This document shows positions 1 to 64,000 of a stretch of 64,000 nt of DNA, in pieces. The stretch is from positions 124,001-188,000 of the forward strand of contig NZ_BSTS01000011.1 in the NCBI RefSeq assembly GCF_030269665.1, read 5' to 3'. A program made the translations under genes and the position numbers. The stretch is from Actinomycetospora sp. NBRC 106375 (lineage in GTDB: Bacteria; Actinomycetota; Actinomycetes; Mycobacteriales; Pseudonocardiaceae). The notes under the pieces were generated by a model. That model made no database searches. It saw only the letters and a program-made list of their open reading frames with translations, and had not been told where the DNA came from. How positions within the stretch are numbered: the stretch's first letter is position 1; every line of letters begins with the position of its first letter.

Positions 1-250
1 CGATGCGGTAGCGGTGCCCGCTGATCGTCACGCGCAGCCCGGCGGCGCCCTGGTACCAGGGGAACGCGAGCCGCTCCACCGCGCTCAGCGGGGCGTCGAA
101 GACCACGCCCGCGCCGGTGACCAGTCGCAACCGGCCGGCGTAGAGGCTCAGGACACCGGGCTCGTTCGTCAGCCCCCGCATCAACCAGGCCGGCGTCGCG
201 TACGACGGCGCGAGGTGGACGGGGCTGGCGGGCGTGAGATGCGTGCTCAC
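1..250 (-). CDS. Hypothetical protein, N-terminal part, runs off the left edge
   Basis: A GTG at 250-248 opens a frame of 83 codons with no stop before the window edge. A GAGG sits six bases upstream, a good ribosome-binding distance. The peptide begins MSTHLTPASPVHLAPSYATP and continues into alternating hydrophobic and charged stretches (LYAGRLRLVT, GLRVTISGHRYR) that look like a small beta-rich soluble domain. I cannot assign a family. The plus-strand frame over the same bases is Arg/Gly/Gln-rich and is taken as a shadow. The C-terminus is outside the window. Confidence 0.6.
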   Translation of the reverse strand, partial: MSTHLTPASPVHLAPSYATPAWLMRGLTNEPGVLSLYAGRLRLVTGAGVVFDAPLSAVERLAFPWYQGAAGLRVTISGHRYRI

Positions 251-333
251 GGGCGACCTCGAGGAGCAGGAACGGGAATCCCTCACTGTAGGTCAAACGT
301 GGTCCGCGTCACTGGTACGGACGGGTGAATGCG

Positions 334-777
334 CTAGGGGACGACCGTGACCGGCCACTTGCCGGCGCGCACGAGGCGTGTCGCGAGCGATCCGACGATC
401 CGGTGGCCGGCCTTCGCCGAGGCCCCGACGACGACACCGTCGACCCTGCGCTCGTCGGCGAGACGGACGATCTCGGTGTACGGGTCGCCCTGCACCCGGA
501 TCAGCTCGCCGGTGAGCGCGAGCCGGTCGAGGTAGCGCTTGGCCTCGCCCTGCACCTCGGCCGCGAGCTGCTCGGCGGTGTCGCTGAGCACGGCGAGCGC
601 CCCGGGCGCCATCGCCGCGAGCGACGACGTCGTCGCCACCGTCACCACGAGCAGGTGGGCGTGCTGGCGGCGCGCCAGGCCCGCGGCGTAGGCGCCCGCG
701 CGCAGCGAGGTGATCGACCCGTCCACCGCGGTGAGGATGGTGCCGGGGCCGTCGGTCCCGAGCTCGAAGCCCGTCAT
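334..777 (-). CDS. Universal stress protein (UspA family)
   Basis: A 147-residue single Usp domain, the usual length. It opens with the strand ILTAVDGSITS, where Asp binds nucleotide in the family, and ends with the ATP-loop pattern G-A-S-A-K-A-G...G-S followed by the hallmark tail KWPVTVVP. Usp proteins bind ATP or dimerise during stress; the client process is not evident here. The start is 18 bases after the IucA/IucC stop on the same strand, so the two are probably co-transcribed, an unusual pairing. Identity is firm; physiological role is inference. Confidence 0.9.
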   Translation of the reverse strand: MTGFELGTDGPGTILTAVDGSITSLRAGAYAAGLARRQHAHLLVVTVATTSSLAAMAPGALAVLSDTAEQLAAEVQGEAKRYLDRLALTGELIRVQGDPYTEIVRLADERRVDGVVVGASAKAGHRIVGSLATRLVRAGKWPVTVVP

Positions 778-795
778 GACCCCGATCTTGCTCTC

Positions 796-2370
796 TCAGC
801 TCCCGCCCCGCACCGCCCGGCGGGCGGCGGCGATCGGGTTGGGCAGGTCGAGGTAGATCGGGTCCTCGCCCCGGCCCACGGCCCAGCTGCGCAGGTGTGC
901 CTTCGCGGGCAGCGTCGGGCTCGTCAGCAGGTCGGCGGCCCACGGCGCGGCGTCGGGGTCGTCGACCGCGGCGAGCGTCGCCGCGACCGTGTCCCAGAGC
1001 GCGTCCTCGCCCACCGTGCACCGGCCCAGCACCGCGACGAGCAGCGCGAGGTGGTTGACGACCGCGTGGTAGCGCAGCCGCTGCCACGCCTCCGCGGGCG
1101 GGTAGACCAGCGGCGAGTCGTCGGCCAGGCCCGGCGGCATCCGGTCGCGGCGCACGTGGGCGCCCTCGAGGTCGCGCACCCAGCACGCCGTCGGCCACCC
1201 GGACGCGTCGGTGACCACGAGCGTGTTCTGGGGGTGGGCCTCGAACCCGATGCCGGCCGCGCCGAAGAGCCGCAGCAGGGGCAGCAGCGAGACCGCGAGC
1301 CAGCGCCGCAGCCACGCGTGGACGTTGCCGGCCGCGCGCACGTCGGCCATCAGCGGCGGCTCCTCGCCGCCCGGCCCGTCCTCGAGCAGGGCCGCGAGCA
1401 CCCGGGGGCCGCCGGGTGGGAACGGCGCGCGGGTCATGACGGTCAGGTCGGCGGCCAGCCGCTCGCCGCCGACGGCCGGGTCGAGGGTCGCGAACCCGCG
1501 GTCGGCGATGACCCCGAAGCCCGCCGGCAGCGCGCCGAGCCCGTCGACCACGATCCCGGCGTCGACGGCGCGACGGGCCTGCTCGACCGGCGTCGTCCGG
1601 ACGAAGTGCGTCAGCCGTGCCCGCAGCGGCAGCTTCCACGCCGCGCCCGTGACCGTGTCGACCACCGTGCGCACCGACGAGGTCGGCCAGACCGGGTCGC
1701 CGAGCGGGCCGAGCCACCGTGCGCTGCCCTCGGCTTCGAGCAGCGCGAGCGTCGGGTCGCCGGCCAGCACGCGGGCCTGGAACGGGTGCACGGGCAGGGC
1801 GGTCCAGCCGTCGGGCAGGTGCGCGGCCACGGCAGGGGTCGGGGGCGCCGGGGCGCCGCCGGAGACGACCACGCGCGGGTCCAGGGCGAGGTGGTGCAGC
1901 ACGAACGACGCGCCCAGCTCGGGCGCCCAGGTCGCGAGGTCGTCGTCGCCCAGCCCCTCCGCGCTCTTCGGCGTCGGGTGGAACGGGTGCCCGAGGCGCA
2001 GGGCCTGTTCGGCGGCGCGCGTCGGGTCGGGCTCGCGGCGTGGGGGTGCGGCGAGGTAGCGCGCGGTGCGGCGGACGCTGTCCGCGACCAGCGCCGCGTG
2101 CCCCGGCGGCGCCGCCACGGCGTCGAGCACCGCGGCGACGACCGCGTCGTGGTCGGCGGCGCGGTCGTCCAGCGTCATGTCCGGGCCGAAGCGGTGGTGC
2201 CCGGTCGGTGAGATCACGCGCGCCCGCACGCCGAGCACGCCGGCGGGCAGGGTGATCCGGAGCAGATCGCCGTCCCGGGTCACGGGCGGGTCCGTCTCGC
2301 GCAGCAGCGAGACGACCAGCCGCTCCCGCGCGGCGCACTCCGCGCGGGCCCGGGGGCCGGTGCTGCTCAT
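796..2370 (-). CDS. IucA/IucC-family siderophore synthetase (NIS synthetase)
   Basis: 524 residues, near the lower end for the family. Known members use ATP to adenylate a carboxylate (citrate or a derivative) and condense it with an amine or alcohol to build hydroxamate or carboxylate siderophores. Visible family signatures are HPFHPTPKS at about 128-136, LPVHPFQ at 192-198, the nucleotide-binding SSVRTV at 231-236 and the C-terminal FEAHPQNTLV. No transporter, monooxygenase, decarboxylase or second synthetase lies nearby, so it is an orphan. It is divergent from the M24 gene with only 29 bases between starts. Substrate is unknown. Confidence 0.85.
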   Translation of the reverse strand: MSSTGPRARAECAARERLVVSLLRETDPPVTRDGDLLRITLPAGVLGVRARVISPTGHHRFGPDMTLDDRAADHDAVVAAVLDAVAAPPGHAALVADSVRRTARYLAAPPRREPDPTRAAEQALRLGHPFHPTPKSAEGLGDDDLATWAPELGASFVLHHLALDPRVVVSGGAPAPPTPAVAAHLPDGWTALPVHPFQARVLAGDPTLALLEAEGSARWLGPLGDPVWPTSSVRTVVDTVTGAAWKLPLRARLTHFVRTTPVEQARRAVDAGIVVDGLGALPAGFGVIADRGFATLDPAVGGERLAADLTVMTRAPFPPGGPRVLAALLEDGPGGEEPPLMADVRAAGNVHAWLRRWLAVSLLPLLRLFGAAGIGFEAHPQNTLVVTDASGWPTACWVRDLEGAHVRRDRMPPGLADDSPLVYPPAEAWQRLRYHAVVNHLALLVAVLGRCTVGEDALWDTVAATLAAVDDPDAAPWAADLLTSPTLPAKAHLRSWAVGRGEDPIYLDLPNPIAAARRAVRGGS

Positions 2371-2399
2371 CCTGGCCAGTCTGCCCGCCGGCGCGCAGG

Positions 2400-3119
2400 A
2401 TGGCGGCCATGGGCACGACGTCAGCAGGCATCGACGAGGACCGGCGCGCGCACGAGCTGATCGCGGCGGAGGAGAAGGCCGTCCGGCTCTTCGACGAGGT
2501 CCTGCGGCGCGGGCTGGTGGCGCCCGGCAAGGGCGAGAAGCAGGTCTCCGACGAGGTCCGCGACCTCGGCGCCGAGCTGTTCGGCACCGACAAGCACTGG
2601 CACAAGCGGGTCGTGCGGGCGGGCGGGAACACGCTCCAGCCGTACACGGAGAACCCTCCGGACCGCGTGATCACCGAGGACGACATCGTCTTCCTCGACT
2701 TCGGGCCGATCTTCAGCGACTGGGAGGCCGACGTCGGCCGCACCTACGTGCTCGGCGACGACCCGGTCAAGCACCGCTTGCGGGAGGACCTCGACGCCGT
2801 CTGGGCGGCGGGTCGCGACCACTTCGAGGCCCACCCGGACATCACCGGCGCCGAGCTCTACGCGCACGTCTGCGAGCTGGCCCGCGCCCGGGGGTGGACG
2901 TTCGGGGGCCCGCACTCCGGGCACCTGGTCGGCGAGTTCCCGCACGAGCTCATCGACGACGAGCGCCGGCACAGCTACATCACCGAGGGCAACGACCAGC
3001 CGATGCGCACCGTCGACCCGTCCGGCCGCACGGCGCACTGGATCCTCGAGGTCCACCTCGTCGACGCCGAGCGCGGCTTCGGCGGGTTCACCGAGCAGCT
3101 GCTCAGCCTGCGCCGCTGA
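2400..3119 (+). CDS. M24 family metallopeptidase (Xaa-Pro aminopeptidase/creatinase fold)
   Basis: 239 residues: a stand-alone pita-bread catalytic domain without the N-terminal creatinase domain. The five expected metal ligands are visible: the two Asp in FLDFGPIFSDWEADVGR, His in GPHSGHLVGE, Glu in WILEVHL and the last Glu in GFTEQLL. A peptidase or a related C-N hydrolase is likely; the substrate is unknown. ATG at 2400 is used, with a second ATG at 2409. No clear Shine-Dalgarno is seen, so translation may be leaderless. Its stop overlaps the convergent patatin gene by 17 bases. Confidence 0.85.
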   Translation: MAAMGTTSAGIDEDRRAHELIAAEEKAVRLFDEVLRRGLVAPGKGEKQVSDEVRDLGAELFGTDKHWHKRVVRAGGNTLQPYTENPPDRVITEDDIVFLDFGPIFSDWEADVGRTYVLGDDPVKHRLREDLDAVWAAGRDHFEAHPDITGAELYAHVCELARARGWTFGGPHSGHLVGEFPHELIDDERRHSYITEGNDQPMRTVDPSGRTAHWILEVHLVDAERGFGGFTEQLLSLRR

Positions 3120-4158
3120 CGGCTCCCTCGACGGACGCCTCGCGGCGGAAGCGGCGCTTGTAGGACTGCCAGTTGAACTGGTCGAGGAACGCCGTGGCCG
3201 ACGTGTAGCCCGCGTCGTAGAGGGCGCGGGCCTTCTCCGGGGTGATCCCGAAGTCGAGCAGCCCGACCGCGCCGGCGTCCACGTGGATCGTGCGGGCGGC
3301 GACCCACGGCTTGTTGAGCACCGCCTGGTCCCGGCCGAGGATCATGGTCGTGATCAGCTGCTCGAGCAGGCGCAGCGGCGCGGGCTGGGGGATGTCGAAC
3401 CAGCGCGAGTGGAACAGCGCGACCCGGTCGCCGATCCCCGGCTTCGGCGCCGTCGTGATCGTGACCCCGAACGTCGGGAACGCGGGCTCGCGCCCGTCGG
3501 TGCGGTCGAGCGAGTCGATCGGGAAGTTCGACAGGAGCCCGCCGTCGACGAGGGTCGAGGTGACCCCGGTGCGGGGGTTCGTCAGCGTGGCGGGCTTGAA
3601 CAGGAACGGGATCGCCATCGAGGCGCGGACCGCGTCGGCCACCGGCTGGGTGTCCGGGTCGAGGCCGTACACGGCCCGGTAGTCCCAGGGCAGCCGGACG
3701 AGCTGGCCGAGCGTGAGGTCCGAGCACGTCACGACGAGGCGGTAGCGCTGGTCGGGCGGCAGCGAGGGGTCGTCGATGCGCAGGTCGCCGAAGGTGTGCA
3801 CGCCGAGCGCTGCGAGCTCCTGGTCGACCCAGGTGTGCAGCCATTCGCCCTGGTAGACGCCCTGGCCGCCGAGGAACGCGAGCGCGGGCCCGACCAGCGG
3901 GAGGTGGCCGATGCCCCGGCGGTCGGCGACCTCGCGGAAGTCCAGCCGGGACGTGATCTCCCCGAGCTGCTCGCCGGTCGCGCCCGCGGCGGCCATCGCG
4001 CCGACGAGCGCGCCGGCGGAGGTGCCCGAGATGCGGTGCGGGACCCACCCGCGGTCGGTCATCGCGGCGACGGCGCCGGCGAGCCCGATGCCCTTGACCC
4101 CGCCGCCCTCGAGGACGAGGTCCGCCGGCCGTGTGGTGCGCCTGGCCATGAGCACCAT
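3103..4158 (-). CDS. Patatin-like phospholipase/esterase
   Basis: The Ser-Asp dyad of patatin-like hydrolases is clear: oxyanion loop EGGGVKGIG, nucleophile elbow GTSAG (GxSxG) and the DGG motif in TLVDGGLLSNFP. It probably cleaves acyl esters of lipids at the membrane surface; the substrate is not known. I place the start at ATG 4158 (MVLMARR) because a run of G immediately upstream can act as ribosome-binding site. A longer ATG at 4191 and a shorter one at 4149 are possible. It converges on the M24 gene and diverges from the PPOX gene. Confidence 0.85.
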   Translation of the reverse strand: MVLMARRTTRPADLVLEGGGVKGIGLAGAVAAMTDRGWVPHRISGTSAGALVGAMAAAGATGEQLGEITSRLDFREVADRRGIGHLPLVGPALAFLGGQGVYQGEWLHTWVDQELAALGVHTFGDLRIDDPSLPPDQRYRLVVTCSDLTLGQLVRLPWDYRAVYGLDPDTQPVADAVRASMAIPFLFKPATLTNPRTGVTSTLVDGGLLSNFPIDSLDRTDGREPAFPTFGVTITTAPKPGIGDRVALFHSRWFDIPQPAPLRLLEQLITTMILGRDQAVLNKPWVAARTIHVDAGAVGLLDFGITPEKARALYDAGYTSATAFLDQFNWQSYKRRFRREASVEGAVSGAG

Positions 4159-4205
4159 GTTCCCCCCGCCGCGCAGGTCCACCGCGATCATGGTGGGGTG
4201 ATTCG

Positions 4206-4610
4206 GTGAGCGCGACCACGGACCTGTCCGCCCTGGGCGACGAGGAGTTCGTCTCCCTGACGACCTACCGGCGCAGCGGCGAGGAGGTCGCGACGCCGGT
4301 GTGGGTGGCCCGCGACGGCGACGCGCTCGTCGTCATCACCGCCGCGGGCAGCGGGAAGGTCAAGCGGGTGCGCCGTGACCCGCGGGTCCTCGCGCGTCCG
4401 TGCACCCGCCGCGGCACCGGCGCGCCGACCGCGCAGGGACGGGCCGAGATCGTCGCCGAGCCCGCCGCGCAGGAGGGCCCCCGCCGGGCGCTCGCGGCCA
4501 AGTACGGCCTGCAGTTCCGCCTGGTGGACCTCATGGCGCTGGCGGGCAAGGTGACCAAGCTCGTCGGCCGCGATCCCGGCGAGCGGATCATCCTGCGGCT
4601 GCGCGACTGA
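4206..4610 (+). CDS. PPOX-class F420-dependent oxidoreductase (split beta-barrel)
   Basis: 134 residues with the pyridoxamine-oxidase-like split-barrel pattern: early LTTYRRSGEEVATPVWVARDG, then LVVITAAGSGKVKRVRRDPRV and a C-terminal strand IILRLRD. This arrangement is typical of actinobacterial family members that bind deazaflavin F420 or FMN and reduce unknown substrates. The GTG start at 4206 is divergent from the patatin gene. The cofactor is inferred from family resemblance only. Confidence 0.8.
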   Translation: MSATTDLSALGDEEFVSLTTYRRSGEEVATPVWVARDGDALVVITAAGSGKVKRVRRDPRVLARPCTRRGTGAPTAQGRAEIVAEPAAQEGPRRALAAKYGLQFRLVDLMALAGKVTKLVGRDPGERIILRLRD

Positions 4611-4617
4611 GCCGGCG

Positions 4618-5001
4618 TCAGCCCGGTGCGTCGTGTCCCGTCCGGTCGGCGCGCGCCTCGTCGCGCTCCGCGCGAGCCTCGTCGCGTTCCGCGCGCGCCT
4701 CGTCGCGCTCGGCCCGTGCTGTCTCGAGGTCGCGCTGGGCGTCGGCGAGGTCGCCCCGCAGGGCCAGGATCGAGGCGGCCCCCGCGATGGTGTGGCCGTC
4801 GTCGGAGAGCGCGCGGACGCGCGCGGCGAAGTCCACCTGGCGCCGCGAGTACCGCCGCTGCCCGCCCTCGGACCGGTGGGGGTGCACCAGGCCCGCGGCG
4901 TCGAGACTGCGCAGGAAGGCGGGCGCGACGCCGATGAGCTCGGCGGCCTGGCCGATCGTCAGCGACGGGTAGTCGTGGTCGTCGAGGCGTTCCGTGCCCA
5001 T
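4618..5001 (-). CDS. MerR-family regulator with repeated C-terminal coiled coil
   Basis: 127 residues. The N-terminal winged helix (about 13-57) is classical: LTIGQAAELIGVAPAFLRSL followed by GLVHPHRSEGGQRRYSRRQV. This resembles the HspR branch that represses heat-shock genes. The C-terminus is a charged helix with three perfect ERDEARA heptads (residues 98-118). There is no effector-binding domain. It lies just downstream of hsp20 on the same strand, so a role in hsp20 control is plausible, but a strong hairpin at 5036-5071 separates them. Confidence 0.85.
   Translation of the reverse strand: MGTERLDDHDYPSLTIGQAAELIGVAPAFLRSLDAAGLVHPHRSEGGQRRYSRRQVDFAARVRALSDDGHTIAGAASILALRGDLADAQRDLETARAERDEARAERDEARAERDEARADRTGHDAPG
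4648..4710. repeat. Three tandem 21-bp units inside the MerR gene
   Basis: Three in-frame 21-bp copies encode ERDEARA three times in the coiled-coil tail of the MerR protein. The copies differ by a few silent bases. Repeats of this type can expand or contract by slippage, so copy number may vary among relatives. Confidence 0.8.
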
Positions 5002-5035
5002 CCGGTCCTCCTCCCTGCCGGTGTGCGCGCACGCG

Positions 5036-5071
5036 TGAGCACCCGCCGGGGCCGTCCCCGGCGGGTGCTCA
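5036..5071 (-). terminator. Strong hairpin between hsp20 and the MerR gene
   Basis: A perfect 16-bp stem (arms tgagcacccgccgggg and ccccggcgggtgctca) closes a 4-base loop. It lies after the hsp20 stop and before the MerR start, both read on the minus strand. There is no U tract, as is common in high-GC actinobacteria. It should terminate or attenuate hsp20 transcripts before the regulator gene. Confidence 0.75.
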
Positions 5072-5112
5072 CGTTCGGATGGTGGTCGCTGAGGTCGTGC
5101 TGTCGTGGGGTG

Positions 5113-5571
5113 TCAGGACGTCGGCGCCTCCTCGGTGTCGTGCGGGTGACCGCCCTCGATGCTGTGGGTGCCGGCGCTGTGCTCGACCTCGATGCGCCGG
5201 GGCTTGGCCTTCTCGACCACGGGGATCGTCAGCGTCAGAACCCCGTCGGTGTAGGAGGCGTGCAGCCGCTCGGTGTCGAGGTCGCGCCCGAGCATGAGCT
5301 GGCGGCTGTAGCGCCCGCGGGGTCGCTCGGCCACCAGGTAGTCGCCCTCGCTGCTCGGCGCCGTCCGCGCGGCGGTGACGGTGAGCGCGTTGCCCTCGAC
5401 CGACACGTCGATCGAGCCGGGGTCGACGCCGGGGAGGTCGAACGAGGCGACGAAGTGGTCGCCGGCCCGGTAGACGTCCATCGGCATGCCGCTCACCGCC
5501 TGCTGGCGGGAGCCGCTCGTCAGCCGGTCCAGGGCGCGGAACGTGTCGAAGGGGTCGTAGTTCAGCAGCAC
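5113..5571 (-). CDS. Hsp20/alpha-crystallin small heat-shock protein
   Basis: 152 residues with the alpha-crystallin domain at about 28-125: VASFDLPGVDPGSIDVSVEG near its start and the hallmark DGVLTLTIPV near its end. An ATP-independent cytoplasmic holdase is expected. The GTG start at 5571 follows a GGAG about ten bases upstream. A sigma70-like promoter lies at 5628-5656, and a hairpin follows the gene. The neighbouring MerR/HspR-like gene is the obvious candidate regulator, though no HAIR inverted repeat is visible. Confidence 0.92.
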   Translation of the reverse strand: MLLNYDPFDTFRALDRLTSGSRQQAVSGMPMDVYRAGDHFVASFDLPGVDPGSIDVSVEGNALTVTAARTAPSSEGDYLVAERPRGRYSRQLMLGRDLDTERLHASYTDGVLTLTIPVVEKAKPRRIEVEHSAGTHSIEGGHPHDTEEAPTS

Positions 5572-5627
5572 GATCGGTCATCTCCTTCCGTTGCCGCACT
5601 GCGTTCTTGCTGGCCTTGACGCAGATA

Positions 5628-5656
5628 GTTATAGCTCGACCTACAGGTTTGTGCAA
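5628..5656 (-). promoter_or_regulatory. hsp20 promoter
   Basis: On the minus strand TTGCAC (5656-5651) and TATAAC (5633-5628) are separated by exactly 17 bases, matching a primary-sigma promoter. It would start transcripts near 5620, about 50 bases before the hsp20 start codon. Confidence 0.6.
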
Positions 5657-5695
5657 GACCCGACGTGAGGTCCTGTCGCCCGTCGGTGTCGCGTG

Positions 5696-5709
5696 CGAAC
5701 GTGTGTTCG
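5696..5709. promoter_or_regulatory. LexA (SOS) box overlapping the dinB start
   Basis: CGAACGTGTGTTCG is a perfect 5+4+5 palindrome and fits the Gram-positive/actinobacterial LexA consensus CGAAC-N4-GTTCG, including the RNRY spacer. Its last base is the first base of the proposed dinB start codon. A bound LexA would block transcription or translation start. LexA binding is inferred from the motif alone. Confidence 0.7.
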
Positions 5710-6914
5710 TGTCCGGCGAGCCGACGATCCTGCACGCGGATCTCGACGCCTTCTACGCCTCGGTCGAGCAGCGCGACGACCCGGCGCTGCGCGGCCGGCC
5801 GGTGATCGTCGGCGGGGGCGTGGTGCTCGCCTGCAGCTACGAGGCCAAGGCGCGCGGGGTGCGCACGGCGATGGGCGGGCGGATGGCGCGCGCCCTGTGC
5901 CCGGACGCGATCGTCGTGCCGCCGCGCATGGAGGCCTACAGCGGCGCGAGCCGCGCCGTGTTCTCGGTCTTCTCCTCGGTGACGCCGCTGGTGGAGCCGA
6001 TCTCCATCGACGAGGCGTTCCTCGACGTCACGGGCCTGCGTCGCATCGCGGGCCCGCCCACCGAGATCGCCGCGCAGCTGCGGCGCGCGGTCGCCGACGA
6101 CGTCGGCCTGCCCATCACGGTCGGTGTGGCGAGCACGAAGTTCCTGGCCAAGGTCGCCAGTCGCGTCGCCAAGCCCGACGGCCTGCTCGTGGTGCCCGTC
6201 GGCGGCGAGCTCGCGTTCCTCCACCCCCTGCCGATCGAGGTGCTCTGGGGCGTCGGTGACGTGACCTCCCGCAAGCTGCGCGGTCAGGGGGTCACGACGG
6301 TCGGCGAGCTCGCCGCGATGGGTGGCCCGGGCCTCGAGTCGCTCCTGGGCAAGGGCGCCGGGCGCCACCTCGACGCCCTCGCCCACGGTCGCGACCCGCG
6401 CCGCGTCCAGGTCGGCCGCCGGCGCCGGTCGATCGGTGCGCAGCGGGCGCTCGGGCGCCAGCCGATGCCGCCGGAGCGCGTCGACGCCGTGCTCATGGGC
6501 CTGGTCGACCGCGTGACCCGCCGGATGCGCCGGGCCGGGCGGACCGGACGCACGGTCACCCTGCGCCTGCGCTTCGCCGACTTCGGCCGCGCCACCCGCT
6601 CGCACACCCTCGCCGTCCCGACCGCCGAGACCGACGCGATCCTCGCCGCGGTCCGCCTGCTCGCCGACGCGGCCGCACAGCTGGTCTTCGAGCGCGGTCT
6701 GACCATGCTCGGGGTGGCCGTCGGCAACCTCGACGACTCCGGCGGCGCCCAGCTCGAGCTGCCCTTCGCCGGCGGTGACGATTCCTGGGCGCACCCCTTC
6801 GCGCTCGACGCCGCGGTCGACGACGTCCGTGAGCGCTACGGCCTCTCCGCCGTCACCCGCGCCACGCTCCTCGGCCGCGACCAGGGCCTCGAGATGCCGA
6901 TGCTGCCGGACTGA
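5709..6914 (+). CDS. dinB: DNA polymerase IV (Y-family translesion polymerase)
   Basis: A Y-family polymerase of about 400 residues. The catalytic carboxylates appear in ILHADLDAFYASVEQ and in ISIDEAFLDVT, and the thumb HhH follows at about LWGVGDVTSRKLRGQGV. The little-finger region RRRRSIGAQRALGRQPM is present. It copies damaged DNA with low fidelity. The start is set at GTG 5709, giving MSGEPTILHAD, the family norm; GTG 5703 is also in frame, and the longest frame begins at 5607 without family similarity. The C-terminus ELPF may be a beta-clamp motif. The LexA-type box at the start suggests SOS control. Confidence 0.93.
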   Translation: MSGEPTILHADLDAFYASVEQRDDPALRGRPVIVGGGVVLACSYEAKARGVRTAMGGRMARALCPDAIVVPPRMEAYSGASRAVFSVFSSVTPLVEPISIDEAFLDVTGLRRIAGPPTEIAAQLRRAVADDVGLPITVGVASTKFLAKVASRVAKPDGLLVVPVGGELAFLHPLPIEVLWGVGDVTSRKLRGQGVTTVGELAAMGGPGLESLLGKGAGRHLDALAHGRDPRRVQVGRRRRSIGAQRALGRQPMPPERVDAVLMGLVDRVTRRMRRAGRTGRTVTLRLRFADFGRATRSHTLAVPTAETDAILAAVRLLADAAAQLVFERGLTMLGVAVGNLDDSGGAQLELPFAGGDDSWAHPFALDAAVDDVRERYGLSAVTRATLLGRDQGLEMPMLPD

Positions 6915-6915
6915 G

Positions 6916-6934
6916 GCGGACAGGAGCTGTCCGC
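6916..6934 (+). terminator. Hairpin after dinB
   Basis: GCGGACAG and CTGTCCGC form an 8-bp stem around a 3-base loop directly after the dinB stop. It has no U tract. Confidence 0.5.
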
Positions 6935-6955
6935 GTCGAGGGCGATCCTGGGCGC

Positions 6956-7486
6956 ATGACCCTCACCGGCGACGCGCTCCCGCCCGGCTACGGCACCGTC
7001 AACCCCTTCGTCGCCGTCCGCGGGCCCGGCGGCGCGGAGGGCTTCCTGGGGTTCGTCGCCGACGTCCTCGGCGGCCGCGAGACCCGCGCGGCCCACACCG
7101 TCGACGCCGACGGCCTGCTGATCCACGCCGAGGTCCGGATCGGCGACTCCACGATCATGCTGTGCGACGCCAAGCCGCACTGGGCGTTCACGCCGGCCCT
7201 GCTGCAGGTCTACGTGCGCGACGCCGACGAGGTCGTGGCGCGCGCCCGGGCCGCGGGCGCCGAGATCGTCACCGCACCGACCCCGTTCCACGGCGGTCAG
7301 CGCCTCGCCCGCGTCCTCGACGCGTGGTCGACGCTGTGGTGGTTGTTCGAGTACGGGCCGGCGAGCACCGCACCGTCCGAGGCGCCCGACGTGCTGCCGT
7401 CCTGGCGCCCCGATCCCGCCGCCCCGCCGAGCTATGTCCACCGCACCGTCGACGCGGCCCTGACGGGACTGACCCCGCCGCGGTGA
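6956..7486 (+). CDS. VOC-family (glyoxalase/PhnB-like) protein
   Basis: 176 residues. One VOC module is readable: TVNPFVAVRGPGGAEGFLGF at the start, then HAEVRIGDSTIMLCD, LLQVYVRDADEVVARARAAG and the closing strand TLWWLFEYG. This resembles the PhnB-like branch. The metal-dependent reaction, or antibiotic binding as in some members, cannot be told. The tail beyond about residue 130 (Pro/Ala-rich) is not part of the fold. Confidence 0.75.
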   Translation: MTLTGDALPPGYGTVNPFVAVRGPGGAEGFLGFVADVLGGRETRAAHTVDADGLLIHAEVRIGDSTIMLCDAKPHWAFTPALLQVYVRDADEVVARARAAGAEIVTAPTPFHGGQRLARVLDAWSTLWWLFEYGPASTAPSEAPDVLPSWRPDPAAPPSYVHRTVDAALTGLTPPR

Positions 7487-7516
7487 GCTCGAGAGACAGG
7501 ACCGAACCCCGGCCCG

Positions 7517-9016
7517 TCAGGCGTTCTTCTCCCGCCAGGCGCGTTCGAACGGCAGGCGCCAGGCGTTGGGCGCGATGAGCTGGTGGATGGCGTTCGGGCC
7601 CCACGAGCCGACGGGGTAGGGCTTGACCGGCGGGGGGTCGGCCAGCAGCGGGATGGAGCGCTCCCACAGCGACTCGATGCCCTCGGAGGTCGTGAACAGC
7701 GTGTGGTCGCCGCGCATCGCGTCGAGGATGAGGCGCTCGTAGGCCTCGAGGACGTCGGCGGCCTCGCCGGTCTCCTGGGTGGAGAACTGCATCGACAGCT
7801 TCTGCAGGCGCATGCCCGGGCCGGGGCGCTTGCCGTAGAACGAGAGCGACACCTTGGAGTTGTCGGCGAGGTCGAAGGTCAGGTGGTCCGGGCCCTGGGT
7901 GCCGACGCCCGAGCCCTGCGGGAACATCGTCCGCGGGGCCTCCTTGAACGCGATCGAGATGATCCGCTGGCCCTCGGCGAGGCGCTTGCCGGTGCGCAGG
8001 TAGAACGGCACGCCCGCCCAGCGCCAGTTGTCCAGCCCGACCCGCAGGGCGATGAAGGTCTCGGTGTCGGAGTCGTTCGCGACGTCGTCGTGGTCGCGGT
8101 ACCCGCCGAACTGTCCCCGGACCACGTCGCCGGGATGGATCGGGAGCAGCGAGCGGAAGACCTTGTTCTTCTCCTCGCTGATGGCGCGCGGCTCGAGGGC
8201 GGTCGGCGGTTCCATGGCGACGAACGCCATCACCTGCATGAGGTGGGTGACGACCATGTCCTTGTACGCGCCGGTGGCCTCGTAGAACGAGGCGCGCGTG
8301 TCCAGCCCGAGCTCCTCGGGGATGTCGATCTGGATGTGGTCGATGAAGTTCCGGTTCCAGATCGGCTCGAAGAGGCCGTTGGCGAAACGGAAGGCCAGGA
8401 CGTTCTGCGCGGCCTCCTTGCCGAGGAAGTGGTCGATGCGGAAGACCTGCGACTCGTCGAAGACCTTGTGGACGAAGTCGTTGAGCTTCACGGCGCTCTC
8501 GAAGTCGTGCCCGAACGGCTTCTCCATGATCACGCGGGAGCCGCCGACCAGGTCGGCGTCGCGCAGCATCTCGACCACGGCCTGGGCGGCCTTCGGGGGC
8601 ACCGACAGGTAGTGCAGGAGCCGCGCGTCGTCGCCGAGCTTGGACTGGGCCTCCTTCACCGCCGTCGTGAGTCCCTCCGGCCCGGCGCCCTGCGGGACGT
8701 ACGTCAGCCGCTCGGCGAAGTCGGCCCAGTCGTCCTCGGCGAGCCGGTGCATCCCGTAGTTCTGGACGGCGTCGTGGGCGAGATCCCGGAACGCCCCGGT
8801 GTCGAGGTCCTCCATGGCCGTGCCCACGATCCGGATCGCCGGGGCGAGCTCCGACTCGGCGAGGTACGCCAGCCCCGGGAGGAGCTTGCGCTTGGCGAGG
8901 TCGCCGGTGCAGCCGAACAGGACGATCACATGCGGGGCGATCGGCTCGAGGTCGCGCCGGAAGGGGCGCGAGCCCGGGCCGGGATACGCGACGGATTCCA
9001 GCTCGCGTTCGGTCAT
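7517..9016 (-). CDS. zwf: Glucose-6-phosphate 1-dehydrogenase
   Basis: 499 residues, the normal length. It oxidises glucose 6-phosphate to 6-phosphogluconolactone and makes NADPH at the entry to the oxidative pentose phosphate pathway. The nucleotide loop is IVLFGCTGDLAKRKLLPGL and the substrate site RIDHFLGKEAAQN carries the catalytic His. The frame stays open far upstream, but ATG 9016 (MTERELESVAYPG) gives the usual N-terminus. No opcA, tal or gnd is adjacent, so this copy is outside the usual pentose-phosphate cluster and may be a paralogue. Confidence 0.95.
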   Translation of the reverse strand: MTERELESVAYPGPGSRPFRRDLEPIAPHVIVLFGCTGDLAKRKLLPGLAYLAESELAPAIRIVGTAMEDLDTGAFRDLAHDAVQNYGMHRLAEDDWADFAERLTYVPQGAGPEGLTTAVKEAQSKLGDDARLLHYLSVPPKAAQAVVEMLRDADLVGGSRVIMEKPFGHDFESAVKLNDFVHKVFDESQVFRIDHFLGKEAAQNVLAFRFANGLFEPIWNRNFIDHIQIDIPEELGLDTRASFYEATGAYKDMVVTHLMQVMAFVAMEPPTALEPRAISEEKNKVFRSLLPIHPGDVVRGQFGGYRDHDDVANDSDTETFIALRVGLDNWRWAGVPFYLRTGKRLAEGQRIISIAFKEAPRTMFPQGSGVGTQGPDHLTFDLADNSKVSLSFYGKRPGPGMRLQKLSMQFSTQETGEAADVLEAYERLILDAMRGDHTLFTTSEGIESLWERSIPLLADPPPVKPYPVGSWGPNAIHQLIAPNAWRLPFERAWREKNA

Positions 9017-9072
9017 GTGACGTGACGTTAGACCTCGGAAGTGACGTGCGTGGGTCCGCGCGCGGAACCGGA

Positions 9073-9480
9073 TCAGCCGCTCTCGAGGATCGTCCGCAGC
9101 TTCTCGAGGTCCGCGGCGACGGCCGCGGCGTCGGCGGCGAAGTCCTCGTCGCTCATGCCGTCCCGGCGGCGCACGTGGAACACGAGCTCGGCGCCGTCGC
9201 CGTTCGGGACGACGCGCAGCGGGTTCTCCATCTCCACCCCCGAGGCCAGCCGCACGACGTGGTCGAGCACGCCGAACTCGTTCTCCGGCGTGAACGTCAC
9301 CTCGACGCGGCCGAGGGGCGAGTCCATGATCCAGGTGTCGGGCCGGTCGGTGGCCTCGACGCGGGCGCTGGCCAGCCCGGCCGCCCAGTCGACGAGGTGC
9401 CGGGGGTCGGCCGCGTAGGCGTACACGTCCTTCCACTGCCGCGCGATCACCGTGCTCACCAGTCGGGTCTGCGTCGTCAT
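9073..9480 (-). CDS. SRPBCC (START-like) small protein
   Basis: 135 residues with the polyketide-cyclase/START-like helix-grip pattern: ISTVIARQWKDVYAYAADPRHLVDW-type N-terminus (here TRLVSTVIARQWKDVYAYAA), alternating strands in the middle and a C-terminal helix DEDFAADAAAVAADLEKLRT. Start ATG at 9480 is chosen because homologous folds begin there; the frame is open further upstream. It probably binds a hydrophobic ligand. Function is unknown. Confidence 0.7.
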   Translation of the reverse strand: MTTQTRLVSTVIARQWKDVYAYAADPRHLVDWAAGLASARVEATDRPDTWIMDSPLGRVEVTFTPENEFGVLDHVVRLASGVEMENPLRVVPNGDGAELVFHVRRRDGMSDEDFAADAAAVAADLEKLRTILESG

Positions 9481-9548
9481 GACGACGATCCTGGCGGTCG
9501 ACGCCGGCCCGGTCGTGAACGGATCGGACACCGCTAGCGTCGCGGACC

Positions 9549-10955
9549 ATGGAGCTGCGGACGTCCGCCGGCGTCGCGCGGGGGGTCGAGGGCGGCGGGG
9601 TGGTGGCGTTCCTCGGCCTGCCGTACGCGCACGCGCCGGCGGGGGAGCGGCGGTTCGCGGTGCCGGTGCCGGTGCGCGGCTGGGACGGGGTGCGGGACGC
9701 GACACGCTTCGGCCCGGCGGCGCCGCAGGGCCCGCCCGCGCCCGGAGCGCCGTCGGCCTGGCGGCCCGGGGACGGGATCGGCGAGCTGACGGTCAGCGTC
9801 TGGACGCCCGATCCCGGCGGTGCCGGGCTGCCGGTCATCGTGTGGTTTCACGGTGGCGCCTGGGTGGTCGGCGCACCGAGCATGCCGCTGCACGACGGTG
9901 CCCGCCTCGCCGGCGCGGGCGCGGTGGTGGTCTCGGTCGGCTCCCGGCTCGGCGCCGAGGGGTTCCTGGCGCTGCCCGGCGCGCCCGACAACCGCGGGCT
10001 GCGCGACCAGATCGCGGCGCTGACGTGGGTGCACGAGCACATCGCCTCGTTCGGCGGCGATCCGGCTCGCGTCACGGTCGCCGGGCAGTCCGCCGGGGCG
10101 GCGTCGGTGGCGGTGCTGCTCGCCGCGCCGGGCACCGTGGGCCTCCTGCACCGCGCGATCGCCGCCAGCGTCCACGCGGGCTTCCGCTCGCCCGCGGAGG
10201 CCGTCGGCGTGACCGGGCGCCTCGCCGAGGCGCTCGGCGTGGCGCCGACGGTCGCGGGCTTCCGTGACCTGCCGCCCGAGCGGATCGTCGAGACCCAGGG
10301 CGCGCCCCTGCGCGGGCCGGCCGACGGCGTCACGGCGTTCGGGCCGGTCATCGACAACGACATCGTGGTCGGCCAGCCGTGGGAGGGGCTCGCGCGGCGG
10401 CCACGGCCGGACGTCCCGCTGATGGTCACCTGCACCCGCGAGGAGGGCCGCGTCTACCCGCTCCCGCCCGCCGGCACGGACCCCCGTGACGTCGCCGTGG
10501 CGCTCGGGCTCGACGCCGACGCGTACGCGGCCGGTGACGGGGACGGCGCGATCGTCCGGATGGTCTCCGACGCACTGCACCGCCTGCCGGCGCGATGGAC
10601 CGCGCGCGCTCACGCGGCCGCGGGCGGACCGGTCTGGGCGGCCGAGCTGGTCTGGCCCAGCCCGCGCCTCGGGGCGTGCCACGGGCTGGACGTGCCGCTG
10701 GTGCTCGGCACCGTCGACGCGCGCCCGGCCGTCCGGATGCTCGGTGCCCCGCCGCCGGCGGAGGGCGTCGCCCTCGGTGCCGCCATGCGCCGGTCGTGGG
10801 TCCGGTTCGCCGCCACGGGCGACCCGGGGTGGACGCCGTACGACCTCGCCACCGGCACCACGCGGCTCTGGGACACGGTGACCTCCGAGGTCCCCGACCC
10901 GATCGGGGCCGCCGACGTCCGGCCGCACGGCGCGGTCACCCCCGGCCCGCCATGA
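9549..10955 (+). CDS. Type-B carboxylesterase
   Basis: 468 residues, alpha/beta hydrolase of the cholinesterase-like family. Features in order: FLGLPYAHAPAGERRF at the N-terminus, oxyanion loop WFHGGAW, the conserved NRGLRDQIAALTWVHEHI, nucleophile elbow GQSAG, an acidic residue in TREEGRV and His in CHGLDVPLVLG. It should hydrolyse carboxylic esters; the natural substrate is unknown. No signal peptide is apparent, so it is probably cytoplasmic. The exonuclease/phosphatase gene starts seven bases after its stop. Confidence 0.9.
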   Translation: MELRTSAGVARGVEGGGVVAFLGLPYAHAPAGERRFAVPVPVRGWDGVRDATRFGPAAPQGPPAPGAPSAWRPGDGIGELTVSVWTPDPGGAGLPVIVWFHGGAWVVGAPSMPLHDGARLAGAGAVVVSVGSRLGAEGFLALPGAPDNRGLRDQIAALTWVHEHIASFGGDPARVTVAGQSAGAASVAVLLAAPGTVGLLHRAIAASVHAGFRSPAEAVGVTGRLAEALGVAPTVAGFRDLPPERIVETQGAPLRGPADGVTAFGPVIDNDIVVGQPWEGLARRPRPDVPLMVTCTREEGRVYPLPPAGTDPRDVAVALGLDADAYAAGDGDGAIVRMVSDALHRLPARWTARAHAAAGGPVWAAELVWPSPRLGACHGLDVPLVLGTVDARPAVRMLGAPPPAEGVALGAAMRRSWVRFAATGDPGWTPYDLATGTTRLWDTVTSEVPDPIGAADVRPHGAVTPGPP

Positions 10956-10962
10956 TCGCGCC

Positions 10963-11904
10963 GTGGGCAGGGGAGGCGCGGTGCTCGGCGCCGCGGCGGG
11001 GGCCGGCGCGGCGACGGCGCTGCTCGTCCCCGAGACCGTCGGCCGCGAGCGCAGCTTCCCGTGGCCGGCGCTGCTCGCCGCACGGCCGGCGCTCGCCGGC
11101 GGCGTCGGCGTCGCGGCCGGTGCGCTGACGGCCGTCCACCCGCGTGCCCGCCCCGCCGCCCTCGGCGCGGCGGCCGTCGCCGGGGCGGTGCTCGCGGACC
11201 CGCGGCGGCGGAGCGGGCGCCGGCCCGCGCCCGGCCCGGTGCGCCTCACCGTCCTCGTCGCCAACGTCTGGCAGGGCCGCGCCGACCCGGCCGCGCTGGC
11301 GGCGATCGTGCGCACCCACCGCCCCGACCTCGTCGTCCTCCCCGAGGCGGGCAAGCCGTTCCTGGCGCGGCTCGAGGCCGAGCTGCCCGCCGGCCACCGG
11401 GCCGTCACGGCTCCGCCGCCGCGCCCCGATCGGCACGTACCGGACGACCCCGACGGCCCGTGGACCACGGTGCTCACCGCCGGCTCGCTCGGTGCCGTCG
11501 ACGTCGCTCCGGCGGTCACCGAGGCGTCCTACGGCTGGCTCGAGGTGCGCGGCGGCGCGCTGGGCGACGTGCGGGTGCTCGCGGCGCACCCGGTGGCCCC
11601 GGTCCCCGGCCTGACCGGCCGCTGGGCCGCCGAGCTCGACCTCGCGGCCGCCTGGCGCGCCGCGGCGGGTGGGCCGACGGTGATCGCCGGCGACCTCAAC
11701 ACCACCGTCGAGCACCGCGCGATCGCCGCCCTCGGGGACGGGCGCACGCCGGGAGGCCCGCCGACGTGGCCCGCGCACTGGCCCCGCCGGCTCGGGTTCC
11801 GTATCGACCACGTCCTGGCCGGCGGCGGGATCGCGGTCCACCGGACGCGGGTGCTCGACCTGCCCGGCAGCGACCACCGCGCGGTGCTCGCCGACCTCGG
11901 CTGA
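10963..11904 (+). CDS. Membrane-anchored endonuclease/exonuclease/phosphatase-family protein
   Basis: 313 residues. The first ~85 residues hold Ala/Gly-rich hydrophobic segments (GAAAGAGAATALLV and ARPALAGGVGVAAGALTAV) consistent with two to three membrane helices. The EEP fold follows: LTVLVANVWQGRAD, DLVVLPEA, GDLNTT and the closing SDHRAVLADL with the catalytic Asp-His pair. It may be a phosphodiesterase or nuclease acting outside the membrane. Its stop abuts the convergent dioxygenase stop, both TGA within TGATCA. Confidence 0.8.
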   Translation: MGRGGAVLGAAAGAGAATALLVPETVGRERSFPWPALLAARPALAGGVGVAAGALTAVHPRARPAALGAAAVAGAVLADPRRRSGRRPAPGPVRLTVLVANVWQGRADPAALAAIVRTHRPDLVVLPEAGKPFLARLEAELPAGHRAVTAPPPRPDRHVPDDPDGPWTTVLTAGSLGAVDVAPAVTEASYGWLEVRGGALGDVRVLAAHPVAPVPGLTGRWAAELDLAAAWRAAAGGPTVIAGDLNTTVEHRAIAALGDGRTPGGPPTWPAHWPRRLGFRIDHVLAGGGIAVHRTRVLDLPGSDHRAVLADLG

Positions 11905-12837
11905 TCACGGCACCGCGAACGTCGCCCCGCTGCCCATCCCCGTGATCCACTCCGGCACCGGCTCGTAGCTGGTCCACGCCAGCGGCGTCGCGACCGCGGC
12001 CGCGCCGATCAGCCAGGTGCGGATCTCGTGGCCCCCGGTGCCCGCCGCCTCCTCGAGACCCTCGTGCCCGAGCGCCGCGATCGCGTCGAGGTCGCCCGCG
12101 GTGAGGCGGTCGAGGAACCAGCGGTCCCAGGCGTCGTTCACCCGCGCGTCCGGGTCGCCGCCCATCGCGCGCACCTTGGGCTCGCGCGCCGCGGCGAACG
12201 CCTGCGCGTCCTGCCGTCCGTGGATCAGCGACGCGCGCTTCTCGCCCACCACCGAGGGGTCCCGCGGGTCGTTCGACGGCAGCCAGTGCGACAGCCCGCC
12301 GCTGGCGACCACCAGCACGCGGCCCGCCGGACCGGCCGCGAGCGCTTTGCCGAGCGCGTCCCCGAGCGCCACGCAGCGCGCGAGCGTCGGCAGCGGCGGG
12401 GCGGCGGTGTTCACCACGAGCGGGACGAGCGGGATCGTCGTCCCGCCGGTGACCATCTCGTAGCCCTGCACGATGCCGTGGTCGACGGTCAGGGCGTAGG
12501 ACAGCGCGAGGTCGAACCCGGCGTCGGTGAGCCCGTCGTACACCGACCACGCGAGGTCGCCCGCCACCGGCAGCGGGCCGGAGGTGCTGCCGTAGTCGCC
12601 GAACCCGACGGCCTCCTCGACGCCGAGCACGAACGGGGGCATGACGTCGTAGAAGTTGCCGTGGAAGTGGTCGGGGCCCACGACGACGACGGCGTCGGGC
12701 GCCAGGCGGGCGACGGCGTCGCGCACCCGCGCGGCGTCCGCGAGGAAGGGCGCGCCCGGGTCGTCGGGGCCCGCGGGGGGCAGGAGCGTCGCGAACGGCG
12801 AGTGCGACATCCCGACGAAGCCGACGATCTCGCTCAT
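11905..12837 (-). CDS. MhpB-type class III extradiol ring-cleavage dioxygenase
   Basis: 310 residues, close to E. coli MhpB in length and order of motifs. MhpB opens 2,3-dihydroxyphenylpropionate by Fe(II)-dependent meta-cleavage. Metal and acid/base residues are recognisable in MSHSPF, GPDHFHGNFYDVMPP, LTVDHGI, SGGLSHWLP and HEIRTW, and the end PEWITGMGS is typical. It is the last gene of a four-gene operon (SDR, cupin, hydrolase, dioxygenase) linked by 4-base overlaps. ATG 12837 is fixed by the ATGA overlap. The actual catechol is unknown. Confidence 0.88.
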   Translation of the reverse strand: MSEIVGFVGMSHSPFATLLPPAGPDDPGAPFLADAARVRDAVARLAPDAVVVVGPDHFHGNFYDVMPPFVLGVEEAVGFGDYGSTSGPLPVAGDLAWSVYDGLTDAGFDLALSYALTVDHGIVQGYEMVTGGTTIPLVPLVVNTAAPPLPTLARCVALGDALGKALAAGPAGRVLVVASGGLSHWLPSNDPRDPSVVGEKRASLIHGRQDAQAFAAAREPKVRAMGGDPDARVNDAWDRWFLDRLTAGDLDAIAALGHEGLEEAAGTGGHEIRTWLIGAAAVATPLAWTSYEPVPEWITGMGSGATFAVP

Positions 12838-13703
12838 GCCGTCACCCGCACGGCGCCCAGGAAGGCCTCGTGCTGCTCGACGAACTCGCCCGGCTTCTCC
12901 CACTGCGGCCAGTGCCCGGCGCCGGTGATCACGTGCAGCCGGGCGTCGGGCAGCCAGTCGAGCAGCATCTGCGCCTCGTCAAGCCCGCCGGTGGGGTCGT
13001 GGTCGGTCCAGAGCAGCAGCGTCGGCGCGGTGATCCGCCCGACCCAGGACGGGTCCCAGCTGAAGCGGGCGCGCGTCGCGGGGTCCTGCAGCACGAGGAT
13101 GTTGTCGACGGCGCGGCGGAAGCCGTCGCGGGTGTAGACGGCGCGGCGCAGGTCGACGAGCTCGTCGGTGACCATGGTCGTGTCGTGGAACAGCCACGCG
13201 ACGCGGGCGCGCACCGTCGCGTCGGACGGGTCCTCCACCGCGGCCGTCGTGCTGGCCTTCAGCCGTGCCATGACCTCGGGCTTGTTCGCGATGTTGCCCG
13301 GGGTGTTGAGCACGATGCACTCGACGCGCTCGGGGTGGTGCGCGGCGGTCCACGCCACGACCCACCCGCCGAGCGACTCCCCGGACAGGTGCGCGCGCCC
13401 GATGCCGAGGGCGTCCATGAGCCCGAGCAGGTGGTCGGAGAGGACGTCGACGGTGTAGGGCATGTCGGGGAGGGCCGACCAGCCGTGGCCGACCATGTCG
13501 TAGGCGGTGACGCGGAAGCTCCGCGCGAGCCCGGCGATGTCGCGGGCGTAGGCCTCGAGGTGCCCGCCGGTCCCGTGGAGCAGGACGAGGTCGGGGCCCG
13601 CCCCGGCGCGCAGCACGCGCGTGCGCACCCCGCCCACGTCGAGGTGGCGGAGCTCGTGGTCGACGTCCGCGAGCTCGGCCCAGATGCTGACGTGGTCCGT
13701 CAT
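12834..13703 (-). CDS. Alpha/beta hydrolase, MhpC-like C-C bond hydrolase
   Basis: 289 residues. LVLLHGTGGHLEAYARDI provides the oxyanion loop, GESLGGW the nucleophile Ser, and GAGHWPQWEKP the His. This pattern is that of hydrolases that split meta-cleavage products into a 2-hydroxydienoate and an acid, and its partner next door is the dioxygenase that would make that product. It overlaps the cupin stop and the dioxygenase start by four bases each, so start and end are secure. A paralogue lies at 42759-43601. Confidence 0.88.
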   Translation of the reverse strand: MTDHVSIWAELADVDHELRHLDVGGVRTRVLRAGAGPDLVLLHGTGGHLEAYARDIAGLARSFRVTAYDMVGHGWSALPDMPYTVDVLSDHLLGLMDALGIGRAHLSGESLGGWVVAWTAAHHPERVECIVLNTPGNIANKPEVMARLKASTTAAVEDPSDATVRARVAWLFHDTTMVTDELVDLRRAVYTRDGFRRAVDNILVLQDPATRARFSWDPSWVGRITAPTLLLWTDHDPTGGLDEAQMLLDWLPDARLHVITGAGHWPQWEKPGEFVEQHEAFLGAVRVTA

Positions 13704-14188
13704 GAGGGATCCCCTTTGAACATGGCGCGGGCCTCGGCCACGGTGACCAGCCCGGCGCTCTGTCGCCGGTTGACCCCGAGCGCCCCGAGCAGCCGCGAGT
13801 TCTCGATCGTCAGGAACTCGACCGGCTGCTCGGTCGAGGCGTTGTAGTGCCGGTGCCAGGTCCACGGCGGGGTGTAGACGAAGCTGCCGGTCGTCCACTC
13901 GACGGTCTCGTCCTCGATCTCGCTGTAGCCGTCGCCCGAGATCACGAAGTGGACGGTCTCGTGGTGGTGGCGCTGCATGTCCGAGCTCGCCGACGGGGGG
14001 ATCGTCTGGCGGAACAGCTCGAACGTCGCCGTCGGGAGGTTCCCGACGACCGACAGCGACGTCGGGTTGTGCACCTCGCCGGCGGGCAGGGGCTGGAGCT
14101 CGTCGGGGTGCACGACGAGCGGTCGGGCGCCGCTCGGCGGCACCTCGGGGTTCAGGCCCGCGAGGAACGCGGCCACGTCGAAGCTCAC
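13700..14188 (-). CDS. Cupin-domain protein of the first catabolic operon
   Basis: 162 residues. The metal-type cupin motifs are present: QRHHHETVHFVISGDGYSEI (His-His...Glu) and TPPWTWHRHYN with the last His. Family members range from dioxygenases and isomerases to sensors. The GTG start at 14188 overlaps the SDR stop (GTGA) and the stop overlaps the hydrolase start (ATGA), so it is a true operon member. It may act on the ring-cleavage substrate or product; that is inference. Confidence 0.82.
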   Translation of the reverse strand: MSFDVAAFLAGLNPEVPPSGARPLVVHPDELQPLPAGEVHNPTSLSVVGNLPTATFELFRQTIPPSASSDMQRHHHETVHFVISGDGYSEIEDETVEWTTGSFVYTPPWTWHRHYNASTEQPVEFLTIENSRLLGALGVNRRQSAGLVTVAEARAMFKGDPS

Positions 14189-14964
14189 CACGTCGTCTCC
14201 GTCCGTCCGCCGTCCACGGTCAGCACCGTGCCGGTCACGTAGCCCGCCGCGGGCGAGGCGAGGAAGGCGATCGCCGCGGCGATCTCGTCGGGGGTGCCGG
14301 ACCGTCCGGCGGGGACGACCGCGAGGTCGTCGGCGTCGGCCTGCTCGGGGCTCGCGCCCGTCGCCGCCGCGCGGTTGGCCAGGATCTGCGCGCGGCGGTC
14401 CGTCGCGACCGGCCCGGGCGCCACGCAGTTGACGGTCACCCCGTCGCCGGCGACCTCGGTGGCGAGCAGCTTCGCGGCCGCGGTCATCGCCGAGCGCAGG
14501 ACGGTGGAGATCGCCAGGTCGGGCATCGGCTGGCGGACCGCGGTCGAGGTGACGACGACGACCCGCCCGAAACCCCGCTCCTGCATGCCGGCGACGACGT
14601 TCCGGGCGACCGCCAGGGGGCCGATCAGCAGCAGGTCGGCGCCGTCGCGCCAGTCGTCCGCGTCGACGTCGAGGATGCGGGCGGGCCGCGGACCGCCGGC
14701 GTTGAGCACCAGGACGGCGATCTCCCCGAAGCGGTCCTCGACCTCGGCCACCAGGTCGTCGGCGCCGTCCGGGTCGGCGAGGTCGGCGACGGCCCACCGG
14801 ACCTCGCGACCGGTCGCCTCCGTCAGGTCCGCCGCGGTGGCCCGCAGGGTCTCCTCGGTGCGCCCGGCGAGGACCACGTCCCAGCCGTCGTGCGCGAGCC
14901 GCTCGGCGGTGGCGCGCCCGATCCCGCTCGCGCCGCCGCCCACCAGAGCCGTGGTTGCCTTGAT
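14185..14964 (-). CDS. Short-chain dehydrogenase/reductase, apparent ATC start
   Basis: About 259 residues, classical SDR length. NAD(P) loop GGGASGIGR, NAG motif VLNAGG, and C-terminal TVLTVDGG are clear. An active-site Ser lies in VVTSTAV; the usual Tyr-x-x-x-Lys is not obvious (AISTVLRSAMTAAAKLLATE has Lys but no Tyr at the expected place). The first ATG/GTG/TTG in frame is GTG 14943, which would delete the first beta strand. An ATC at 14964-14962 follows GGGAGGG with four bases between and restores KATTALVGGG, so I use it. Confidence 0.75.
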   Translation of the reverse strand: MKATTALVGGGASGIGRATAERLAHDGWDVVLAGRTEETLRATAADLTEATGREVRWAVADLADPDGADDLVAEVEDRFGEIAVLVLNAGGPRPARILDVDADDWRDGADLLLIGPLAVARNVVAGMQERGFGRVVVVTSTAVRQPMPDLAISTVLRSAMTAAAKLLATEVAGDGVTVNCVAPGPVATDRRAQILANRAAATGASPEQADADDLAVVPAGRSGTPDEIAAAIAFLASPAAGYVTGTVLTVDGGRTETTW

Positions 14965-15026
14965 GACGCCCTCCCTGGATGCTGCCGGACACCGAGCAGC
15001 GTGACCGGCGCCGGGAGGAGACAGCG

Positions 15027-15824
15027 ATGGTCAGTCCCACTCAACGGGACGTCCGGGACGAGGTCGGTGTCCTCGACGGCGCAGCGGCGGCGTCGGGCGG
15101 CCTCGACCGGGCCGCGGCGATCCTCGACGCGTTCGACGCGACGCACCGCGAGCTGACCCTCGCCTCGCTGGTGCGCCGGTGCGGGCTGCCGCGCTCGACC
15201 ACCCACCGGACCGCCGACCGGATGCTGCGGCTGGGCTGGCTCGACAAGCCCGCCGACCGGTACCGCATCGGCCAGCGGCTCTTCGAGCTCTCCGGCCTGG
15301 TGCCGATCCGCCACGAGCTGCGCGAGGCGGTGCTGCCGTTCCTGCACGACCTGCACGCCGCGGTGAAGGTGGCCGTGCAGCTCGGCGTGCTGCACGGGGC
15401 CGAGGTCCTGGTGGTCGAGAAGATCACCGGGCACCGGCCGATGCCGATGCTCTCGCAGGTGGGCGGCACGATCCCCGCGTACTGCTCGGCGCTGGGCCGG
15501 GCGATCCTCGCGTGGTCGCCCGCCGAGGCCGTCGACGTCGCCCTCTCCGGGCCGCTGCCGGCGCGCACGCCCCGCACCCTGACCGGGCCGGACGCCGTGC
15601 GCCGCGAGCTCGCCGCGATCCCCGACCGGGGCTGGGCCGTCGAGCGCGAGGAGGGCAACATCGGCGTCTCCTGCGTGGCCGCGCCGATCTTCGGGCCGCT
15701 GGGCGAGGTCGTCGCCGCGCTCTCGGTGACCGGCCCGTCGGCGGCGGTGCGCTCGGAGCGCGCGGGCCCGCCGGTGCAGCTCGCGGCCGCGGCCGCGTCC
15801 CGGGCGTACAGCGCCCGCCGCTGA
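15027..15824 (+). CDS. IclR-family transcriptional regulator of the first catabolic module
   Basis: 265 residues. The N-terminal winged helix (about 23-85) includes LTLASLVRRCGLPRSTTHRT, and the ligand domain ends with EEGNIGVSCVAAPIFG, the typical IclR pocket strand. ATG 15027 is chosen for GGAGGAG about seven bases upstream; the longer frame has none. It is divergent from the SDR operon and precedes the cupin-monooxygenase pair, so it probably controls both. Candidate operators GTCCC-N7-GGGAC lie at 15034-15050 and 15831-15847. Effector unknown. Confidence 0.9.
   Translation: MVSPTQRDVRDEVGVLDGAAAASGGLDRAAAILDAFDATHRELTLASLVRRCGLPRSTTHRTADRMLRLGWLDKPADRYRIGQRLFELSGLVPIRHELREAVLPFLHDLHAAVKVAVQLGVLHGAEVLVVEKITGHRPMPMLSQVGGTIPAYCSALGRAILAWSPAEAVDVALSGPLPARTPRTLTGPDAVRRELAAIPDRGWAVEREEGNIGVSCVAAPIFGPLGEVVAALSVTGPSAAVRSERAGPPVQLAAAAASRAYSARR
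15034..15050. promoter_or_regulatory. Candidate IclR operator, copy 1 (GTCCC-N7-GGGAC)
   Basis: A 17-bp inverted repeat, GTCCC then seven bases then GGGAC, lies just after the IclR start codon. The same pattern recurs at 15831-15847 before the cupin gene, and one extra flanking G plus T, A and C in the spacer are shared. Binding by the neighbouring IclR protein is inferred. Confidence 0.4.
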
Positions 15825-15830
15825 CCCGCG

Positions 15831-15847
15831 GTCCCGGTGAGCGGGAC
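15831..15847. promoter_or_regulatory. Candidate IclR operator, copy 2 (GTCCC-N7-GGGAC)
   Basis: The second copy of the 17-bp inverted repeat sits in the 86-base gap between the IclR gene and the cupin gene, where the promoter of the cupin-monooxygenase pair must lie. Confidence 0.45.
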
Positions 15848-15910
15848 GCGATGTTGGTGCCGTCGAGACCCCGGCTGACTCTGTGACCCCACCCACATGA
15901 GGAGGCACCG

Positions 15911-16399
15911 ATGTCGTTGGGCGGCGGATACATGCTCTCGTCCCGGGAGGGCCGGCAGATCCCGGCGATCGGGCTGAACATCACGGCGAAGGCCACGGGC
16001 GAGAACACGAAGGACGCCTACTCGCTGTTCGAGTACGCCATCCCCGGCGGGGTCAGCGGCCCGCCGCCGCACGTGCACACCCGCGAGGACGAGTCGTTCA
16101 TCTGCCTCGCCGGGAAGCTCGACGTGATGCTCGGCGGCGAGGACGTCACCATCGGCCACGGCGACTACCTGCTGCTGCCCCGCGACGTCGTGCACACCTT
16201 CCGCAACCCGTACGACGACGAGGCGCGCGTGATCTCGGTGGTCTCGCCGGCCGGGCTCGAGGCGTACTACCAGGCGCTCGCCGACCTGCCGCCCGGGCCG
16301 AAGGACATCTCGGTCATGAAGGCGATCATGGCGGACTTCGGCATCGAGCTGCGTCTGCCCGAGGGCGCCGCGGCGCCGGGTGCGGGGACCCCGTCGTGA
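15911..16399 (+). CDS. Cupin-domain protein paired with a flavin monooxygenase
   Basis: 162 residues. Cupin motif 1 is PPPHVHTREDESFICLAGKL and motif 2 is LPRDVVHTFRN, giving His/His/Glu/His as a plausible metal site. The ATG follows GAGGAGG with a good spacing. It overlaps the monooxygenase by GTGA, so they form one translation-coupled unit. Many proteins of this subclass resemble quercetinase-like or sugar-binding cupins; the reaction is unknown. Confidence 0.82.
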   Translation: MSLGGGYMLSSREGRQIPAIGLNITAKATGENTKDAYSLFEYAIPGGVSGPPPHVHTREDESFICLAGKLDVMLGGEDVTIGHGDYLLLPRDVVHTFRNPYDDEARVISVVSPAGLEAYYQALADLPPGPKDISVMKAIMADFGIELRLPEGAAAPGAGTPS

Positions 16400-17937
16400 G
16401 GGTCGGGATCATCGGGGCCGGCGTCGCCGGGCTCGTCACCGCGAAGGTGCTCACCCAGGTCGGGCACGACGTCGTCGTCTACGACCGCACGCCCGACGTC
16501 GGCGGCGTCTGGAGCGCGACGCGGCGCTACCCGGGCCTGTCGACGCAGAGCCCGCGCGACACCTACGTGTTCTCCGACTTCCCCATGCCCGCCGACCACC
16601 CCGAGTGGCCCTCGGGCGAGCAGGTCCAGGCCTACCTCGCGGCGTACGCCGAGCACACCGGCGTCGACCGGCTGCTGCGCCTGGAGACCGAGGTGACCGC
16701 CGCCGTCCCCGGCGACACCGGCTGGGTGCTGACGACCTCCGGCGCGCACGCGGGCACCGACGCGGTCGACCACCTCGTGGTCGCCAACGGCGTGTTCTGC
16801 GCGCCGGCGATGCCGGAGCTGCCCGGTCTCGCGGAGTTCACCGCCGCCGGCGGCACGGTCATGCCGGCGACCGATCTGCACGACGCCGAGCGGACCCGCG
16901 GCAGGCACACCGTCGTCCTCGGCTACGGCAAGACCGCGTGCGACGTCGCCGTCGCCGTCTCCGGGACCGCCGCGTCGACGACGGTCGTCGCGCGCCAGCT
17001 GGTGTGGAAGGTGCCGCGCTGGGTGGGCGGGGTGCTCAACTTCAAGCACCTGCTGCTGACCCGTCTCGGCGAGTCGCTCTTCCGCTACCGCTACCTGCGC
17101 GGCGTCGAGACGTTCCTGCACGGACCGGCGAACCCGCTGCGCCGCCGGATGCTCGACTCCCTCGGCCCGGTCACGACGCGCCAGTTCGGGCTCGCGAAGC
17201 TCGACCTCGTGCCGCGCGGGCGCTTCGAGGACATCGTCCGCGGCGCCATCGGCCTGACCACCGACGGCTTCTACGAGGCCGTGGGGGCAGGGGACATCGC
17301 GGTCCGTCGCGACCGCACGATCACCCGCCTGCTCGAGAAGGACGGCGCCCCGCACGTCGAGCTCGACGACGGGAGCGTCCTGCCGGCCGACCTGCTGGTG
17401 TGCGCCACCGGCTTCCGCCAGGGCGTGCCCTTCCTGCCCGCCGACGTCGCCGGTCGCCTGGTCGACGAGCGCGGCAACTTCCTGCTCTACCGCCAGATCC
17501 TCCCGGTCGCCGTCGACGACCTCACGTTCGCCGGCTACAACTCCTCGTTCTTCAGCCCGCTCAACGCCGAGATGGCGGCGGTCTGGATCGCGTCGCTGCT
17601 CGCCGGGCGCCTCGACCTGCCCGACCGGGACGAGCTGCGCGGGGAGGTCGACGCCCAGCTGGCGTTCATGGACGCCGCCACCGACGGCCACCACTGCCGA
17701 GGCACCAAGATCATCCCGTTCTCGCTGCACAACGTCGACGAGGTGCTGGGCGACGTCGACCTCGACATCTCCCGCGGCGCGCGGTTCAAGCAGTGGCTGA
17801 ACCCCGTCGACCCCGCCGCCTACGCGGGCGTCACCCCCCGCCTGGTGGAGCGGCTCGAGACCGCCGGCCCGGACGTCGAGGTCGTCACACCCCGCGCTCC
17901 GGCCGAGGACGGCGACCGGACGGCGGAGCGGGCCTGA
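16396..17937 (+). CDS. Flavin-containing monooxygenase (FMO/Baeyer-Villiger-like)
   Basis: 513 residues. The FAD loop GIIGAGVAGLVTAKVL is at the N-terminus, a second dinucleotide loop VVLGYGKTACDVAV near 175, and LLVCATGFRQGVPFL is the conserved ATGF of the family. The W-rich segment GGVWSATRRYPGLSTQSPRD matches FMO-type N-oxidases and Baeyer-Villiger enzymes. It should insert one oxygen atom using NAD(P)H and O2. With the extradiol operon next door it may prepare or tailor the aromatic substrate. The substrate is unknown. Confidence 0.88.
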   Translation: MRVGIIGAGVAGLVTAKVLTQVGHDVVVYDRTPDVGGVWSATRRYPGLSTQSPRDTYVFSDFPMPADHPEWPSGEQVQAYLAAYAEHTGVDRLLRLETEVTAAVPGDTGWVLTTSGAHAGTDAVDHLVVANGVFCAPAMPELPGLAEFTAAGGTVMPATDLHDAERTRGRHTVVLGYGKTACDVAVAVSGTAASTTVVARQLVWKVPRWVGGVLNFKHLLLTRLGESLFRYRYLRGVETFLHGPANPLRRRMLDSLGPVTTRQFGLAKLDLVPRGRFEDIVRGAIGLTTDGFYEAVGAGDIAVRRDRTITRLLEKDGAPHVELDDGSVLPADLLVCATGFRQGVPFLPADVAGRLVDERGNFLLYRQILPVAVDDLTFAGYNSSFFSPLNAEMAAVWIASLLAGRLDLPDRDELRGEVDAQLAFMDAATDGHHCRGTKIIPFSLHNVDEVLGDVDLDISRGARFKQWLNPVDPAAYAGVTPRLVERLETAGPDVEVVTPRAPAEDGDRTAERA

Positions 17938-17958
17938 CCCGACTGCGATCGTCGTCCG

Positions 17959-17996
17959 GGTGACGATCCCGCGCAGATGTGAGTGGTTTCGTCACC
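17959..17996. repeat. Hairpin repeat, copy 1 (left of the DUF559 gene)
   Basis: GGTGACGA and TCGTCACC form an 8-bp stem around a 22-base loop whose first 17 bases (tcccgcgcagatgtgag) are identical to copy 2 at 18971-19012. Left arm plus shared loop make a 25-bp direct repeat bracketing one gene. It begins 21 bases after the monooxygenase stop. Confidence 0.8.
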
Positions 17997-18059
17997 GAGA
18001 CCGGGATCATCCGCGAAACCGGGTGGATCCCCGGGGGGAGCGGCTGCGTCGAACCCGGT

Positions 18060-18977
18060 GTGAGCACATCGTCCGACGCCGCCATCCGCCGACTCGCCCG
18101 CGCCCAGCACGGTGTCCTGAGCTTCGCCCAGGCCCGGGAGGCCGGGCTGAGCGAGGCCACCATCCGCCGCCGCCTGGCCACCCGCGCCTGGCTGCCCGCC
18201 GGCGTGCGCGTCGTCCAGGTCGCCGAGCACGAGCAGACCCCGGAGTCGAGGACGGTCGCGGCGATGCTGTCGGTCGGCGAGGGTGCGGTGCTGGTCGGGC
18301 GGTCGGCGGTGTGGTGGTGGGACCTGCACGAGCGGCCCCCGGCACTCGTGGAGATCGCGCTGGGGCGGGACCGGCAGGTCCGCCCGCGCGAGGGCGTCGA
18401 CCTGCACCGGCGTGATGTCGCCGCGGTCGACCGGTGCCGGCACCGCCGCCTGGCGGTCACCACGCGGGCGTGCTCGGTGCTCGACGCGGCGACCCGTCTC
18501 GGGCTCGCCGACGGCGCGCAGCTGGTGGACCGGGCGCTGCTGCGCCGCCGCGTGCGCCTCCCCGACCTCCGGGCGGTCCACTACCGCACCATCGGGCGGG
18601 TCGGGGCGCCGCTGGCGGCGAGGCTGCTCGCCCTGGCCGCGGGCGGGGCGCGCTCGGAGGCGGAGCGGCTCTCGCACCGCCTGATGCACGCCGGCGGGCT
18701 TCGCGGCTGGAGCGCGAACACCGAGATCCTGCTGCCCGGCTACGGCCGCGCGGTGGGCGACGTGGTGTTCGACGACCAGAAGGTGGTCCTGGAGGTCGAC
18801 GGGTGGGCCTACCACCGGGGGCAGCGGGCGTTCCTGCTCGACGGGCCGCGGCAGTCCGCGCTCGCGGCGGCGGGCTGGGTCGTGCTGCGCACCCACTGGC
18901 ACGAGCTGACCTGCGAGCCCGACACGTTCCTGGCCACGCTGCGCCGCACGCTGGCCGCGCGATCGCTGTCCCGGTGA
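18060..18977 (+). CDS. DUF559 nuclease-like protein with AbiEi-type winged-helix N-terminus
   Basis: 305 residues from GTG 18060. The N-terminus LARAQHGVLSFAQAREAGLSEATIRRRL resembles the AbiEi antitoxin-like winged helix; the C-terminus is a VSR/PD-(D/E)xK-like DUF559 domain with GDVVFDDQKVVLEVDGWAYH, whose Asp and Glu-x-Asp could bind metal. Such proteins are frequent in actinobacteria and have no settled function. A longer frame from 17979 would start inside the left hairpin and is disfavoured. Its stop codon TGA lies in the left arm of the right hairpin. No cognate toxin gene is adjacent. Confidence 0.78.
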   Translation: MSTSSDAAIRRLARAQHGVLSFAQAREAGLSEATIRRRLATRAWLPAGVRVVQVAEHEQTPESRTVAAMLSVGEGAVLVGRSAVWWWDLHERPPALVEIALGRDRQVRPREGVDLHRRDVAAVDRCRHRRLAVTTRACSVLDAATRLGLADGAQLVDRALLRRRVRLPDLRAVHYRTIGRVGAPLAARLLALAAGGARSEAERLSHRLMHAGGLRGWSANTEILLPGYGRAVGDVVFDDQKVVLEVDGWAYHRGQRAFLLDGPRQSALAAAGWVVLRTHWHELTCEPDTFLATLRRTLAARSLSR

Positions 18978-19012
18978 CGATCCCGCGCAGATGTGAGGGC
19001 GTTCGTCACCGG
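18971..19012. repeat. Hairpin repeat, copy 2 (right of the DUF559 gene)
   Basis: CCGGTGACGA and TCGTCACCGG form a perfect 10-bp stem around a 22-base loop. The left arm supplies the TGA stop of the DUF559 gene and the right arm, read on the other strand, supplies the TGA stop of the convergent membrane gene. It may act as a bidirectional terminator, a REP-like element, or both. Confidence 0.8.
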
Positions 19013-19953
19013 GATCCCGATCTCGCGAGCCACGCGGCCCGCAGCGTGGTGACCAGCGCGCCCAGATAGGCGGCGGCGCACCCGGCGAGCACGAGCAGGG
19101 CCGGGGCGCCGAGGGCGTCGAGCGGCAGCATCCGGAACGCGTGCGCGAGCAGGACCGCGAGGGTGAGGAGCACGGCGCCGGCCATGGTCGACGCGACCGC
19201 GACACGGTGCCGCAGCGCCGTCCCGGCGAGCAGGACGGCGGGGACGGCGAGCAGCAGCAGGCCGTGGACGCCGATCGCGTGGGGCAGCACGAGGTCCCCG
19301 CCGGCGGTGGCCGGGCGGAAGCCGGCGAGGTCGGGGCCGACGGTCGCGGTGTCGGGGCCGAAGTACGCGCCGCTGCGCCCGAACCCGCTGCCGATCCCGC
19401 CGCGGTAGACGCCGCTGTTGGTCGAGATCATGATCATGCCGACGGCGCACCCGGTGAGGAGGACGAGCACGCCCGCGGCGACGCCCACGCGCAGCTCGGG
19501 CCGCGTGTCGCGCGAGCGCAGCGTCGTCACCAGCAGCACGACCACGCCGGCCACGAACACCGCCGCGGTGCCGGCCGCGCCGCCGCGCATGAGGGCGGTG
19601 TCGAGCGGGGTCGTGAAGTTGTAGTGGCTGGGCACGCCGCGCCAGGCCTCGATCGCGATGATCGCCGTCTCCCCGACGGCGAAGGCGAGCACGGTGGCCC
19701 CGACGACGTGACGCTGCCAGGGACGCGTCCGCAGCCGCGGCAGGACCACGGCGACCGACCAGCACAGCAGCCAGCCGGTCTCGGCGAACGTGGCGGGCTT
19801 GCGCAGCGACACCGGCCCGCTGACCGGCCCGCCGAGCAGCACCAGGGCGACGACGTGCCCGACCATCGCGACGAGCAGCACGGCGCCCGCGAGCCAGAGG
19901 GCCCGCGGCCAGTCGAGGGTGCGCGCGGCGGGCCGGGCGTCCGCGATGGTCAC
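19006..19953 (-). CDS. Polytopic membrane protein of unknown function
   Basis: 315 residues with about eight hydrophobic segments, for example ALWLAGAVLLVAMVGHVVAL, TAAVFVAGVVVLLVTT and LTLAVLLAHAFRMLPLDAL. A luminal/extracellular-looking Gly-rich stretch GVYRGGIGSGFGRSGAYFGP and His residues in several helices are notable. GTG 19953 is preceded by GGAGGGGGAG. It is divergent from the MarR gene, 82 bases away, and is therefore the likely MarR target. No transporter family is recognised. Confidence 0.75.
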   Translation of the reverse strand: MTIADARPAARTLDWPRALWLAGAVLLVAMVGHVVALVLLGGPVSGPVSLRKPATFAETGWLLCWSVAVVLPRLRTRPWQRHVVGATVLAFAVGETAIIAIEAWRGVPSHYNFTTPLDTALMRGGAAGTAAVFVAGVVVLLVTTLRSRDTRPELRVGVAAGVLVLLTGCAVGMIMISTNSGVYRGGIGSGFGRSGAYFGPDTATVGPDLAGFRPATAGGDLVLPHAIGVHGLLLLAVPAVLLAGTALRHRVAVASTMAGAVLLTLAVLLAHAFRMLPLDALGAPALLVLAGCAAAYLGALVTTLRAAWLARSGSR

Positions 19954-19996
19954 GGCTCCCCCTCCGGTGGCGAATCGTTACACTTTGTCATGGTTG

Positions 19997-20010
19997 CCGT
20001 GGTGCCACGG
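19997..20010. promoter_or_regulatory. Inverted repeat between the MarR gene and its divergent neighbour
   Basis: CCGTGG-TG-CCACGG is a 14-base interrupted palindrome centred in the divergent gap, about 30 bases before the MarR start. MarR proteins usually bind such sites in the gap they share with their target. Binding is inferred from position only. Confidence 0.45.
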
Positions 20011-20035
20011 TTCGTCAAGGGCTATCGTTCGGGTC

Positions 20036-20512
20036 GTGACCTCGACGGGAGCACCACCGCCGGCGGGCGGGGCCTTCCTGCTCACGCAGCTCGGCACCCA
20101 CGCCGCCCAGGCCTTCGCGGGCCGGATCGCCGCGCTCGACCTGACGCCGCCGCAGACGGGGCTGCTGCGCGCGATCGCGGCGACGCCGGGCAGCAGCCAG
20201 CAGGCGCTCGCCGAGCAGCTGGGCACCCCGGCCACGCGGCTGGTGGCCCTCGTCGACGGCCTCGAGGCGCGCGGGCTCGTCGAGCGGCGCCGCAATCCCA
20301 CCGACCGGCGCCTGTACGCCGTGCACCTCACGGCGGCGGGCACGGCGCTGATGGCCGACATCGGGCGGGTCGCCCGCGAGCACGACGACGCCGTGCTCGC
20401 CGCGCTGGACGCCGACGAGCGCGCGACCCTGCGGGACCTTCTCGCCAAGGTCGCCGCCGACCAGGGCCTGCGCCCCGGCGTGCACCCCGGCTACCGGAAC
20501 CTCGAGCCGTGA
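20036..20512 (+). CDS. MarR-family transcriptional regulator
   Basis: 158 residues. The winged helix is explicit: TPPQTGLLRAIAATPGSSQQ, then LAEQLGTPATRLVALVDGLE and the wing RRRNPTDRRLYAVHLTAAG. GTG 20036 gives the normal MarR N-terminus; the frame remains open to 19790 but that part is not MarR-like. A TATCGT about eight bases before the GTG could be a -10 box for a leaderless message. It probably represses itself and the divergent membrane gene. Ligand unknown. Confidence 0.88.
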   Translation: MTSTGAPPPAGGAFLLTQLGTHAAQAFAGRIAALDLTPPQTGLLRAIAATPGSSQQALAEQLGTPATRLVALVDGLEARGLVERRRNPTDRRLYAVHLTAAGTALMADIGRVAREHDDAVLAALDADERATLRDLLAKVAADQGLRPGVHPGYRNLEP

Positions 20513-20515
20513 GCG

Positions 20516-22204
20516 TCAGCGCGCCGGCGCCTTCCCCAGCTGCCGGGTGAGGGCGGCGAGCAGCTCGGGCACGTCGTCGCGGGGGACGACCGCCTGCACG
20601 AGCGTGACGCGCTCGGGGTGCGCGTCGGCGTCCGCCAGCGCGGTGCGCAGGGCGCCGACGGTGTCCACGCGCGACGCCACCACCTGGTCACCCCCGCCCA
20701 TCGCGCGGGCCAGGAGCGGCCAGTCCCAGGGAGTGATGTCGTTGTAGGGCTCGGCGGGCCCGTGGATGGCGCGCTCGACGGTGTAGCCGTCGTTGTCGAC
20801 GACGACGATCACCGCCGGGATGCGCTCGCGCAGGACGGTCGCGAGCTCGGTGGCGGTCATCTGCGCGGCGCCGTCGCCGATGAGCAGGACCCCGCGCTGC
20901 CCCGGCTTCGCGGTGCACGTGCCGAGCAGCGCGGGGAGCGTGTAGCCGATCGACGCCCACAGCGGCTGGCCGACGAACGTCACGCCGTGGGGCAGGCGGT
21001 GCGGGGCCATGCCGTAGAAGCTCGTGCCCTGATCGGCGAGGACGACGTCACCGCTGCGCAGGAACGCGCCGACCTCCCGCCACAGGCCGTCCTGCCCCAG
21101 CGGCTCGTCGTCCGGGGCGGTGTCCGCGGCCGGGGTCGGTGCGGCGAGAGGCTCCGAGGGTGCGGGGCCCTCGCGGCGGTCGGCGACGTCGGCGACGAGG
21201 CCCTGCAGCGCGGCGAGCGCGGTCGGCAGCTCCACCGGCGCGAAGGAGGCCGCCCCGACGCTCGCCGTGCGCGGGCCGACGTCGATGGTGCGGCTGCGGG
21301 TGATGTGCTGGGTGAACATGCCGCTGTCGAGGTCGGTGAACGTCACCCCGGCGACGATCAGCACCGCCGCGTCCTCGATGGCGGCCCGCGTCGCGGGCGG
21401 GCTCGCGGCACCGGTGTAGGTGCCGGCGAACCGGGGCGCGCTCTCGTCGACGAGGCTCTTCGCCCACGGCGTGGTCGCGTGCGGCAGCGGACCGGCGGCG
21501 ACGAGGCCGGCGAGCGTCTCCGCCGCCCCGAGCCGGTGCACCGAGAGCCCGGCGAGCACGGCGACGTCGTCGGGCGAGGACGCCGACTCCAGGAGCCGGC
21601 GCGCGGTCTCCACGAACCCCGCCAGGGCCTCCGGGTCGGTGGTGTCGACCGGGGCGGGCAGCGCCGTGGTGGCGCGCTCGGCCGGCGCGGCCGCGACGTC
21701 GGCGGGGACCACGAGGTAGCCGGGCAGGCGGCGGTCGCGGACCTCGCGCAGCACCCGGTCGATCTCGGCGACGGCGTCGTCGAACGTCAGCGACGCGCGG
21801 GCGACGGTGATGTCGGTGTGCATCGCGGTGAAGTGGCCGAAGACCCCGTCGCCCAGCGTGTGGTGCACCGGGCGGCGCTGGGCCTGCGCGCTGAGCGCCG
21901 GCGCGCCGACCACGTGCACCACCGGGACGTGCTCGGCGTAGGCGCCGGCGATCGCGTTGATCGCGCTCAGCTCGCCCACGCCGAACGTCGTGCAGAGCGC
22001 CGCGATCCCGCGCAGCCGGCCGTACCCGTCGGCGGCGTAGCCCGCGTTGAGCTCGTTGGTGCACCCGGTCCACCGCACCGTCGGGTGGTGCGTGACGTGG
22101 TCGAGCATCGCGAGGCTGTAGTCCCCGGGGACCCCGAAGATCCGGTCCACGCCCAGCTCGGCCAGCCGGTCGACGAGGTGGTCGGCCACCGTGTAGTCGC
22201 TCAC
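20516..22204 (-). CDS. Thiamine-diphosphate 2-oxo acid decarboxylase (pyruvate/indolepyruvate decarboxylase family)
   Basis: 562 residues, the family length. Decarboxylase marks are CTNELNAGYAADGYGR with the cofactor-activating Glu, the adjacent His pair in RPVHHTLGDG that distinguishes these from acetolactate synthases, and the ThDP motif GDGAAQMTATELAT...NDGYTVE. It should decarboxylate a 2-oxo acid to an aldehyde (pyruvate, indolepyruvate or branched-chain oxo acids). GTG 22204 lies only 19 bases from the divergent psuG start, with no clear Shine-Dalgarno. Confidence 0.9.
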   Translation of the reverse strand: MSDYTVADHLVDRLAELGVDRIFGVPGDYSLAMLDHVTHHPTVRWTGCTNELNAGYAADGYGRLRGIAALCTTFGVGELSAINAIAGAYAEHVPVVHVVGAPALSAQAQRRPVHHTLGDGVFGHFTAMHTDITVARASLTFDDAVAEIDRVLREVRDRRLPGYLVVPADVAAAPAERATTALPAPVDTTDPEALAGFVETARRLLESASSPDDVAVLAGLSVHRLGAAETLAGLVAAGPLPHATTPWAKSLVDESAPRFAGTYTGAASPPATRAAIEDAAVLIVAGVTFTDLDSGMFTQHITRSRTIDVGPRTASVGAASFAPVELPTALAALQGLVADVADRREGPAPSEPLAAPTPAADTAPDDEPLGQDGLWREVGAFLRSGDVVLADQGTSFYGMAPHRLPHGVTFVGQPLWASIGYTLPALLGTCTAKPGQRGVLLIGDGAAQMTATELATVLRERIPAVIVVVDNDGYTVERAIHGPAEPYNDITPWDWPLLARAMGGGDQVVASRVDTVGALRTALADADAHPERVTLVQAVVPRDDVPELLAALTRQLGKAPAR

Positions 22205-22223
22205 GGTGCGAGGGTAGGGAGCC

Positions 22224-23150
22224 GTGTCGCCCCTGTCGTTCCCGTCACCCGCCGTGTCGGTGTCCGCGGAGGTCCGTGACGCGGTCGCCGCCGGCCGGCC
22301 CGTGGTCGCGCTCGAGACCACGATCGTCACGCACGGCCTGCCGCGCCCGGAGAACCTCGCGGTCGCCACCGAGGCCGAGAGCCTGCTCCGCGCCGCCGGC
22401 GTCGTCCCGGCGACCGTCGGCGTCGTCGCGGGGCGGCCGGTCGTCGGCCTCTCCGGCGCGGAGCTCGACCGGCTCGCGACCGACGACGCCGTCACGAAGG
22501 TCAGCGTCCGCGACCTGCCGGTGGCGCTGGCCCGCGGGGAGCACGGCGGCACGACGGTCGCGGCGACGGCGCTGCTCGCGCGCCGGGCCGGGATCGGCGT
22601 GTTCGCGACCGGTGGCCTCGGCGGCGTGCACCGGGGCGCCGCGGCGACCTTCGACGAGTCCGCCGACCTCGTGGCCCTGGCCGGTCTCCCGATCCTCGTG
22701 GTGTCGGCGGGGGTCAAGTCGATCCTCGACGTGCCGGCCACGCTCGAGCGGCTCGAGACGCTCAACGTGACGGTGCTCGGCTACGGCACCGACACCTTCC
22801 CTGGCTTCTACGTCCGCGACGCCGGGGTGCCGGTGCCGGCGCGGGTCGACAGTCCCGAGGAGGCGGCGGCCGTCGTGGCGGCTCGGGACGCGCTGGGGCT
22901 GCGGTCGGCGGTGCTGCTCGCGAACCCGGTCGCGGCGGCGGACCAGCTCGACGTCGACGAGCACCGCGCGGTCCTCGACGCGGCGCTGGCCGAGGCCGCC
23001 GACCACGGCGTGACGGGGCACGACACGACGCCGTTCCTGCTCGACCACGTCCGGCGCGCCACCGGGGGACGCAGCCTGGCCGTCAACGTCGCCGTCTACC
23101 GCGGCAACGTCACGCTCGCGGGGCGGGTGGCGGCGGCGCTCGCCGGATAG
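22224..23150 (+). CDS. psuG: Pseudouridine-5'-phosphate glycosidase
   Basis: 308 residues. It splits pseudouridine 5'-phosphate into uracil and ribose 5-phosphate. The family blocks are intact: RPVVALETTIVTHGLPRPEN, AVTKVSVRDLPVALARGEHG, GVFATGGLGGVHRGAA, PILVVSAGVKSILDVPATLE and LGYGTDTFPGFYVRDAG. GTG 22224 has GGGAG upstream; a GTG at 22254 would give a shorter, also plausible, start. The usual partner kinase PsuK is absent from the window. Confidence 0.93.
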   Translation: MSPLSFPSPAVSVSAEVRDAVAAGRPVVALETTIVTHGLPRPENLAVATEAESLLRAAGVVPATVGVVAGRPVVGLSGAELDRLATDDAVTKVSVRDLPVALARGEHGGTTVAATALLARRAGIGVFATGGLGGVHRGAAATFDESADLVALAGLPILVVSAGVKSILDVPATLERLETLNVTVLGYGTDTFPGFYVRDAGVPVPARVDSPEEAAAVVAARDALGLRSAVLLANPVAAADQLDVDEHRAVLDAALAEAADHGVTGHDTTPFLLDHVRRATGGRSLAVNVAVYRGNVTLAGRVAAALAG

Positions 23151-23247
23151 CTTGTCCCCTCGGGTGGGTACGCGTCACCCGGCGGGGACACGCCGGGCAG
23201 GATGAGCATGGACGGGGGACCCGGCCGGCGCAGAGAGGGGAGACGCG

Positions 23248-24102
23248 GTGACCAGCCAGGACAGCGAGGTGGACTGGAACGCCGAGCGTTCCGCCTTCGT
23301 GGCCGAGGACGCGACGGCGCGCGCGCACGGCAACGACGGCTATCCCGCTCGGGGGACGGCGCCGAACGGCGGTCCGCGCATCGGCCTGCTCGCCGAGGCC
23401 GTCGGCGACCTCTCGCGGTCCCTCCTGGCCGAGACCGGCCCCGGCGGGGTGAACGGCGTGCTCGAGCGCGTCGTCGACGTCGCCACCCGCGTCATCGCCG
23501 ACGCCGACGTCGTCAGCGTGACCCTGCGCCGCGGCGACCACGAGGGCTACGCCACCCCGGCGCACTCGGATCCCCTGGCGGTCCGGCTCGACGAGGTCCA
23601 GTACGACCACGAGGAGGGACCGTGCGTCCGGGCCCTCGAGGCCGGCGGCCTGGGCGTCGCGCAGAGCGACGAGCTGGGCCGCGACGAGGGCTTCCCGCGG
23701 TTCGGGCCCGCCGCCGCCGCGCTCGGCGTGCACAGCGTGTTCGCCGTCGGGCTCTTCCCGGTCGGCGAGAAGCGGCCGCTGCGCGGGGCCCTGAACTTCT
23801 ACCGGTACCCCGCGGGCGGCTTCTCGCACGCCGACCGCGAGGCGGCGGTGCTGCTCGCGGCGCACGTGTCCACCGCGCTGGCCTACGTGACGGTCACCGA
23901 GGCCGCCGAGCTGCGCGACGTGCAGTTCACCACCGCCCTCGAGTCCCGGGACATCATCGGCCAGGCCAAGGGCATCCTCATGGAGCGGCGGGGCCTGCCC
24001 GCCGACCAGGCCTTCGACGTGCTGCGCCGTGCCTCGCAGGACCTCAACGTCAAGCTGCGCGACGTCGCCGCGACCCTCGCCGAGCGCCGCGCCGACCTCT
24101 GA
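23248..24102 (+). CDS. GAF and ANTAR domain protein
   Basis: 284 residues. The GAF sensor domain covers about 60-215 (VLERVVDVATRVIADADVVSVTLR to AVLLAAHVSTALAY). The C-terminal ANTAR RNA-binding domain follows at about 228-280: ALESRDIIGQAKGILMERRG and AFDVLRRASQDLNVKLRDVA. ANTAR proteins bind paired hexaloop hairpins and antiterminate transcription. GTG 23248 is preceded by GAGGGGAG. The cyclase gene follows 25 bases downstream. The signal sensed is unknown. Confidence 0.92.
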   Translation: MTSQDSEVDWNAERSAFVAEDATARAHGNDGYPARGTAPNGGPRIGLLAEAVGDLSRSLLAETGPGGVNGVLERVVDVATRVIADADVVSVTLRRGDHEGYATPAHSDPLAVRLDEVQYDHEEGPCVRALEAGGLGVAQSDELGRDEGFPRFGPAAAALGVHSVFAVGLFPVGEKRPLRGALNFYRYPAGGFSHADREAAVLLAAHVSTALAYVTVTEAAELRDVQFTTALESRDIIGQAKGILMERRGLPADQAFDVLRRASQDLNVKLRDVAATLAERRADL

Positions 24103-24127
24103 GCCGGGCGTGCGGGACGATCACCGC

Positions 24128-24943
24128 ATGAGCACGGAGGACGACGCGGAGAGCCGGGCCCGGCGGGCTCGCGCGGCGGTGGCCGGGGCCGGGCGCCGGT
24201 TCCGCGAGCTGGACCGGTCCGAGGGTCTGCGCGCCGCCGTCCAGCGGGTGCGGCGGGCGCTGCCCGGCGACGCGCACTTCGGCGACCCGCTCTCGCTGGG
24301 CGGGGCGCGGCACGCGGAGTTCGCCGGCCGCGCGGTCGTCGAGCTGACCGGCGACCGGCCCGGCGTGACGCGCGAGGTGGGGCTCGGCGGCCTGCAGCTG
24401 TGGCAGGCGGTGCTCGAGCGGTTCGGCGGCGGGACCGGCGACCGGGAGGTCGTCCTCGTGTTCACCGACCTCGTCGAGTTCTCGCGGTGGGCGCTGGAGG
24501 CCGGCGACGCCGAGGTCCAGCGCGTCCTGCGCGAGGTCAGCGAGGCGTGGGAGAAGCCGGTGACCGACCACGCGGGCACGGTGGTCAAGCGGCTCGGCGA
24601 CGGGATGATGGCGGCGTTCGCCGATCCGGTGGAGGCGCTGGAGGCCGTGTTCGAGGCCCGGACCCGCCTCGCCCGGGTGTCGGCGGGCGGGTGGACGCCG
24701 CGGATGCGCGCGGGCCTGCACCTCGGGCAGCCGCGCCGCGTGGGCGGCGACTACCTCGGCGTCGCGGTCAACACCGCCGCCCGTCTCGGCGACCGGGCCG
24801 GGCCCGACGAGATCCTCGTGAGCGGCGACGTGCTCGCCCGCCTCGACGAGGCGGCCCTGCGGGTGCGCCGTAAGCGCTGGCACACCCGGCTCAAGGGCAC
24901 CCCCGACGACCTCCAGATCTTCGCGGTCGACCGGCCCGCGTGA
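24128..24943 (+). CDS. Class III adenylate/guanylate cyclase domain protein
   Basis: 271 residues. The N-terminal ~105 residues are an uncharacterised helical region. The cyclase domain has both metal Asp residues (FTDLVEFSRW and LGDGMMAAF), the substrate-selecting Lys in VVKRLGDG and the transition-state Asn/Arg in VNTAARLG, so it should be active and probably makes cAMP. ATG 24128 is selected over the longer frame, which overlaps the upstream gene. It is soluble. It may form a signalling pair with the GAF-ANTAR protein. Confidence 0.88.
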   Translation: MSTEDDAESRARRARAAVAGAGRRFRELDRSEGLRAAVQRVRRALPGDAHFGDPLSLGGARHAEFAGRAVVELTGDRPGVTREVGLGGLQLWQAVLERFGGGTGDREVVLVFTDLVEFSRWALEAGDAEVQRVLREVSEAWEKPVTDHAGTVVKRLGDGMMAAFADPVEALEAVFEARTRLARVSAGGWTPRMRAGLHLGQPRRVGGDYLGVAVNTAARLGDRAGPDEILVSGDVLARLDEAALRVRRKRWHTRLKGTPDDLQIFAVDRPA

Positions 24944-24955
24944 GGTGCCGTCCGC

Positions 24956-25933
24956 CTACCGGCGCAGGGTCGCGCTGGGGGACTGACCGAAGTGCTCGCG
25001 GTAGATCACCGAGAAGCGCCCGGGATGGGCGAAGCCCCAGCGGGCGGCGATGGTCTCCACCCGGTCGCCCCGGGTGGGGTCGGCGTCGAGCAGGTCGCGG
25101 TGGGCGCCGTCGAGACGCACGCGGCGCAGGTACTCGAGCGGGGTCGTGTCGCGGTGCCGCCGGAACGCGAGCTGCAGTGACCGTGCCCCGATCCGCGCGG
25201 CGTCGGCGATCTCGGTGAGGCCGATGTCCTCGTGGGCGTGCGCGTCCATGAACTCCACCGCGCGGCGCACGGTCGCCGGCTCCGCGGCGTCGTCCCCGAG
25301 CCCGGGAGCCGACAGGACGTCGAGCGCGGTGTTCGGGAAGGTCGCGAGCAGCGCGACCGCCAGCCCGCGCACGGTGTTCGCGCGCACGAGCGGTTCGCCC
25401 ATGAGGGCGTCGGAGTCCAGCACCTCGTCGTGGACGTGGGTGCTCAGCCGGCACCAGTAGCCGGCGAGGGCGGAGGAGATCGGCGCGGCGGAGGTGAACG
25501 ACACCGCCGAGGGCTCGAGGCCGGAGAGCTCGGCGCCGATCCGGGCGACCTCGTCGAGAGCGAGCGACACCACCTGCACGGTGACGTCCTCCCACCCCGT
25601 GTCGTACGCCGACCAGGTGGGGGAGAGCTTGAGCGTCCCGTTCACCTCGCGTCCGCCGTCGACGAGGTGGTACGGCCCGCCGGTCAACGTCTGCACGACC
25701 AGGAGCGACGACGGCGGCTCGATGCGGCTCTCGAACGGCCCCGAGTGGCGCAGGCGGCTGACCGCGAGCGGGCCGGATGCGGCGTGCTGGGTCCAGAAAC
25801 TGAAGCCGTCGCGCGGGATGCGGGGTGGCCTGAAGTCGGCGTAGGTCGACCGCAGGTACTCGGTCGCCTCCTCCGGATCGGTGCTCGACCACCGGTACCG
25901 CGCCACCGGCTCCGTCGCCCCGACGCCCGCCAT
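24956..25933 (-). CDS. AraC-family transcriptional regulator
   Basis: 325 residues. An N-terminal AraC-binding-like region (about 1-200) is followed by the double HTH: IGLTEIADAARIGARSLQLAFRRHRD and IAARWGFAHPGRFSVIYREHFGQSP. ATG 25933 has GGAGGAGGA upstream. It is divergent from the SMR/TetR pair across a 144-base gap, but activation of that pair is not required by position. Effector unknown. Confidence 0.9.
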   Translation of the reverse strand: MAGVGATEPVARYRWSSTDPEEATEYLRSTYADFRPPRIPRDGFSFWTQHAASGPLAVSRLRHSGPFESRIEPPSSLLVVQTLTGGPYHLVDGGREVNGTLKLSPTWSAYDTGWEDVTVQVVSLALDEVARIGAELSGLEPSAVSFTSAAPISSALAGYWCRLSTHVHDEVLDSDALMGEPLVRANTVRGLAVALLATFPNTALDVLSAPGLGDDAAEPATVRRAVEFMDAHAHEDIGLTEIADAARIGARSLQLAFRRHRDTTPLEYLRRVRLDGAHRDLLDADPTRGDRVETIAARWGFAHPGRFSVIYREHFGQSPSATLRR

Positions 25934-26022
25934 GCCGTCCTCCTCCCGGTTGTGCGCGACCGAGTATCGCCCAATTGATCGGAGTCGCCACCCCGGAGAG
26001 GGGACGAATGTTTCCGCGAGGC

Positions 26023-26028
26023 TATAAT
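26023..26028 (+). promoter_or_regulatory. -10 box of the SMR/TetR operon
   Basis: A consensus TATAAT lies 49 bases before the SMR start, rare in this GC-rich DNA. No good -35 is seen at 17 bases. The sequence between it and the gene carries TGACCA and TGATCA about 12 bases apart, a possible TetR site. Confidence 0.55.
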
Positions 26029-26077
26029 CTAGGGCAAGTGACCAGTTTTCCGGATTGATCAGAAGGGAGGCTGACGT

Positions 26078-26404
26078 TTGGCGTACGTCCTCCTCGCTCT
26101 CGCGATCACCTGTGAGGTCGCGGCGACCGTCTCGCTCAAGCTCTCGGCGGGCTTCACGCGCCTCGTGCCGTCGGTGGTGGTCGTCGTCGGGTACCTGGCG
26201 GCGTTCGCCCTGCTCTCGCAGGCCCTCACTCGCGGCCTGGGCATCGGTGTCGCCTACGGGCTGTGGGCGGCGGCGGGCGTCGCCCTCGTCGCGATCGCCG
26301 GCACCGTGCTGCTCGGCGAGTCGCTGACGTGGGTGCAGGTCGGCGGCATCGGCCTCGTCATCGCCGGCGTCCTCGCCCTCGAGCTCGGGGGGCGCACGGC
26401 GTGA
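26078..26404 (+). CDS. Small multidrug resistance (SMR/EmrE-type) efflux protein
   Basis: 108 residues with four membrane helices. The essential Glu is at position 13 (LAITCEVAATVSLK), and the dimer-forming region GVAYGLWAAAGVAL with its Trp is typical of EmrE-like members. It exports cationic compounds in exchange for protons. The start is TTG 26078, supported by GGGAGG eight bases upstream. It overlaps the TetR gene by GTGA. No guanidine riboswitch is seen, so a drug exporter is more likely than a guanidinium exporter. Confidence 0.9.
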   Translation: MAYVLLALAITCEVAATVSLKLSAGFTRLVPSVVVVVGYLAAFALLSQALTRGLGIGVAYGLWAAAGVALVAIAGTVLLGESLTWVQVGGIGLVIAGVLALELGGRTA

Positions 26405-26967
26405 GGCGCTCCGCGGGGTCCCCGACGGTGGACGGCCGGCGCCGCAAGGGCGACGAGCGCCGCCGGGAGCTGCGCGAGGCGACGATGCGGGTCATCGCCC
26501 GCGGCGGGATCGCGGCGGTCACCCAGCGCGCGGTCGCGGCCGAGGCCGGGCTCACGCCGAGCCTCGTGAGCTACCACTTCCCGACCGTCGACGCCCTGCT
26601 CTCGGCGACGCTCGCCGCGGTGAACGACGCCTACGTCGCCGCGCTCGGGCGGTGTGCCCGGGACGCCGACCCGGTGCCCGCCCTCGCCGCGCTCGTCGCG
26701 CAGGCCGCCGGCTCCGAGCGCGGCTACACCGTCGACGCGGAGTACGAGCTGTTCCTGCAGGCCGGACGGCGCCCGGCGCTGCGCGAGGAGTGGTCGCGCT
26801 GGACCGGCGCCCTGGACGCCCTGCTGGCCCCCCTGGTGCCCGAGCCGGCCCGGCGCGCCGGGGTCGGTGCCGCCGTCGACGGCCTGTTCCTGCGCTGCTG
26901 GTGCGATCCCGTCCCCTGGCGGGCGGGCGACGTGGAGACCGTGCTGCGCGCCCTGCTGCCCGCCTGA
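26401..26967 (+). CDS. TetR-family regulator of the SMR pump
   Basis: 188 residues. The HTH is standard: ELREATMRVIARGGIAAVTQ, RAVAAEAGLTPSLVSYHFP. The C-terminal ligand domain is short. The GTG start overlaps the pump stop (GTGA), so pump and repressor are made together and the regulator probably controls the promoter at 26023. Confidence 0.88.
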   Translation: MRRSAGSPTVDGRRRKGDERRRELREATMRVIARGGIAAVTQRAVAAEAGLTPSLVSYHFPTVDALLSATLAAVNDAYVAALGRCARDADPVPALAALVAQAAGSERGYTVDAEYELFLQAGRRPALREEWSRWTGALDALLAPLVPEPARRAGVGAAVDGLFLRCWCDPVPWRAGDVETVLRALLPA

Positions 26968-27046
26968 CCTGCGGCGGCCCTGGTGCCGTTCGCGGGGACG
27001 CCGCTACGGTCTCCTCCGGAGATCGACCGCCCGGGGAGGACGTGCG

Positions 27047-27244
27047 ATGAAGAAGCTCGCGGAGCTCCTGGTCTGCTTCCTGCACCCCGTCGCGGTGATC
27101 CTCGTCTGGCTCAACCTCGTCGTGCGCCCCGAGCTCAGCGGCACCGCGAAGATCGTCTGGGCCGTCCTCGCGCTCGTGCCGATCGTGCCGTTCGTCTATG
27201 TGCTCACGGGCGGTGAGCTGTGGGAGGGAAAGAAGACCTCCTGA
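27047..27244 (+). CDS. Small two-helix membrane protein (65 residues)
   Basis: MKKLAELLVCFLHPVAVILV begins a first membrane helix and KIVWAVLALVPIVPFVYVL a second; the tail GELWEGKKTS is polar. ATG 27047 has a perfect GGGGAGG eight bases upstream, which supports a real gene despite its size. A hairpin follows directly. No family is recognised. Confidence 0.75.
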   Translation: MKKLAELLVCFLHPVAVILVWLNLVVRPELSGTAKIVWAVLALVPIVPFVYVLTGGELWEGKKTS

Positions 27245-27247
27245 TGG

Positions 27248-27287
27248 TCGAGGGCTACGCCGCCTGACCGATCAGGCGTTCCCTCGA
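27248..27287 (+). terminator. Two-part hairpin after the small membrane gene
   Basis: An inner stem CGCCTGA/TCAGGCG (27261-27278, loop of four) is enclosed by an outer stem TCGAGGG/CCCTCGA (27248-27254 and 27281-27287). The placement right after a stop codon fits a terminator. Confidence 0.55.
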
Positions 27288-27400
27288 TCGGGTCGTCGCG
27301 CCTGGTCGCGGCGGGTACGGTCACCACGCCGCGGTCGAGCAGCCCGCCGCGGATCCGAGGCCCCCGAACCCGCGACCCGGCCGTCGCGCAGGGAGCGCGC

Positions 27401-28186
27401 ATGCTCGACCACGCCCCGCCGTTCCCCGGCGACCTCGCCGAGGCCCTCGGGTTCCCGCCCGCGGGCGACCGGCAGTGGGACGCGATCGCCGGGAGCGGCG
27501 CCGACAGCGTCGAGATCAAGATCCTCCTCACGCCCGGCGACGACACCGCGGCGCTGCTCTCGGGGACGCACGCGGTCCGCGTGCGGCACCGCCGGCTGCA
27601 CCTGCTCGACACCGTCGACCTCGCGCTCGCCCGTGCGGGGGTCCACCTGCGCCTGCGTGACCGGGGCCGCGACCGCTGGGACCTCACCGTCCGGCTGCGC
27701 GGGTCCGGCGCCGTCGCGGTGCCGGACCTGCCCCGCCCCACGGGCGGCCGGGTCGAGCTCGACGTCCTTCCCGGCGCGGTCTACCACAGCTCGGAGGTGC
27801 GGGAGCGCGTGCCCGCCGGGCTCGCGATCGCGCTGCGCGACAGCGTCCTCGACCCCCGGGAGCTGCTCACCGGCCCGCAGGCGGCGCTCCTGGCCTACGG
27901 GGTGCCGGATCTCGACGGCGAGCTGTGGGCGCACGGCCCGCTGCGCGTCGAGCGCGCCTCGGTGCCGCGTCCCCGCTGCCGGCTCCCGCACGCCCGCCAC
28001 GAGCGCTGCCGTTTCCCCGGCGGGCGGGTGCTCGAGGAGTTCTCGGCCCGGTGCCTGCCCGCGCAGGCCCCGGAGGTCGCGCGCGCGTCGGCGTACCTGC
28101 TCGCGGCGCACCGGCTGACCGCCGCGGCGAGCCAGCGCACCAAGACCGCCGTGTGGGCCGACGAGCTGCTGGCCGGCGTTCGCTAG
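27401..28186 (+). CDS. CYTH-like (triphosphate tunnel) domain protein, divergent
   Basis: 261 residues. Residues ~35-200 look like a CYTH barrel: VEIKILLTPGD in place of the usual ExExK, paired Arg in VRVRHRRLHLLDTVDL, then VHLRLRDRGRDRWDLTVRLR and late Arg/Lys strands. CYTH enzymes hydrolyse triphosphates or make cAMP. The N-terminal motif is only partly kept, so activity is uncertain. The dehydrogenase gene mmsA starts 16 bases later. Confidence 0.6.
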   Translation: MLDHAPPFPGDLAEALGFPPAGDRQWDAIAGSGADSVEIKILLTPGDDTAALLSGTHAVRVRHRRLHLLDTVDLALARAGVHLRLRDRGRDRWDLTVRLRGSGAVAVPDLPRPTGGRVELDVLPGAVYHSSEVRERVPAGLAIALRDSVLDPRELLTGPQAALLAYGVPDLDGELWAHGPLRVERASVPRPRCRLPHARHERCRFPGGRVLEEFSARCLPAQAPEVARASAYLLAAHRLTAAASQRTKTAVWADELLAGVR

Positions 28187-28202
28187 AGGAGTGGAGGTCC
28201 TG

Positions 28203-29705
28203 ATGGAGACCCTGCAGCACTGGGCGGGCGGCGCGGCCCTGAAGTCGTCCGGCGACCAGCGCGGTGACGTCACCGACCCGGCCACCGGGGAGGTGAGCCG
28301 TCAGGTCGCCTTCGCGACGGAGGCCGACGTGGCGGCGGTCGTGGGATCGGCACGCGACGCGTGGCCGGCGTGGCGCGAGACCTCGCTGACGGAGCGCACC
28401 CGCATCCTGTTCGCGTTCCGGGAGCTGCTCAACGCCCGCGCCGACGAGCTGGCCGCGATCATCACCGCCGAGCACGGCAAGGTCCTCTCCGACGCCGCCG
28501 GCGAGGTCGCCCGCGGTCAGGAGGTCGTGGAGTTCGCGTGCGGGATACCGCACCTGCTCAAGGGCAGCGCCACCGAGAACGCCTCCACCGGGATCGACGT
28601 GTCCTCGATCCGCCAGCCCCTCGGGGTGGTCGGGATCATCAGCCCGTTCAACTTCCCGGCCATGGTGCCGATGTGGTTCTTCCCGATCGCCATCGCCGCG
28701 GGCAACACGGTCGTGCTCAAGCCGAGCGAGAAGGTCCCGTCGGCCGCGCAGTGGCTCGCCGAGCTCTGGTGCGAGGCGGGGCTGCCCGACGGGGTGTTCA
28801 ACGTCCTGCACGGCGACAGGACCGCCGTCGACGGGCTGCTGCACCACCCCGACGTCAAGAGCGTCAGCTTCGTCGGGTCGACGCCGATCGCCCGGTACGT
28901 CTACGAGACCGCCACGGCCGCGGGCAAGCGGGTCCAGGCCCTGGGCGGGGCGAAGAACCACATGGTGGTGCTGCCCGACGCCGACCTGGACCTGGCCGCC
29001 GACCAGGCCGTCAACGCCGGGTTCGGCTCTGCGGGGGAGCGCTGCATGGCGATCTCGGCGGTCGTGGCCGTGGGAGCGTGCGGCGACACGCTGGTCGAGA
29101 AGATCGCCGCGCGGGTCCGCGGGCTGGTGACCGGCGACGGGCGCCGCGGGTCGGACATGGGTCCCCTCGTGACCCGGGCGGCGCAGGAGAAGGTGTCGGG
29201 CTACGTCGACGCCGGCGAGGCGGCCGGCGCGTCGCTGGTCGTCGACGGGCGCGGGGTGTCGCCCGACGCGGACGGCGCGGGGTTCTTCGTGGGCCCGACC
29301 CTGTTCGACCACGTCGGCACCGACATGTCGATCTACACCGACGAGATCTTCGGCCCGGTGCTCTCCGTGCTGCGGGTGGACACCTACGACGAGGCGGTGG
29401 CGCTGGTCAACGCCAACCCGTACGGCAACGGCACGGCGCTGTTCACCCACGACGGCGGCGCCGCGCGGCGGTTCCAGCACGAGGTCGAGGTCGGGATGGT
29501 CGGCATCAACGTCCCGGTCCCGGTGCCGATGGCCTACTACAGCTTCGGCGGCTGGAAGAACTCGCTGTTCGGCGACACCCACGCCCACGGCACCGAGGGC
29601 GTGCACTTCTTCACCCGCGGCAAGGTCGTCACCTCCCGCTGGACCGACCCCGCCCGCCGCGGCGATTCCGGCGAGCTCGACCTGGGCTTCCCGCGGAACA
29701 CCTGA
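28203..29705 (+). CDS. mmsA: CoA-acylating methylmalonate-semialdehyde dehydrogenase
   Basis: 500 residues, an aldehyde dehydrogenase. VVGIISPFNFPAMVPMWFFP and the catalytic Cys in GERCMAIS are diagnostic of the MmsA branch, which converts (methyl)malonate semialdehyde and CoA to propionyl- or acetyl-CoA in valine and inositol catabolism. ATG 28203 has GGAGG five bases upstream; the GTG at 28191 has no spacing for a ribosome site. No other valine or inositol genes are next to it. Confidence 0.93.
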   Translation: METLQHWAGGAALKSSGDQRGDVTDPATGEVSRQVAFATEADVAAVVGSARDAWPAWRETSLTERTRILFAFRELLNARADELAAIITAEHGKVLSDAAGEVARGQEVVEFACGIPHLLKGSATENASTGIDVSSIRQPLGVVGIISPFNFPAMVPMWFFPIAIAAGNTVVLKPSEKVPSAAQWLAELWCEAGLPDGVFNVLHGDRTAVDGLLHHPDVKSVSFVGSTPIARYVYETATAAGKRVQALGGAKNHMVVLPDADLDLAADQAVNAGFGSAGERCMAISAVVAVGACGDTLVEKIAARVRGLVTGDGRRGSDMGPLVTRAAQEKVSGYVDAGEAAGASLVVDGRGVSPDADGAGFFVGPTLFDHVGTDMSIYTDEIFGPVLSVLRVDTYDEAVALVNANPYGNGTALFTHDGGAARRFQHEVEVGMVGINVPVPVPMAYYSFGGWKNSLFGDTHAHGTEGVHFFTRGKVVTSRWTDPARRGDSGELDLGFPRNT

Positions 29706-29711
29706 GCGTCG

Positions 29712-30137
29712 TCAGCCGGCGGCCGGGCGTGCCGGCTCCCAGCGCCGCAGCGCCTCGTAGGCCAGCGCGCCGCCGAGCGCGACGGGCAGGTCGACGACGC
29801 CGAGCACGAGCAGCGCAGCGCCGCCCAGGTAGACGGGTCCGCGGTGGGGCAGCACCCGCGTGATCGCCCAGGCGGTGCCCTCGACGGCCGACACCGCGGA
29901 GTCGGCCAGGCCGTGCACGGTGCCGGCCGGGGCCTTCTCGGCGGGAGGGTCGACGGTCCGCGCGACGGGCGCCGCCGGGCTCGGCGTCGTGCGGGGAGCC
30001 GCCTTCGGCGTCGCCCGCCGGGAGCCGGCGCTCGCCGCTCCTCCGTTCGACGAGATCGGCGCGTCCGGGCTCGTCAGGGCGGTGGCGACCGGATCGTCGT
30101 CCTGTTGCGATCTCTTGTCCTTCTGCTCCTTCGCCAT
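29712..30137 (-). CDS. Hypothetical protein, disordered N-terminus and C-terminal membrane helix
   Basis: 141 residues. The first ~75 are low complexity (Lys/Asp, then Ala/Pro/Thr), followed by an amphipathic stretch and a hydrophobic segment YLGGAALLVLGVVDLPVALG. A small membrane-anchored protein is likely. No family recognised. It converges on mmsA with six bases between stops. Confidence 0.65.
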   Translation of the reverse strand: MAKEQKDKRSQQDDDPVATALTSPDAPISSNGGAASAGSRRATPKAAPRTTPSPAAPVARTVDPPAEKAPAGTVHGLADSAVSAVEGTAWAITRVLPHRGPVYLGGAALLVLGVVDLPVALGGALAYEALRRWEPARPAAG

Positions 30138-30175
30138 CGTGCGACGTTACGCCCGCCGCGCCCGGGCGGGGAGGC

Positions 30176-30847
30176 TCAGCGGGCCCCGGCGGCGCGCGCC
30201 CAGGCGTCCGGCGCAGCGACCGGTCGGCCGTGCAGACCGACCACCAGCGACGGTCGGAGTCCGGCGAGCCGGCGGCGCGCGGCGTCCGCACCCGCCGGGT
30301 CGTCGTGGAGTCCCCGGGGCAGCGGGAGCCACCGGGGCGCGGCCGGGTCGGAGGACACGTTGACGGGCCCGTCGCCGACGACGAGGACGCGGTCCTCCTC
30401 CCGCCACAGCGCGAGCGTCCCGGGGCTGTGGCCGGGCACGGCGAGGACCGCGAAGCCGGCGACGCGGTCGCCCTCGGCGAGGCGGCGGTCGACGCGACGG
30501 CGCTCCCGGGCCAGCGGGGCGAGGACCACGCGCCCCAGGGCGCCCGCGTGCGTGTCGAGGCGCCCGCCCTCGAACAGGTCGGCGTCCGCCGTGCCCATGG
30601 CCAGCGGCGCCCCGGTCTGCCGGCAGAGCCACGCGCTCGCGCCGACGTGGTCGCCGTGGGCGTGGGTGACGGCGTGCTCGACGACGTGGCGGCCGCGCAG
30701 GAGGGCGGCGAGCCGGCGCCCCGACCAGGGCAGCCCGGCGTCGACGACGACGTCGCCGTCGGGGCCCGTCAGCACGACGGTGTTGAGCAGCTCGCCGGGG
30801 ACGAGGGCGCCGAGTCGGACCCCGTCGGCGACCGTCCGGAGCGCCAT
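30176..30847 (-). CDS. MBL-fold metallo-hydrolase
   Basis: 223 residues. The zinc motif THAHGDHVG (HxHxDH) is intact, followed by VPGHSPGTLALW and GDGPVN, and the late His VVGLHGRPV. ATG 30847 is chosen because it gives the normal first strand (LGALVPGELLNTVVL). It could be a glyoxalase II-like or lactonase-like enzyme; the substrate is unknown. The frame is open upstream through the next gene, which is coincidental. Confidence 0.85.
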   Translation of the reverse strand: MALRTVADGVRLGALVPGELLNTVVLTGPDGDVVVDAGLPWSGRRLAALLRGRHVVEHAVTHAHGDHVGASAWLCRQTGAPLAMGTADADLFEGGRLDTHAGALGRVVLAPLARERRRVDRRLAEGDRVAGFAVLAVPGHSPGTLALWREEDRVLVVGDGPVNVSSDPAAPRWLPLPRGLHDDPAGADAARRRLAGLRPSLVVGLHGRPVAAPDAWARAAGAR

Positions 30848-30873
30848 GGGGCAGAGCCTGCCGTGGCCGCGGC

Positions 30874-31533
30874 TCAGCCGTCGAGCGTCGCCGTCACGAA
30901 CCCCTCGCGTTCGGCCGTCCCGGTCACCCGCGCGGCGACCGGACGGGCGAACCCCGGTCCGTCGGTGACGAGCGTGTGGAACTCGCCGTTCTCCCCGCAC
31001 GGGTCGACGCCGGCGCCGAGCTCGCGGATCAGCGCGGCGTCCCACACCCGCCCGACGATCTCCGCGGGCACCCGGGCGGGGTCGGCGCACACGACGAGCG
31101 CCCGGACGCCGCGGTCGAGCATCGCGTGGGCGAGCGGTCCGGTGGGACGCCCGAACAGCGGGAAGCGGGCGTCGAGGCCCGTGCCGGCGAGCGCCTGCTC
31201 GCGGTAGGCGCGGATGTCGGCGAGGAAGAGGTCGCCGTACAGGACCGCGGTGGCACCACCGTCGCGCAGCCGGGCCCACGACGCGCGGGTGCGCTGCTCG
31301 TAGACGTCGTTCGGGCACGGCGACGGCAGCTCGACGGTCTCGAGCGGCATGCCGAGTGCCGCGGCCTGGGCCTCGACGAACCGGCGGGGGACGAAGCTCG
31401 CCGCCACCTCGCCGGTCGCCAGCACCGTCGTGTGCAGTCCGGCGATCTCCGTGCCCGGTGTCCGCCGGGCCGTCGCGAGCGCGAACGCGCCGTCCTTGCC
31501 GCCCGACCAGCTCATCCACGCCCGCGTGCTCAC
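30874..31533 (-). CDS. Dph6-like ATP-pyrophosphatase (diphthine--ammonia ligase family)
   Basis: 219 residues. The PP-loop SWSGGKDGAFAL is at the N-terminus and the family-specific GENGEFHTLV at about 180. In eukaryotes and archaea Dph6 amidates diphthine on EF2, a target bacteria lack, so the bacterial substrate is unknown. It is 26 bases upstream of the MBL hydrolase on the same strand, probably one operon. Confidence 0.82.
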   Translation of the reverse strand: MSTRAWMSWSGGKDGAFALATARRTPGTEIAGLHTTVLATGEVAASFVPRRFVEAQAAALGMPLETVELPSPCPNDVYEQRTRASWARLRDGGATAVLYGDLFLADIRAYREQALAGTGLDARFPLFGRPTGPLAHAMLDRGVRALVVCADPARVPAEIVGRVWDAALIRELGAGVDPCGENGEFHTLVTDGPGFARPVAARVTGTAEREGFVTATLDG

Positions 31534-31561
31534 CCTCGCCGACGGTAGCGACCCCCCGGTG

Positions 31562-32035
31562 TCAGCGGCGGTGGGCGGCGGTGGTCGCCGGCGCGGGTCG
31601 GCGCAGCACGAGCACCGTGGTGATCAACAGGATGACCGTGCCGACCGACTCCACGACGAGCGTGGTCGGCGCGAGCTCGTAGTCGAGGCTCGACTCGATG
31701 CCGAAGAGACCGACGGTCAGGGCGAGGACGAGGCAGAGCAGGGTGCCGGCGAGGAAGAGCAGCGCGAGCACCGTCGCGACGGCGAGCAGGCGCCCCCGCG
31801 TCACGAGCACCGCGATCGCGAGGACCGCGCCCCCGATCCCGTTGAGGATGAAGAGGATCCCCAGGATGCCGCCGGTGCTCGTCAGGGCGAGATAGAGGTG
31901 GATGCCGCCCATCGCGAGCAGGGACAGCGCGCTGAGCGCCTGCCAGAGCATCGTGGAGCGCGTGGCCGTCCCGCCGCGGTCGATCCGCACCGTGGGGCCG
32001 TCGCTCGGGCCGTACGGTCCTGCCGTCGACGACAT
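31562..32035 (-). CDS. Four-helix membrane protein of unknown function
   Basis: 157 residues from ATG 32035 (MSSTAGPYGPSDG). After a ~28-residue polar head come hydrophobic stretches ALSALSLLAMGGIHLYLAL, ILGILFILNGIGGAVLAIAV, LLAVATVLALLFLAGTLLCL and ESVGTVILLITTVLVL. The longer frame from 32131 adds a Pro/Ala-rich extension and is less likely. No family is recognised. Confidence 0.7.
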   Translation of the reverse strand: MSSTAGPYGPSDGPTVRIDRGGTATRSTMLWQALSALSLLAMGGIHLYLALTSTGGILGILFILNGIGGAVLAIAVLVTRGRLLAVATVLALLFLAGTLLCLVLALTVGLFGIESSLDYELAPTTLVVESVGTVILLITTVLVLRRPAPATTAAHRR

Positions 32036-32148
32036 CGCCGTCACCCCTGCTCTCGACGCTCGGGTCACCGGCCCTGCCGGCGCGACGGGCAGGGGCGGGC
32101 ATGGTCCCACGGCGGGGCGGTGGATGGCCACGGAACGAACGAGGTGGG

Positions 32149-32610
32149 TCAGGTGTCCCGGTCGTCGCCCTGCTGCTCCTGGCGCGACCGCGCGAACAGC
32201 GCGCCGCCGAGCGGGATGAGCAGGAAGAAGACCCAGGAGTTCGCGATCGGCACCGTGAAGAACAGGATCAGCGCGATGATCGGCAGCGCGGCGCTGACCG
32301 CGGGCCCGTAGCGGGCGAGGGCGCTCGGTTCCCGCCGCGCGGGAGCTCCCGGCGGGGCGGCCGCGGCGGGACGGCGGTCCTCGCGGGCGGCGACGGCACC
32401 GTGCGCGGACAGCCGGTGGGGTTCGGGCAGGTCGACGAACAGGGGCTCGAGGTCCTCGGCGGTGCGGGCCTCGGTGACCTTGGCGCTGCGCTCGCCGTAC
32501 TCCTCCGGGTCGAGGCGGCCGGCTTCGAGGTGGGCGTCGAGGGCCTTCATCGCCGCCTCCCGCTCGGCCGTCCCGATGCGGGGGGAGGGGCGCGGCTCGG
32601 GCTGCGTCAC
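32149..32610 (-). CDS. DUF1707 domain membrane protein
   Basis: 153 residues. The N-terminal DUF1707 block is clear: RIGTAEREAAMKALDAHLEA, then GRLDPEEYGERSAKVTEART and LEPLFVDLP. Two hydrophobic segments follow (AALPIIALILFFTVPIAN and WVFFLLIPLGGALF). The family is common in actinobacteria, and its role is not established. Confidence 0.85.
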   Translation of the reverse strand: MTQPEPRPSPRIGTAEREAAMKALDAHLEAGRLDPEEYGERSAKVTEARTAEDLEPLFVDLPEPHRLSAHGAVAAREDRRPAAAAPPGAPARREPSALARYGPAVSAALPIIALILFFTVPIANSWVFFLLIPLGGALFARSRQEQQGDDRDT

Positions 32611-32671
32611 GGCGTCACCATGCCCGCATCATGGCAGCTCGCGGGCGTCGTGGGCGTCTACGGTCACGGTC

Positions 32672-33094
32672 GTGACGCCCGCCCTCTCGCCCCGGCTGGC
32701 GGCGATCGTGGACGGTCTGTCCCTCGCGCCCGGAATGCGCGTGCTGGAGATCGGGTGCGGGCCGGGCGCGGCGGCGCGCGCCGTTGCCGCCCGGGTCGCT
32801 CCCGGCCACGTCCTCGCCGTCGACCGGTCGGCCACGGAGGTCCGCCAGGCCGTGCAGGGCTGCGCGGACGAGATCGCCGCGGGCCTGCTGAGCGTGCGGC
32901 AGGTGGCGGTCGAGGATCTCGTGCTCGCGCCCGGCGAGGAGCCGTTCGACCTCGCGTTCGCCGTGCGCGTCGGCGTGCTCGACGGCCGCCACCCCACGCG
33001 GGAGCGCCGCGCCCTCGAGCGCCTCGCCGCGGTGCTGCGGCCGGGCGGCCGGCTCGTCGTCGACGGCCGGGAGGTCCCCCTGCCCCGCCCGTGA
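32672..33094 (+). CDS. Short class I SAM-dependent methyltransferase
   Basis: 140 residues. The SAM site MRVLEIGCGPGAAARAVA is present, with an acidic residue at the end of strand 2 (VLAVDRS) and FDLAFAVRVG as motif II/post-motif. The protein ends soon after strand 5 (RLVVDGREV), shorter than most methyltransferases, so it may be truncated or act as a minimal enzyme. GTG 32672 gives the usual lead-in. Confidence 0.72.
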   Translation: MTPALSPRLAAIVDGLSLAPGMRVLEIGCGPGAAARAVAARVAPGHVLAVDRSATEVRQAVQGCADEIAAGLLSVRQVAVEDLVLAPGEEPFDLAFAVRVGVLDGRHPTRERRALERLAAVLRPGGRLVVDGREVPLPRP

Positions 33095-33159
33095 TCGTGG
33101 TGGGTTGCCTGACGTTGATCGTGAGCGGCGACGCCAGGCTGACACCCCTCGGCGTGTCG

Positions 33160-33244
33160 CGCACCGAGGATGTGGCGATCCTGGCGTCACACGCCAGGAA
33201 AGCCGCATTGCTCGCACACCCCGTGTGCGGCACTCCTCGGTGCG
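33160..33244. other. Structured intergenic element (three-stem inverted repeat)
   Basis: An outer 11-bp stem (CGCACCGAGGA at 33160-33170 with TCCTCGGTGCG at 33234-33244) encloses two perfect hairpins: CCTGGCGT/ACGCCAGG at 33180-33198 and CGCACAC/GTGTGCG at 33213-33229. It lies in the gap between convergent genes. It may be a bidirectional terminator, a small repeat element or a structured RNA. Confidence 0.65.
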
Positions 33245-34030
33245 TCAGCCAGGGGAGGATGAGGAGAAGGAGCCGTGGCGGCCGGCGCCGGAGGCGAAGC
33301 GGGTGGCGCCGGCGACGGTGTCGGCGCCCAGGGACACCTGGCCGTGGGCGAACTCCCGGCGCAGGGCGGCGTCCTCGTCGAGCGACTCCTGGTCGAGCAG
33401 CGACGCGCGGTCCTCGCGCAGGCAGGTCTGCGGGAACGCGGCGAGCTGCTCGGCGAGCTCGAGGCTCGCGTCGAGGGCCGTGCCGGCGGGGACGACGCGG
33501 TTCGCGAGGCCCATCCGCAGCGCCTCGTCGGCGGCGACGGGCCGGCCGGTGAGGACGAGGTCCAGCGCCTGGCTGCGCCCGATGAGCCGCGGCAGGCGCA
33601 CGGTGCCGCCGTCGATCAGCGGGACACCCCACCGCCGGCAGAACACCCCGAACACCGCGGTCTCGTCGGCGACGCGCAGGTCGGCCCAGAGCGCGAGCTC
33701 GAGCCCGCCCGCCACGGCGTGGCCGTGCACCGCCGCGATCACCGGCTTGCCCAGGCGCAGGCGCGTCGGCCCCATCGGCCCGTCGCCGTCGGGCTCGACG
33801 CGGTTGCCTTCGCCGCGGCTGACCGCCGCGAGGTCGGCGCCGGCGCAGAAGGACGGCCCTGCGCCGCGCAGGATCGCGACCGCCGCGTCGTCGTCCGCGT
33901 CGAACCCGCGGAACGCCTCGGCGAGGCGTTCCGCGGTCGCGCGGTCGACGGCGTTGCGCTTGTCCGGCCGGTTCAGGGTGACGACGGTGACGGCACCCCG
34001 GCGCTCGACCACGACGCTCTGTTCGTCCAC
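33245..34030 (-). CDS. Enoyl-CoA hydratase/isomerase family protein
   Basis: 261 residues. Crotonase signatures: VTLNRPDKRNAVD, oxyanion strand AILRGAGPSFCAGADL, second oxyanion AVHGHAVAGGLELALWADLR and the Glu region GVPLIDGGTVRLPRLIG. GTG 34030 is preceded by GAGG at a fair distance. It hydrates or isomerises an acyl-CoA; the substrate is unknown. It starts 16 bases downstream of the hypothetical gene's stop on the same strand. Confidence 0.88.
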   Translation of the reverse strand: MDEQSVVVERRGAVTVVTLNRPDKRNAVDRATAERLAEAFRGFDADDDAAVAILRGAGPSFCAGADLAAVSRGEGNRVEPDGDGPMGPTRLRLGKPVIAAVHGHAVAGGLELALWADLRVADETAVFGVFCRRWGVPLIDGGTVRLPRLIGRSQALDLVLTGRPVAADEALRMGLANRVVPAGTALDASLELAEQLAAFPQTCLREDRASLLDQESLDEDAALRREFAHGQVSLGADTVAGATRFASGAGRHGSFSSSSPG

Positions 34031-34046
34031 GCCGTGATCCTCGCGG

Positions 34047-34841
34047 CTACTGGCGCTGCGAGACACCCGCCATGCACCAGTCGCCGTCGGTCACCGCGAG
34101 GACGATGTCGGCGGGCAGGTTCTGCGTCTGGCCCTGCGCGGACAGCGTGAGGTCCATCGGGGCCACGGCCTGCGTGTCGAGCTCCAGGCGCGGCGGGCCG
34201 GCCGGGCGCGCCGACTGGATGATCTGCAGCGCGTCGGGCGGGAACGGGTTGGTCGCCTGGCCCTGCTGGTTGTGGCAGGAGACGGCCTCGAGCTCGGACG
34301 GGTTCTTCGTGGCGAGCGCGGTCGAGACCCGCTCCGCGACGGAGTCCGGCGAGCCCGGCTTGACCGCCCAGCCCGGGATGATCAGTGAGGTGACGGCCAG
34401 GGCGATGATCGCGGCGGCCGCGACCGCGCCGAGCGCGATCGTCAGCCACGGACGGCGCGGGGCGTCCTCGTCGTCCTCGTCGTCATCGTCCACCGTGTCG
34501 TCGAGGTCGTCGTCGCCCGACGCGCTCGAGGCCGGCACGGTCCCGGCCGGGTCGTCGTCCTCGTCGTCCTCGTCGTCGGAGGCCGTCGCGCCGGTCCCGG
34601 TCTTCCCGGTCGTGTCGGCCGTCTCGGTCGTGTCGGCCTTCTCGGCCGCCTCGGTCCCGTCGTCCGACGTGCTCGCGTCGGACTCCGTCGCCGAGTCCTC
34701 CGACGCGCTCGGCGTTCCGGAGAACTCGCCGCGGTCGGCGACGCCCACCGCCGTGCCCGCGCGCTCGCCGTCCTCGGCCGCGTGGTCCTGCGCTGCGGCG
34801 TCGTCCCGCGTCGTGCCGCCGGACTCGTCGGTGCCGGACAT
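34047..34841 (-). CDS. Acidic single-pass membrane protein
   Basis: 264 residues. Residues 1-~130 are disordered and very acidic, with Ser/Thr/Asp/Glu runs (ASDDEDDEDDDPAGT, DDTVDDDDEDDEDAP). One membrane helix follows (WLTIALGAVAAAAIIALAVT), then an extracytoplasmic domain of ~105 residues with two Cys (VSCHNQQGQ and GDWCMAG) that could pair. It resembles actinobacterial proteins with a small NTF2-like exterior domain; no function can be assigned. Confidence 0.7.
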   Translation of the reverse strand: MSGTDESGGTTRDDAAAQDHAAEDGERAGTAVGVADRGEFSGTPSASEDSATESDASTSDDGTEAAEKADTTETADTTGKTGTGATASDDEDDEDDDPAGTVPASSASGDDDLDDTVDDDDEDDEDAPRRPWLTIALGAVAAAAIIALAVTSLIIPGWAVKPGSPDSVAERVSTALATKNPSELEAVSCHNQQGQATNPFPPDALQIIQSARPAGPPRLELDTQAVAPMDLTLSAQGQTQNLPADIVLAVTDGDWCMAGVSQRQ

Positions 34842-34946
34842 GCTGTCTCACCTCGATTTCACGACGCTTCGCCGGGCGCCGATACCGCGTCGATGACGGC
34901 TCCGCACGGTGCCTCATCGCCGCGTCGTCGCTCGCAGCGGGGGTGG

Positions 34947-37900
34947 TCAGACCCCCGCCGGTGTCACGGCGGGCCGCTCCGGGACCGCGGCCGCGGCGCC
35001 GGTGACGATCTCCTCGACGGCCTGCTCGCAGAGCCCGGCGGCGGCGTCGAGCTTCCACCCGTTGCGGGGCAGCGGATGGGCGTGTGCGTCCAGGACGCGG
35101 TCGACGAGCCGACGCACCCCGGCGACCGTGGGCCGCGTCCCCCGCAGGGCGTCCTCGACCTCGGTGAGCCGCCACGGGGTCGGGGCGAGGGCACCGAGCA
35201 CCAGCCGCACGTCGTGCCAGCGCCCGTCCTCGCCGACCACGACGCTCAGCGCGGCCGCCGCCGTCGCGAAGTCGCCGGTGTAGAGGCCGAGCTTCGTGTA
35301 GGCGCTGCGCCGCCCGGCCGGCAGCGGGACGTCGACGGCCACGAGGATCTCGTCGTCGCGCAGGACGGTCTCGCCCGGGCCGGAGTAGAACGCCGACGCG
35401 CCGACCTCGCGGCGGCTGCCGTCCCCGCGGGCCAGCGTCAGCACGGCGTCGAGGGCGGGCAGGACGTTCCCGACGTCCGAGGGCGTGACGGCCTGGCAGC
35501 GGTGGCCGTCGACGGCGGCGTGCTGGAAGCGGTGGTCGCCCAGGATCGCGTAGCAGGGGCTCGTGGCGCCGTTGCGCTTGTAGCAGTCGAAGCCGTTGCG
35601 GAAGAACCAGCAGCGTTTGGCCTGGACGAGGTTGCCCGCGACGGTGGCGGTGTTCCGGATCTGGGGCGACGCGATCCCGCGCACCGCCTCGGCGAGCGCC
35701 GTCGGCGTGGCGGGATGGCGGGCGAGCTCGGCGAGCGTGACGGCGCCGCCGACGTGCAGGTGCTCCCCGCCGCCCTCGTGCCGGTGGACCTCGATCCGGC
35801 GCAGCTCGGGCAGCGTGCCGACGGCGACGAGCACGGGCGCCGGGCGGGCCTGGCGCGGCCGGTCGGGCAGCTGGTCGGTGCCGCCGCCGAGGGCGGCGGC
35901 CCGCGGTGAGCGCAGCGCGGACAGCGCCTCGCCCAGGTCGGCGGGCATCCGGATCTCTGGCGGCGGGGCGGGGTCGTGACGCCGCGCGCGGCGGGCGGCG
36001 CCCAGCCGGGTGCCCCAGCGGTCGAGGACGTGGTGCAGGCCCAGCGGGTAGAGCGCGCGGATCGCCGCGATCCACCACCGCGACGGCCGCCGCCAGATCC
36101 CGTGGCGGCGGCGCCGCCCCTCCTGCTCGGCGAGCGCGGTGATCACCTTGTCCGGCGTGATCGGCAGCTCCCGGATGCGCACCCCCACCGCGTCGGCGAC
36201 GGCGTTCGCGACCGCCGCACCCGGCGGCACGATCGACATCTCGCCGACCGACTTCGCGCCGTACGGGCCCGCCGCCTCGTGGCCCGCGACGATGTGCGCG
36301 CGCACCGACGGCACGTCGGCGTTGCGGGGCAGCGCGTAGTGCAGGTAGGTCGGGTTGACGACGCGCCCGCCCTCGCGCACGAGGTCCTCGCCGAGCGCGG
36401 CGCCCAGGCCCATCACCGCGCCGCCGACGATCTGGCCCTCGACGGCGGTGGGGTTGATCGCGCGCCCGACGTCGTGGGCGGCGAGGTAGTCCGCGACGCG
36501 GACCTGCCCGGTGCGGGTGTCGACGTCGACGACGGCGCCGTGCGCGGCGAACGCGTAGCTGGGGGAGAGGTTCGCGCGGTCCTTGCCGGGGGCGAGCATC
36601 TCGGTGCCCTCGAGGAGGTAGCTCGTCTCGTGGCTCAGCACGGGTTCCGACGCCGCGCCGTCGACGGCCTCGCCGGAGAGGTCGACGAGGTCGCCCAGCT
36701 CGACGTCGCCGGCGTCCGAGCGTGCCCGTCCGCCGCGCAGCGTCACGGCGTCGGCCGAGGTGCCGAGCTTGTCCGCGGCGAGGCGCCGCAGCCGGTCGGC
36801 GAGCTCGCGGCTCGCCTGCCCCACCGACGACCCCGTCATGTGCGTCCCGCGCGACGACCAGGCCCCGAGCTCGAACGGGGTGCGGTCGGAGTCCATCGAG
36901 AGCACCGCGACGTCGCCCAGGTCCACGCCCAGCTCGTCGGCGGCGATCTGCGCGAGGATCGTGTTCTGGCCGGTCCCGGCGTCGGAGCCCCCGTGACGCA
37001 CCCGCACCCGCCCGTCGGCGAACAGGTCGACGGCGGCGTCGCTGCGGTTGGCCTGCTCGTAGGCGTAGGCACCGCTGCCGTGCGATCCGGCCGCCACCCC
37101 CCAGCCCCGCCGCACCGCGCCGGACGACCGCGCCGCGGCGCGCGCGACGTCCCAGTCCAGCCCGTCGCGCACGGCGACGAGGCAGTCGCCGAGCCGGTTG
37201 GTGCCCACCCGGTAGCCGCAGAGGGTCTCGGCGTGCTCGGGCGCGAGGTTACGCAGCCGCATCGCGATCGGGTCGAGGCCCAGGCGGGCGGCGATCTCGT
37301 CGACCTGCGACTCCATCGCCAGCGACACCTGCGGGGTGCCGTAGCCGCGGAACTGCCCGCCGGGCTGGGTCGCGGTGTCGACGAGGCGGGAGACGAACCG
37401 GACCCCGTCCGGCCGGTACATCGACCCCAGGGTGATGACGCCGACGCGCATCACCGAGCTGCCCATGTGGTTGTAGGAGCCGTTGTCGACGTCGATCTCG
37501 GCGTCGAGCGCGCGCAGCACCCCGTCGGCGTCGGCGTGCGTGCGCAGGTGGGTCTCGAAGCGGTGCCGCGGCTTGTTCGACCCGAACTCCTCCTCGCGGG
37601 AGAGCGCGAGCAGCACCGGCCGGCGGGCGGCCCGGGCCAGGGCGGCGGCGAGCACCTCGTGCTCGGAGGCCTTGGACTTGCTGCCGAACCCGCCGCCGGT
37701 CGCGCCCTCGCGCACGACGACGTCGTCGTGGTCGAGGCCCAGCAGCTGGCTGACCTCCTTGGCGATGAACCACGGCGCCTGCGTGGACGTCCACAGCTCG
37801 ACGCGCCCGTGGTCGGCGTCCCACGCGGCGAGCGTCGTGTTCGGCTCCATGGCCGCGTGCGACACGCTCGGGTAGGCGAACGAGCCCTCGACGGTCACGG

Positions 37901-38411
37901 CCGCCGCGGCCCGCCCGGCGTCGGGGTCGCCCCAGGTCATGTCGAGGAGCATCGCGACGTTGGGCTCGTCGGTGGTCCGCTCGTGCAGCGTCGGTGCCCC
38001 GGCGGCGCGGGCCGCGGTCGGCGTCAGCGGGGCGGGCCGCGGCCGGTAGCGCACGCGGATCGCGCGGAGCGCGGCCTCGGCCTGCGCCGCCGTCTCCGCG
38101 GCCACGGCGGCGACCTCCTGCCCGACGTGGCGCACGACGCCGCGCGCGAGCGGCGGGCGGTCCGAGAGCGGCCCGCCGCGGTGGACGTAGAGCGCGTCCG
38201 GCGCGAAGTCCGCGGCCGTGATGACGGCGTGCACGCCCGGCATCCGGCGGGCGCGGGCGGTGTCGATCGCGACGATCTCGGCGTACGGGTGCGGTGAGCG
38301 CAGCACCCGGCCGACCAGGTGGTCGCCGCCCAGATCCGCGGTGAACAGCGTCCGTCCCGCGCTGCGGTCGTCCCAGTCGAGCGGGCGGACGCGACGCCCG
38401 ACCCAGGTCAC
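34947..38411 (-). CDS. Fused molybdopterin and FAD/4Fe-4S subunits of a xanthine-dehydrogenase-family enzyme
   Basis: One uninterrupted 1154-residue frame. Residues 1-~760 are the molybdopterin subunit: GATGGGFGSKSK, QPGGQFRGYGTPQ and catalytic Glu in GAKSVGEMSIVPP. An Arg/Trp-rich linker (~760-815) joins a C-terminal FAD subunit (~815-1120) with LGGGTDQL and ATVAGNLVQAKRC. Four Cys at 934, 943, 953 and 972 match the extra [4Fe-4S] site of YagS/PaoB-like proteins. Normally these are two genes. The GTG start overlaps the 2Fe-2S subunit stop. An aldehyde or N-heterocycle hydroxylase is likely. Confidence 0.88.
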   Translation of the reverse strand: MTWVGRRVRPLDWDDRSAGRTLFTADLGGDHLVGRVLRSPHPYAEIVAIDTARARRMPGVHAVITAADFAPDALYVHRGGPLSDRPPLARGVVRHVGQEVAAVAAETAAQAEAALRAIRVRYRPRPAPLTPTAARAAGAPTLHERTTDEPNVAMLLDMTWGDPDAGRAAAAVTVEGSFAYPSVSHAAMEPNTTLAAWDADHGRVELWTSTQAPWFIAKEVSQLLGLDHDDVVVREGATGGGFGSKSKASEHEVLAAALARAARRPVLLALSREEEFGSNKPRHRFETHLRTHADADGVLRALDAEIDVDNGSYNHMGSSVMRVGVITLGSMYRPDGVRFVSRLVDTATQPGGQFRGYGTPQVSLAMESQVDEIAARLGLDPIAMRLRNLAPEHAETLCGYRVGTNRLGDCLVAVRDGLDWDVARAAARSSGAVRRGWGVAAGSHGSGAYAYEQANRSDAAVDLFADGRVRVRHGGSDAGTGQNTILAQIAADELGVDLGDVAVLSMDSDRTPFELGAWSSRGTHMTGSSVGQASRELADRLRRLAADKLGTSADAVTLRGGRARSDAGDVELGDLVDLSGEAVDGAASEPVLSHETSYLLEGTEMLAPGKDRANLSPSYAFAAHGAVVDVDTRTGQVRVADYLAAHDVGRAINPTAVEGQIVGGAVMGLGAALGEDLVREGGRVVNPTYLHYALPRNADVPSVRAHIVAGHEAAGPYGAKSVGEMSIVPPGAAVANAVADAVGVRIRELPITPDKVITALAEQEGRRRRHGIWRRPSRWWIAAIRALYPLGLHHVLDRWGTRLGAARRARRHDPAPPPEIRMPADLGEALSALRSPRAAALGGGTDQLPDRPRQARPAPVLVAVGTLPELRRIEVHRHEGGGEHLHVGGAVTLAELARHPATPTALAEAVRGIASPQIRNTATVAGNLVQAKRCWFFRNGFDCYKRNGATSPCYAILGDHRFQHAAVDGHRCQAVTPSDVGNVLPALDAVLTLARGDGSRREVGASAFYSGPGETVLRDDEILVAVDVPLPAGRRSAYTKLGLYTGDFATAAAALSVVVGEDGRWHDVRLVLGALAPTPWRLTEVEDALRGTRPTVAGVRRLVDRVLDAHAHPLPRNGWKLDAAAGLCEQAVEEIVTGAAAAVPERPAVTPAGV

Positions 38412-38890
38412 GACGACACCCCGTCGCGGGCGGCGGCGACGGCGCAGACCGAGTCCACGATCGCCTGGTAGCCGGTGCAGCGGCAGACGTTGCCCGAGAG
38501 CTCGTGGCCCACGTGCGCCCGCCGGTCCTCGTCGGCGGCCGGGAGGCCGTCGCGCAGCAGCGCCGTCGCAGCCACCACCTGCCCCGGGGTGCAGAAGCCG
38601 CACTGGAACGCGCCGCTGTCGGCGAACGCGGCGCGCAGGTCGGCGCTCTCCGCCGCGAGCCCCTCGACGGTCTCCACCGGCTCGCGCACGAGCACGGCCG
38701 GGGTGATGCAGGCCATCGTGGGGCGGCCCCCGACGAGGACCGTGCAGGCGCCGCACTCGCCGCGTCCGCACGCCACCTTCGTGCCGGTGCGGCGCAGCCG
38801 GTCGCGCAGCACGTCGGCGAGCAGGGGCAGGCCGGCGACGTCGACCTCGACGGTCTCACCGTTCACGACGAGCGTGTGGGGCTGGGGCAT
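38408..38890 (-). CDS. 2Fe-2S subunit of the molybdenum hydroxylase
   Basis: 160 residues with the two [2Fe-2S] clusters of this family: CGRGECGACTVLVGG in the plant-ferredoxin fold and CGFCTPGQ...CRCTGY in the C-terminal helical domain. It passes electrons between the Mo site and the FAD. It is translated ahead of the fused Mo/FAD polypeptide and overlaps it by four bases, so the enzyme is probably a two-polypeptide complex. Confidence 0.93.
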   Translation of the reverse strand: MPQPHTLVVNGETVEVDVAGLPLLADVLRDRLRRTGTKVACGRGECGACTVLVGGRPTMACITPAVLVREPVETVEGLAAESADLRAAFADSGAFQCGFCTPGQVVAATALLRDGLPAADEDRRAHVGHELSGNVCRCTGYQAIVDSVCAVAAARDGVSS

Positions 38891-38916
38891 GGTGGTGGGC
38901 TTCTCCCGGTGAGAGC

Positions 38917-40392
38917 TCAGGCGACGAGGTCGGCGGCCTTCTCCGCGATCATCGCGGTCGGGGCGTTCGTGTTGGCCGAGGTGATGGTCGGCATCACCGA
39001 GGCGTCCGCGACACGCAGACCCTCGATCCCACGGACCCGCAGCTGCGGGTCGACGACGGCGTCGTCGCCGGTGCCCATGGCGCAGGTGCCGACGGGGTGG
39101 AAGTACGGCATCGCCGACTGCCGGACGAACCGCGTGAGCGACGATCGGTCGGTCGCGGTGCCCGGGGCGACCCGGCGGGCGACGAGCTTGCGGAACGCCG
39201 GCTGGTCGGCGAGCTCGAGGCCGATCTCGACGCCCGCGACGGCGGCCTCGACGTCGGCCGGGTCGTCCAGCATGTTCGCGCGGATGTCGAGCCCGCCGCC
39301 CGCCGTCAGCCGCAGGCGCCCGCGGCTGCGGACGCGCATGAGGCCGGGGGCGAGCACGAAGGCGTTCGCCGGCACGGGGTGCTCGGCGGCGACCTCGGCG
39401 GACACGTAGGGGATCTGGACCGAGACGTAGGTCAGGTCGGGCACGGTCACGTCGGCCGCGCTGCGCCAGAAGGCCATCGAGCCCTCGAGGTTGTGGGTCG
39501 GCGCGGGCAGCGGCTCCGCGGCCTCGAAGCACGGGCCGGCGATGATCGGGTGCTCCTGGAGGTTCTCGCCGACCCCCGGCAGGTCGAGCACCGGGGTGAT
39601 CCCGACGTCCCGGAGGTGGCCGGCGGGTCCGATGCCCGACCCGAGCAGCAGGCGCGGGGTGTTGATCGACCCCGCGCAGAGCACGACCTCGCGGTCGGCG
39701 CGGATGTCGGCCTCCCCCTCGGCGGTCCGGACGGTGACGCCCGTGCACCGCTGGCCCCGCAGCGACAGCCCCGTCACCTCGCCGGTCACGAGCGTGAGGC
39801 GCTCGTCGTCGAGCACGGGACGCAGGTGGCCGGTCCACGTGCTCGTGCGCGCGCCGTCCCGGACGTCCATCGTGATCGGGCCGGCGCCGAGGGGCTCGGC
39901 GACGTTGATGTCCTCGAGCGCCGGCATGCCGTAGCTGACACCGGCCTCGACGAGGGCCTGCGCCACGGGGTGCAGGTCGGTGGCCCGCTCGACGCCGATC
40001 TCCTCCGCGCGCCGGAAGTACGGCAGGACCTCGTCGTGGCTCCAGCCGGTGGCGCCCGCGGCGGCCCACCCGTCGTAGTCGGCGCGGTGGCCGTGCACCC
40101 AGACCAGGGCGTTCGTGCTGCCGGAGCCGCCGAGCACCTTGCCCCGGGACAGGAGGAGCGTGCGCCCGTCGAGGTGCTCCTCGGGCCCGTAGGAGTAGGC
40201 CCAGTCGTGCGGGGCGCCGATGTTCTCCACCCAGCGGGCCGGGTCGCCCGACGACGCGATCCCCTCGGGCGGGCCGCCGGCCTCGACGACCACGACCGTC
40301 GCGCCGGTGCGCTCGAGCAGGCGGCGGGCGACGACACACCCGGCGGTGCCGGCACCGACCACGACGTAGTCGGCGGAGCGGGGAGTGGTCAT
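38917..40392 (-). CDS. GMC-family oxidoreductase (FAD-dependent alcohol dehydrogenase/oxidase)
   Basis: 491 residues. FAD loop VVVGAGTAGCVVARRL, GMC signature GKVLGGSGSTNALVWVHG, second signature GSINTPRLLLGSGIG and C-terminal HPVGTCAMG with the catalytic His. Members oxidise alcohols such as choline, aryl alcohols or polyethylene glycol to aldehydes. The 2Fe-2S subunit gene follows by 26 bases, so alcohol oxidation here would feed the Mo-enzyme. ATG 40392 is fixed by family N-terminus; the operator at 40423 lies just upstream. Confidence 0.92.
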   Translation of the reverse strand: MTTPRSADYVVVGAGTAGCVVARRLLERTGATVVVVEAGGPPEGIASSGDPARWVENIGAPHDWAYSYGPEEHLDGRTLLLSRGKVLGGSGSTNALVWVHGHRADYDGWAAAGATGWSHDEVLPYFRRAEEIGVERATDLHPVAQALVEAGVSYGMPALEDINVAEPLGAGPITMDVRDGARTSTWTGHLRPVLDDERLTLVTGEVTGLSLRGQRCTGVTVRTAEGEADIRADREVVLCAGSINTPRLLLGSGIGPAGHLRDVGITPVLDLPGVGENLQEHPIIAGPCFEAAEPLPAPTHNLEGSMAFWRSAADVTVPDLTYVSVQIPYVSAEVAAEHPVPANAFVLAPGLMRVRSRGRLRLTAGGGLDIRANMLDDPADVEAAVAGVEIGLELADQPAFRKLVARRVAPGTATDRSSLTRFVRQSAMPYFHPVGTCAMGTGDDAVVDPQLRVRGIEGLRVADASVMPTITSANTNAPTAMIAEKAADLVA

Positions 40393-40422
40393 CGGGGCCT
40401 CCGCGGGGTGGTGGTGACGGTT

Positions 40423-40435
40423 CGTACTGTGTACG
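40423..40435. promoter_or_regulatory. Catabolic-locus operator, copy A (CGTAC-N3-GTACG)
   Basis: CGTACTGTGTACG is a perfect 5+3+5 palindrome, 30 bases upstream of the GMC start codon and inside the only gap before that unit. The same palindrome occurs at 49074 and 49195, upstream of the Rieske operon and the transporter. Confidence 0.65.
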
Positions 40436-40462
40436 GGACGGTGAACGAGCCCCGGCTCGCCG

Positions 40463-41731
40463 TCAAGCAACAGTCCTGTGACGACGGGTCCCGGGGAGGG
40501 CGTCGAGGTCGGACCACGGCGTGAGGTCGCGCCCGGCGAGCCGGGAGGCGCGGGCGAGCAGGGCGTCGTCACCCAGCGGCTCCGGGTCGAGGCACGACGC
40601 CGTCCCGAGCGTGCGCCCGCCGCGCTCGACGCGGACGTGCGCGCCCCACCGCGCCGGGAACGTCGCGTCGAGGTCGGCCGCGGGCTCCTGCCGGACCGTG
40701 ATGTCCGGCGCGGCGACGGCGCCGGCCGCGACCTCCCGGTACCAGCCCGGCTCGGCGGCCCGTCCCGCCGCGTGGCCGCGCACCGCGACGACGGCGCTCG
40801 CCGCGGCGGCGGTCGGGTCGGTCGGGGCCGGGTCGTCGGTGACGAAGTGGCCGGCCGCGGTGGGGAGGGCGACGACGACGGTGTCGCCGTCGCGCAGCAC
40901 GGTCCCCTCGAGCGCGGAGAGCGCCGCCAGCGCCGCCTGCAGTGGGCGGGCGCACGGCCAGGTCTTGGTGGCCACCTCGGCGAGGTGGGGCGCCCCGGTC
41001 GGGGAGGGCGGTGCCGGGGCGTCGCCGAGCAGCGCGGCGACGGGGCCGTCGAGCAGCGTCGTCGACACCGAGAGCCCGGCCCGCGCCCCGAGCGCGGCCG
41101 CCAGCCCGGTCCGCGCGGCGCTGCCGCTGCGCAGGTAGTGGCCGTGGCCGAGGACGTCGGCGGACAGGAACCCGCCGAGCCCGGTGGACGCGAGCGCGAG
41201 CGCGGCGGTGGTGGCCGCGTCGTCGAGGCCGAGCAGCACGGCGGCCGTCGCGGCGGCCGCGAGCGGGCCGAACACCGCGGTCGGCCAGAGCCCGCGGTCG
41301 TAGAGCGCGGGGCCTCCGCAGCGCAGGCTCGCCTCGATCCCGGCCTCGTGCCCGGCGACGACCGCGCGGGCCAGCAGCTCCCCGCTCGCGCCGCGGGCGG
41401 TCGCCAGTGCGAGGGCGGTCGGGACCACCACCGCGCCCGCGGCGAACGCCGCGCGGCCGTGCAGCGGGTCCAGCTCGTCGAGGTGCGCGAGCGTCGCGCC
41501 CACCGCGACGGCGTCGTCCAGCCGGTAGCCCGCCGGCAGGCCGGGGACGACGACGCCGCCGGGATCGGTCGGCACCAGCGGCAGCCACGTCCGCGCGACG
41601 GGGTGTCCCGCGCCGGACGCGACGCAGCCGAGGACGTCGACGACCTGGCGGGCGGCGAGCCGCCGCGTCTCCCGCCCGGCGTCGCGTGCCGCCGCCCGCG
41701 ACCGCGCCGCGAGCTCGCCGAGCACCGTCAT
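40463..41731 (-). CDS. MmgE/PrpD family protein
   Basis: 422 residues. The helical PrpD-like core is seen in VVDVLGCVASGAGHPVARTW, GATLAHLDELDPLHGRAAFA, VVAGHEAGIEASLRCG and KTWPCARPLQAALAAL. Relatives include 2-methylcitrate dehydratase, cis-aconitate decarboxylase and iminodisuccinate epimerase. As the last gene of the Rieske operon it may dehydrate, isomerise or decarboxylate a carboxylic intermediate. ATG 41731 overlaps the LLM stop. Confidence 0.85.
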   Translation of the reverse strand: MTVLGELAARSRAAARDAGRETRRLAARQVVDVLGCVASGAGHPVARTWLPLVPTDPGGVVVPGLPAGYRLDDAVAVGATLAHLDELDPLHGRAAFAAGAVVVPTALALATARGASGELLARAVVAGHEAGIEASLRCGGPALYDRGLWPTAVFGPLAAAATAAVLLGLDDAATTAALALASTGLGGFLSADVLGHGHYLRSGSAARTGLAAALGARAGLSVSTTLLDGPVAALLGDAPAPPSPTGAPHLAEVATKTWPCARPLQAALAALSALEGTVLRDGDTVVVALPTAAGHFVTDDPAPTDPTAAAASAVVAVRGHAAGRAAEPGWYREVAAGAVAAPDITVRQEPAADLDATFPARWGAHVRVERGGRTLGTASCLDPEPLGDDALLARASRLAGRDLTPWSDLDALPGTRRHRTVA

Positions 41732-42762
41732 CGTGACCGGATCGCCGGCAGCACGTCGCGAGCGACGTCGGCGAGCAGCCGGTGCGGGAGGTCGTACGAC
41801 CCGACGTGCTGCAGGAACACGCCGTCCACCCCGACCGCGGCGAGCTCGGTGAGGCGCGCGTCGATCTCCTTGGCCGACCCGACCAGGCAGAACTCGCGGG
41901 CGAAGCGCACGACGGCCTCGTCCGAGACGTACGCGTCGCAGAACCGCACGGCGGCATCCCAGTCCTCGGCGTGCACGAGGTCGGGGTAGACGCCCTCGAC
42001 ACGCTCCGGCGCCGTGACGTCCACGCCGGCGGCGGCGAGGGCCGCGCCCCCGCCGTTGCGTGCGATCTCCACGCACACCGGCTTGAGGGCGCGGGCGTCG
42101 CGCTCGACGTCGTCGGTGACCCGGCAGTAGGCGGACACGGTGATCGGCACCCCGGTCGGTCCGACGGCGCGGCCCGCGGCCTGCGCGCCCTCCGCGACCC
42201 GCGCGGTCGCGAACGCCAGCGGCCCCGGCGCGACCCCGGAGAGCAGGATCGCGCCGTCGGCCGTCTCGCCGGCGAGGCGCAGGTTGCGGGGCCCGCTCGC
42301 GGCCAGGTGCAGCGGCACGTCGACCGGGTCGCGCAGGCGCGAGGTCACGCCGTGGAAGTCGACGTCCTCGCCGGCCAGCAGCGACCGGATCGTCGCCATG
42401 CCCTCGCGCAACGCGCGACCCGTCGACGGGGACATGCCGACCGGGCCGACGGAGCTGTTGCCGACGCCCAGTCCGAGCACGAACCGGCCCGGCGCGACCT
42501 CCCCGACGGTCCGGGCGGCCGACGCGACCACGGCGGGGTGCCGGGTGGCGACGTTGGTGACCGCGGTGCCGACGCCGACCCGCTCGGTCCCGGCCGCGAC
42601 CGCGGCGGTGACGGCGAAGACGTCGCGCCACAGCAGCTGGGAGTCCGGGAACCAGAGCTGGTCGAGCCCCGCGGCCTCGGCGTCGCGCGCGAACGCGACG
42701 AGGTCCCCGACCGGCGCGCACGGCGGGACGCGCAACCCCACCCTCAGTGCCCGGCCGCTCAT
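41728..42762 (-). CDS. LLM-class flavin/F420-dependent oxidoreductase
   Basis: 344 residues, a luciferase-like TIM barrel: LVAFARDAEAAGLDQLWFPD, VGVGTAVTNVATRHPAVVAS, GRFVLGLGVGNSSVGPVG and LAASGPRNLRLAGETADGAI. In actinobacteria this pattern is common among F420-dependent reductases, though FMN-dependent monooxygenases look similar. It overlaps both neighbours by four bases. Its step in the pathway is not clear; reduction of an unsaturated intermediate is one option. Confidence 0.88.
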   Translation of the reverse strand: MSGRALRVGLRVPPCAPVGDLVAFARDAEAAGLDQLWFPDSQLLWRDVFAVTAAVAAGTERVGVGTAVTNVATRHPAVVASAARTVGEVAPGRFVLGLGVGNSSVGPVGMSPSTGRALREGMATIRSLLAGEDVDFHGVTSRLRDPVDVPLHLAASGPRNLRLAGETADGAILLSGVAPGPLAFATARVAEGAQAAGRAVGPTGVPITVSAYCRVTDDVERDARALKPVCVEIARNGGGAALAAAGVDVTAPERVEGVYPDLVHAEDWDAAVRFCDAYVSDEAVVRFAREFCLVGSAKEIDARLTELAAVGVDGVFLQHVGSYDLPHRLLADVARDVLPAIRSR

Positions 42763-43601
42763 GACAGGAACGTCAGCGCGAGGTCGTCGAACCGGGCGCT
42801 GTGCTCGTGCTGGGGCCAGTGGCCGCACTCCCCGAAGACCTCCAGCTTGGCGCCGGGGATCGACTCCTGCATGCGGTGCGCCTCGGGGACGTCGCCGAAC
42901 GGGTTCTGCGCGCCCCACACGATCAGCGTCGGGGCCTGGATGCGCGCCATCTGCTCGGGCGCCAGCAGATCCTCGGTCCGGTTCTCCCTCTGCTGCAGGC
43001 ACAGCAGGTGGTCGATACCCGCGACGAACGACGGCCGGTGGTAGATCGTGTGCCGGACGTCGACGAGCTCGTCGGTGACGTTCGCCGGGTCGTGCATGAG
43101 CAGCTCGAGGCGGCTGCGCGTCAGGGCCGTGTCGTCGGTCTCGACCGCGAGGCGGGTGCTGGTGCGGATGCGCTCCATGACCTCGGGGTTCGCCACGGTG
43201 CCGCCGGGCGCGACGAGCACGAGGCGCCCGACCCGCTCGGGGTGGTCGGCGGCCAGGCGCGCGGACACCCAGCCGCCGAGGGACTCACCCACGAAGTGCG
43301 CCCGCTCGATGCCCCGGGCGTCCAGGTAGGCCAGCACGTGCTCGACGTAGCGCGGGATGCGCAGGTCGCCGCCGGGGTTCTCGGTGTAGCCGTGCCCGAG
43401 CATGTCGAGCGCGTGCACGGTGAAGCGCTGCGCGAACGCCGGGATGTTGCGGACGAAGGCCTCGAGGTGGCCGCTGGTGCCGTGGAGCATGACCACGTGC
43501 TCGGGACCCTGGCCGGCCCGCAGCACGCGGGTGCGGGCGCCGCCGACGGGCTCGTGGCTGATCGCGTAGTCGACCTCGGCGAGGTCGGTCCAGAGGGTCA
43601 T
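42759..43601 (-). CDS. Alpha/beta hydrolase, MhpC-like, second module
   Basis: 280 residues, a paralogue of the hydrolase at 12834-13703 with the same landmarks: VVMLHGTSGHLEAFVRNIPA, nucleophile GESLGGW, NPFGDVPEAHRM and GECGHWPQHEH. It should cleave the C-C bond of the ring-opened product made by the dioxygenase encoded directly upstream, which it overlaps by four bases. Confidence 0.88.
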   Translation of the reverse strand: MTLWTDLAEVDYAISHEPVGGARTRVLRAGQGPEHVVMLHGTSGHLEAFVRNIPAFAQRFTVHALDMLGHGYTENPGGDLRIPRYVEHVLAYLDARGIERAHFVGESLGGWVSARLAADHPERVGRLVLVAPGGTVANPEVMERIRTSTRLAVETDDTALTRSRLELLMHDPANVTDELVDVRHTIYHRPSFVAGIDHLLCLQQRENRTEDLLAPEQMARIQAPTLIVWGAQNPFGDVPEAHRMQESIPGAKLEVFGECGHWPQHEHSARFDDLALTFLS

Positions 43602-44590
43602 CGGGCGGCCTCCAGGGTGCCGGTGGTGGACGTGGTGGGGGTCGTGCCGGCGGGGGTCATGATGCTGACCCCCATGCCGGTGAGCCAGGGACCGACGGCC
43701 GCGTAGGCCGCGGTCGTCGCGTGCGGGAGCCCGTCGGGTCCGGTGAGGGCGGCGTGCACGGCGAGCCAGGAGCGCAGCTCGTGGGCGCCGTTGCCGGCCT
43801 CGCGCTCCAGCTCGTCGTCGGTCATCGCGAGGACGGGCGAGACGTCGCCGACCTCGAGCATCCGCAGGAAGCGGGCGTCGAACTCGCTGTTGATGTCCGG
43901 CTCGGCCGCCCGGATGATCTGCCGGCGGCGGACCTCGTACTCGCTCCACGAGGTGCGGCCGTTGAGCCAGGCCTCGACGAGGAAGCGGTCGTCGTCCGAC
44001 AGCGCGGCGAACCACTTCGGCCACGGCAGCCGGTGCGAGAGCCCGCCGGAGGCGACGAGGGCGACGCGCCGGTCGACGCCGTCCTCGCGCAGCACCCGCC
44101 CGATGGTCGCCCCGAGCCGGTGGACGCGGGCGAGCGGCGGCAGCGGCGGCGCGAACATGTTGACCACGACCGGGACGACCGGCACGTCGAGGTCCGGCAC
44201 GAGGTGCTGCAGCGAGTGCGTGATGCCGTGGTCGACGGTCAGGCGCAGCGAGAACGCCGGGTCGAAGCCGTCGGCGACCATGCCGTCGACGAGGTGGCGG
44301 GCGAGGTCGGTGTCGACGGGCAGCGGGCCGCCCGGCGTGCCGGCCTCGCCGGCGCCGAGGACCTCGCCGACGCCGACCGTCACCGCAGGCATGAGGTCGA
44401 GGAACATGCCGCGGAAGTGGTTGGACCCGACGACCACGACGGCGTCGGGCCGGGCGGCCGCGAGGGCGTCGCGGGCGGCGGCGAGGCCGTCGCGGAAGCG
44501 GTGCGCCTCGGGGAGGTGGTCGACCTCGTCCCAGTGGGTGTTCATCAGCGTGCTGTGCGAGGCGCCCAGGCCGAGCACGATGTCGCTCAC
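43598..44590 (-). CDS. MhpB/LigB-type class III extradiol dioxygenase, second module
   Basis: 330 residues, paralogous to 11905-12837. Iron and acid/base positions are kept: GASHSTLMN, VVGSNHFRGMFLDLMPA, LTVDHGITHS, SGGLSHRLP and HELRSW. It has a longer C-terminal tail (Thr/Pro-rich) and an extra segment around PKWFAALSDDDRFL, so its substrate probably differs from that of the first copy. GTG 44590 overlaps the M20-like stop. Confidence 0.88.
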   Translation of the reverse strand: MSDIVLGLGASHSTLMNTHWDEVDHLPEAHRFRDGLAAARDALAAARPDAVVVVGSNHFRGMFLDLMPAVTVGVGEVLGAGEAGTPGGPLPVDTDLARHLVDGMVADGFDPAFSLRLTVDHGITHSLQHLVPDLDVPVVPVVVNMFAPPLPPLARVHRLGATIGRVLREDGVDRRVALVASGGLSHRLPWPKWFAALSDDDRFLVEAWLNGRTSWSEYEVRRRQIIRAAEPDINSEFDARFLRMLEVGDVSPVLAMTDDELEREAGNGAHELRSWLAVHAALTGPDGLPHATTAAYAAVGPWLTGMGVSIMTPAGTTPTTSTTGTLEAAR

Positions 44591-45921
44591 GACGGTGTCC
44601 TCTCTCGCGTGCACAGGGAGACGGCGGTGTGCACGAGGTGCCGGGCCAGCCGCAGGGCCTCCCGGATGTCGACGACGTTCATCCCGGCCGGGAAGTCCAG
44701 CGGGATCGGGGCGTCGGGCCCGATGCGGTCCATGCCGATGCGTGCGGTGGGCAGGCCGCGGTTCCGCAGGATGTTGGCGTCGGTGGCGCCGCTGTTCGCG
44801 ACGATCGGGGCGTGCGGGCGGCCCTCGAGCTCCTCCCAGGCGGCGATCGCCGCGGCGACGACCGGGGCGTCCTGCGGCGTCGACGTCCCCGGGATCGCGA
44901 GCACCATGTCCCAGTCGACGTCGAGATCGGGGTGCTCGGCGACGATCGCGGCGATCGCCGCGGAGAACTCCCGGCGCACGTCGGCGGGGGTGGAGCGCGG
45001 GCTGGTGCGCAGGTCGACGGTGAACCGGCACAGCGCCGACGTCGCGGACGCGAGGCGCGGCCACCCGCCCTCGACCGAGGCGACGACGCCCTGCGGCGCG
45101 ACGAGCCCGTCGGTGTGCCGCGCGCTGTACTGCGGGAACCAGCGCTCGAGCGCGTCGATCACCGTCGCGGCGTGGCCGACGGCGTTGCGGTAGGGCATGC
45201 GGTGCCGCGAGCCGACGTAGGAGAACGCGCCGTGCACCCGGACCTCGAACCAGCAGAGCCCGACCTCCTCCCACGCCACGGCCCAGCCCGGCTTGGCGAT
45301 CACCGCGTGGTCGGCCCACACGCCCTGCTCGAGCAGGAAGGAGGCGCCGACGCCCTGGCCGGTGTTGCGCCGGACGAGACCCTGCGTGGCGCGCCCGTTG
45401 GTGGGCATGCCGCCCGCGCCGAGACCCACGAGCAGGTCGCCGCGCAGCGGGACGCCGGCGTGCGCGACCGCCTCGGCCGCCGCGATCACCGCGGCGCCGT
45501 GGCCCTTGGGGTTGCTCGCGCCGAGGCCCAGGACGTGGTCGCCGTGGACCTGCGCGCGGGGCCGCATGTCGGCGCGCAGCTCCGGGCCGATCCACGGGAC
45601 GTCCTCGGCCGGGTCGCCGACCGTGAACGTGTCGATGGGCGCGTAGAGCAGCAGGCTCTCGCCCGTGCCGTCGCCGGCGAGGCGGCCGTGGGCGTTGGCC
45701 TGGCGGTCGTCGAGGGGCTGGACGCGCCCGGCGAGGCCCGCGGCGTCGAGCTGCCCGGCGAGCCACGCGGCGAGCGGGCCCTCCTCGCCCGTGGGGCTGG
45801 GGATGTCGACCATGCCGACCACCAGCTCGGTGAGGCGTGTCGCGTCGAGGCGGGCGCAGGCGTCGTCGATCCACGTGCGCTGCTGCGCGGTGAGGGATGC
45901 GGTCAGCGGCGGGGTGCTCAT
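44587..45921 (-). CDS. M20-fold protein without the canonical metal ligands
   Basis: 444 residues, the length and order of an M20 (ArgE/DapE-type) hydrolase with a dimerisation lid. The zinc motifs are replaced: HxD becomes P95-I-D97 in LLLYAPIDTF, the bridging Asp becomes N137 in GASNPKGHG, the DEE triad becomes Ala-Gly-Gly in GLGAGGMPTN, and the last His is absent (FPAGMNVVDI). The fold is kept but a two-zinc hydrolase seems impossible. It may use another mechanism or bind a ligand. It overlaps the 40-residue gene and the dioxygenase gene. Confidence 0.8.
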   Translation of the reverse strand: MSTPPLTASLTAQQRTWIDDACARLDATRLTELVVGMVDIPSPTGEEGPLAAWLAGQLDAAGLAGRVQPLDDRQANAHGRLAGDGTGESLLLYAPIDTFTVGDPAEDVPWIGPELRADMRPRAQVHGDHVLGLGASNPKGHGAAVIAAAEAVAHAGVPLRGDLLVGLGAGGMPTNGRATQGLVRRNTGQGVGASFLLEQGVWADHAVIAKPGWAVAWEEVGLCWFEVRVHGAFSYVGSRHRMPYRNAVGHAATVIDALERWFPQYSARHTDGLVAPQGVVASVEGGWPRLASATSALCRFTVDLRTSPRSTPADVRREFSAAIAAIVAEHPDLDVDWDMVLAIPGTSTPQDAPVVAAAIAAWEELEGRPHAPIVANSGATDANILRNRGLPTARIGMDRIGPDAPIPLDFPAGMNVVDIREALRLARHLVHTAVSLCTRERTPS

Positions 45922-46040
45922 CGGACCGGGTGCACCGTGCGGACGGTGGTGCGCCGGCCGAGCCTGGCGAGCAGCCCGGTGCGCGTGGCGACGGCGGTGG
46001 CGGCGGCCGCGGTGACGACGACGGCGGCGGTGCGGATCAC
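45918..46040 (-). CDS. 40-residue peptide with a short hydrophobic helix, embedded in the operon
   Basis: GTG 46040 opens a 40-codon gene: a hydrophobic stretch AAVVVTAAAATAVAT near the N-terminus and an Arg-rich tail (LLARLGRRTTVRTVHPVR). It has GAGGAG five bases upstream, its start overlaps the hydrolase stop (GTGA) and its stop overlaps the M20-like start (ATGA). This double coupling is the pattern of every other gene in the operon and argues for translation. A membrane-associated microprotein is inferred. Confidence 0.6.
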   Translation of the reverse strand: MIRTAAVVVTAAAATAVATRTGLLARLGRRTTVRTVHPVR

Positions 46041-46828
46041 GAGGAGCTCCTCAGGTGGGCGTCCACGATCGCGGCGACCGCGTCGGGTCGCTCGGACTGC
46101 GGGTGGTGGGCGGTGGCGTGCAGGACGGTGAGGTCGGCGCGGGGCAGGGCGTCGGCGAGCGCGGCGGCGTAGGCCGGCCCGGCGAAGGGGTCGTGCCGTC
46201 CCCAGACGAGGTCGACGGGCGCGGTGACGTGCGCGAGCCGGTCGCCCAGGTCCTCGGGGGTGCCGGGCGCACCCGCGGCACTTTGGTCGGACCGAAAGCG
46301 GGCGTCGACCAAGGCGTCCGGGACGCGGGACCGGTCGTGCCATTCGGCCTGACCGATCAACTCGCGCATCCGGCCGGCGCTGGGACGGCCGTCGCCGGCG
46401 TACGCCGCCCTCAGGCGGGCACCGAGTTCGGGGTCGAGCAGGTCGGGAACGCCCCCGGGTGCGGGCGTAGGCGTGCTGCCGACGAGGACGAGCCGCCGGA
46501 ACCGGTCCGGTGCCCCGCTCGCGGCGAGCAGTGTGACCGACCCGCCGTAGGACTGCGCGAGCACGTCGGCCCGCTCGATCCCGAGGCCGTCGAGCAGGTC
46601 GACGAGCGCCCGCGCCGCCGCGCCCAACCGGGGCCCGGACGCGGCGGGGGAGAGGCCGTAGCCCGGCAGGTCGGCCCACAGCCACGACCGGCCCGGGCGG
46701 GCGTCCATCACCGCGGCGAAGTCGCTCGCCGCGTGGCAGCCCGGCCCGCCGCCGTGCAGGACGACCGTGACCGGCCCGCCCACGGCACCGCGCCGGCCGT
46801 GGGAGAGCAGGGCCGTCCTAGTGGCCAC
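46037..46828 (-). CDS. Alpha/beta hydrolase, third hydrolase of the locus
   Basis: 263 residues. LHGGGPGCHAASDF is the oxyanion motif typical of meta-cleavage product hydrolases, AQSYGGS holds the nucleophile and HHPQSERPD the terminal His. It is less like MhpC than the copy at 42759. It overlaps the Rieske gene by 11 bases. It may hydrolyse an ester or a second ring-cleavage product. Confidence 0.85.
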   Translation of the reverse strand: MATRTALLSHGRRGAVGGPVTVVLHGGGPGCHAASDFAAVMDARPGRSWLWADLPGYGLSPAASGPRLGAAARALVDLLDGLGIERADVLAQSYGGSVTLLAASGAPDRFRRLVLVGSTPTPAPGGVPDLLDPELGARLRAAYAGDGRPSAGRMRELIGQAEWHDRSRVPDALVDARFRSDQSAAGAPGTPEDLGDRLAHVTAPVDLVWGRHDPFAGPAYAAALADALPRADLTVLHATAHHPQSERPDAVAAIVDAHLRSSS

Positions 46829-48044
46829 GGCGCGCCACCGTCTGGACCACGACGTCGCTGTCCTCGATGTGCTTGCGCCACGCGGTGAGCGAGAGGTCGG
46901 GGCGGTAGAGCCGCTCGGGCGGCGAGTCCATGACGTCGACCATCCACGCGTCCTGCGCGGTGAACTGGCCGTGGAAGAGCCACCGGATCGCGGTGAGGTA
47001 CGTCGCCTTGAACGCCGCGGCCTTCCAGCCCGTCTCGAAGCGGACCATCAGCTGCACGTAGCGCACGTGGTCGGCGTCGACCGGGACGTACCACTCGTAG
47101 TGGAGGAACTGCGGGTACGCGACGCGCAGGATGCCGGGCAGCCGGATGCTGACGAACCCCGGCAGGTCCAGCGCGGCGATCACGGGGTTGGCGTCGCCGT
47201 TCTTGCCGGGCCGGTCGGGCAGCGGCATGCGCTTCCACCAGCGCTTGTTGCTGAACCGCCCGACGCCGGGGAACTCGGCCTCCCAGTGGACCTCGTCCTG
47301 CACGCGGATGAGCCAGCCGTCGCGCTCGACGATGCGCGTCCTGTTCCACGTCGGCATGACCTTGAACAGCCGCCACAGCGCCGTGTTGTGCAGGTACTTG
47401 GCGTGGCCCTCGTCGAAGCCGTTCTCGGCGGCGAAGCGCCAGTTGCCGTCGCGGATCTCGTTGCGGCCGCCGAGCACGAGCGTGTTCTGCGTCAGCTCGG
47501 CCGGGATGTCGTCCTCGACCGGCGGCGGGGTGCCGTCCTCGCGGAGCTCCCCGATGTAGACGAACACGAGCCCCAGGCGCTCCTGCACGGGGTAGGTCGC
47601 GACTGACACCTTGCCGCAGATGGGGGAGTCGGGGCCGTCGGTGATGACGGCGGCGAGCCGGCCGTCCTCGAGGTCGTAGGTCCAGCCGTGGTACGGGCAC
47701 GAGATCGTCCCGGGGAACTGGCGGCGGCCCAGTGACAGCGGCACCCCGCGGTGCGGGCAGCGGTCGTGCAGGCCCTTGATCGCGCCGGTCCGGTCGTCGC
47801 GGACGAGCACGACCTTCTCGCCGCAGATCGTCACCGGCACGGGCGTGCGGCCGACCTCGTGCGCCCACACCGCCGGGTACCAGTGGTCGCGGAACCCCAG
47901 CTCGGCGCGGTCGTAGGTGCTCCACGTCGACCAGTCGGACCCGGTCTGCACCGGCGGGCCCGGTTCGGCGACGCGCTCGACGTAGCGGCGCGAGAGGCGC
48001 GGGCGGCGGGGGGCGACCTCGTCGGGCGCGGCTTCGGTGGTCAC
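46818..48044 (-). CDS. Rieske non-heme iron oxygenase, alpha subunit
   Basis: 408 residues. The Rieske cluster is C96-P-H98 and C116-x2-H119 (DRCPHRGVPLS and ISCPYHGWTYD). The mononuclear iron site is NGFDEGHAKYLH with D211, H214 and H219. No beta subunit gene is present, so it is of the homotrimeric type (resembling carbazole dioxygenase or oxidative demethylases). It would hydroxylate the ring or remove an alkyl group with electrons from the reductase encoded just upstream. The GTG start has AGGAG six bases before it. Confidence 0.93.
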   Translation of the reverse strand: MTTEAAPDEVAPRRPRLSRRYVERVAEPGPPVQTGSDWSTWSTYDRAELGFRDHWYPAVWAHEVGRTPVPVTICGEKVVLVRDDRTGAIKGLHDRCPHRGVPLSLGRRQFPGTISCPYHGWTYDLEDGRLAAVITDGPDSPICGKVSVATYPVQERLGLVFVYIGELREDGTPPPVEDDIPAELTQNTLVLGGRNEIRDGNWRFAAENGFDEGHAKYLHNTALWRLFKVMPTWNRTRIVERDGWLIRVQDEVHWEAEFPGVGRFSNKRWWKRMPLPDRPGKNGDANPVIAALDLPGFVSIRLPGILRVAYPQFLHYEWYVPVDADHVRYVQLMVRFETGWKAAAFKATYLTAIRWLFHGQFTAQDAWMVDVMDSPPERLYRPDLSLTAWRKHIEDSDVVVQTVARRGH

Positions 48045-48071
48045 GGGGAACTCCTGTGGTGGTCGGGAGGC

Positions 48072-49052
48072 TCAGAGGTCCAGCACGAGCTCGGCCGACC
48101 GCGCGCGGGACACGCACGGGGCCATGACGTCGGTGCGGTCGGGCTCGGTGAGGGCGTCGCGGTGCCGCGGCTCGCCCGCGACGACGCCGACGAGACAGCT
48201 GCCGCAGACGCCGTCACGGCAGGCGTTGGGCAGCGCGTAGCCGGCCTCGTCGAGGGCCTCGAGCGCGGAGCGCCCGGCCGGGACGGTGATCCGGCGCCCG
48301 GTGCTGGCGACGACGACGTCGAACGGGGTCAGCTCTTCGTGCTCGTCCCGCGCGGCCGCGGCGAACCGCTCCACGCGCGGCGCCGGCAGCTCCTGCTCCG
48401 CGCAGTGCGCCTCGACCGCGGCGATGAGCCCGGGCGGCCCGCAGACGGCGAGCGCGGTGTCGGCGTCGAGGCCCTTCAGCAGGCGCCCGAGGTCCGGGAC
48501 GCCGTCGACGTCGTCGGCGTGGACGGTCACGCGGTCCGCGTGCGCCTCCGGCGCGGCAGCTCCGCTGCGCTTCGTGCCGCGGTCCAGCCTCCCGAGGTCC
48601 TCCAGGAAGGCCATGCTGCGCCGCGAGCGTCCGAGGTAGACGAGCCGCCAGTCGGCGCCGCGGGCGGCGAGCTCCGTGGCCATCGTCAGCACCGGGGTGA
48701 TCCCGATGCCGCCGGCGACGAGCACGTGACGCTCGGCGTCGGCCAGCGGGAAGTGGTTGCGGGGCCCGCCGACCTCGACCTCGTCGCCGGGGCGCAGCCG
48801 CTCGTGGACGTGCGCCGACCCCCCGCGGGAGTCGCGCTCGCGCAGCACCGCGACGCGGTAGCGCCGGCGGTCGGCGGGGTCGCCGCACAGCGAGTATTGC
48901 CGCACGTGCCCGCCGACCGCGAGGTCGACGTGCGCGCCGGGCGCCCAGGCCGGCAGCAGGCGGTCCCGGTGGTCGCGCAGCTCCACCGCGAGGACGCCGT
49001 CCGCCTCGCGGCGCAGTCCGACGACCTCGAGGTCCATCACCGCGTCGTCCAT
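48072..49052 (-). CDS. Rieske oxygenase reductase (flavin, NAD and C-terminal 2Fe-2S)
   Basis: 326 residues in phthalate-dioxygenase-reductase order: flavin domain (VRQYSLCGDP), NAD domain (VLVAGGIGITPVLTMA, ALAVCGPPGLI) and a C-terminal plant-type ferredoxin (ACRDGVCGSCLVGV with a later Cys). It moves electrons from NADH to the Rieske protein. A polar insertion TKRSGAAAPEAHADR sits in the NAD domain. ATG 49052 has GGAGG four bases upstream. It is the first gene of the operon. Confidence 0.92.
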   Translation of the reverse strand: MDDAVMDLEVVGLRREADGVLAVELRDHRDRLLPAWAPGAHVDLAVGGHVRQYSLCGDPADRRRYRVAVLRERDSRGGSAHVHERLRPGDEVEVGGPRNHFPLADAERHVLVAGGIGITPVLTMATELAARGADWRLVYLGRSRRSMAFLEDLGRLDRGTKRSGAAAPEAHADRVTVHADDVDGVPDLGRLLKGLDADTALAVCGPPGLIAAVEAHCAEQELPAPRVERFAAAARDEHEELTPFDVVVASTGRRITVPAGRSALEALDEAGYALPNACRDGVCGSCLVGVVAGEPRHRDALTEPDRTDVMAPCVSRARSAELVLDL

Positions 49053-49073
49053 CGAGCCTCCGTCCTCCGTCGC

Positions 49074-49086
49074 CGTACTTAGTACG
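49074..49086. promoter_or_regulatory. Catabolic-locus operator, copy B (CGTAC-N3-GTACG)
   Basis: CGTACTTAGTACG, extendable to a 6+3+6 palindrome (49073-49087), lies 22 bases upstream of the reductase start. On the minus strand it contains TACTAA, a possible -10 box, so a bound repressor would cover the promoter. Confidence 0.65.
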
Positions 49087-49174
49087 GTACGAAACATCGC
49101 ACATCGCTCCACGCTTGTCACGCGGGCTTCTGTTTCCGTTGGGTGACGACGCAGCGCGATCGAGGAATCGGTTC

Positions 49175-49202
49175 TTGACGGCCGGGCGGCGCACCGTACA
49201 AA
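49175..49202 (+). promoter_or_regulatory. Promoter of the MHS transporter
   Basis: TTGACG (49175-49180) and TACAAA (49197-49202) are 16 bases apart. The -10 box is part of operator copy C. The predicted leader to the transporter start is about 115 bases. Confidence 0.5.
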
Positions 49203-49207
49203 GTACG
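49195..49207. promoter_or_regulatory. Catabolic-locus operator, copy C (CGTAC-N3-GTACG)
   Basis: CGTACAAAGTACG is the third perfect copy of the palindrome. It overlaps the predicted -10 box of the transporter promoter. Confidence 0.65.
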
Positions 49208-49322
49208 AACACCCGAACGGGCGCTGTGCTCACCAGCGAGGTCGCACACGGCAACGTCGGGTATCCGCGAAGCTCCCGGCGCCGGCCGGCGACTTCTCCG
49301 CCCCTCCCCCCGGGAGTCCCGC

Positions 49323-50663
49323 ATGTCCGTCACCACCGGACCTCGCCGCAGTCCGGCGAAGGCCGTGGTCGCCAGCTGGATCGGCACCACCATCGAGTAC
49401 TACGACTTCGCGATCTACGGCCTGGCGTCCTCGCTGGTCTTCGCGAAGCTGTTCTTCCCGACGTTCAACCCGCTCGCCGGCACGCTCATCGCGCTGTCGA
49501 CGTTCGGGGTCGGCTACGTCGCGCGCCCCCTGGGCGCCCTCGTCTTCGGGCACTTCGGTGACCGCATCGGGCGGCGGACGATCCTCGTGATCACGCTGCT
49601 GATGATGGGCGGCTCGACGTTCCTCATCGGCCTGCTGCCGACCTACGCGAGCATCGGGATCGCCGCACCGATCCTGCTGGTGCTGCTCCGCGTGCTGCAG
49701 GGCATCTCGGTCGGCGGCGAGTACAGCGGCGCCGTGCTCATGACCGTCGAGCACTCCGAGGAGTCCCGGCGCGGGCTGCGCGGCGCGCTGGTCAACACCG
49801 GCACCTCGGCCGGCATGATCCTCTCGAACCTGGTCTTCCTCGCCGTGCTGACGCTGCCCGAGCCGGCCCTGATGTCGTGGGGCTGGCGCATCCCGTTCCT
49901 GGTCAGCGCCGTGCTGGTGGTGGTCGGGCTCGTCGTGCGACTCACGCTCGAGGAGAGCCCCGACTTCCTCGCGATCCAGCGGGCCGGCGCCGTGCGCCGC
50001 CTGCCGCTGGTCGAGGTGCTGCGCGGCAGCGGGCGCTCGGTCGTCCTCGTCGCCCTGGCCACGATCTCGGCCGGCATGGTCTTCACGCTCACGACCGTCT
50101 TCTCGATCTCCTACGGGAAGACCGCCCTGGGCCTGTCGAGCCCCGCGATGCTCGGGGTGCTGCTGCCCGCGGCCGTCGTGCTGCTCGTCGCCATCCCGGT
50201 CGCGGGCCGGCTCGCCGACCGGTTCGGTGTCCGCGCGGTGTTCCTCGCCGGCGGGGCCGCCCTCGTCGTCACCCCCTTCATCTGGTTCGCGCTGCTGAAC
50301 ACCCGGAACTACGGGCTGATGCTGCTCGGCTTCGTCATCGTGTTCCTGGCCTACTCGGCGAACTACGCGGTCTTCCCCGCGTACTTCTCGGGCGTCTTCC
50401 CGGCCGCGCTGCGCTTCAGCGGCATGGGGATCGGCTTCACGATCGGCACGATCCTGGGCAACGGGTTCGCGCCGGCGATCGCCGCGTCGCTGCAGGAGTC
50501 CGGCGGCTGGGTCGGCATCGCCGTCTACATGGCGGTCGGCGCCGTCGTCTCCCTGCTCGCCGGGCTCGCGCTGCGGATGCCGGCCTCGACGGACCCGACG
50601 GAGGGCGCCCCGGTCGAGACCCCCGCGGCGGAGCCGAAGGCGGTGCCGGCCGCCGGGAGCTGA
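49323..50663 (+). CDS. MFS transporter of the metabolite:H+ symporter (MHS) family
   Basis: 446 residues, twelve membrane helices. The N-terminus AKAVVASWIGTTIEYYDFAI is the MHS hallmark, followed by GHFGDRIGRR in loop 2-3 and RVLQGISVGGEYSGA in helix 4. MHS members import organic acids such as shikimate, protocatechuate, phthalate or proline. It shares a divergent 270-base control region with the Rieske operon, so it probably imports the pathway substrate. Confidence 0.92.
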   Translation: MSVTTGPRRSPAKAVVASWIGTTIEYYDFAIYGLASSLVFAKLFFPTFNPLAGTLIALSTFGVGYVARPLGALVFGHFGDRIGRRTILVITLLMMGGSTFLIGLLPTYASIGIAAPILLVLLRVLQGISVGGEYSGAVLMTVEHSEESRRGLRGALVNTGTSAGMILSNLVFLAVLTLPEPALMSWGWRIPFLVSAVLVVVGLVVRLTLEESPDFLAIQRAGAVRRLPLVEVLRGSGRSVVLVALATISAGMVFTLTTVFSISYGKTALGLSSPAMLGVLLPAAVVLLVAIPVAGRLADRFGVRAVFLAGGAALVVTPFIWFALLNTRNYGLMLLGFVIVFLAYSANYAVFPAYFSGVFPAALRFSGMGIGFTIGTILGNGFAPAIAASLQESGGWVGIAVYMAVGAVVSLLAGLALRMPASTDPTEGAPVETPAAEPKAVPAAGS

Positions 50664-50682
50664 CCTCCTCCGACCGGATCGC

Positions 50683-50723
50683 CAGGACGCCGGACCCGTC
50701 GGCGCGACGGGTCCGGCGTCCTG
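50683..50723. terminator. Bidirectional terminator between the transporter and TetR genes
   Basis: A perfect 19-bp stem starting CAGGACGCCGGACCCGTCG closes a 3-base loop. It sits between convergent stop codons (50663 and 50730). No U tract on either side. Confidence 0.8.
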
Positions 50724-50729
50724 CTGCGG

Positions 50730-51449
50730 TCAGGCGCCGGTGGTCGCCGGGACGGTCGCGACGAACCCCGCGATCCAGGTCTCCAGGCCGTCGGCGAACT
50801 GCTCGTCGGTGGGCAGGGTCGGCAGGTCGTCGGCGAGGTCGACGGTGTGCGGGAAGCGCTCGCGCGACAGACCCGCGTAGAAGTGGGTCCGCTGGCGGCG
50901 GGCCTCGGCCGTAGCGGCGGCGTCCTGCGCGCGGCCCCAGGCCCGGGGGGCCTCGTAGGCGGAGAAGCCGAGTGCGTAGGTGATGAGGAAGCCGTAGGCG
51001 TGCACCGCGCGCGGCCCGGTGATGCCGGCGACGGCGAGGCGTTCGAGCACGCCCTCCATGGCGTTGACCAGCGCGCCGGGGCTGTCGGTGACGCGGGTGG
51101 CGAGCAGGCGGACGACGCTCGGGTGGTCGCGCATCATCGCCAGGAACGCGTGCCCGAGGTCGCGCAGCGCCGCGGCCGGCTCGGTGGCGGCCTGCTCGGG
51201 CAGCGTCATCGACCCGAGGATCCGGTCGCCCATCGCGTCGAGGATCTCGTCCTTGTTGCGGAAGTAGCCGTAGAGCGTCATGACGCCGACGTCGAGGTCG
51301 GCGGCGAGGCGGCGGACCGTCAGGCGGTCGAGGTCGGCCTCCTCGTCGGCGATGACGAGGGCCGCATCGATGATCCGCTCGGCGGAGAGCCCGGACGCGG
51401 TGCTCGCCCGGCTCTCCTTGCCGCTGTCCTTGCGGCGACGTGGGGGCAC
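50730..51449 (-). CDS. TetR-family regulator of the catabolic locus
   Basis: 239 residues. The HTH is [40 protein letters not shown] with the KDE that follows; the C-terminal part resembles the large tetracycline-repressor-type ligand domain. GTG 51449 has GAGGAGGA upstream. It is the nearest TetR to the CGTAC-N3-GTACG sites and is the best candidate for binding them, though no such site lies in its own promoter. Effector unknown. Confidence 0.88.
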
Positions 51450-51526
51450 GGGTCCTCCTCGAGGGAACGGGCCAGCGCGCACGCACGGGCGAACGTCGTA
51501 CGGTCCAGTGTATCGAGGAGGGTCCC

Positions 51527-52297
51527 ATGACGTCCGCGCCGACACCCGGGGTGCCGGTCACGGTGCTGGGCAAGGCGCTGGCCGTCCTGCAGGCGTTCGC
51601 CGCCGAGGACGCCGGCCTGGGGTTCGCCGAGATCCACCGGCGCACCGGCATGGCCCGCAGCACCGTGCACCGCACCCTCGGCGAGCTCGTCGAGCACGGG
51701 CTCCTGGAGCGCGTCGAGGGCCGCTACCGCCTCTCCGGGCTGGTCTTCGAGCTGGGCATGCGGGCGTCGGTCGGGCGCGGGCTCCTCGAGGTCGCGACCC
51801 CGTTCCTCGAGGACCTCTACGAGCTCACCCACGAGACCGTGCACCTCGGCGTGCGCGAGGGCCACGAGGTCGTCTACGTCGCGAAGATGGGTGGGCACCG
51901 CCAGGCCCGCTCGCCCTCGCGCCTCGGCGGGCGGATGCCGCTGCACGCCACGGCGATCGGCAAGGTGCTGCTGGCGCACGCGCCGGTGGAGGTGCGGTCG
52001 TCCGTGCTCTCCGTGTCCCTCGAGCGGCGGGCGCCGCGCACGATCACCCACGTCCCGGTGCTGCGCGCCCAGCTGGACGAGATCCTCGGGCGCGGCGTGG
52101 CCTTCGAGCACGAGGAGTCCGCGGTCGGCATCACCTGCGTCGCCGCCCCGGTGCCCGAACCCGGCGCGGGCGTGCGCGCGGCCGTGAGCGTCACGGGCCC
52201 CGTGCACCGCTTCCGCCCCGAACGCCACGCCGACGCCGTCCGCGCCGCCGCCGGCGGCATCGCCGCCATGCTCGCCCGCCGCGCCTCGGGCACCTGA
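51527..52297 (+). CDS. IclR-family regulator upstream of mhpDFE
   Basis: 256 residues. The winged helix is [40 protein letters not shown], and the ligand domain includes [14 protein letters not shown] and [17 protein letters not shown] 51527 has GAGGAGGG upstream. It is divergent from the TetR gene and precedes mhpDFE with a terminator and an inverted repeat in between, so it may activate those genes much as MhpR does in E. coli. Effector unknown. Confidence 0.9.
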
Positions 52298-52303
52298 CCC
52301 TGT

Positions 52304-52326
52304 GCAGCGAACGCGGCGTTCGCTGC
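52304..52326 (+). terminator. Hairpin after the IclR gene
   Basis: GCAGCGAAC and GTTCGCTGC form a 9-bp stem with a 5-base loop, followed by TTCTC. It lies six bases after the IclR stop. Confidence 0.6.
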
Positions 52327-52354
52327 TTCTCGGGGCTCCCCGCCACCACCTCGA

Positions 52355-52375
52355 GAGTTCAGCTCACCGGAACTC
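52355..52375. promoter_or_regulatory. Inverted repeat upstream of mhpD
   Basis: GAGTTC and GAACTC face each other across nine bases, about 33 bases before the mhpD start. Position suits an operator or activator site for mhpDFE, possibly for the adjacent IclR protein. Confidence 0.4.
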
Positions 52376-52408
52376 GGTGCTGGTCTCGCGCGGCTCGGGA
52401 CCGGCACC

Positions 52409-53218
52409 GTGCTCCGCGTGCCCACCACGACCGCCGGCGTCGACCAGGCCGCCGAACGCCTCCTCGACGCCGCCGACACCGGGACACCCTGCGCCCCGGT
52501 CCGCGACCTCATCGGCCCCGACGACGTCGCCGCCGCCTACGCCGTACAGCGCCGGCTCACCGCGCGACGCACGGCAGCGGGCGCCCGAACGGTCGGCCGC
52601 AAGATTGGTCTGACCAATCCGACGGTGCAGGCGCAGCTCGGCGTCGCCAGCCCGGACTTCGGGGTGCTGTTCGACGACATGCCCGTGGAGCACGACGGCA
52701 CGGTCGCCGCCGGGCGCCTGCTGCAGCCGCGGATCGAGGCCGAGGTGGCGTTCGTGCTCGGCGCCGACCTCGACGGCCCCGACCTGACCGACGCCGACGT
52801 CCGCGCCGCCGTCGACCACCAGCGGGCGGCGCTCGAGATCGTCGACAGCCGCATCGCCGGCTGGGACATCACGTTCGGCGACACGGTCGCCGACAACGGC
52901 TCCAGCGGGCTGTACGTCCTCGGCCCCGAGCAGGTCGGGCTCGACCGGACGAACCCCGTCGACGTCACCATGACCCTGCGGCGCGGCGAGGAGACCGTCT
53001 CGAGCGGCGCCGGCGAGGCCTGCCTCGGCCACCCGCTGGCCGCGCTGGCCTGGCTGGCCCGCACCGCCCGCGACCTCGGCGAACCGCTGCGCGCCGGCGA
53101 GGTCGTCCTGTCCGGCGCGCTCGGCCCGATGGTCCCCGTGACGCCCGGCGACGCGTACTCCGCCCACATCACCGGCCTCGGCGACGTCGCCGTCACGTTC
53201 GCGAAGGAGACACCGTGA
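52409..53218 (+). CDS. mhpD: 2-oxopent-4-enoate hydratase
   Basis: 269 residues. It hydrates 2-hydroxypenta-2,4-dienoate to 4-hydroxy-2-oxovalerate. The fumarylacetoacetase-like hydratase pattern is clear: [35 protein letters not shown] with the metal-binding Glu pair, and [24 protein letters not shown] 52409 is used; GTG 52418 is equally possible and neither has a Shine-Dalgarno. The stop overlaps mhpF by GTGA. Confidence 0.9.
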
Positions 53219-54177
53219 CCACGAAAGTCGCGATCATCGGGTCCGGCAACATCGGCTCCGACCTCATGCTCAAGATCGTTCGGCTGTCGGAGACGCTCGA
53301 GGTCGCCGCGCTGGTCGGCATCGACCCCGACTCCGATGGCCTCGCCCGCGCCCGCCGCCTCGGCATCGCCGCGGTCGACACCGGCGTGAGAGGTCTGACC
53401 GAGCTCGACGGGTTCGACGACCTCGCCATCGTCTTCGACGCCACCTCGGCGAAGGCCCACGTCGCCAACGCCGAGATCCTGCGCCCGTACGGCAAGCGGC
53501 TGGTCGACCTCACGCCGGCCGCGATCGGCCCGTACGTCGTGCCGCCCGTGAACCTCGAGCAGCTCGGCGACGCCGGCAACGTCAACATGGTCACCTGCGG
53601 CGGCCAGGCCACCATCCCGATCGTCGCCGCCGTCGCGTCGGTGGCCCCCGTGCCCTACGCGGAGATCGTCGCGTCGATCGCGTCGAAGTCGGCGGGCCCC
53701 GGCACGCGCGCCAACATCGACGAGTTCACCGAGACCACCGCCGCGGCGATCGAGCAGGTCGGCGGGGCCGGCCGCGGCAAGGCGATCATCGTGCTCAACC
53801 CCGCCGAGCCGCCGCTGATCATGCGCGACACCGTGCTCTGCCTCGTCGGCGACGCCGCCGACCCGGCGGACGGGCCGACCCTCGCCGCCGAGGTGACGAG
53901 CGCCGTCGAGGCCATGGTCAAGACCGTTGCCGAGTACGTGCCCGGCTACCGCCTCAAGCAGGCCGTGCAGGTCCGGGCGATCCCCGACGACCAGCCGCTG
54001 CACACGCTCATCGGCGACGGGGCACGCCCCACCCACCAGGTGTCGGTGTTCCTCGAGGTCGAGGGCGCCGCGCACTACCTCCCGGCGTACGCCGGCAACC
54101 TCGACATCATGACCTCGGCCGCCCTGCGCGTCGGCGAGGAACTGGCCGGACACGCAGCCACCCGGAGCACGCGATGA
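53215..54177 (+). CDS. mhpF: Acetaldehyde dehydrogenase (acylating)
   Basis: 320 residues. It oxidises acetaldehyde with CoA and NAD to acetyl-CoA in a channelling complex with the aldolase. [19 protein letters not shown] is the NAD loop, [17 protein letters not shown] holds the catalytic Cys and [16 protein letters not shown] is the conserved end. GTG 53215 overlaps the mhpD stop, and the stop overlaps mhpE, the usual order for this pathway. Confidence 0.95.
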
Positions 54178-55199
54178 GCCTCTACATCCAGGACGTGACC
54201 CTGCGGGACGGCATGCACGCCATCCGCCACCGCCTCGCGCCGGGCGCGGTCGGCACGATCACCCGCGCGCTCGCCGACGCCGGCGTCGACGCCATCGAGG
54301 TCTCCCACGGCGACGGGCTCGCCGGCGCCAGCCTCACCTACGGGCCGGGCTCGAACACCGACTGGGAGTGGATCGCCGCGGCCGCCGAGGCGATCGAGGC
54401 GAGCGAGAACACCCCGGTCCTGACCACCCTGCTGCTGCCGGGCATCGGCACCATCGCCGAGCTGACGAAGGCCCACGACCTCGGCGTCCGCTCGGTCCGC
54501 GTGGCCACCCACTGCACCGAGGCCGACGTCGCCGCCCAGCACATCGCGACCGCCCGCGAGCTCGGCATGGACGTCTCCGGCTTCCTCATGATGAGCCACA
54601 TGGCCCCGCCCGCCGAGCTCGCGCGGCAGGCGAAGCTGATGGAGGACTACGGCGCCCACTGCGTCTACGTCACCGACTCCGGCGGCCGCCTGACGATGCC
54701 CGACGTCGCGGCGCGCCTGGACGCCTACCGCGAGGTGCTGCGGCCCGAGACCCAGATCGGCATCCACGCCCACGAGAACCTCTCGCTGTCGGTGGCCAAC
54801 TCCGTCGTCGCGGTCGAGCACGGCGCCGTCCGTGTCGACGCGTCGCTGGCCGGGCAGGGCGCGGGGGCGGGGAACACGCCGATCGAGGCGTTCGTCGCCG
54901 TCGCGAACACCTACGGCTGGACCCACGCCTGCGACCTCTTCGCCCTGCAGGACGCCGCCGACGACCTCGTGCGCCCGCTGCAGGACCGCCCCGTCCGCGT
55001 CGACCGCCAGACGCTGACCCTGGGCTACGCCGGGGTCTACGGCAGCTTCCTGCGCCACGCCGAGAACGCCGCCGTGCAGTACGGCGTCGACACCCGCGAG
55101 CTCCTCGTCGAGATCGGGCGCCGCGGGCTCGTCGGCGGCCAGGAGGACATGATCGTCGACGTGGCGCTCGACCTCGTCGCCGCGCGGGGTGCCGCCTGA
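54174..55199 (+). CDS. mhpE: 4-hydroxy-2-oxovalerate aldolase
   Basis: 341 residues. It splits 4-hydroxy-2-oxovalerate to pyruvate and acetaldehyde. [13 protein letters not shown] carries the metal-binding Asp and catalytic Arg, [13 protein letters not shown] is diagnostic, and [14 protein letters not shown] has the HxH metal ligands. The C-terminal DmpG communication domain is complete. The ATG overlaps mhpF. It completes the lower meta-cleavage route. Confidence 0.95.
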
Positions 55200-55694
55200 T
55201 CAGACCGCCGCGGCGAACGCGCCGAGGATCTCCTCCCAGCCGCGGACGAACGCGCCGCCGCGGTAGCCGCCGGGGCGGGCGCAGTCCTCGCCCAGCTGGG
55301 CCTCGGAGAGGGCCTCCCAGCCGCGGTGCTCGACGGCGACGCGCGTCAGCGACGGGCCGAGCGCGGTGAACGTCAGCTCGACCTCGGTCGGGACCGGGGT
55401 GATGTTCCAGGTCATGACGAACCGCTCGGGCGGCGACCACGCGAGCAGCCGGCCCCAGTCGACCTCGGTGCCGTCGTCCCAGCGCTCGTACACCCGGCCG
55501 TCGACGCGCGGCTCGACGTGCACCCCGCGGACCCGGTCCTTGCCGGCCGAGTAGGGCTGCAGCGGCCACCACTGCCCGATCGTCGCGACGAACACGTCGA
55601 AGGTGTGCTCCCGGTCGCTGCGCACGGTCGTCGCCTGCCGGATCGGCGGGCGGCGCAGCGCCGTGACGGTCTCAGCCGGTCGCGGAGCGGCCAT
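55200..55694 (-). CDS. SRPBCC/AHSA1-type protein coupled to an ArsR regulator
   Basis: 164 residues with the AHSA1 helix-grip pattern: TTVRSDREHTFDVFVATIGQ, WDDGTEVDWGRLLAWSPPER, FVMTWNITPVPTEVELTF and the C-terminal helix GWEEILGAFA. It overlaps the ArsR gene by 23 bases, the usual pairing of these two families. It may bind a small hydrophobic molecule. Function not known. Confidence 0.85.
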   Translation of the reverse strand: MAAPRPAETVTALRRPPIRQATTVRSDREHTFDVFVATIGQWWPLQPYSAGKDRVRGVHVEPRVDGRVYERWDDGTEVDWGRLLAWSPPERFVMTWNITPVPTEVELTFTALGPSLTRVAVEHRGWEALSEAQLGEDCARPGGYRGGAFVRGWEEILGAFAAAV

Positions 55695-56016
55695 CGGTGA
55701 TCCCCCTGTCGGTTTCGACGATCCGGCGCGCGGCGTCCAGCGACGAGCCCCACATGTCGTCCAGGAACCCGCGCAGCCCGTCGAGGCCCTCGGGGCGGGC
55801 CCGGTAGAGCCGGCGGGTGCCGTCCCGTCGCTCGGTGAGCAGGCCGGCGTCCTTGAGCACCGTGAGGTGCTGGCTGACCGCGGGCCGGGTGACCTCGAAC
55901 GTCGCCGCGATCTCCCCGGCGGAGAGCTCGTCGTGGGCGACCAGGCGCAGGATCGCGCGACGGCGTGGCTCGACCAGCGCGCGCAGCGCGGCGCCTTCCG
56001 GGTCCTCGTCCGTCAC
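55672..56016 (-). CDS. ArsR-family transcriptional regulator
   Basis: 114 residues. Winged helix: RRAILRLVAHDELSAGEIAA, FEVTRPAVSQHLTVLKDAGL, then RRDGTRRLYRARPEGL as wing. The metal-binding Cys motifs of ArsR/SmtB are absent, so it belongs to the non-metal branch that accompanies AHSA1 proteins. It probably regulates its own operon. Confidence 0.9.
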   Translation of the reverse strand: MTDEDPEGAALRALVEPRRRAILRLVAHDELSAGEIAATFEVTRPAVSQHLTVLKDAGLLTERRDGTRRLYRARPEGLDGLRGFLDDMWGSSLDAARRIVETDRGITDGRSATG

Positions 56017-56069
56017 GACACCCTCCAGGGTCAGTCGCGACGAACGTTAGCGCACACGTACCCGACCTG

Positions 56070-56585
56070 TCACTTGATCAGCTTCTGGACCTCGCGGAAG
56101 GCCTCGTGCTCGCTGTCCCCGAGCCACTCGAACAGCACCATCTCGGTGGTCACGACGTCGACGCCGTGGTCGCGCATCCGCTCGACCGCCCGGTCGCGGT
56201 TCGCCTCCGTGCGGCTGCCGACCGCGTCGGCGGCGACGGCCACGTCGCGGCCCGCCGCGCGCAGGCCGAGGACGGTCTGCTGCACGCACACGTGGGCCTC
56301 GCAGCCGGCGACGACGACGGTGCCGGGGTGCGCGGGGACGGGCGCGCCGAACGCCGTCTTCGCCACCGGCGGGTCCGGGAGGAGGTCCGCGATCGCCGAG
56401 ACCGTCGGCCCGAGCCCGGCGGGGTTCTGCTCGGTGACGTGGACGGCGACGCCGAGCCGCGTCGCACCGCGGACGAGCCTGCTCGCGTTGTCGAGCACGG
56501 CCCCGCCGTCCGCGATGGCGGGCATGAGGCGTTCCTGGAGGTCGACGACGAGGAGGAGGGAGGCGTCTGCGCGCAGCACCGGCAC
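56070..56585 (-). CDS. Isochorismatase-like cysteine hydrolase
   Basis: 171 residues. Catalytic triad visible as Asp in LLLVVDLQERL, Lys in PPVAKTAFGAP and Cys in VVAGCEAHVCVQQT. The YcaC-like branch fits the length. GTG 56585 gives the normal N-terminus; the longer frame is not similar. It hydrolyses an amide or ether bond of unknown substrate. It is divergent from the acyl-CoA dehydrogenase gene. Confidence 0.88.
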   Translation of the reverse strand: MPVLRADASLLLVVDLQERLMPAIADGGAVLDNASRLVRGATRLGVAVHVTEQNPAGLGPTVSAIADLLPDPPVAKTAFGAPVPAHPGTVVVAGCEAHVCVQQTVLGLRAAGRDVAVAADAVGSRTEANRDRAVERMRDHGVDVVTTEMVLFEWLGDSEHEAFREVQKLIK

Positions 56586-56642
56586 GCCGTCGACCCTAGC
56601 GAGCGGTTGACGGGACCACGCCCGGCGCCGTAGGGCTGGCCC

Positions 56643-57884
56643 GTGACGAGCACCCCCGGACGTACCGACCGCGTCGCCGACTACACCGAGCGCTTCGGCG
56701 CCTTCCTCGAGTCCGACGTCGCCCCGCTCGAGGCCGCGCTGGCCGGGCAGGACGCCGGTACGCCGTGGAACCCCCGTCTCGACGAGGCGGGGCGGATGCA
56801 CCCGGCGGTGTGGGAGGCCCGGCGGGAGGCCCAGCGCCGCGCGGCCGCCGCCGGCCTCTACGCGCCGCACGTGCCCAGCGGCCTCGGCTTCAGCGACTTC
56901 ACCCGCGCCGAGATGCAGCACGTCGAGGAGTACGTCTACCGGCACGCCGGCCTCGGGCTGGGTCTCGCGGCGCTGGCGTGGACCGAGGGCCCGAACCCCG
57001 CGATCGAGCACTGCTCCGACGCGGCCCGGGAGCGGTGGCTCGCGCCGCTGCTGGCCGGGGAGATCACCGCGGCGTTCGCCAACACCGAGATCGCCGTGGG
57101 CACCGACGTGCTCGCCATGGAGACCCGTGCGCGCCGCGACGGCAGCGACTGGATCCTCGACGGCACCAAGGCGTGGATCACCAACGCGCACTTCTGCGAC
57201 GTCGTCCAGATCACCGCGGTCACCGACCCCGGCGCCGGCACCCGCTCGCTGTCGATGTTCCTCGTCGACGCCACCAGCCCGGGCTTCACCCGGGGCCGCG
57301 ACATCCCGACCATGCTCGACGACGGGCTCACCGGCGAGCTGCACCTCGACGGGGTGCGGGTGCCGGCCGAGAACGTCGTCGGCGAGCCCGGCGACGGCTT
57401 CGCGCTGGCCATGGCGTGGATCAACTGGCGGCGTCTGTGCCGGGGCGGGATGTGCGCGGGCTGGGGCACGTGGCTGCTCGACCGGGCCCTCGACCGCGCG
57501 GGGCAGCGCACCTCCGGCGGCGCGCCGATCGCCGACCTGCAGGCGGTGCAGCACATGCTCGCCGACATCGACGCCGACGTGTACGCGGCGCGGGCGGCGT
57601 CCCTGCAGGCGCAGGCCGAGCTCGACGCCCTCCCCGGCGGCGCCTTCGGCGTGCCGCTGCACCCGGACGCCCCGCGCCTCATGAGCCTCGTGAAGGTGAT
57701 CAACGACGAGGCGTTCCTGCGCGTCGCCGACCGTGCCCTGCAGGTCCACGGCGGCACCGGGCTGCGCAAGGGCTCGCCGGAGGAGAAGCTCTACCGCCTC
57801 GCCCGGAACCTCAAGATCCCGGCCGGGACGGTGGAGATCCAGCGCAACGCGATCGCCCGCGGCCTGCTCCGCGGGACGCGATGA
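56643..57884 (+). CDS. Acyl-CoA dehydrogenase family protein
   Basis: 413 residues. FANTEIAVGTDVLAMETRAR and DWILDGTKAWITNAHFCDVV form the FAD-binding beta domain, and LQVHGGTGLRKGSPEEKLYRLAR is the C-terminal signature (GGxG). The usual catalytic Glu position is not certain. It overlaps the adenylyltransferase gene by four bases (ATGA). In this operon a role outside beta-oxidation is possible. Confidence 0.88.
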   Translation: MTSTPGRTDRVADYTERFGAFLESDVAPLEAALAGQDAGTPWNPRLDEAGRMHPAVWEARREAQRRAAAAGLYAPHVPSGLGFSDFTRAEMQHVEEYVYRHAGLGLGLAALAWTEGPNPAIEHCSDAARERWLAPLLAGEITAAFANTEIAVGTDVLAMETRARRDGSDWILDGTKAWITNAHFCDVVQITAVTDPGAGTRSLSMFLVDATSPGFTRGRDIPTMLDDGLTGELHLDGVRVPAENVVGEPGDGFALAMAWINWRRLCRGGMCAGWGTWLLDRALDRAGQRTSGGAPIADLQAVQHMLADIDADVYAARAASLQAQAELDALPGGAFGVPLHPDAPRLMSLVKVINDEAFLRVADRALQVHGGTGLRKGSPEEKLYRLARNLKIPAGTVEIQRNAIARGLLRGTR

Positions 57885-58396
57885 CGACGCTCGCCGCCGT
57901 CACCGGGCGCTTCCAGCCGGTGCACGCCCAGCACCTCGAGCTGTTCGCGCTCGCGCTCGCCGAGCACGACCGTCTCGTCGTCGCCGTGACCAACCCCGAC
58001 ACCGGGGCCCGCCACGCCGAGTCCACGTCGGCCCACCGGCACACCGACGCGGCCAACCCGTTCACCTACTACGAGCGCGCCCGCCTGCTCGCCGCCGCGC
58101 TGGCCGGTGCGGGAATGGGCGACCGTTCGATGGTCGTACCGTTCGACCTCACCCGTCCCGAGGTCTGGGCCGAGTACGTCCCCCGCGATGCGGTGCACTA
58201 CGTGCGGGCGTACTCGGCGTGGGAGTCCGACAAGGCCGGTCGTCTGACCGACGGCGGCTACCGCGTCGTGGTCGTCGACGGCGACCCCGTCGCGAAGCTC
58301 GACGCGACCGACATCCGCGCGCACTTCGCCGACGGCACCTGGCGGGACCTCGTGCCGCCGGCGACCGTGCCCGTGCTCGAGGATCTGCTGACGTGA
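57881..58396 (+). CDS. NadM-like nucleotidyltransferase (NMN adenylyltransferase type)
   Basis: 171 residues. GRFQPVHAQHLELF has the HxxH nucleotidyl-transfer motif, NPFTYYERARLLAAAL is typical of archaeal NadM, and KLDATDIRAHFADGTW is the ISTxxR-like ATP site. It should join AMP to NMN or a similar nucleotide phosphate. It is coupled by 4-base overlaps to genes on both sides, an unusual setting for NAD synthesis, so a non-NAD substrate is possible. Confidence 0.82.
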   Translation: MTTLAAVTGRFQPVHAQHLELFALALAEHDRLVVAVTNPDTGARHAESTSAHRHTDAANPFTYYERARLLAAALAGAGMGDRSMVVPFDLTRPEVWAEYVPRDAVHYVRAYSAWESDKAGRLTDGGYRVVVVDGDPVAKLDATDIRAHFADGTWRDLVPPATVPVLEDLLT

Positions 58397-59757
58397 GACC
58401 CCCCGGCCACGGCGAGACCCAGCCCCGGCTCGACGACGACCGCCGCCCGGTGGTGCTGGTCGTCCTCGACGGTCTCGGCGACCGCCCGGTACCCGAGCTG
58501 GGGGACCGCACGCCCGCCGAGGCCGCGCACACGCCGGTCCTCGACGCGCTCGCCGCCCGCGGCGCCTCGGGCTGGCACCTGCCGTTCGGCTGGGGCCGGG
58601 CGCCCTCGTCGGAGCTCGCGCACTGGGCGGTGTTCGGGTTCGGCGACGTGCCCTTCCCCGGCCGCGCGGTGCTCGAGGCGCTCGGGGCGGGCGTGGACGT
58701 CCCGGCCGGCGTCGCCGTCACGCACGCGGCGCTGCGGACGTCCTCGGCCGACGCCGACGGGCGCGTATGGATCACCGGACGGGTCGGCCGTGACGACGCC
58801 GAGGACGCGGCGGCGCTGTTCACCGACGTCGTGGATCTCGCCGGCACGCACGGGCACCGGCTCGTCCCGCTCGACCGCCCCGGGGGGCGCGCCCGCAGCG
58901 AGGCGGTGCTGCTCCTGCCCGGCCACGCCGACGGCGGCGTCACCGACTCCGACCCCTTCTTCGAGGACCGCCACCCATGGCTGCGGGTGCTCCCGGTCGA
59001 GGGCGCGGCGGGGGCGGCGCCGACCGCCGCGGCCCTCACGGAGCTGCTCGTCGCGGCCCGGTCGGCGCTGCGCGCCCACCCCGTCAACGCCGCCCGCCGC
59101 GCGCGGGGCGCGCCGGCCCTCGACGTCGTCACCACGAAGTGGTCGGGAGCGCTGGGGCCGGTGCCGTCGTTCGGCGAGCAGGTCGGCGTCCCCGGCGCCG
59201 CCGTGACCAGCACCCGGCTCTACCGTGGTCTCGCGGCCCTGCTCGGCCTGCGGACCCGGGACCTCGCCTCGGTGCCCGACCTCGCCGCGGACCTGGTGGC
59301 GCGGCTGGACGCCTGCCGCGCGCTGCTGGCCGAGGGCGCGGCGTTCGTGCACGTGCACACCAAGGCCACCGACGACGCCGGCCACACCAAGCGCCCCCGC
59401 GCCAAGCTCGAGGCGATCGAGGCCGCCGACGCCGGTCTCGCGGACCTGCTCGACCTCGCCGACGAGGCGGTCGTCGCGGTCACCGGCGACCACGCGACGC
59501 CCTCGACCGGCGGCGTGCTGCACACCGGCGACCCCACCCCGCTCGTCGTGGCCGGGCCGGGCGTCCGCCCCGACACGGTGACCGCGTTCGGCGAGGCCCC
59601 GGCGCACGCGGGCTGGTACGGGGCCCTCGCCGCGCGCGACCTGCTCCCGCTGCTGCTGGGCCACGCGAACCGGCCGGCGTTCCTCGGTCACCGGCCCACG
59701 CCGCGGCGCACCCTCGCCCTGCCCGACGACCCACCGCCGATGCCGGACCCGGGTTAG
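58393..59757 (+). CDS. Cofactor-independent phosphoglycerate mutase homologue (archaeal ApgM-like)
   Basis: 454 residues of the alkaline-phosphatase superfamily. VVLVVLDGLGDRPVPELGDR with metal-binding Asp, PSSELAHWAVFGF near the expected phospho-Ser, HVHTKATDDAGHTKRPRAKL and VTGDHATPSTGG with metal His/Asp. ApgM interconverts 2- and 3-phosphoglycerate, but the operon with an acyl-CoA dehydrogenase and a nucleotidyltransferase suggests another phosphate substrate. GTG 58393 overlaps the upstream stop. Confidence 0.82.
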   Translation: MRPPGHGETQPRLDDDRRPVVLVVLDGLGDRPVPELGDRTPAEAAHTPVLDALAARGASGWHLPFGWGRAPSSELAHWAVFGFGDVPFPGRAVLEALGAGVDVPAGVAVTHAALRTSSADADGRVWITGRVGRDDAEDAAALFTDVVDLAGTHGHRLVPLDRPGGRARSEAVLLLPGHADGGVTDSDPFFEDRHPWLRVLPVEGAAGAAPTAAALTELLVAARSALRAHPVNAARRARGAPALDVVTTKWSGALGPVPSFGEQVGVPGAAVTSTRLYRGLAALLGLRTRDLASVPDLAADLVARLDACRALLAEGAAFVHVHTKATDDAGHTKRPRAKLEAIEAADAGLADLLDLADEAVVAVTGDHATPSTGGVLHTGDPTPLVVAGPGVRPDTVTAFGEAPAHAGWYGALAARDLLPLLLGHANRPAFLGHRPTPRRTLALPDDPPPMPDPG

Positions 59758-60149
59758 AGCCGGGCCTCCGCGCGGGTCGGCTCGAAGAGCTCCACGGGAT
59801 TGCCGGACGGGTCCTCGAGCAGGATCTGCTTGCCGCCCACGCCGGTGACGACGTCGTTGCGGAACCGCGTGCCGGCGGCCCGCAGCTCCCCGACGAGGCC
59901 TTCGAGGTCGGCGACCTCGAGGGTGAAGCGGTTCCACCCGCCGGGGCGCGGCACCGTCCCGTCCGGCATCGCCTGCCCGCCGCCCCCGCCCCCGCCGGGG
60001 GCCGACAGGACCAGGCGCAGGTCGCCCCTGCTCAGCATCGCGAACGTCGGGGCGGGGTGCATGTCCTCGTGGAAGCCCAACCGCCCGCAGTAGAAGGAGA
60101 TCGCGGCATCGACGTCGTCGACGATGTACCGCACGCTCACCGTGGCCAT
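59754..60149 (-). CDS. VOC-family protein
   Basis: 131 residues, one glyoxalase-like module: VSVRYIVDDVDAAISFYCGR, AMLSRGDLRLVLSAP, FTLEVADLEGLVGELRAAG and closing LLEDPSGNPVELFEP with the metal Glu. A flexible run of seven Gly (62% of the loop APGGGGGGGQAMPDG) sits mid-protein. Substrate unknown. It converges on the mutase-like gene with a 4-base overlap. Confidence 0.85.
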   Translation of the reverse strand: MATVSVRYIVDDVDAAISFYCGRLGFHEDMHPAPTFAMLSRGDLRLVLSAPGGGGGGGQAMPDGTVPRPGGWNRFTLEVADLEGLVGELRAAGTRFRNDVVTGVGGKQILLEDPSGNPVELFEPTRAEARL

Positions 60150-60191
60150 GCGGAGTGATGGTCCTCCGCCGGGCCGCGCGGTTCCAGGCCC

Positions 60192-62435
60192 TCAGGCCCC
60201 GTCCGGTGCCTCCACGAGCAGCGCGTGACCCTGGTGGGCGTTGAGGTCGACCGCGAAGGAGCGCAGGTCGTCGACGACGGCGACCGTCTCCTGGGTGAAC
60301 ATGTCGATGACCGTGCCGCCGGGCGGGAGGGCCTCGGCGCGGACCGTTGTCGTCACCGGCTCGGCGGCGAAGTTCAGCACCGTCAGGGCGTGCCGCCCGT
60401 CGTCGAGCACGTGGACGAGGACGAGCAGGCCCGTGTGCGAGACGTCCGGGATCTCGACCTGGCGGCTCGTGGCGATGCCGTAGTGCTTGCGCACCCCGAG
60501 GATCGCGGCGAGCTGGCGCAGGAAGCTGGTCTCGTCGGCGAGCTGCTCGGGGATGCTGCCGTAGAGGCTGCGCCCGCGGGGCATGCCCTCGGCCGAGCGG
60601 GACGCCGCCGGGTCGAGGCCCATGAGGTCGTGCGCCGCCCGGTGGATCCAGCGGGTGTCGCCCTCGGAGAGCAGGCTCCCGACCTGCTCGGGCCGCAGCG
60701 TGAGCATCCCGGTGATGTCCCAGCCCGACAGCGCGAAGACGCCCGGCTGCATCGCGTTGAACATGGCCAGCAGCAGGTGGATCTGCCGGATCGCGTCGAC
60801 GTCGTCGTCGCCGATCGCGTCCAGGTCGGTGATCCCCAGGGTGGCGGCGATGACGGTCGCGGTGGTGCAGGCGATGCCGTTGGTGGTGAACACCAGGTTG
60901 TAGGGCGCGCGCTCGCCCGCGAGGTGGGCGGCCAGCTCCTGGCGCACGGTGTCGCCGATCTCGGCGCCGGTGGCGGGCGCGCCGCGAAAGGTGAAGACGT
61001 CGTCGCGGTGCCCGGTCGACCAGTGGACGAGCTCGTAGGTCACCTCGTCGTGGTTCTGCAGCGCGTGCACGAGCGAGGCCGGGTCGATGCCGGTGTCGCG
61101 GCAGGTGCGCAGGCACAGGCGCAGGAACTCGGCGTCGCCGGTGGCGAGCGCGTGGTGGTAGCCGGGCCGGTTGACGAAGTCGTAGGACAGGTCCGCGCCG
61201 GCCTCGCCGACCTGGCGGATGTCGTCCATGGTCAGGTTCAGTTCCTGGAACGTGAACCCGCCGACCTTGCGCACCATGCTGGCGATGAGGTGGTTGGCGG
61301 CCTCCGAGAGCGGGTGCCCCTCCGACCATGCGGGGTTGCCCTCGGCCGCGCTCTTCTCGACGCCGAGGAAGCCGTTGGCGTCGAGGCGCAGCGCGCCGGA
61401 GCCGAGGTCGGCCAGCGAGTGCAGGGCGTCGCCGATGGTCAGGCGCATGCCGGCGAAGGACGGGTCCAGCCAGTTGATCGAGGGCTGGCCCTCCTTGAAG
61501 TAGTGCAGGTACACCCAGCGGCGCTCGACGCCGTCGACGCCGACGACCGGGCGGGTCGCGCTCCAGTTGGTCTCCTTGACCCCGGGCGCGTAGAAGATCA
61601 CTCGCTGGAGGCGGCCGATGATGTAGCCCGACTTCTCCAGCTGCTCCTCGACGACGGCGTCGAGGTTCACCGAGTCGCGGCCGGGCGGCACCTCGGGCAG
61701 CAGGTGCCAGTCGTCCGGCTCGATCTCGACCATGTGGTAGATGCCGGGGTAATCGGCGTGGGCCATCTCGGCGAGGCGGAAGTCGGCGCCCTTGCCGGTG
61801 TGTCCGGGCACGACGTCGTCGATGATCGTGCCGCCGTGGAAGGTGGCCATCCCGCACATCGCCCGGAACTCCTGCTCGGAGCCGAACGCCGGGTCGATGA
61901 CCGTCGAGATCCGGTCGAAGTGCCCGTCGACGCTCGGGGTGCTCGACCAGCCGGTGATCCCGCCCGCACGCTTGACCGGGCCGGTGTGCAGGGCCTCGAT
62001 GCCGATGTCGGCGAACGCCGACCACAGTTCCTCCTCGCCCAGGGCGGCGAGGAACGACTGGCCGGGCCGCGTGATCAGCGACAGCGGGTAGGCGGTGAAC
62101 CACACCGACGCGGTCTCGACGGCCAGGCGCGGGTCGGGGTCGGCGTAGGGGTTCTGCCACATCGCGCCCTGGCCCGAGAACTGCCGGGAGATGGTGTTCG
62201 CGTCGGCCAGCATCGACTCCGAGACGAGCCACGCCACGTAGGCCGGGTTGGTGCCGACCGCGTCGCCGTCACGGGCGGCGGCGTTGCGGACGACGCTCTG
62301 GCGCACCCGCGGCCGGTGGCGCAGCGCCCGCGGGCGCGCGGGATGGAAGTGCTCGGCGTAGCTGATCCCGGCCGGTTCGAACGGGAGCTCGTCCGCGGTG
62401 TCGTCCGTGACCTCGTCGCGGGCCTCGCCGTCCAA
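60192..62435 (-). CDS. GH13 glycoside hydrolase, trehalose-synthase-like
   Basis: 747 residues. The (beta/alpha)8 barrel shows the GH13 residues: nucleophile Asp in [14 protein letters not shown], acid/base Glu in FTFQELNLT and the third Asp in [32 protein letters not shown] is the first conserved region. Length and motifs fit the branch that isomerises maltose and trehalose, but hydrolysis is possible. The start is TTG 62435 with AGAGG seven bases upstream. The N-terminal ~60 residues are extra. Confidence 0.8.
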
Positions 62436-62472
62436 CCACGCACCTCTTCTCCGAGCCGGGGAGGGACCATGG

Positions 62473-63447
62473 TCACACGGGGGCGTGATCGACTCCCCGC
62501 CGGGCGAGCGGCACGTTCGGCGGGTTCGCGTGCCAGGCCAGGGTCCTGGCGAGGCCGTCGCGCCGCGGGGTCGTCGCGCGCCACCCGAGCTGCTCGGCGG
62601 CGGGGCCCGGGTCCGCGACCAGGGTGTGGTCGTCGCGCCGGTCGCCCCGGTCGCCGAAGCCCAGCGGCCCGCCGTAGCCGGCGAGGTCGGCGAGCTCGGT
62701 GACGACGTCGGCGATGCTCGCGGTGCGGCCGGAGCCGATGTCGAGGACGTGCCCGGCCCGCTCGCTCGTCGCGGCCCGGACCAGGGCGTCGACGACGTCG
62801 TCCACGTACACCCAGTCGACGAGCCGGGTCCCGCTCGACAGCTCCGGCGTGACCCCGTCGAGCACGCACCGGCTGACGTAGGGCACGAGCTTGCCGTCGT
62901 CGGGCTGGTCGGGCCCGTAGACCATCGCGATCCGCAGCACCGTCACCGGCAGGTCCCACTGCGCGTGGAACAGCCGGGCGTAGCCGGTGGCGGCGGACTT
63001 CGCGGCCGCGTACGGGGAGCTCGGCGGCTCGTCGCCGTGGGGTTCCTCGAGCGAGCCGGCGAGGACGACCCGGCAGTCGCCGAGCTCGTGCGCGGCGGTC
63101 ATCACCGCGACGGCCGCGCGGGTGTTCGCCTCGAGCATCGGTATCGCCAGGTCGCTCTCGCGGGCGCCCGCCACCTGGCTGGCGAGGTGGAACACGGCCG
63201 CCGGGGCGACGTCGTGCACGACGCGCCCCAGCTCGTCGGGGTCGGTGATGTCGCCGCGGTGCCAGATCACCCCGGGGAGGGCGGGGTCGTGGGGCCCGTC
63301 GCCGCGGGTCAGGGCGTGGATCTCGGCCTCGAGGTGCAGCAGCCGGCGGACCAGGTGCCGGCCCAGGAAGCCGGTCGCGCCGGTGACGAGGACGCGGCGG
63401 CCACGGAGGCCGGTGGCGTCGTGGGGTGCGGCGAGGTCCGGATTCAT
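62473..63447 (-). CDS. NAD-dependent epimerase/dehydratase (extended SDR)
   Basis: 324 residues. NAD loop [34 protein letters not shown] with YxxxK, AGSLEEP as the Ser region and [14 protein letters not shown]. It resembles nucleotide-sugar 4,6-dehydratases/epimerases. ATG 63447 gives the normal start. The GH13 gene lies 37 bases downstream on the same strand; a shared carbohydrate role is plausible. Confidence 0.87.
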
Positions 63448-63508
63448 CCGATCGGGGTATCCACGTCGACGGGTTCCCAGACGGGTGAGCCGGACCACGG
63501 GGCGAGCC

Positions 63509-64000
63509 TCAGAGGAGGCGGTCCTCGGCCGGCGCGGAGGAGAGCAGTTCGGGCGCCGCGTCGGTGATCACGATCTGGTCCTCGTACTTCGCGCCCGCGG
63601 AGCCACCCACGCGGCCCGTGTAGGCCTCGACGCTGATGACCATGCCCGGCTCGAGCACCCCGCCGTGGTGGCCGTCGACGACGATCGCCGGGTACTCGTC
63701 GGCGGCGCCGCACCCGTGGGCGAGGAAGGGGTAGCGCTGGGCGCGGTACTCCGCGGGCAGCCGGGGGCCGAGCAGCTCGCCGAGCTCGCGGAACGACCGG
63801 CCGGCGCGGAACTCGGGGATCGCCTCGCGGACGAAGCCGTACGCCGCGCGGTAGGCCTCGCGCAGCTCGCGCGACGGGGCGGCGTCGCCGCAGACGTAGG
63901 TCCGCGAGATGTCGGTGAGGTAGCCGTGCGGCCCCACGAGGTCGGTGTCGAAGGCGACCGGCTCGCCGTCCCGCACGACGCGGCCGGACGCCTCCTGCAT
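63509..64000 (-). CDS. M24 family peptidase, C-terminal part, runs off the right edge
   Basis: 163 residues visible; the start lies beyond 64000. Metal ligands appear as the Asp pair in VAFDTDLVGPHGYLTDISRT, His in FLAHGCGAADEYP, Glu in VISVEAYTG and the final Glu in AKYEDQIVIT. It is likely a creatinase/Xaa-Pro peptidase-type enzyme with an N-terminal domain outside the window. It is not a close copy of the short M24 protein at 2400-3119. Confidence 0.85.
   Translation of the reverse strand: MQEASGRVVRDGEPVAFDTDLVGPHGYLTDISRTYVCGDAAPSRELREAYRAAYGFVREAIPEFRAGRSFRELGELLGPRLPAEYRAQRYPFLAHGCGAADEYPAIVVDGHHGGVLEPGMVISVEAYTGRVGGSAGAKYEDQIVITDAAPELLSSAPAEDRLL

Follow-up and report, generated by a model that had tools for sequence, protein, structure and literature searches.

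The analyses presented here suggest that two near-identical hairpins flanking a DUF559 gene in an Actinomycetospora genome are the ends of a small mobile element, i.e. a system of the REP/RAYT type that operates with an unrelated nuclease. We give this reading a probability of about 0.63; the other transposases of the genome were not surveyed. The gene and its two palindromes appear to behave as one mobile unit, a view that rests on comparison among genomes and not on movement followed in real time, and the unit is apparently a selfish element of an undescribed kind, with a private palindrome for each subfamily. In the window (the whole stretch of 64,000 nucleotides that was analysed) the relevant features are:

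16396-17937, upstream of the left palindrome: FMO-type oxidoreductase gene
17947-19022, plus strand: whole unit, palindrome-gene-palindrome, 1076 bp
17947-18008, no strand: left 62-bp palindrome (core 17959-17996), lying after the FMO-type oxidoreductase gene and before the DUF559 gene
18060-18977, plus strand: gene for an AbiEi-type winged helix with a DUF559/MTES_1575 (Vsr-like) nuclease, 305 aa, GTG start (the start being our choice)
18961-19022, no strand: right 62-bp palindromic element (core 18973-19010)
19006-19953, minus strand: convergent open frame without a Pfam match

The initial annotation had described the same hairpin on either side of the DUF559 gene, together giving 25-bp direct repeats, and a pattern search confirms this, with 2 matches in the window at up to 3 mismatches and none in 100 shuffles. 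Both cores have the form GGTGACGA-N22-TCGTCACC and share an identical 25-bp stretch, and as RNA they fold far more stably than shuffled sequences (z of -4.0 and -5.4). The further description as a stem with a 22-base loop holds in that both hairpins exist, but it understates the element: when the flanks of the genome copies were compared, the hairpin proved to be the core of a longer, nested palindrome of 62 bp, whose two ends both read GATC in all host copies but one (10 of 11; the exception has GATT at its left end), and the 'loop' also shows an approximate dyad symmetry centred on CAGATSTG. The right palindrome holds two stop codons, namely the TGA of the DUF559 gene (18975-18977, plus strand) and the codon that closes the convergent open frame (19006-19008, minus strand). 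Co-variation between the arms was absent among the 11 host copies (pairing was equalled or bettered in 495 of 500 shuffles) and present across 27 copies from several species (62 double changes vs 43.9 in shuffles, with 0 of 500 as high). An RNA structure is thus unsupported by covariation in the host genome alone and supported across species, an RNA hairpin and a DNA dyad not being distinguished. Scanning of positions 17000-20000 against Rfam gave a single match (E 0.56), far under its cut-off.

The protein encoded between the palindromes models as an AbiEi-like part joined to a Vsr/I-Bth0305I-like nuclease domain, whose activity is inferred. In Pfam, DUF559 (3.5e-6) is above its cut-off, and MTES_1575 (5.5e-6) and AbiEi_4 (2.6e-4) are both under theirs, which several relatives pass; PADLOC gives an AbiEi match at 2e-18. 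Foldseek, run with an AlphaFold2 model built from 35 sequences (mean pLDDT 89.8; locus L243 is absent from the alignment used), has as its top PDB match the AbiEi antitoxin 6y8q (E 9e-5, the sole match under 0.001), and matches the C-terminal part to the homing endonuclease domain of I-Bth0305I (3r3p; TM 0.81 by target length, E 0.009) and to the DUF559 protein 3hrl (0.79, E 0.045), which a sequence profile search of the PDB also finds at 4e-6. In alignments of 22 and 35 proteins, E202, D234, D247 and H252 are invariant and E245 is nearly so; we assign E202, D234, E245-x-D247 and H252 as candidate catalytic residues. The AbiEi-DUF559 genes, of which the actinobacterial genomes looked at hold up to 6 close homologues each, are under purifying selection as judged from their sequences (dN/dS of 0.11-0.26 in 11 pairs). 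No transposase family occurs among the Pfam matches of the window protein and its relatives, and the protein is not a Y1 (HUH) tyrosine transposase, all the Pfam and fold matches being of AbiEi or DUF559/Vsr-like type. No AbiEii-like toxin/nucleotidyltransferase was found among the neighbours scanned (the FMO-type enzyme, the open frame without a Pfam match and a MarR regulator), and a phage search that used a mycobacterial family member, not the window protein, as the query gave no match.

The hairpin recurs in the host and in its relatives. In the host genome (G000; 6.79 Mb, 104 contigs) 11 copies of the palindrome were found at up to 3 mismatches and none with the reversed pattern, and 2 of the 11 bracket the AbiEi-DUF559 gene of the window. 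A covariance model made from these copies recovers the same 11 at E 3e-11 or better, on both strands, with the next best match at 0.06; a broader model adds a 12th, weaker host match (G000:C3:253367, E 7e-5). The strict pattern occurs in 9 of 18 Actinomycetospora genomes (1-16 copies each) and is absent from the 43 genomes examined from elsewhere in the family and order. A model built on 27 copies gives matches at E 0.001 or better in 16 of the 18 genus genomes, at about 77 places in total, and at least some of the weakest of these are other palindrome types beside DUF559 genes. The computational checks proposed in the initial annotation came out largely in its favour, with recurrence beside other DUF559 genes taking a modified form: the four other close homologues in the host lack this hairpin, so that most copies stand alone and a single DUF559 gene of the host is flanked by it, yet all four have palindromes of their own on both sides.

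Brackets of this kind extend to related genes well beyond the host. We compared the 250 bases before each gene with the 250 bases after it and called a locus bracketed at a score of 46 or more. The genus set (59 matches at E 1e-20 or better, representing 57 distinct loci) has 48 bracketed loci with scores up to 129; in random window pairs of similar spacing from the same loci (n=1449) the maximum was 52, 99% lay at or below 43 and about 0.35% reached 46. Among other actinobacteria (Mycobacterium, Mycolicibacterium, Rhodococcus etc.), 27 of the 40 loci that fell among the best 80 of 155 relatives are bracketed, the control maximum being 33 in 907 pairs. Palindromes accordingly cluster at the AbiEi-type DUF559 genes, 75 of the 97 loci tested being bracketed; these 97, like the 40, include L232 and L235 (neither bracketed), which were dropped from the later correlation set. 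That set used slightly longer flanks than the random-pair control, and the genus count is 48 either way. None of 151 non-DUF559 control genes, 0.6-1.5 kb long and from the same DNA (called with our own simple codon-bias script), is bracketed, and neither is any of nine DUF559 genes without an AbiEi part, i.e. E. coli ycjD and eight plasmid genes selected from 21 non-Tsukamurella records; absence of AbiEi was checked with Pfam for one of the nine, the other eight being 116-157 aa by annotation, too short for AbiEi. Comparison of sequences at this scale is what establishes the brackets and their link to AbiEi-DUF559 genes.

Palindrome strength alone was rejected as evidence: random windows of the same loci hold equally strong palindromes, and left-right similarity is the criterion that counts. 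Where the left flank of one locus was scored against the right flank of another, the median was 24, with 95% at 44 and 99% at 92, the last value being as high as it is because this control includes loci of one subfamily. The 22 of 97 loci that are unbracketed by the threshold, a few of them at contig ends or with a single palindrome, are spread over the tree and more clustered than expected by chance (11 changes vs 15.0 when shuffled; 89 rows, in which the frameshifted L110 is represented by a wrong-frame reading). Six mycobacterial AbiEi-DUF559 genes without detectable brackets (L225, L228, L233, L238, L240 and L241) are possibly immobile or domesticated. Broken reading frames are apparent in some bracketed DUF559 genes (L110, L088, L101 and L111), as expected of a decaying mobile element. 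A Tsukamurella plasmid carries a bracketed AbiEi-DUF559 gene (L254, NZ_LR134454.1:120441-124262; score 69) whose product is 29% identical to the window protein, and this unit is a possible route of spread. The short DUF559 genes L255 and L257, on Sulfuricystis and Azospira plasmids, are followed in the same order by one small gene and then a tyrosine recombinase gene.

The palindromes co-diversify with the protein, as far as the sequences compared can show. Palindrome sequence differs by subfamily (GGTGACGA..TCGTCACC, GAGTGCGGCG..CGCCGCACTC, ACTTGTGTGGCA..TGCCACACAAGT and GTCAGTGGCAC..GTGCCACTGAC, with GATTTCGGCGCG..CGCGCCGAAATC in mycobacteria), and many types share, by eye, a common frame of about 62 bp, in which the ends are often [A/T]GATC and the centre resembles CGCT-S-AGCG or TCAGA-TCTGA. 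Across 72 bracketed intact loci, a Mantel test of protein distance against palindrome similarity gave r = -0.617, none of 2000 permutations being as extreme (permutation minimum -0.101). Of 56 pairs whose flanks are homologous, 50 have brackets that match each other within a locus more closely than they match their counterparts; these pairs are not independent, and the segments were picked by within-locus match, which favours within-locus similarity. Paired change of the left and right palindromes fits with a protein that has to recognise both. No domain stood out as tracking palindrome type; the winged helix as the sole specificity part was not supported by the domain-wise comparison, and, the winged-helix part not being singled out, a simple recognition story is weakened. 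Pairs of bracketed genes within one genome have a common palindrome type in only 2 of 63 cases, which implies that the units multiply little.

Evidence for mobility comes from units at unrelated loci and from sites whose occupancy differs between species. A homologous unit lies at an unrelated locus of A. succinea DSM 45775 (G011:C1:465850-466928, aligning to query positions 1552-2627, i.e. window 17947-19022), and the alignment stops exactly at the outer ends of both palindromes. Among 311 pairs of related units (protein identity >58%) without flank homology, both outer ends were reached within 20 bp in 32; in the other 279 the two palindrome edges were not both reached to within 20 bp by detectable homology, which in most ended inside the unit. 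Homology ran more than 20 bp past a palindrome in 2 of the 311, a rarity that is partly built in, the class having been defined by the absence of homology >80 bp beyond the palindromes.

Comparison of orthologous loci, which the initial annotation had put forward as a check, uncovered sites with no palindrome, with one palindrome or with palindrome-gene-palindrome, so that empty and solo sites do exist. The orthologous site of the A. succinea unit could be read in eight other species (18 regions fetched, 8 with both flanks and 10 without one or both): G000, G009 and G017 each show one palindrome, of the same type, at the stop codon or adjoining it, G005 and G006 have other palindrome types at the same spot (G006 by pattern, G005 by eye), and G002, G008 and G012 (A. 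lutea TBRC 2215) have none. At the window's own locus, the unit is common to A. succinea and A. lutea, and G017 has the FMO and MarR genes with no palindrome between them. Near the downstream genes, G009 retains a remnant, in which roughly 13 bases from the start of a left palindrome are joined directly to the 3' part of the DUF559 gene, with a right palindrome also present. No target-site duplication was identified, the flanks of the species compared being too diverged beside the junction. Units at unrelated loci, and the occupied, solo and empty states of one site, are to this extent demonstrated by alignment. Two stretches have two palindrome families about 1.1 kb apart, near the spacing of a unit (G002:C52:193930/195027 and G017:C21:193255/194338); no DUF559 gene was detected in the former (L056).

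Solo copies lie preferentially at gene ends. We sampled 34 copies of family a (the palindrome family of the window) from the approximately 77 places (9 in the host, 15 in A. succinea and 10 in seven others), their positions being judged with the same gene-calling script as the control genes: 22 are between convergent genes, 10 between tandem and none between divergent genes, with one falling within a predicted gene and another at an edge that is unclear, and 23 of 33 are within 30 nt of the 3' end of a gene. Gaps of at least 62 nt in the larger loci comprise 27 convergent, 70 tandem and 52 divergent ones. Some solo sites are common to species (G000 C4:152110 with G011 C2:272119; G000 C22 with G011 C9 and G017 C19); for others the loci fetched include no counterpart. 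The pattern of a second palindrome family, with up to 3 mismatches allowed, is matched in 8 of the 18 genus genomes and in none of the other ten: G004, G006 and G017, each carrying a bracketed gene that is near consensus, have 6-8 copies, G000, with divergent members of the subfamily, has 4, and four others have 1-2; several copies of this family are near family-a copies. Another dispersed repeat (GAGGATGTGGCGATCCTGGCGT..ACGCCAG..) occurs in some of the same convergent gaps (L147, i.e. G000:C12:238300-239700, L008, L151 and L154), two G000 loci being 94% identical over 70 bp, and was seen by eye in G000, G006 and G012.

As to mechanism, we propose that the protein, probably as a dimer, would recognise its own palindrome type, that the Vsr/EDxHD-like domain would cut or nick in or beside the palindrome, and that repair of the break may copy a single palindrome or the whole unit elsewhere, preferably beside a stop codon. 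Dimer formation, binding, cleavage, the copying route and the question of which component moves which are all inferred, and that the palindromes are 'mobilised or policed' by the nuclease, as initially suggested, likewise remains an inference without binding or cleavage data. The upstream palindrome may in addition double as an operator, in view of the binding of AbiEi proteins to inverted repeats (PMC7319586, in the part available to us).

A variant in which the solo palindrome is the target of homing, so that cutting and repair from a bracketed copy insert the gene and the solos spread by other means, is unlikely in our judgement, though it deserves consideration. The catalytic part does resemble that of the homing endonuclease I-Bth0305I (3r3p), and the A. 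succinea unit sits where G000, G009 and G017 have one palindrome; but such a solo could equally arise by recombination between two brackets, in the manner of a solo LTR, and both flanks of the unit carry whole palindromes, the presumed sites, so that the enzyme could cut its own unit. Arms of 62 bp are, moreover, short for gene conversion. A strictly regulatory role, with the palindromes as operators of the AbiEi-like part that are conserved for control of a regulon and are not mobile, would fit the upstream bracket, which in many loci is centred about 80-86 bases before the start, and the autoregulation of AbiEi antitoxins via inverted repeats (PMC7319586, with the same restriction). This we regard as distinctly improbable, given the presence of a bracket at the 3' end as well, the lack of any copy between divergent genes among the 34 solos, the units at unrelated loci and the different palindrome types that one intergenic site holds in different species.

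That the palindromes are moved in trans by another transposase, with the DUF559 nuclease hitch-hiking or policing, receives some support from the persistence of copies where no matching gene was found (G017 and G004 carry 6 and 5 family-a palindromes and no detected family-a gene, G004 being 83% complete); we nevertheless think it very doubtful, because palindrome type follows DUF559 relatedness and no other gene was seen between brackets. Ordinary bidirectional terminators repeated by chance would account for the location at 3' ends and the strong folding, but hardly for the remainder: there is no terminator-like site with a T tract at 17800-19200, the genome has only 11 copies, the palindromes are absent from the same gene ends in some relatives and they are coupled to one gene family. 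The brackets alone make this reading insufficient, and we give it almost no credence, allowing that a terminator role may coexist with mobility.

The preferred reading, of palindromes as the ends of a mobile element, brings the unit close to REP/RAYT, as the initial annotation had noted from its layout. In the parts of PMC3733652 available to us, RAYT genes are described as bracketed by short palindromes of which single copies are dispersed near the 3' ends of genes, each RAYT gene being specific to its repeat where there is more than one type, and the repeats as a supply of stop codons; bracketed gene, 3'-end repeats, type-specific pairs and stop-codon supply all have their likeness here. The analogy does not extend to the enzyme, which is an AbiEi-DUF559 nuclease and not a Y1 tyrosine transposase, to the ends, which are whole 62-bp palindromes, with GATC-type termini in this family, in place of a 20-40 bp repeat with a GTAG tag, or to the copy number, which is low. 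CGTC-tagged REPs, apparently without a dedicated transposase (PMC3733652, same parts), also lie near gene 3' ends and differ in sequence and architecture; no DUF559 gene is encoded on the alphaproteobacterial plasmids considered (0 of 8), so that no link to CGTC repeats could be assessed there.

Other known systems share one feature each. The catalytic fold is that of the EDxHD homing endonucleases (I-Bth0305I), and the likeness to a homing endonuclease gene lies in this homing-type nuclease fold (3r3p); here, however, an AbiEi-like part is added, two whole palindromes flank the gene and there is no intron or intein. With AbiEi, the antitoxin of the AbiE type IV toxin-antitoxin system, the protein shares the N-terminal fold (6y8q), the PADLOC AbiEi models and weak similarity to Pfam AbiEi_4, but it has a nuclease domain fused to it and no AbiEii-like toxin among the neighbours examined. 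Insertion sequences and MITEs also place the same unit with defined ends at unrelated loci, whereas no transposase of a known class is found here among the Pfam matches. Caulobacter VsrA has a Vsr-like nuclease domain and was proposed as the mismatch repair partner of a methyltransferase in a paper that names DUF559 once, so far as its accessible portion goes (PMC12907096), and whose main text contains neither 'palindrom' nor 'hairpin'. Among open-access papers naming DUF559, those that also mention palindromes are not about such brackets, by title and start of abstract (subscription journals and preprints being outside the scope), and no comparable system was found among the best-ranked open-access literature matches.

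We rate the element as new in kind because its enzyme, its ends and probably its chemistry are unlike those of every mobile element known to us (no catalogue having been searched); a more cautious classification within the REP kind could be made. Whether it represents a new class of autonomous mobile elements in Mycobacteriales and relatives, i.e. a unit of about 1.1 kb whose sole enzyme would be a Vsr/EDxHD-type nuclease on an AbiEi scaffold, with co-evolving palindromic ends that also spread solo, as a convergent counterpart of RAYT/REP, seems to us an evenly balanced question. If so, the enzyme still missing for other palindromic repeats, those without a known transposase, might be sought among Vsr/DUF559-type nucleases, and the protein described here would be a concrete candidate for the mover of such repeats where there is no RAYT; there would also be a large natural set of matched enzyme/DNA-site pairs in which to study how nucleases change their targets. 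AbiEi-DUF559 domains are currently named antitoxin, restriction-like or unknown, and the genes are frequent in the actinobacteria looked at; if their products are the enzymes that serve a palindrome-ended mobile element, this would supply a role for many genes whose function is unknown and an origin for the short palindromic repeats of these genomes.
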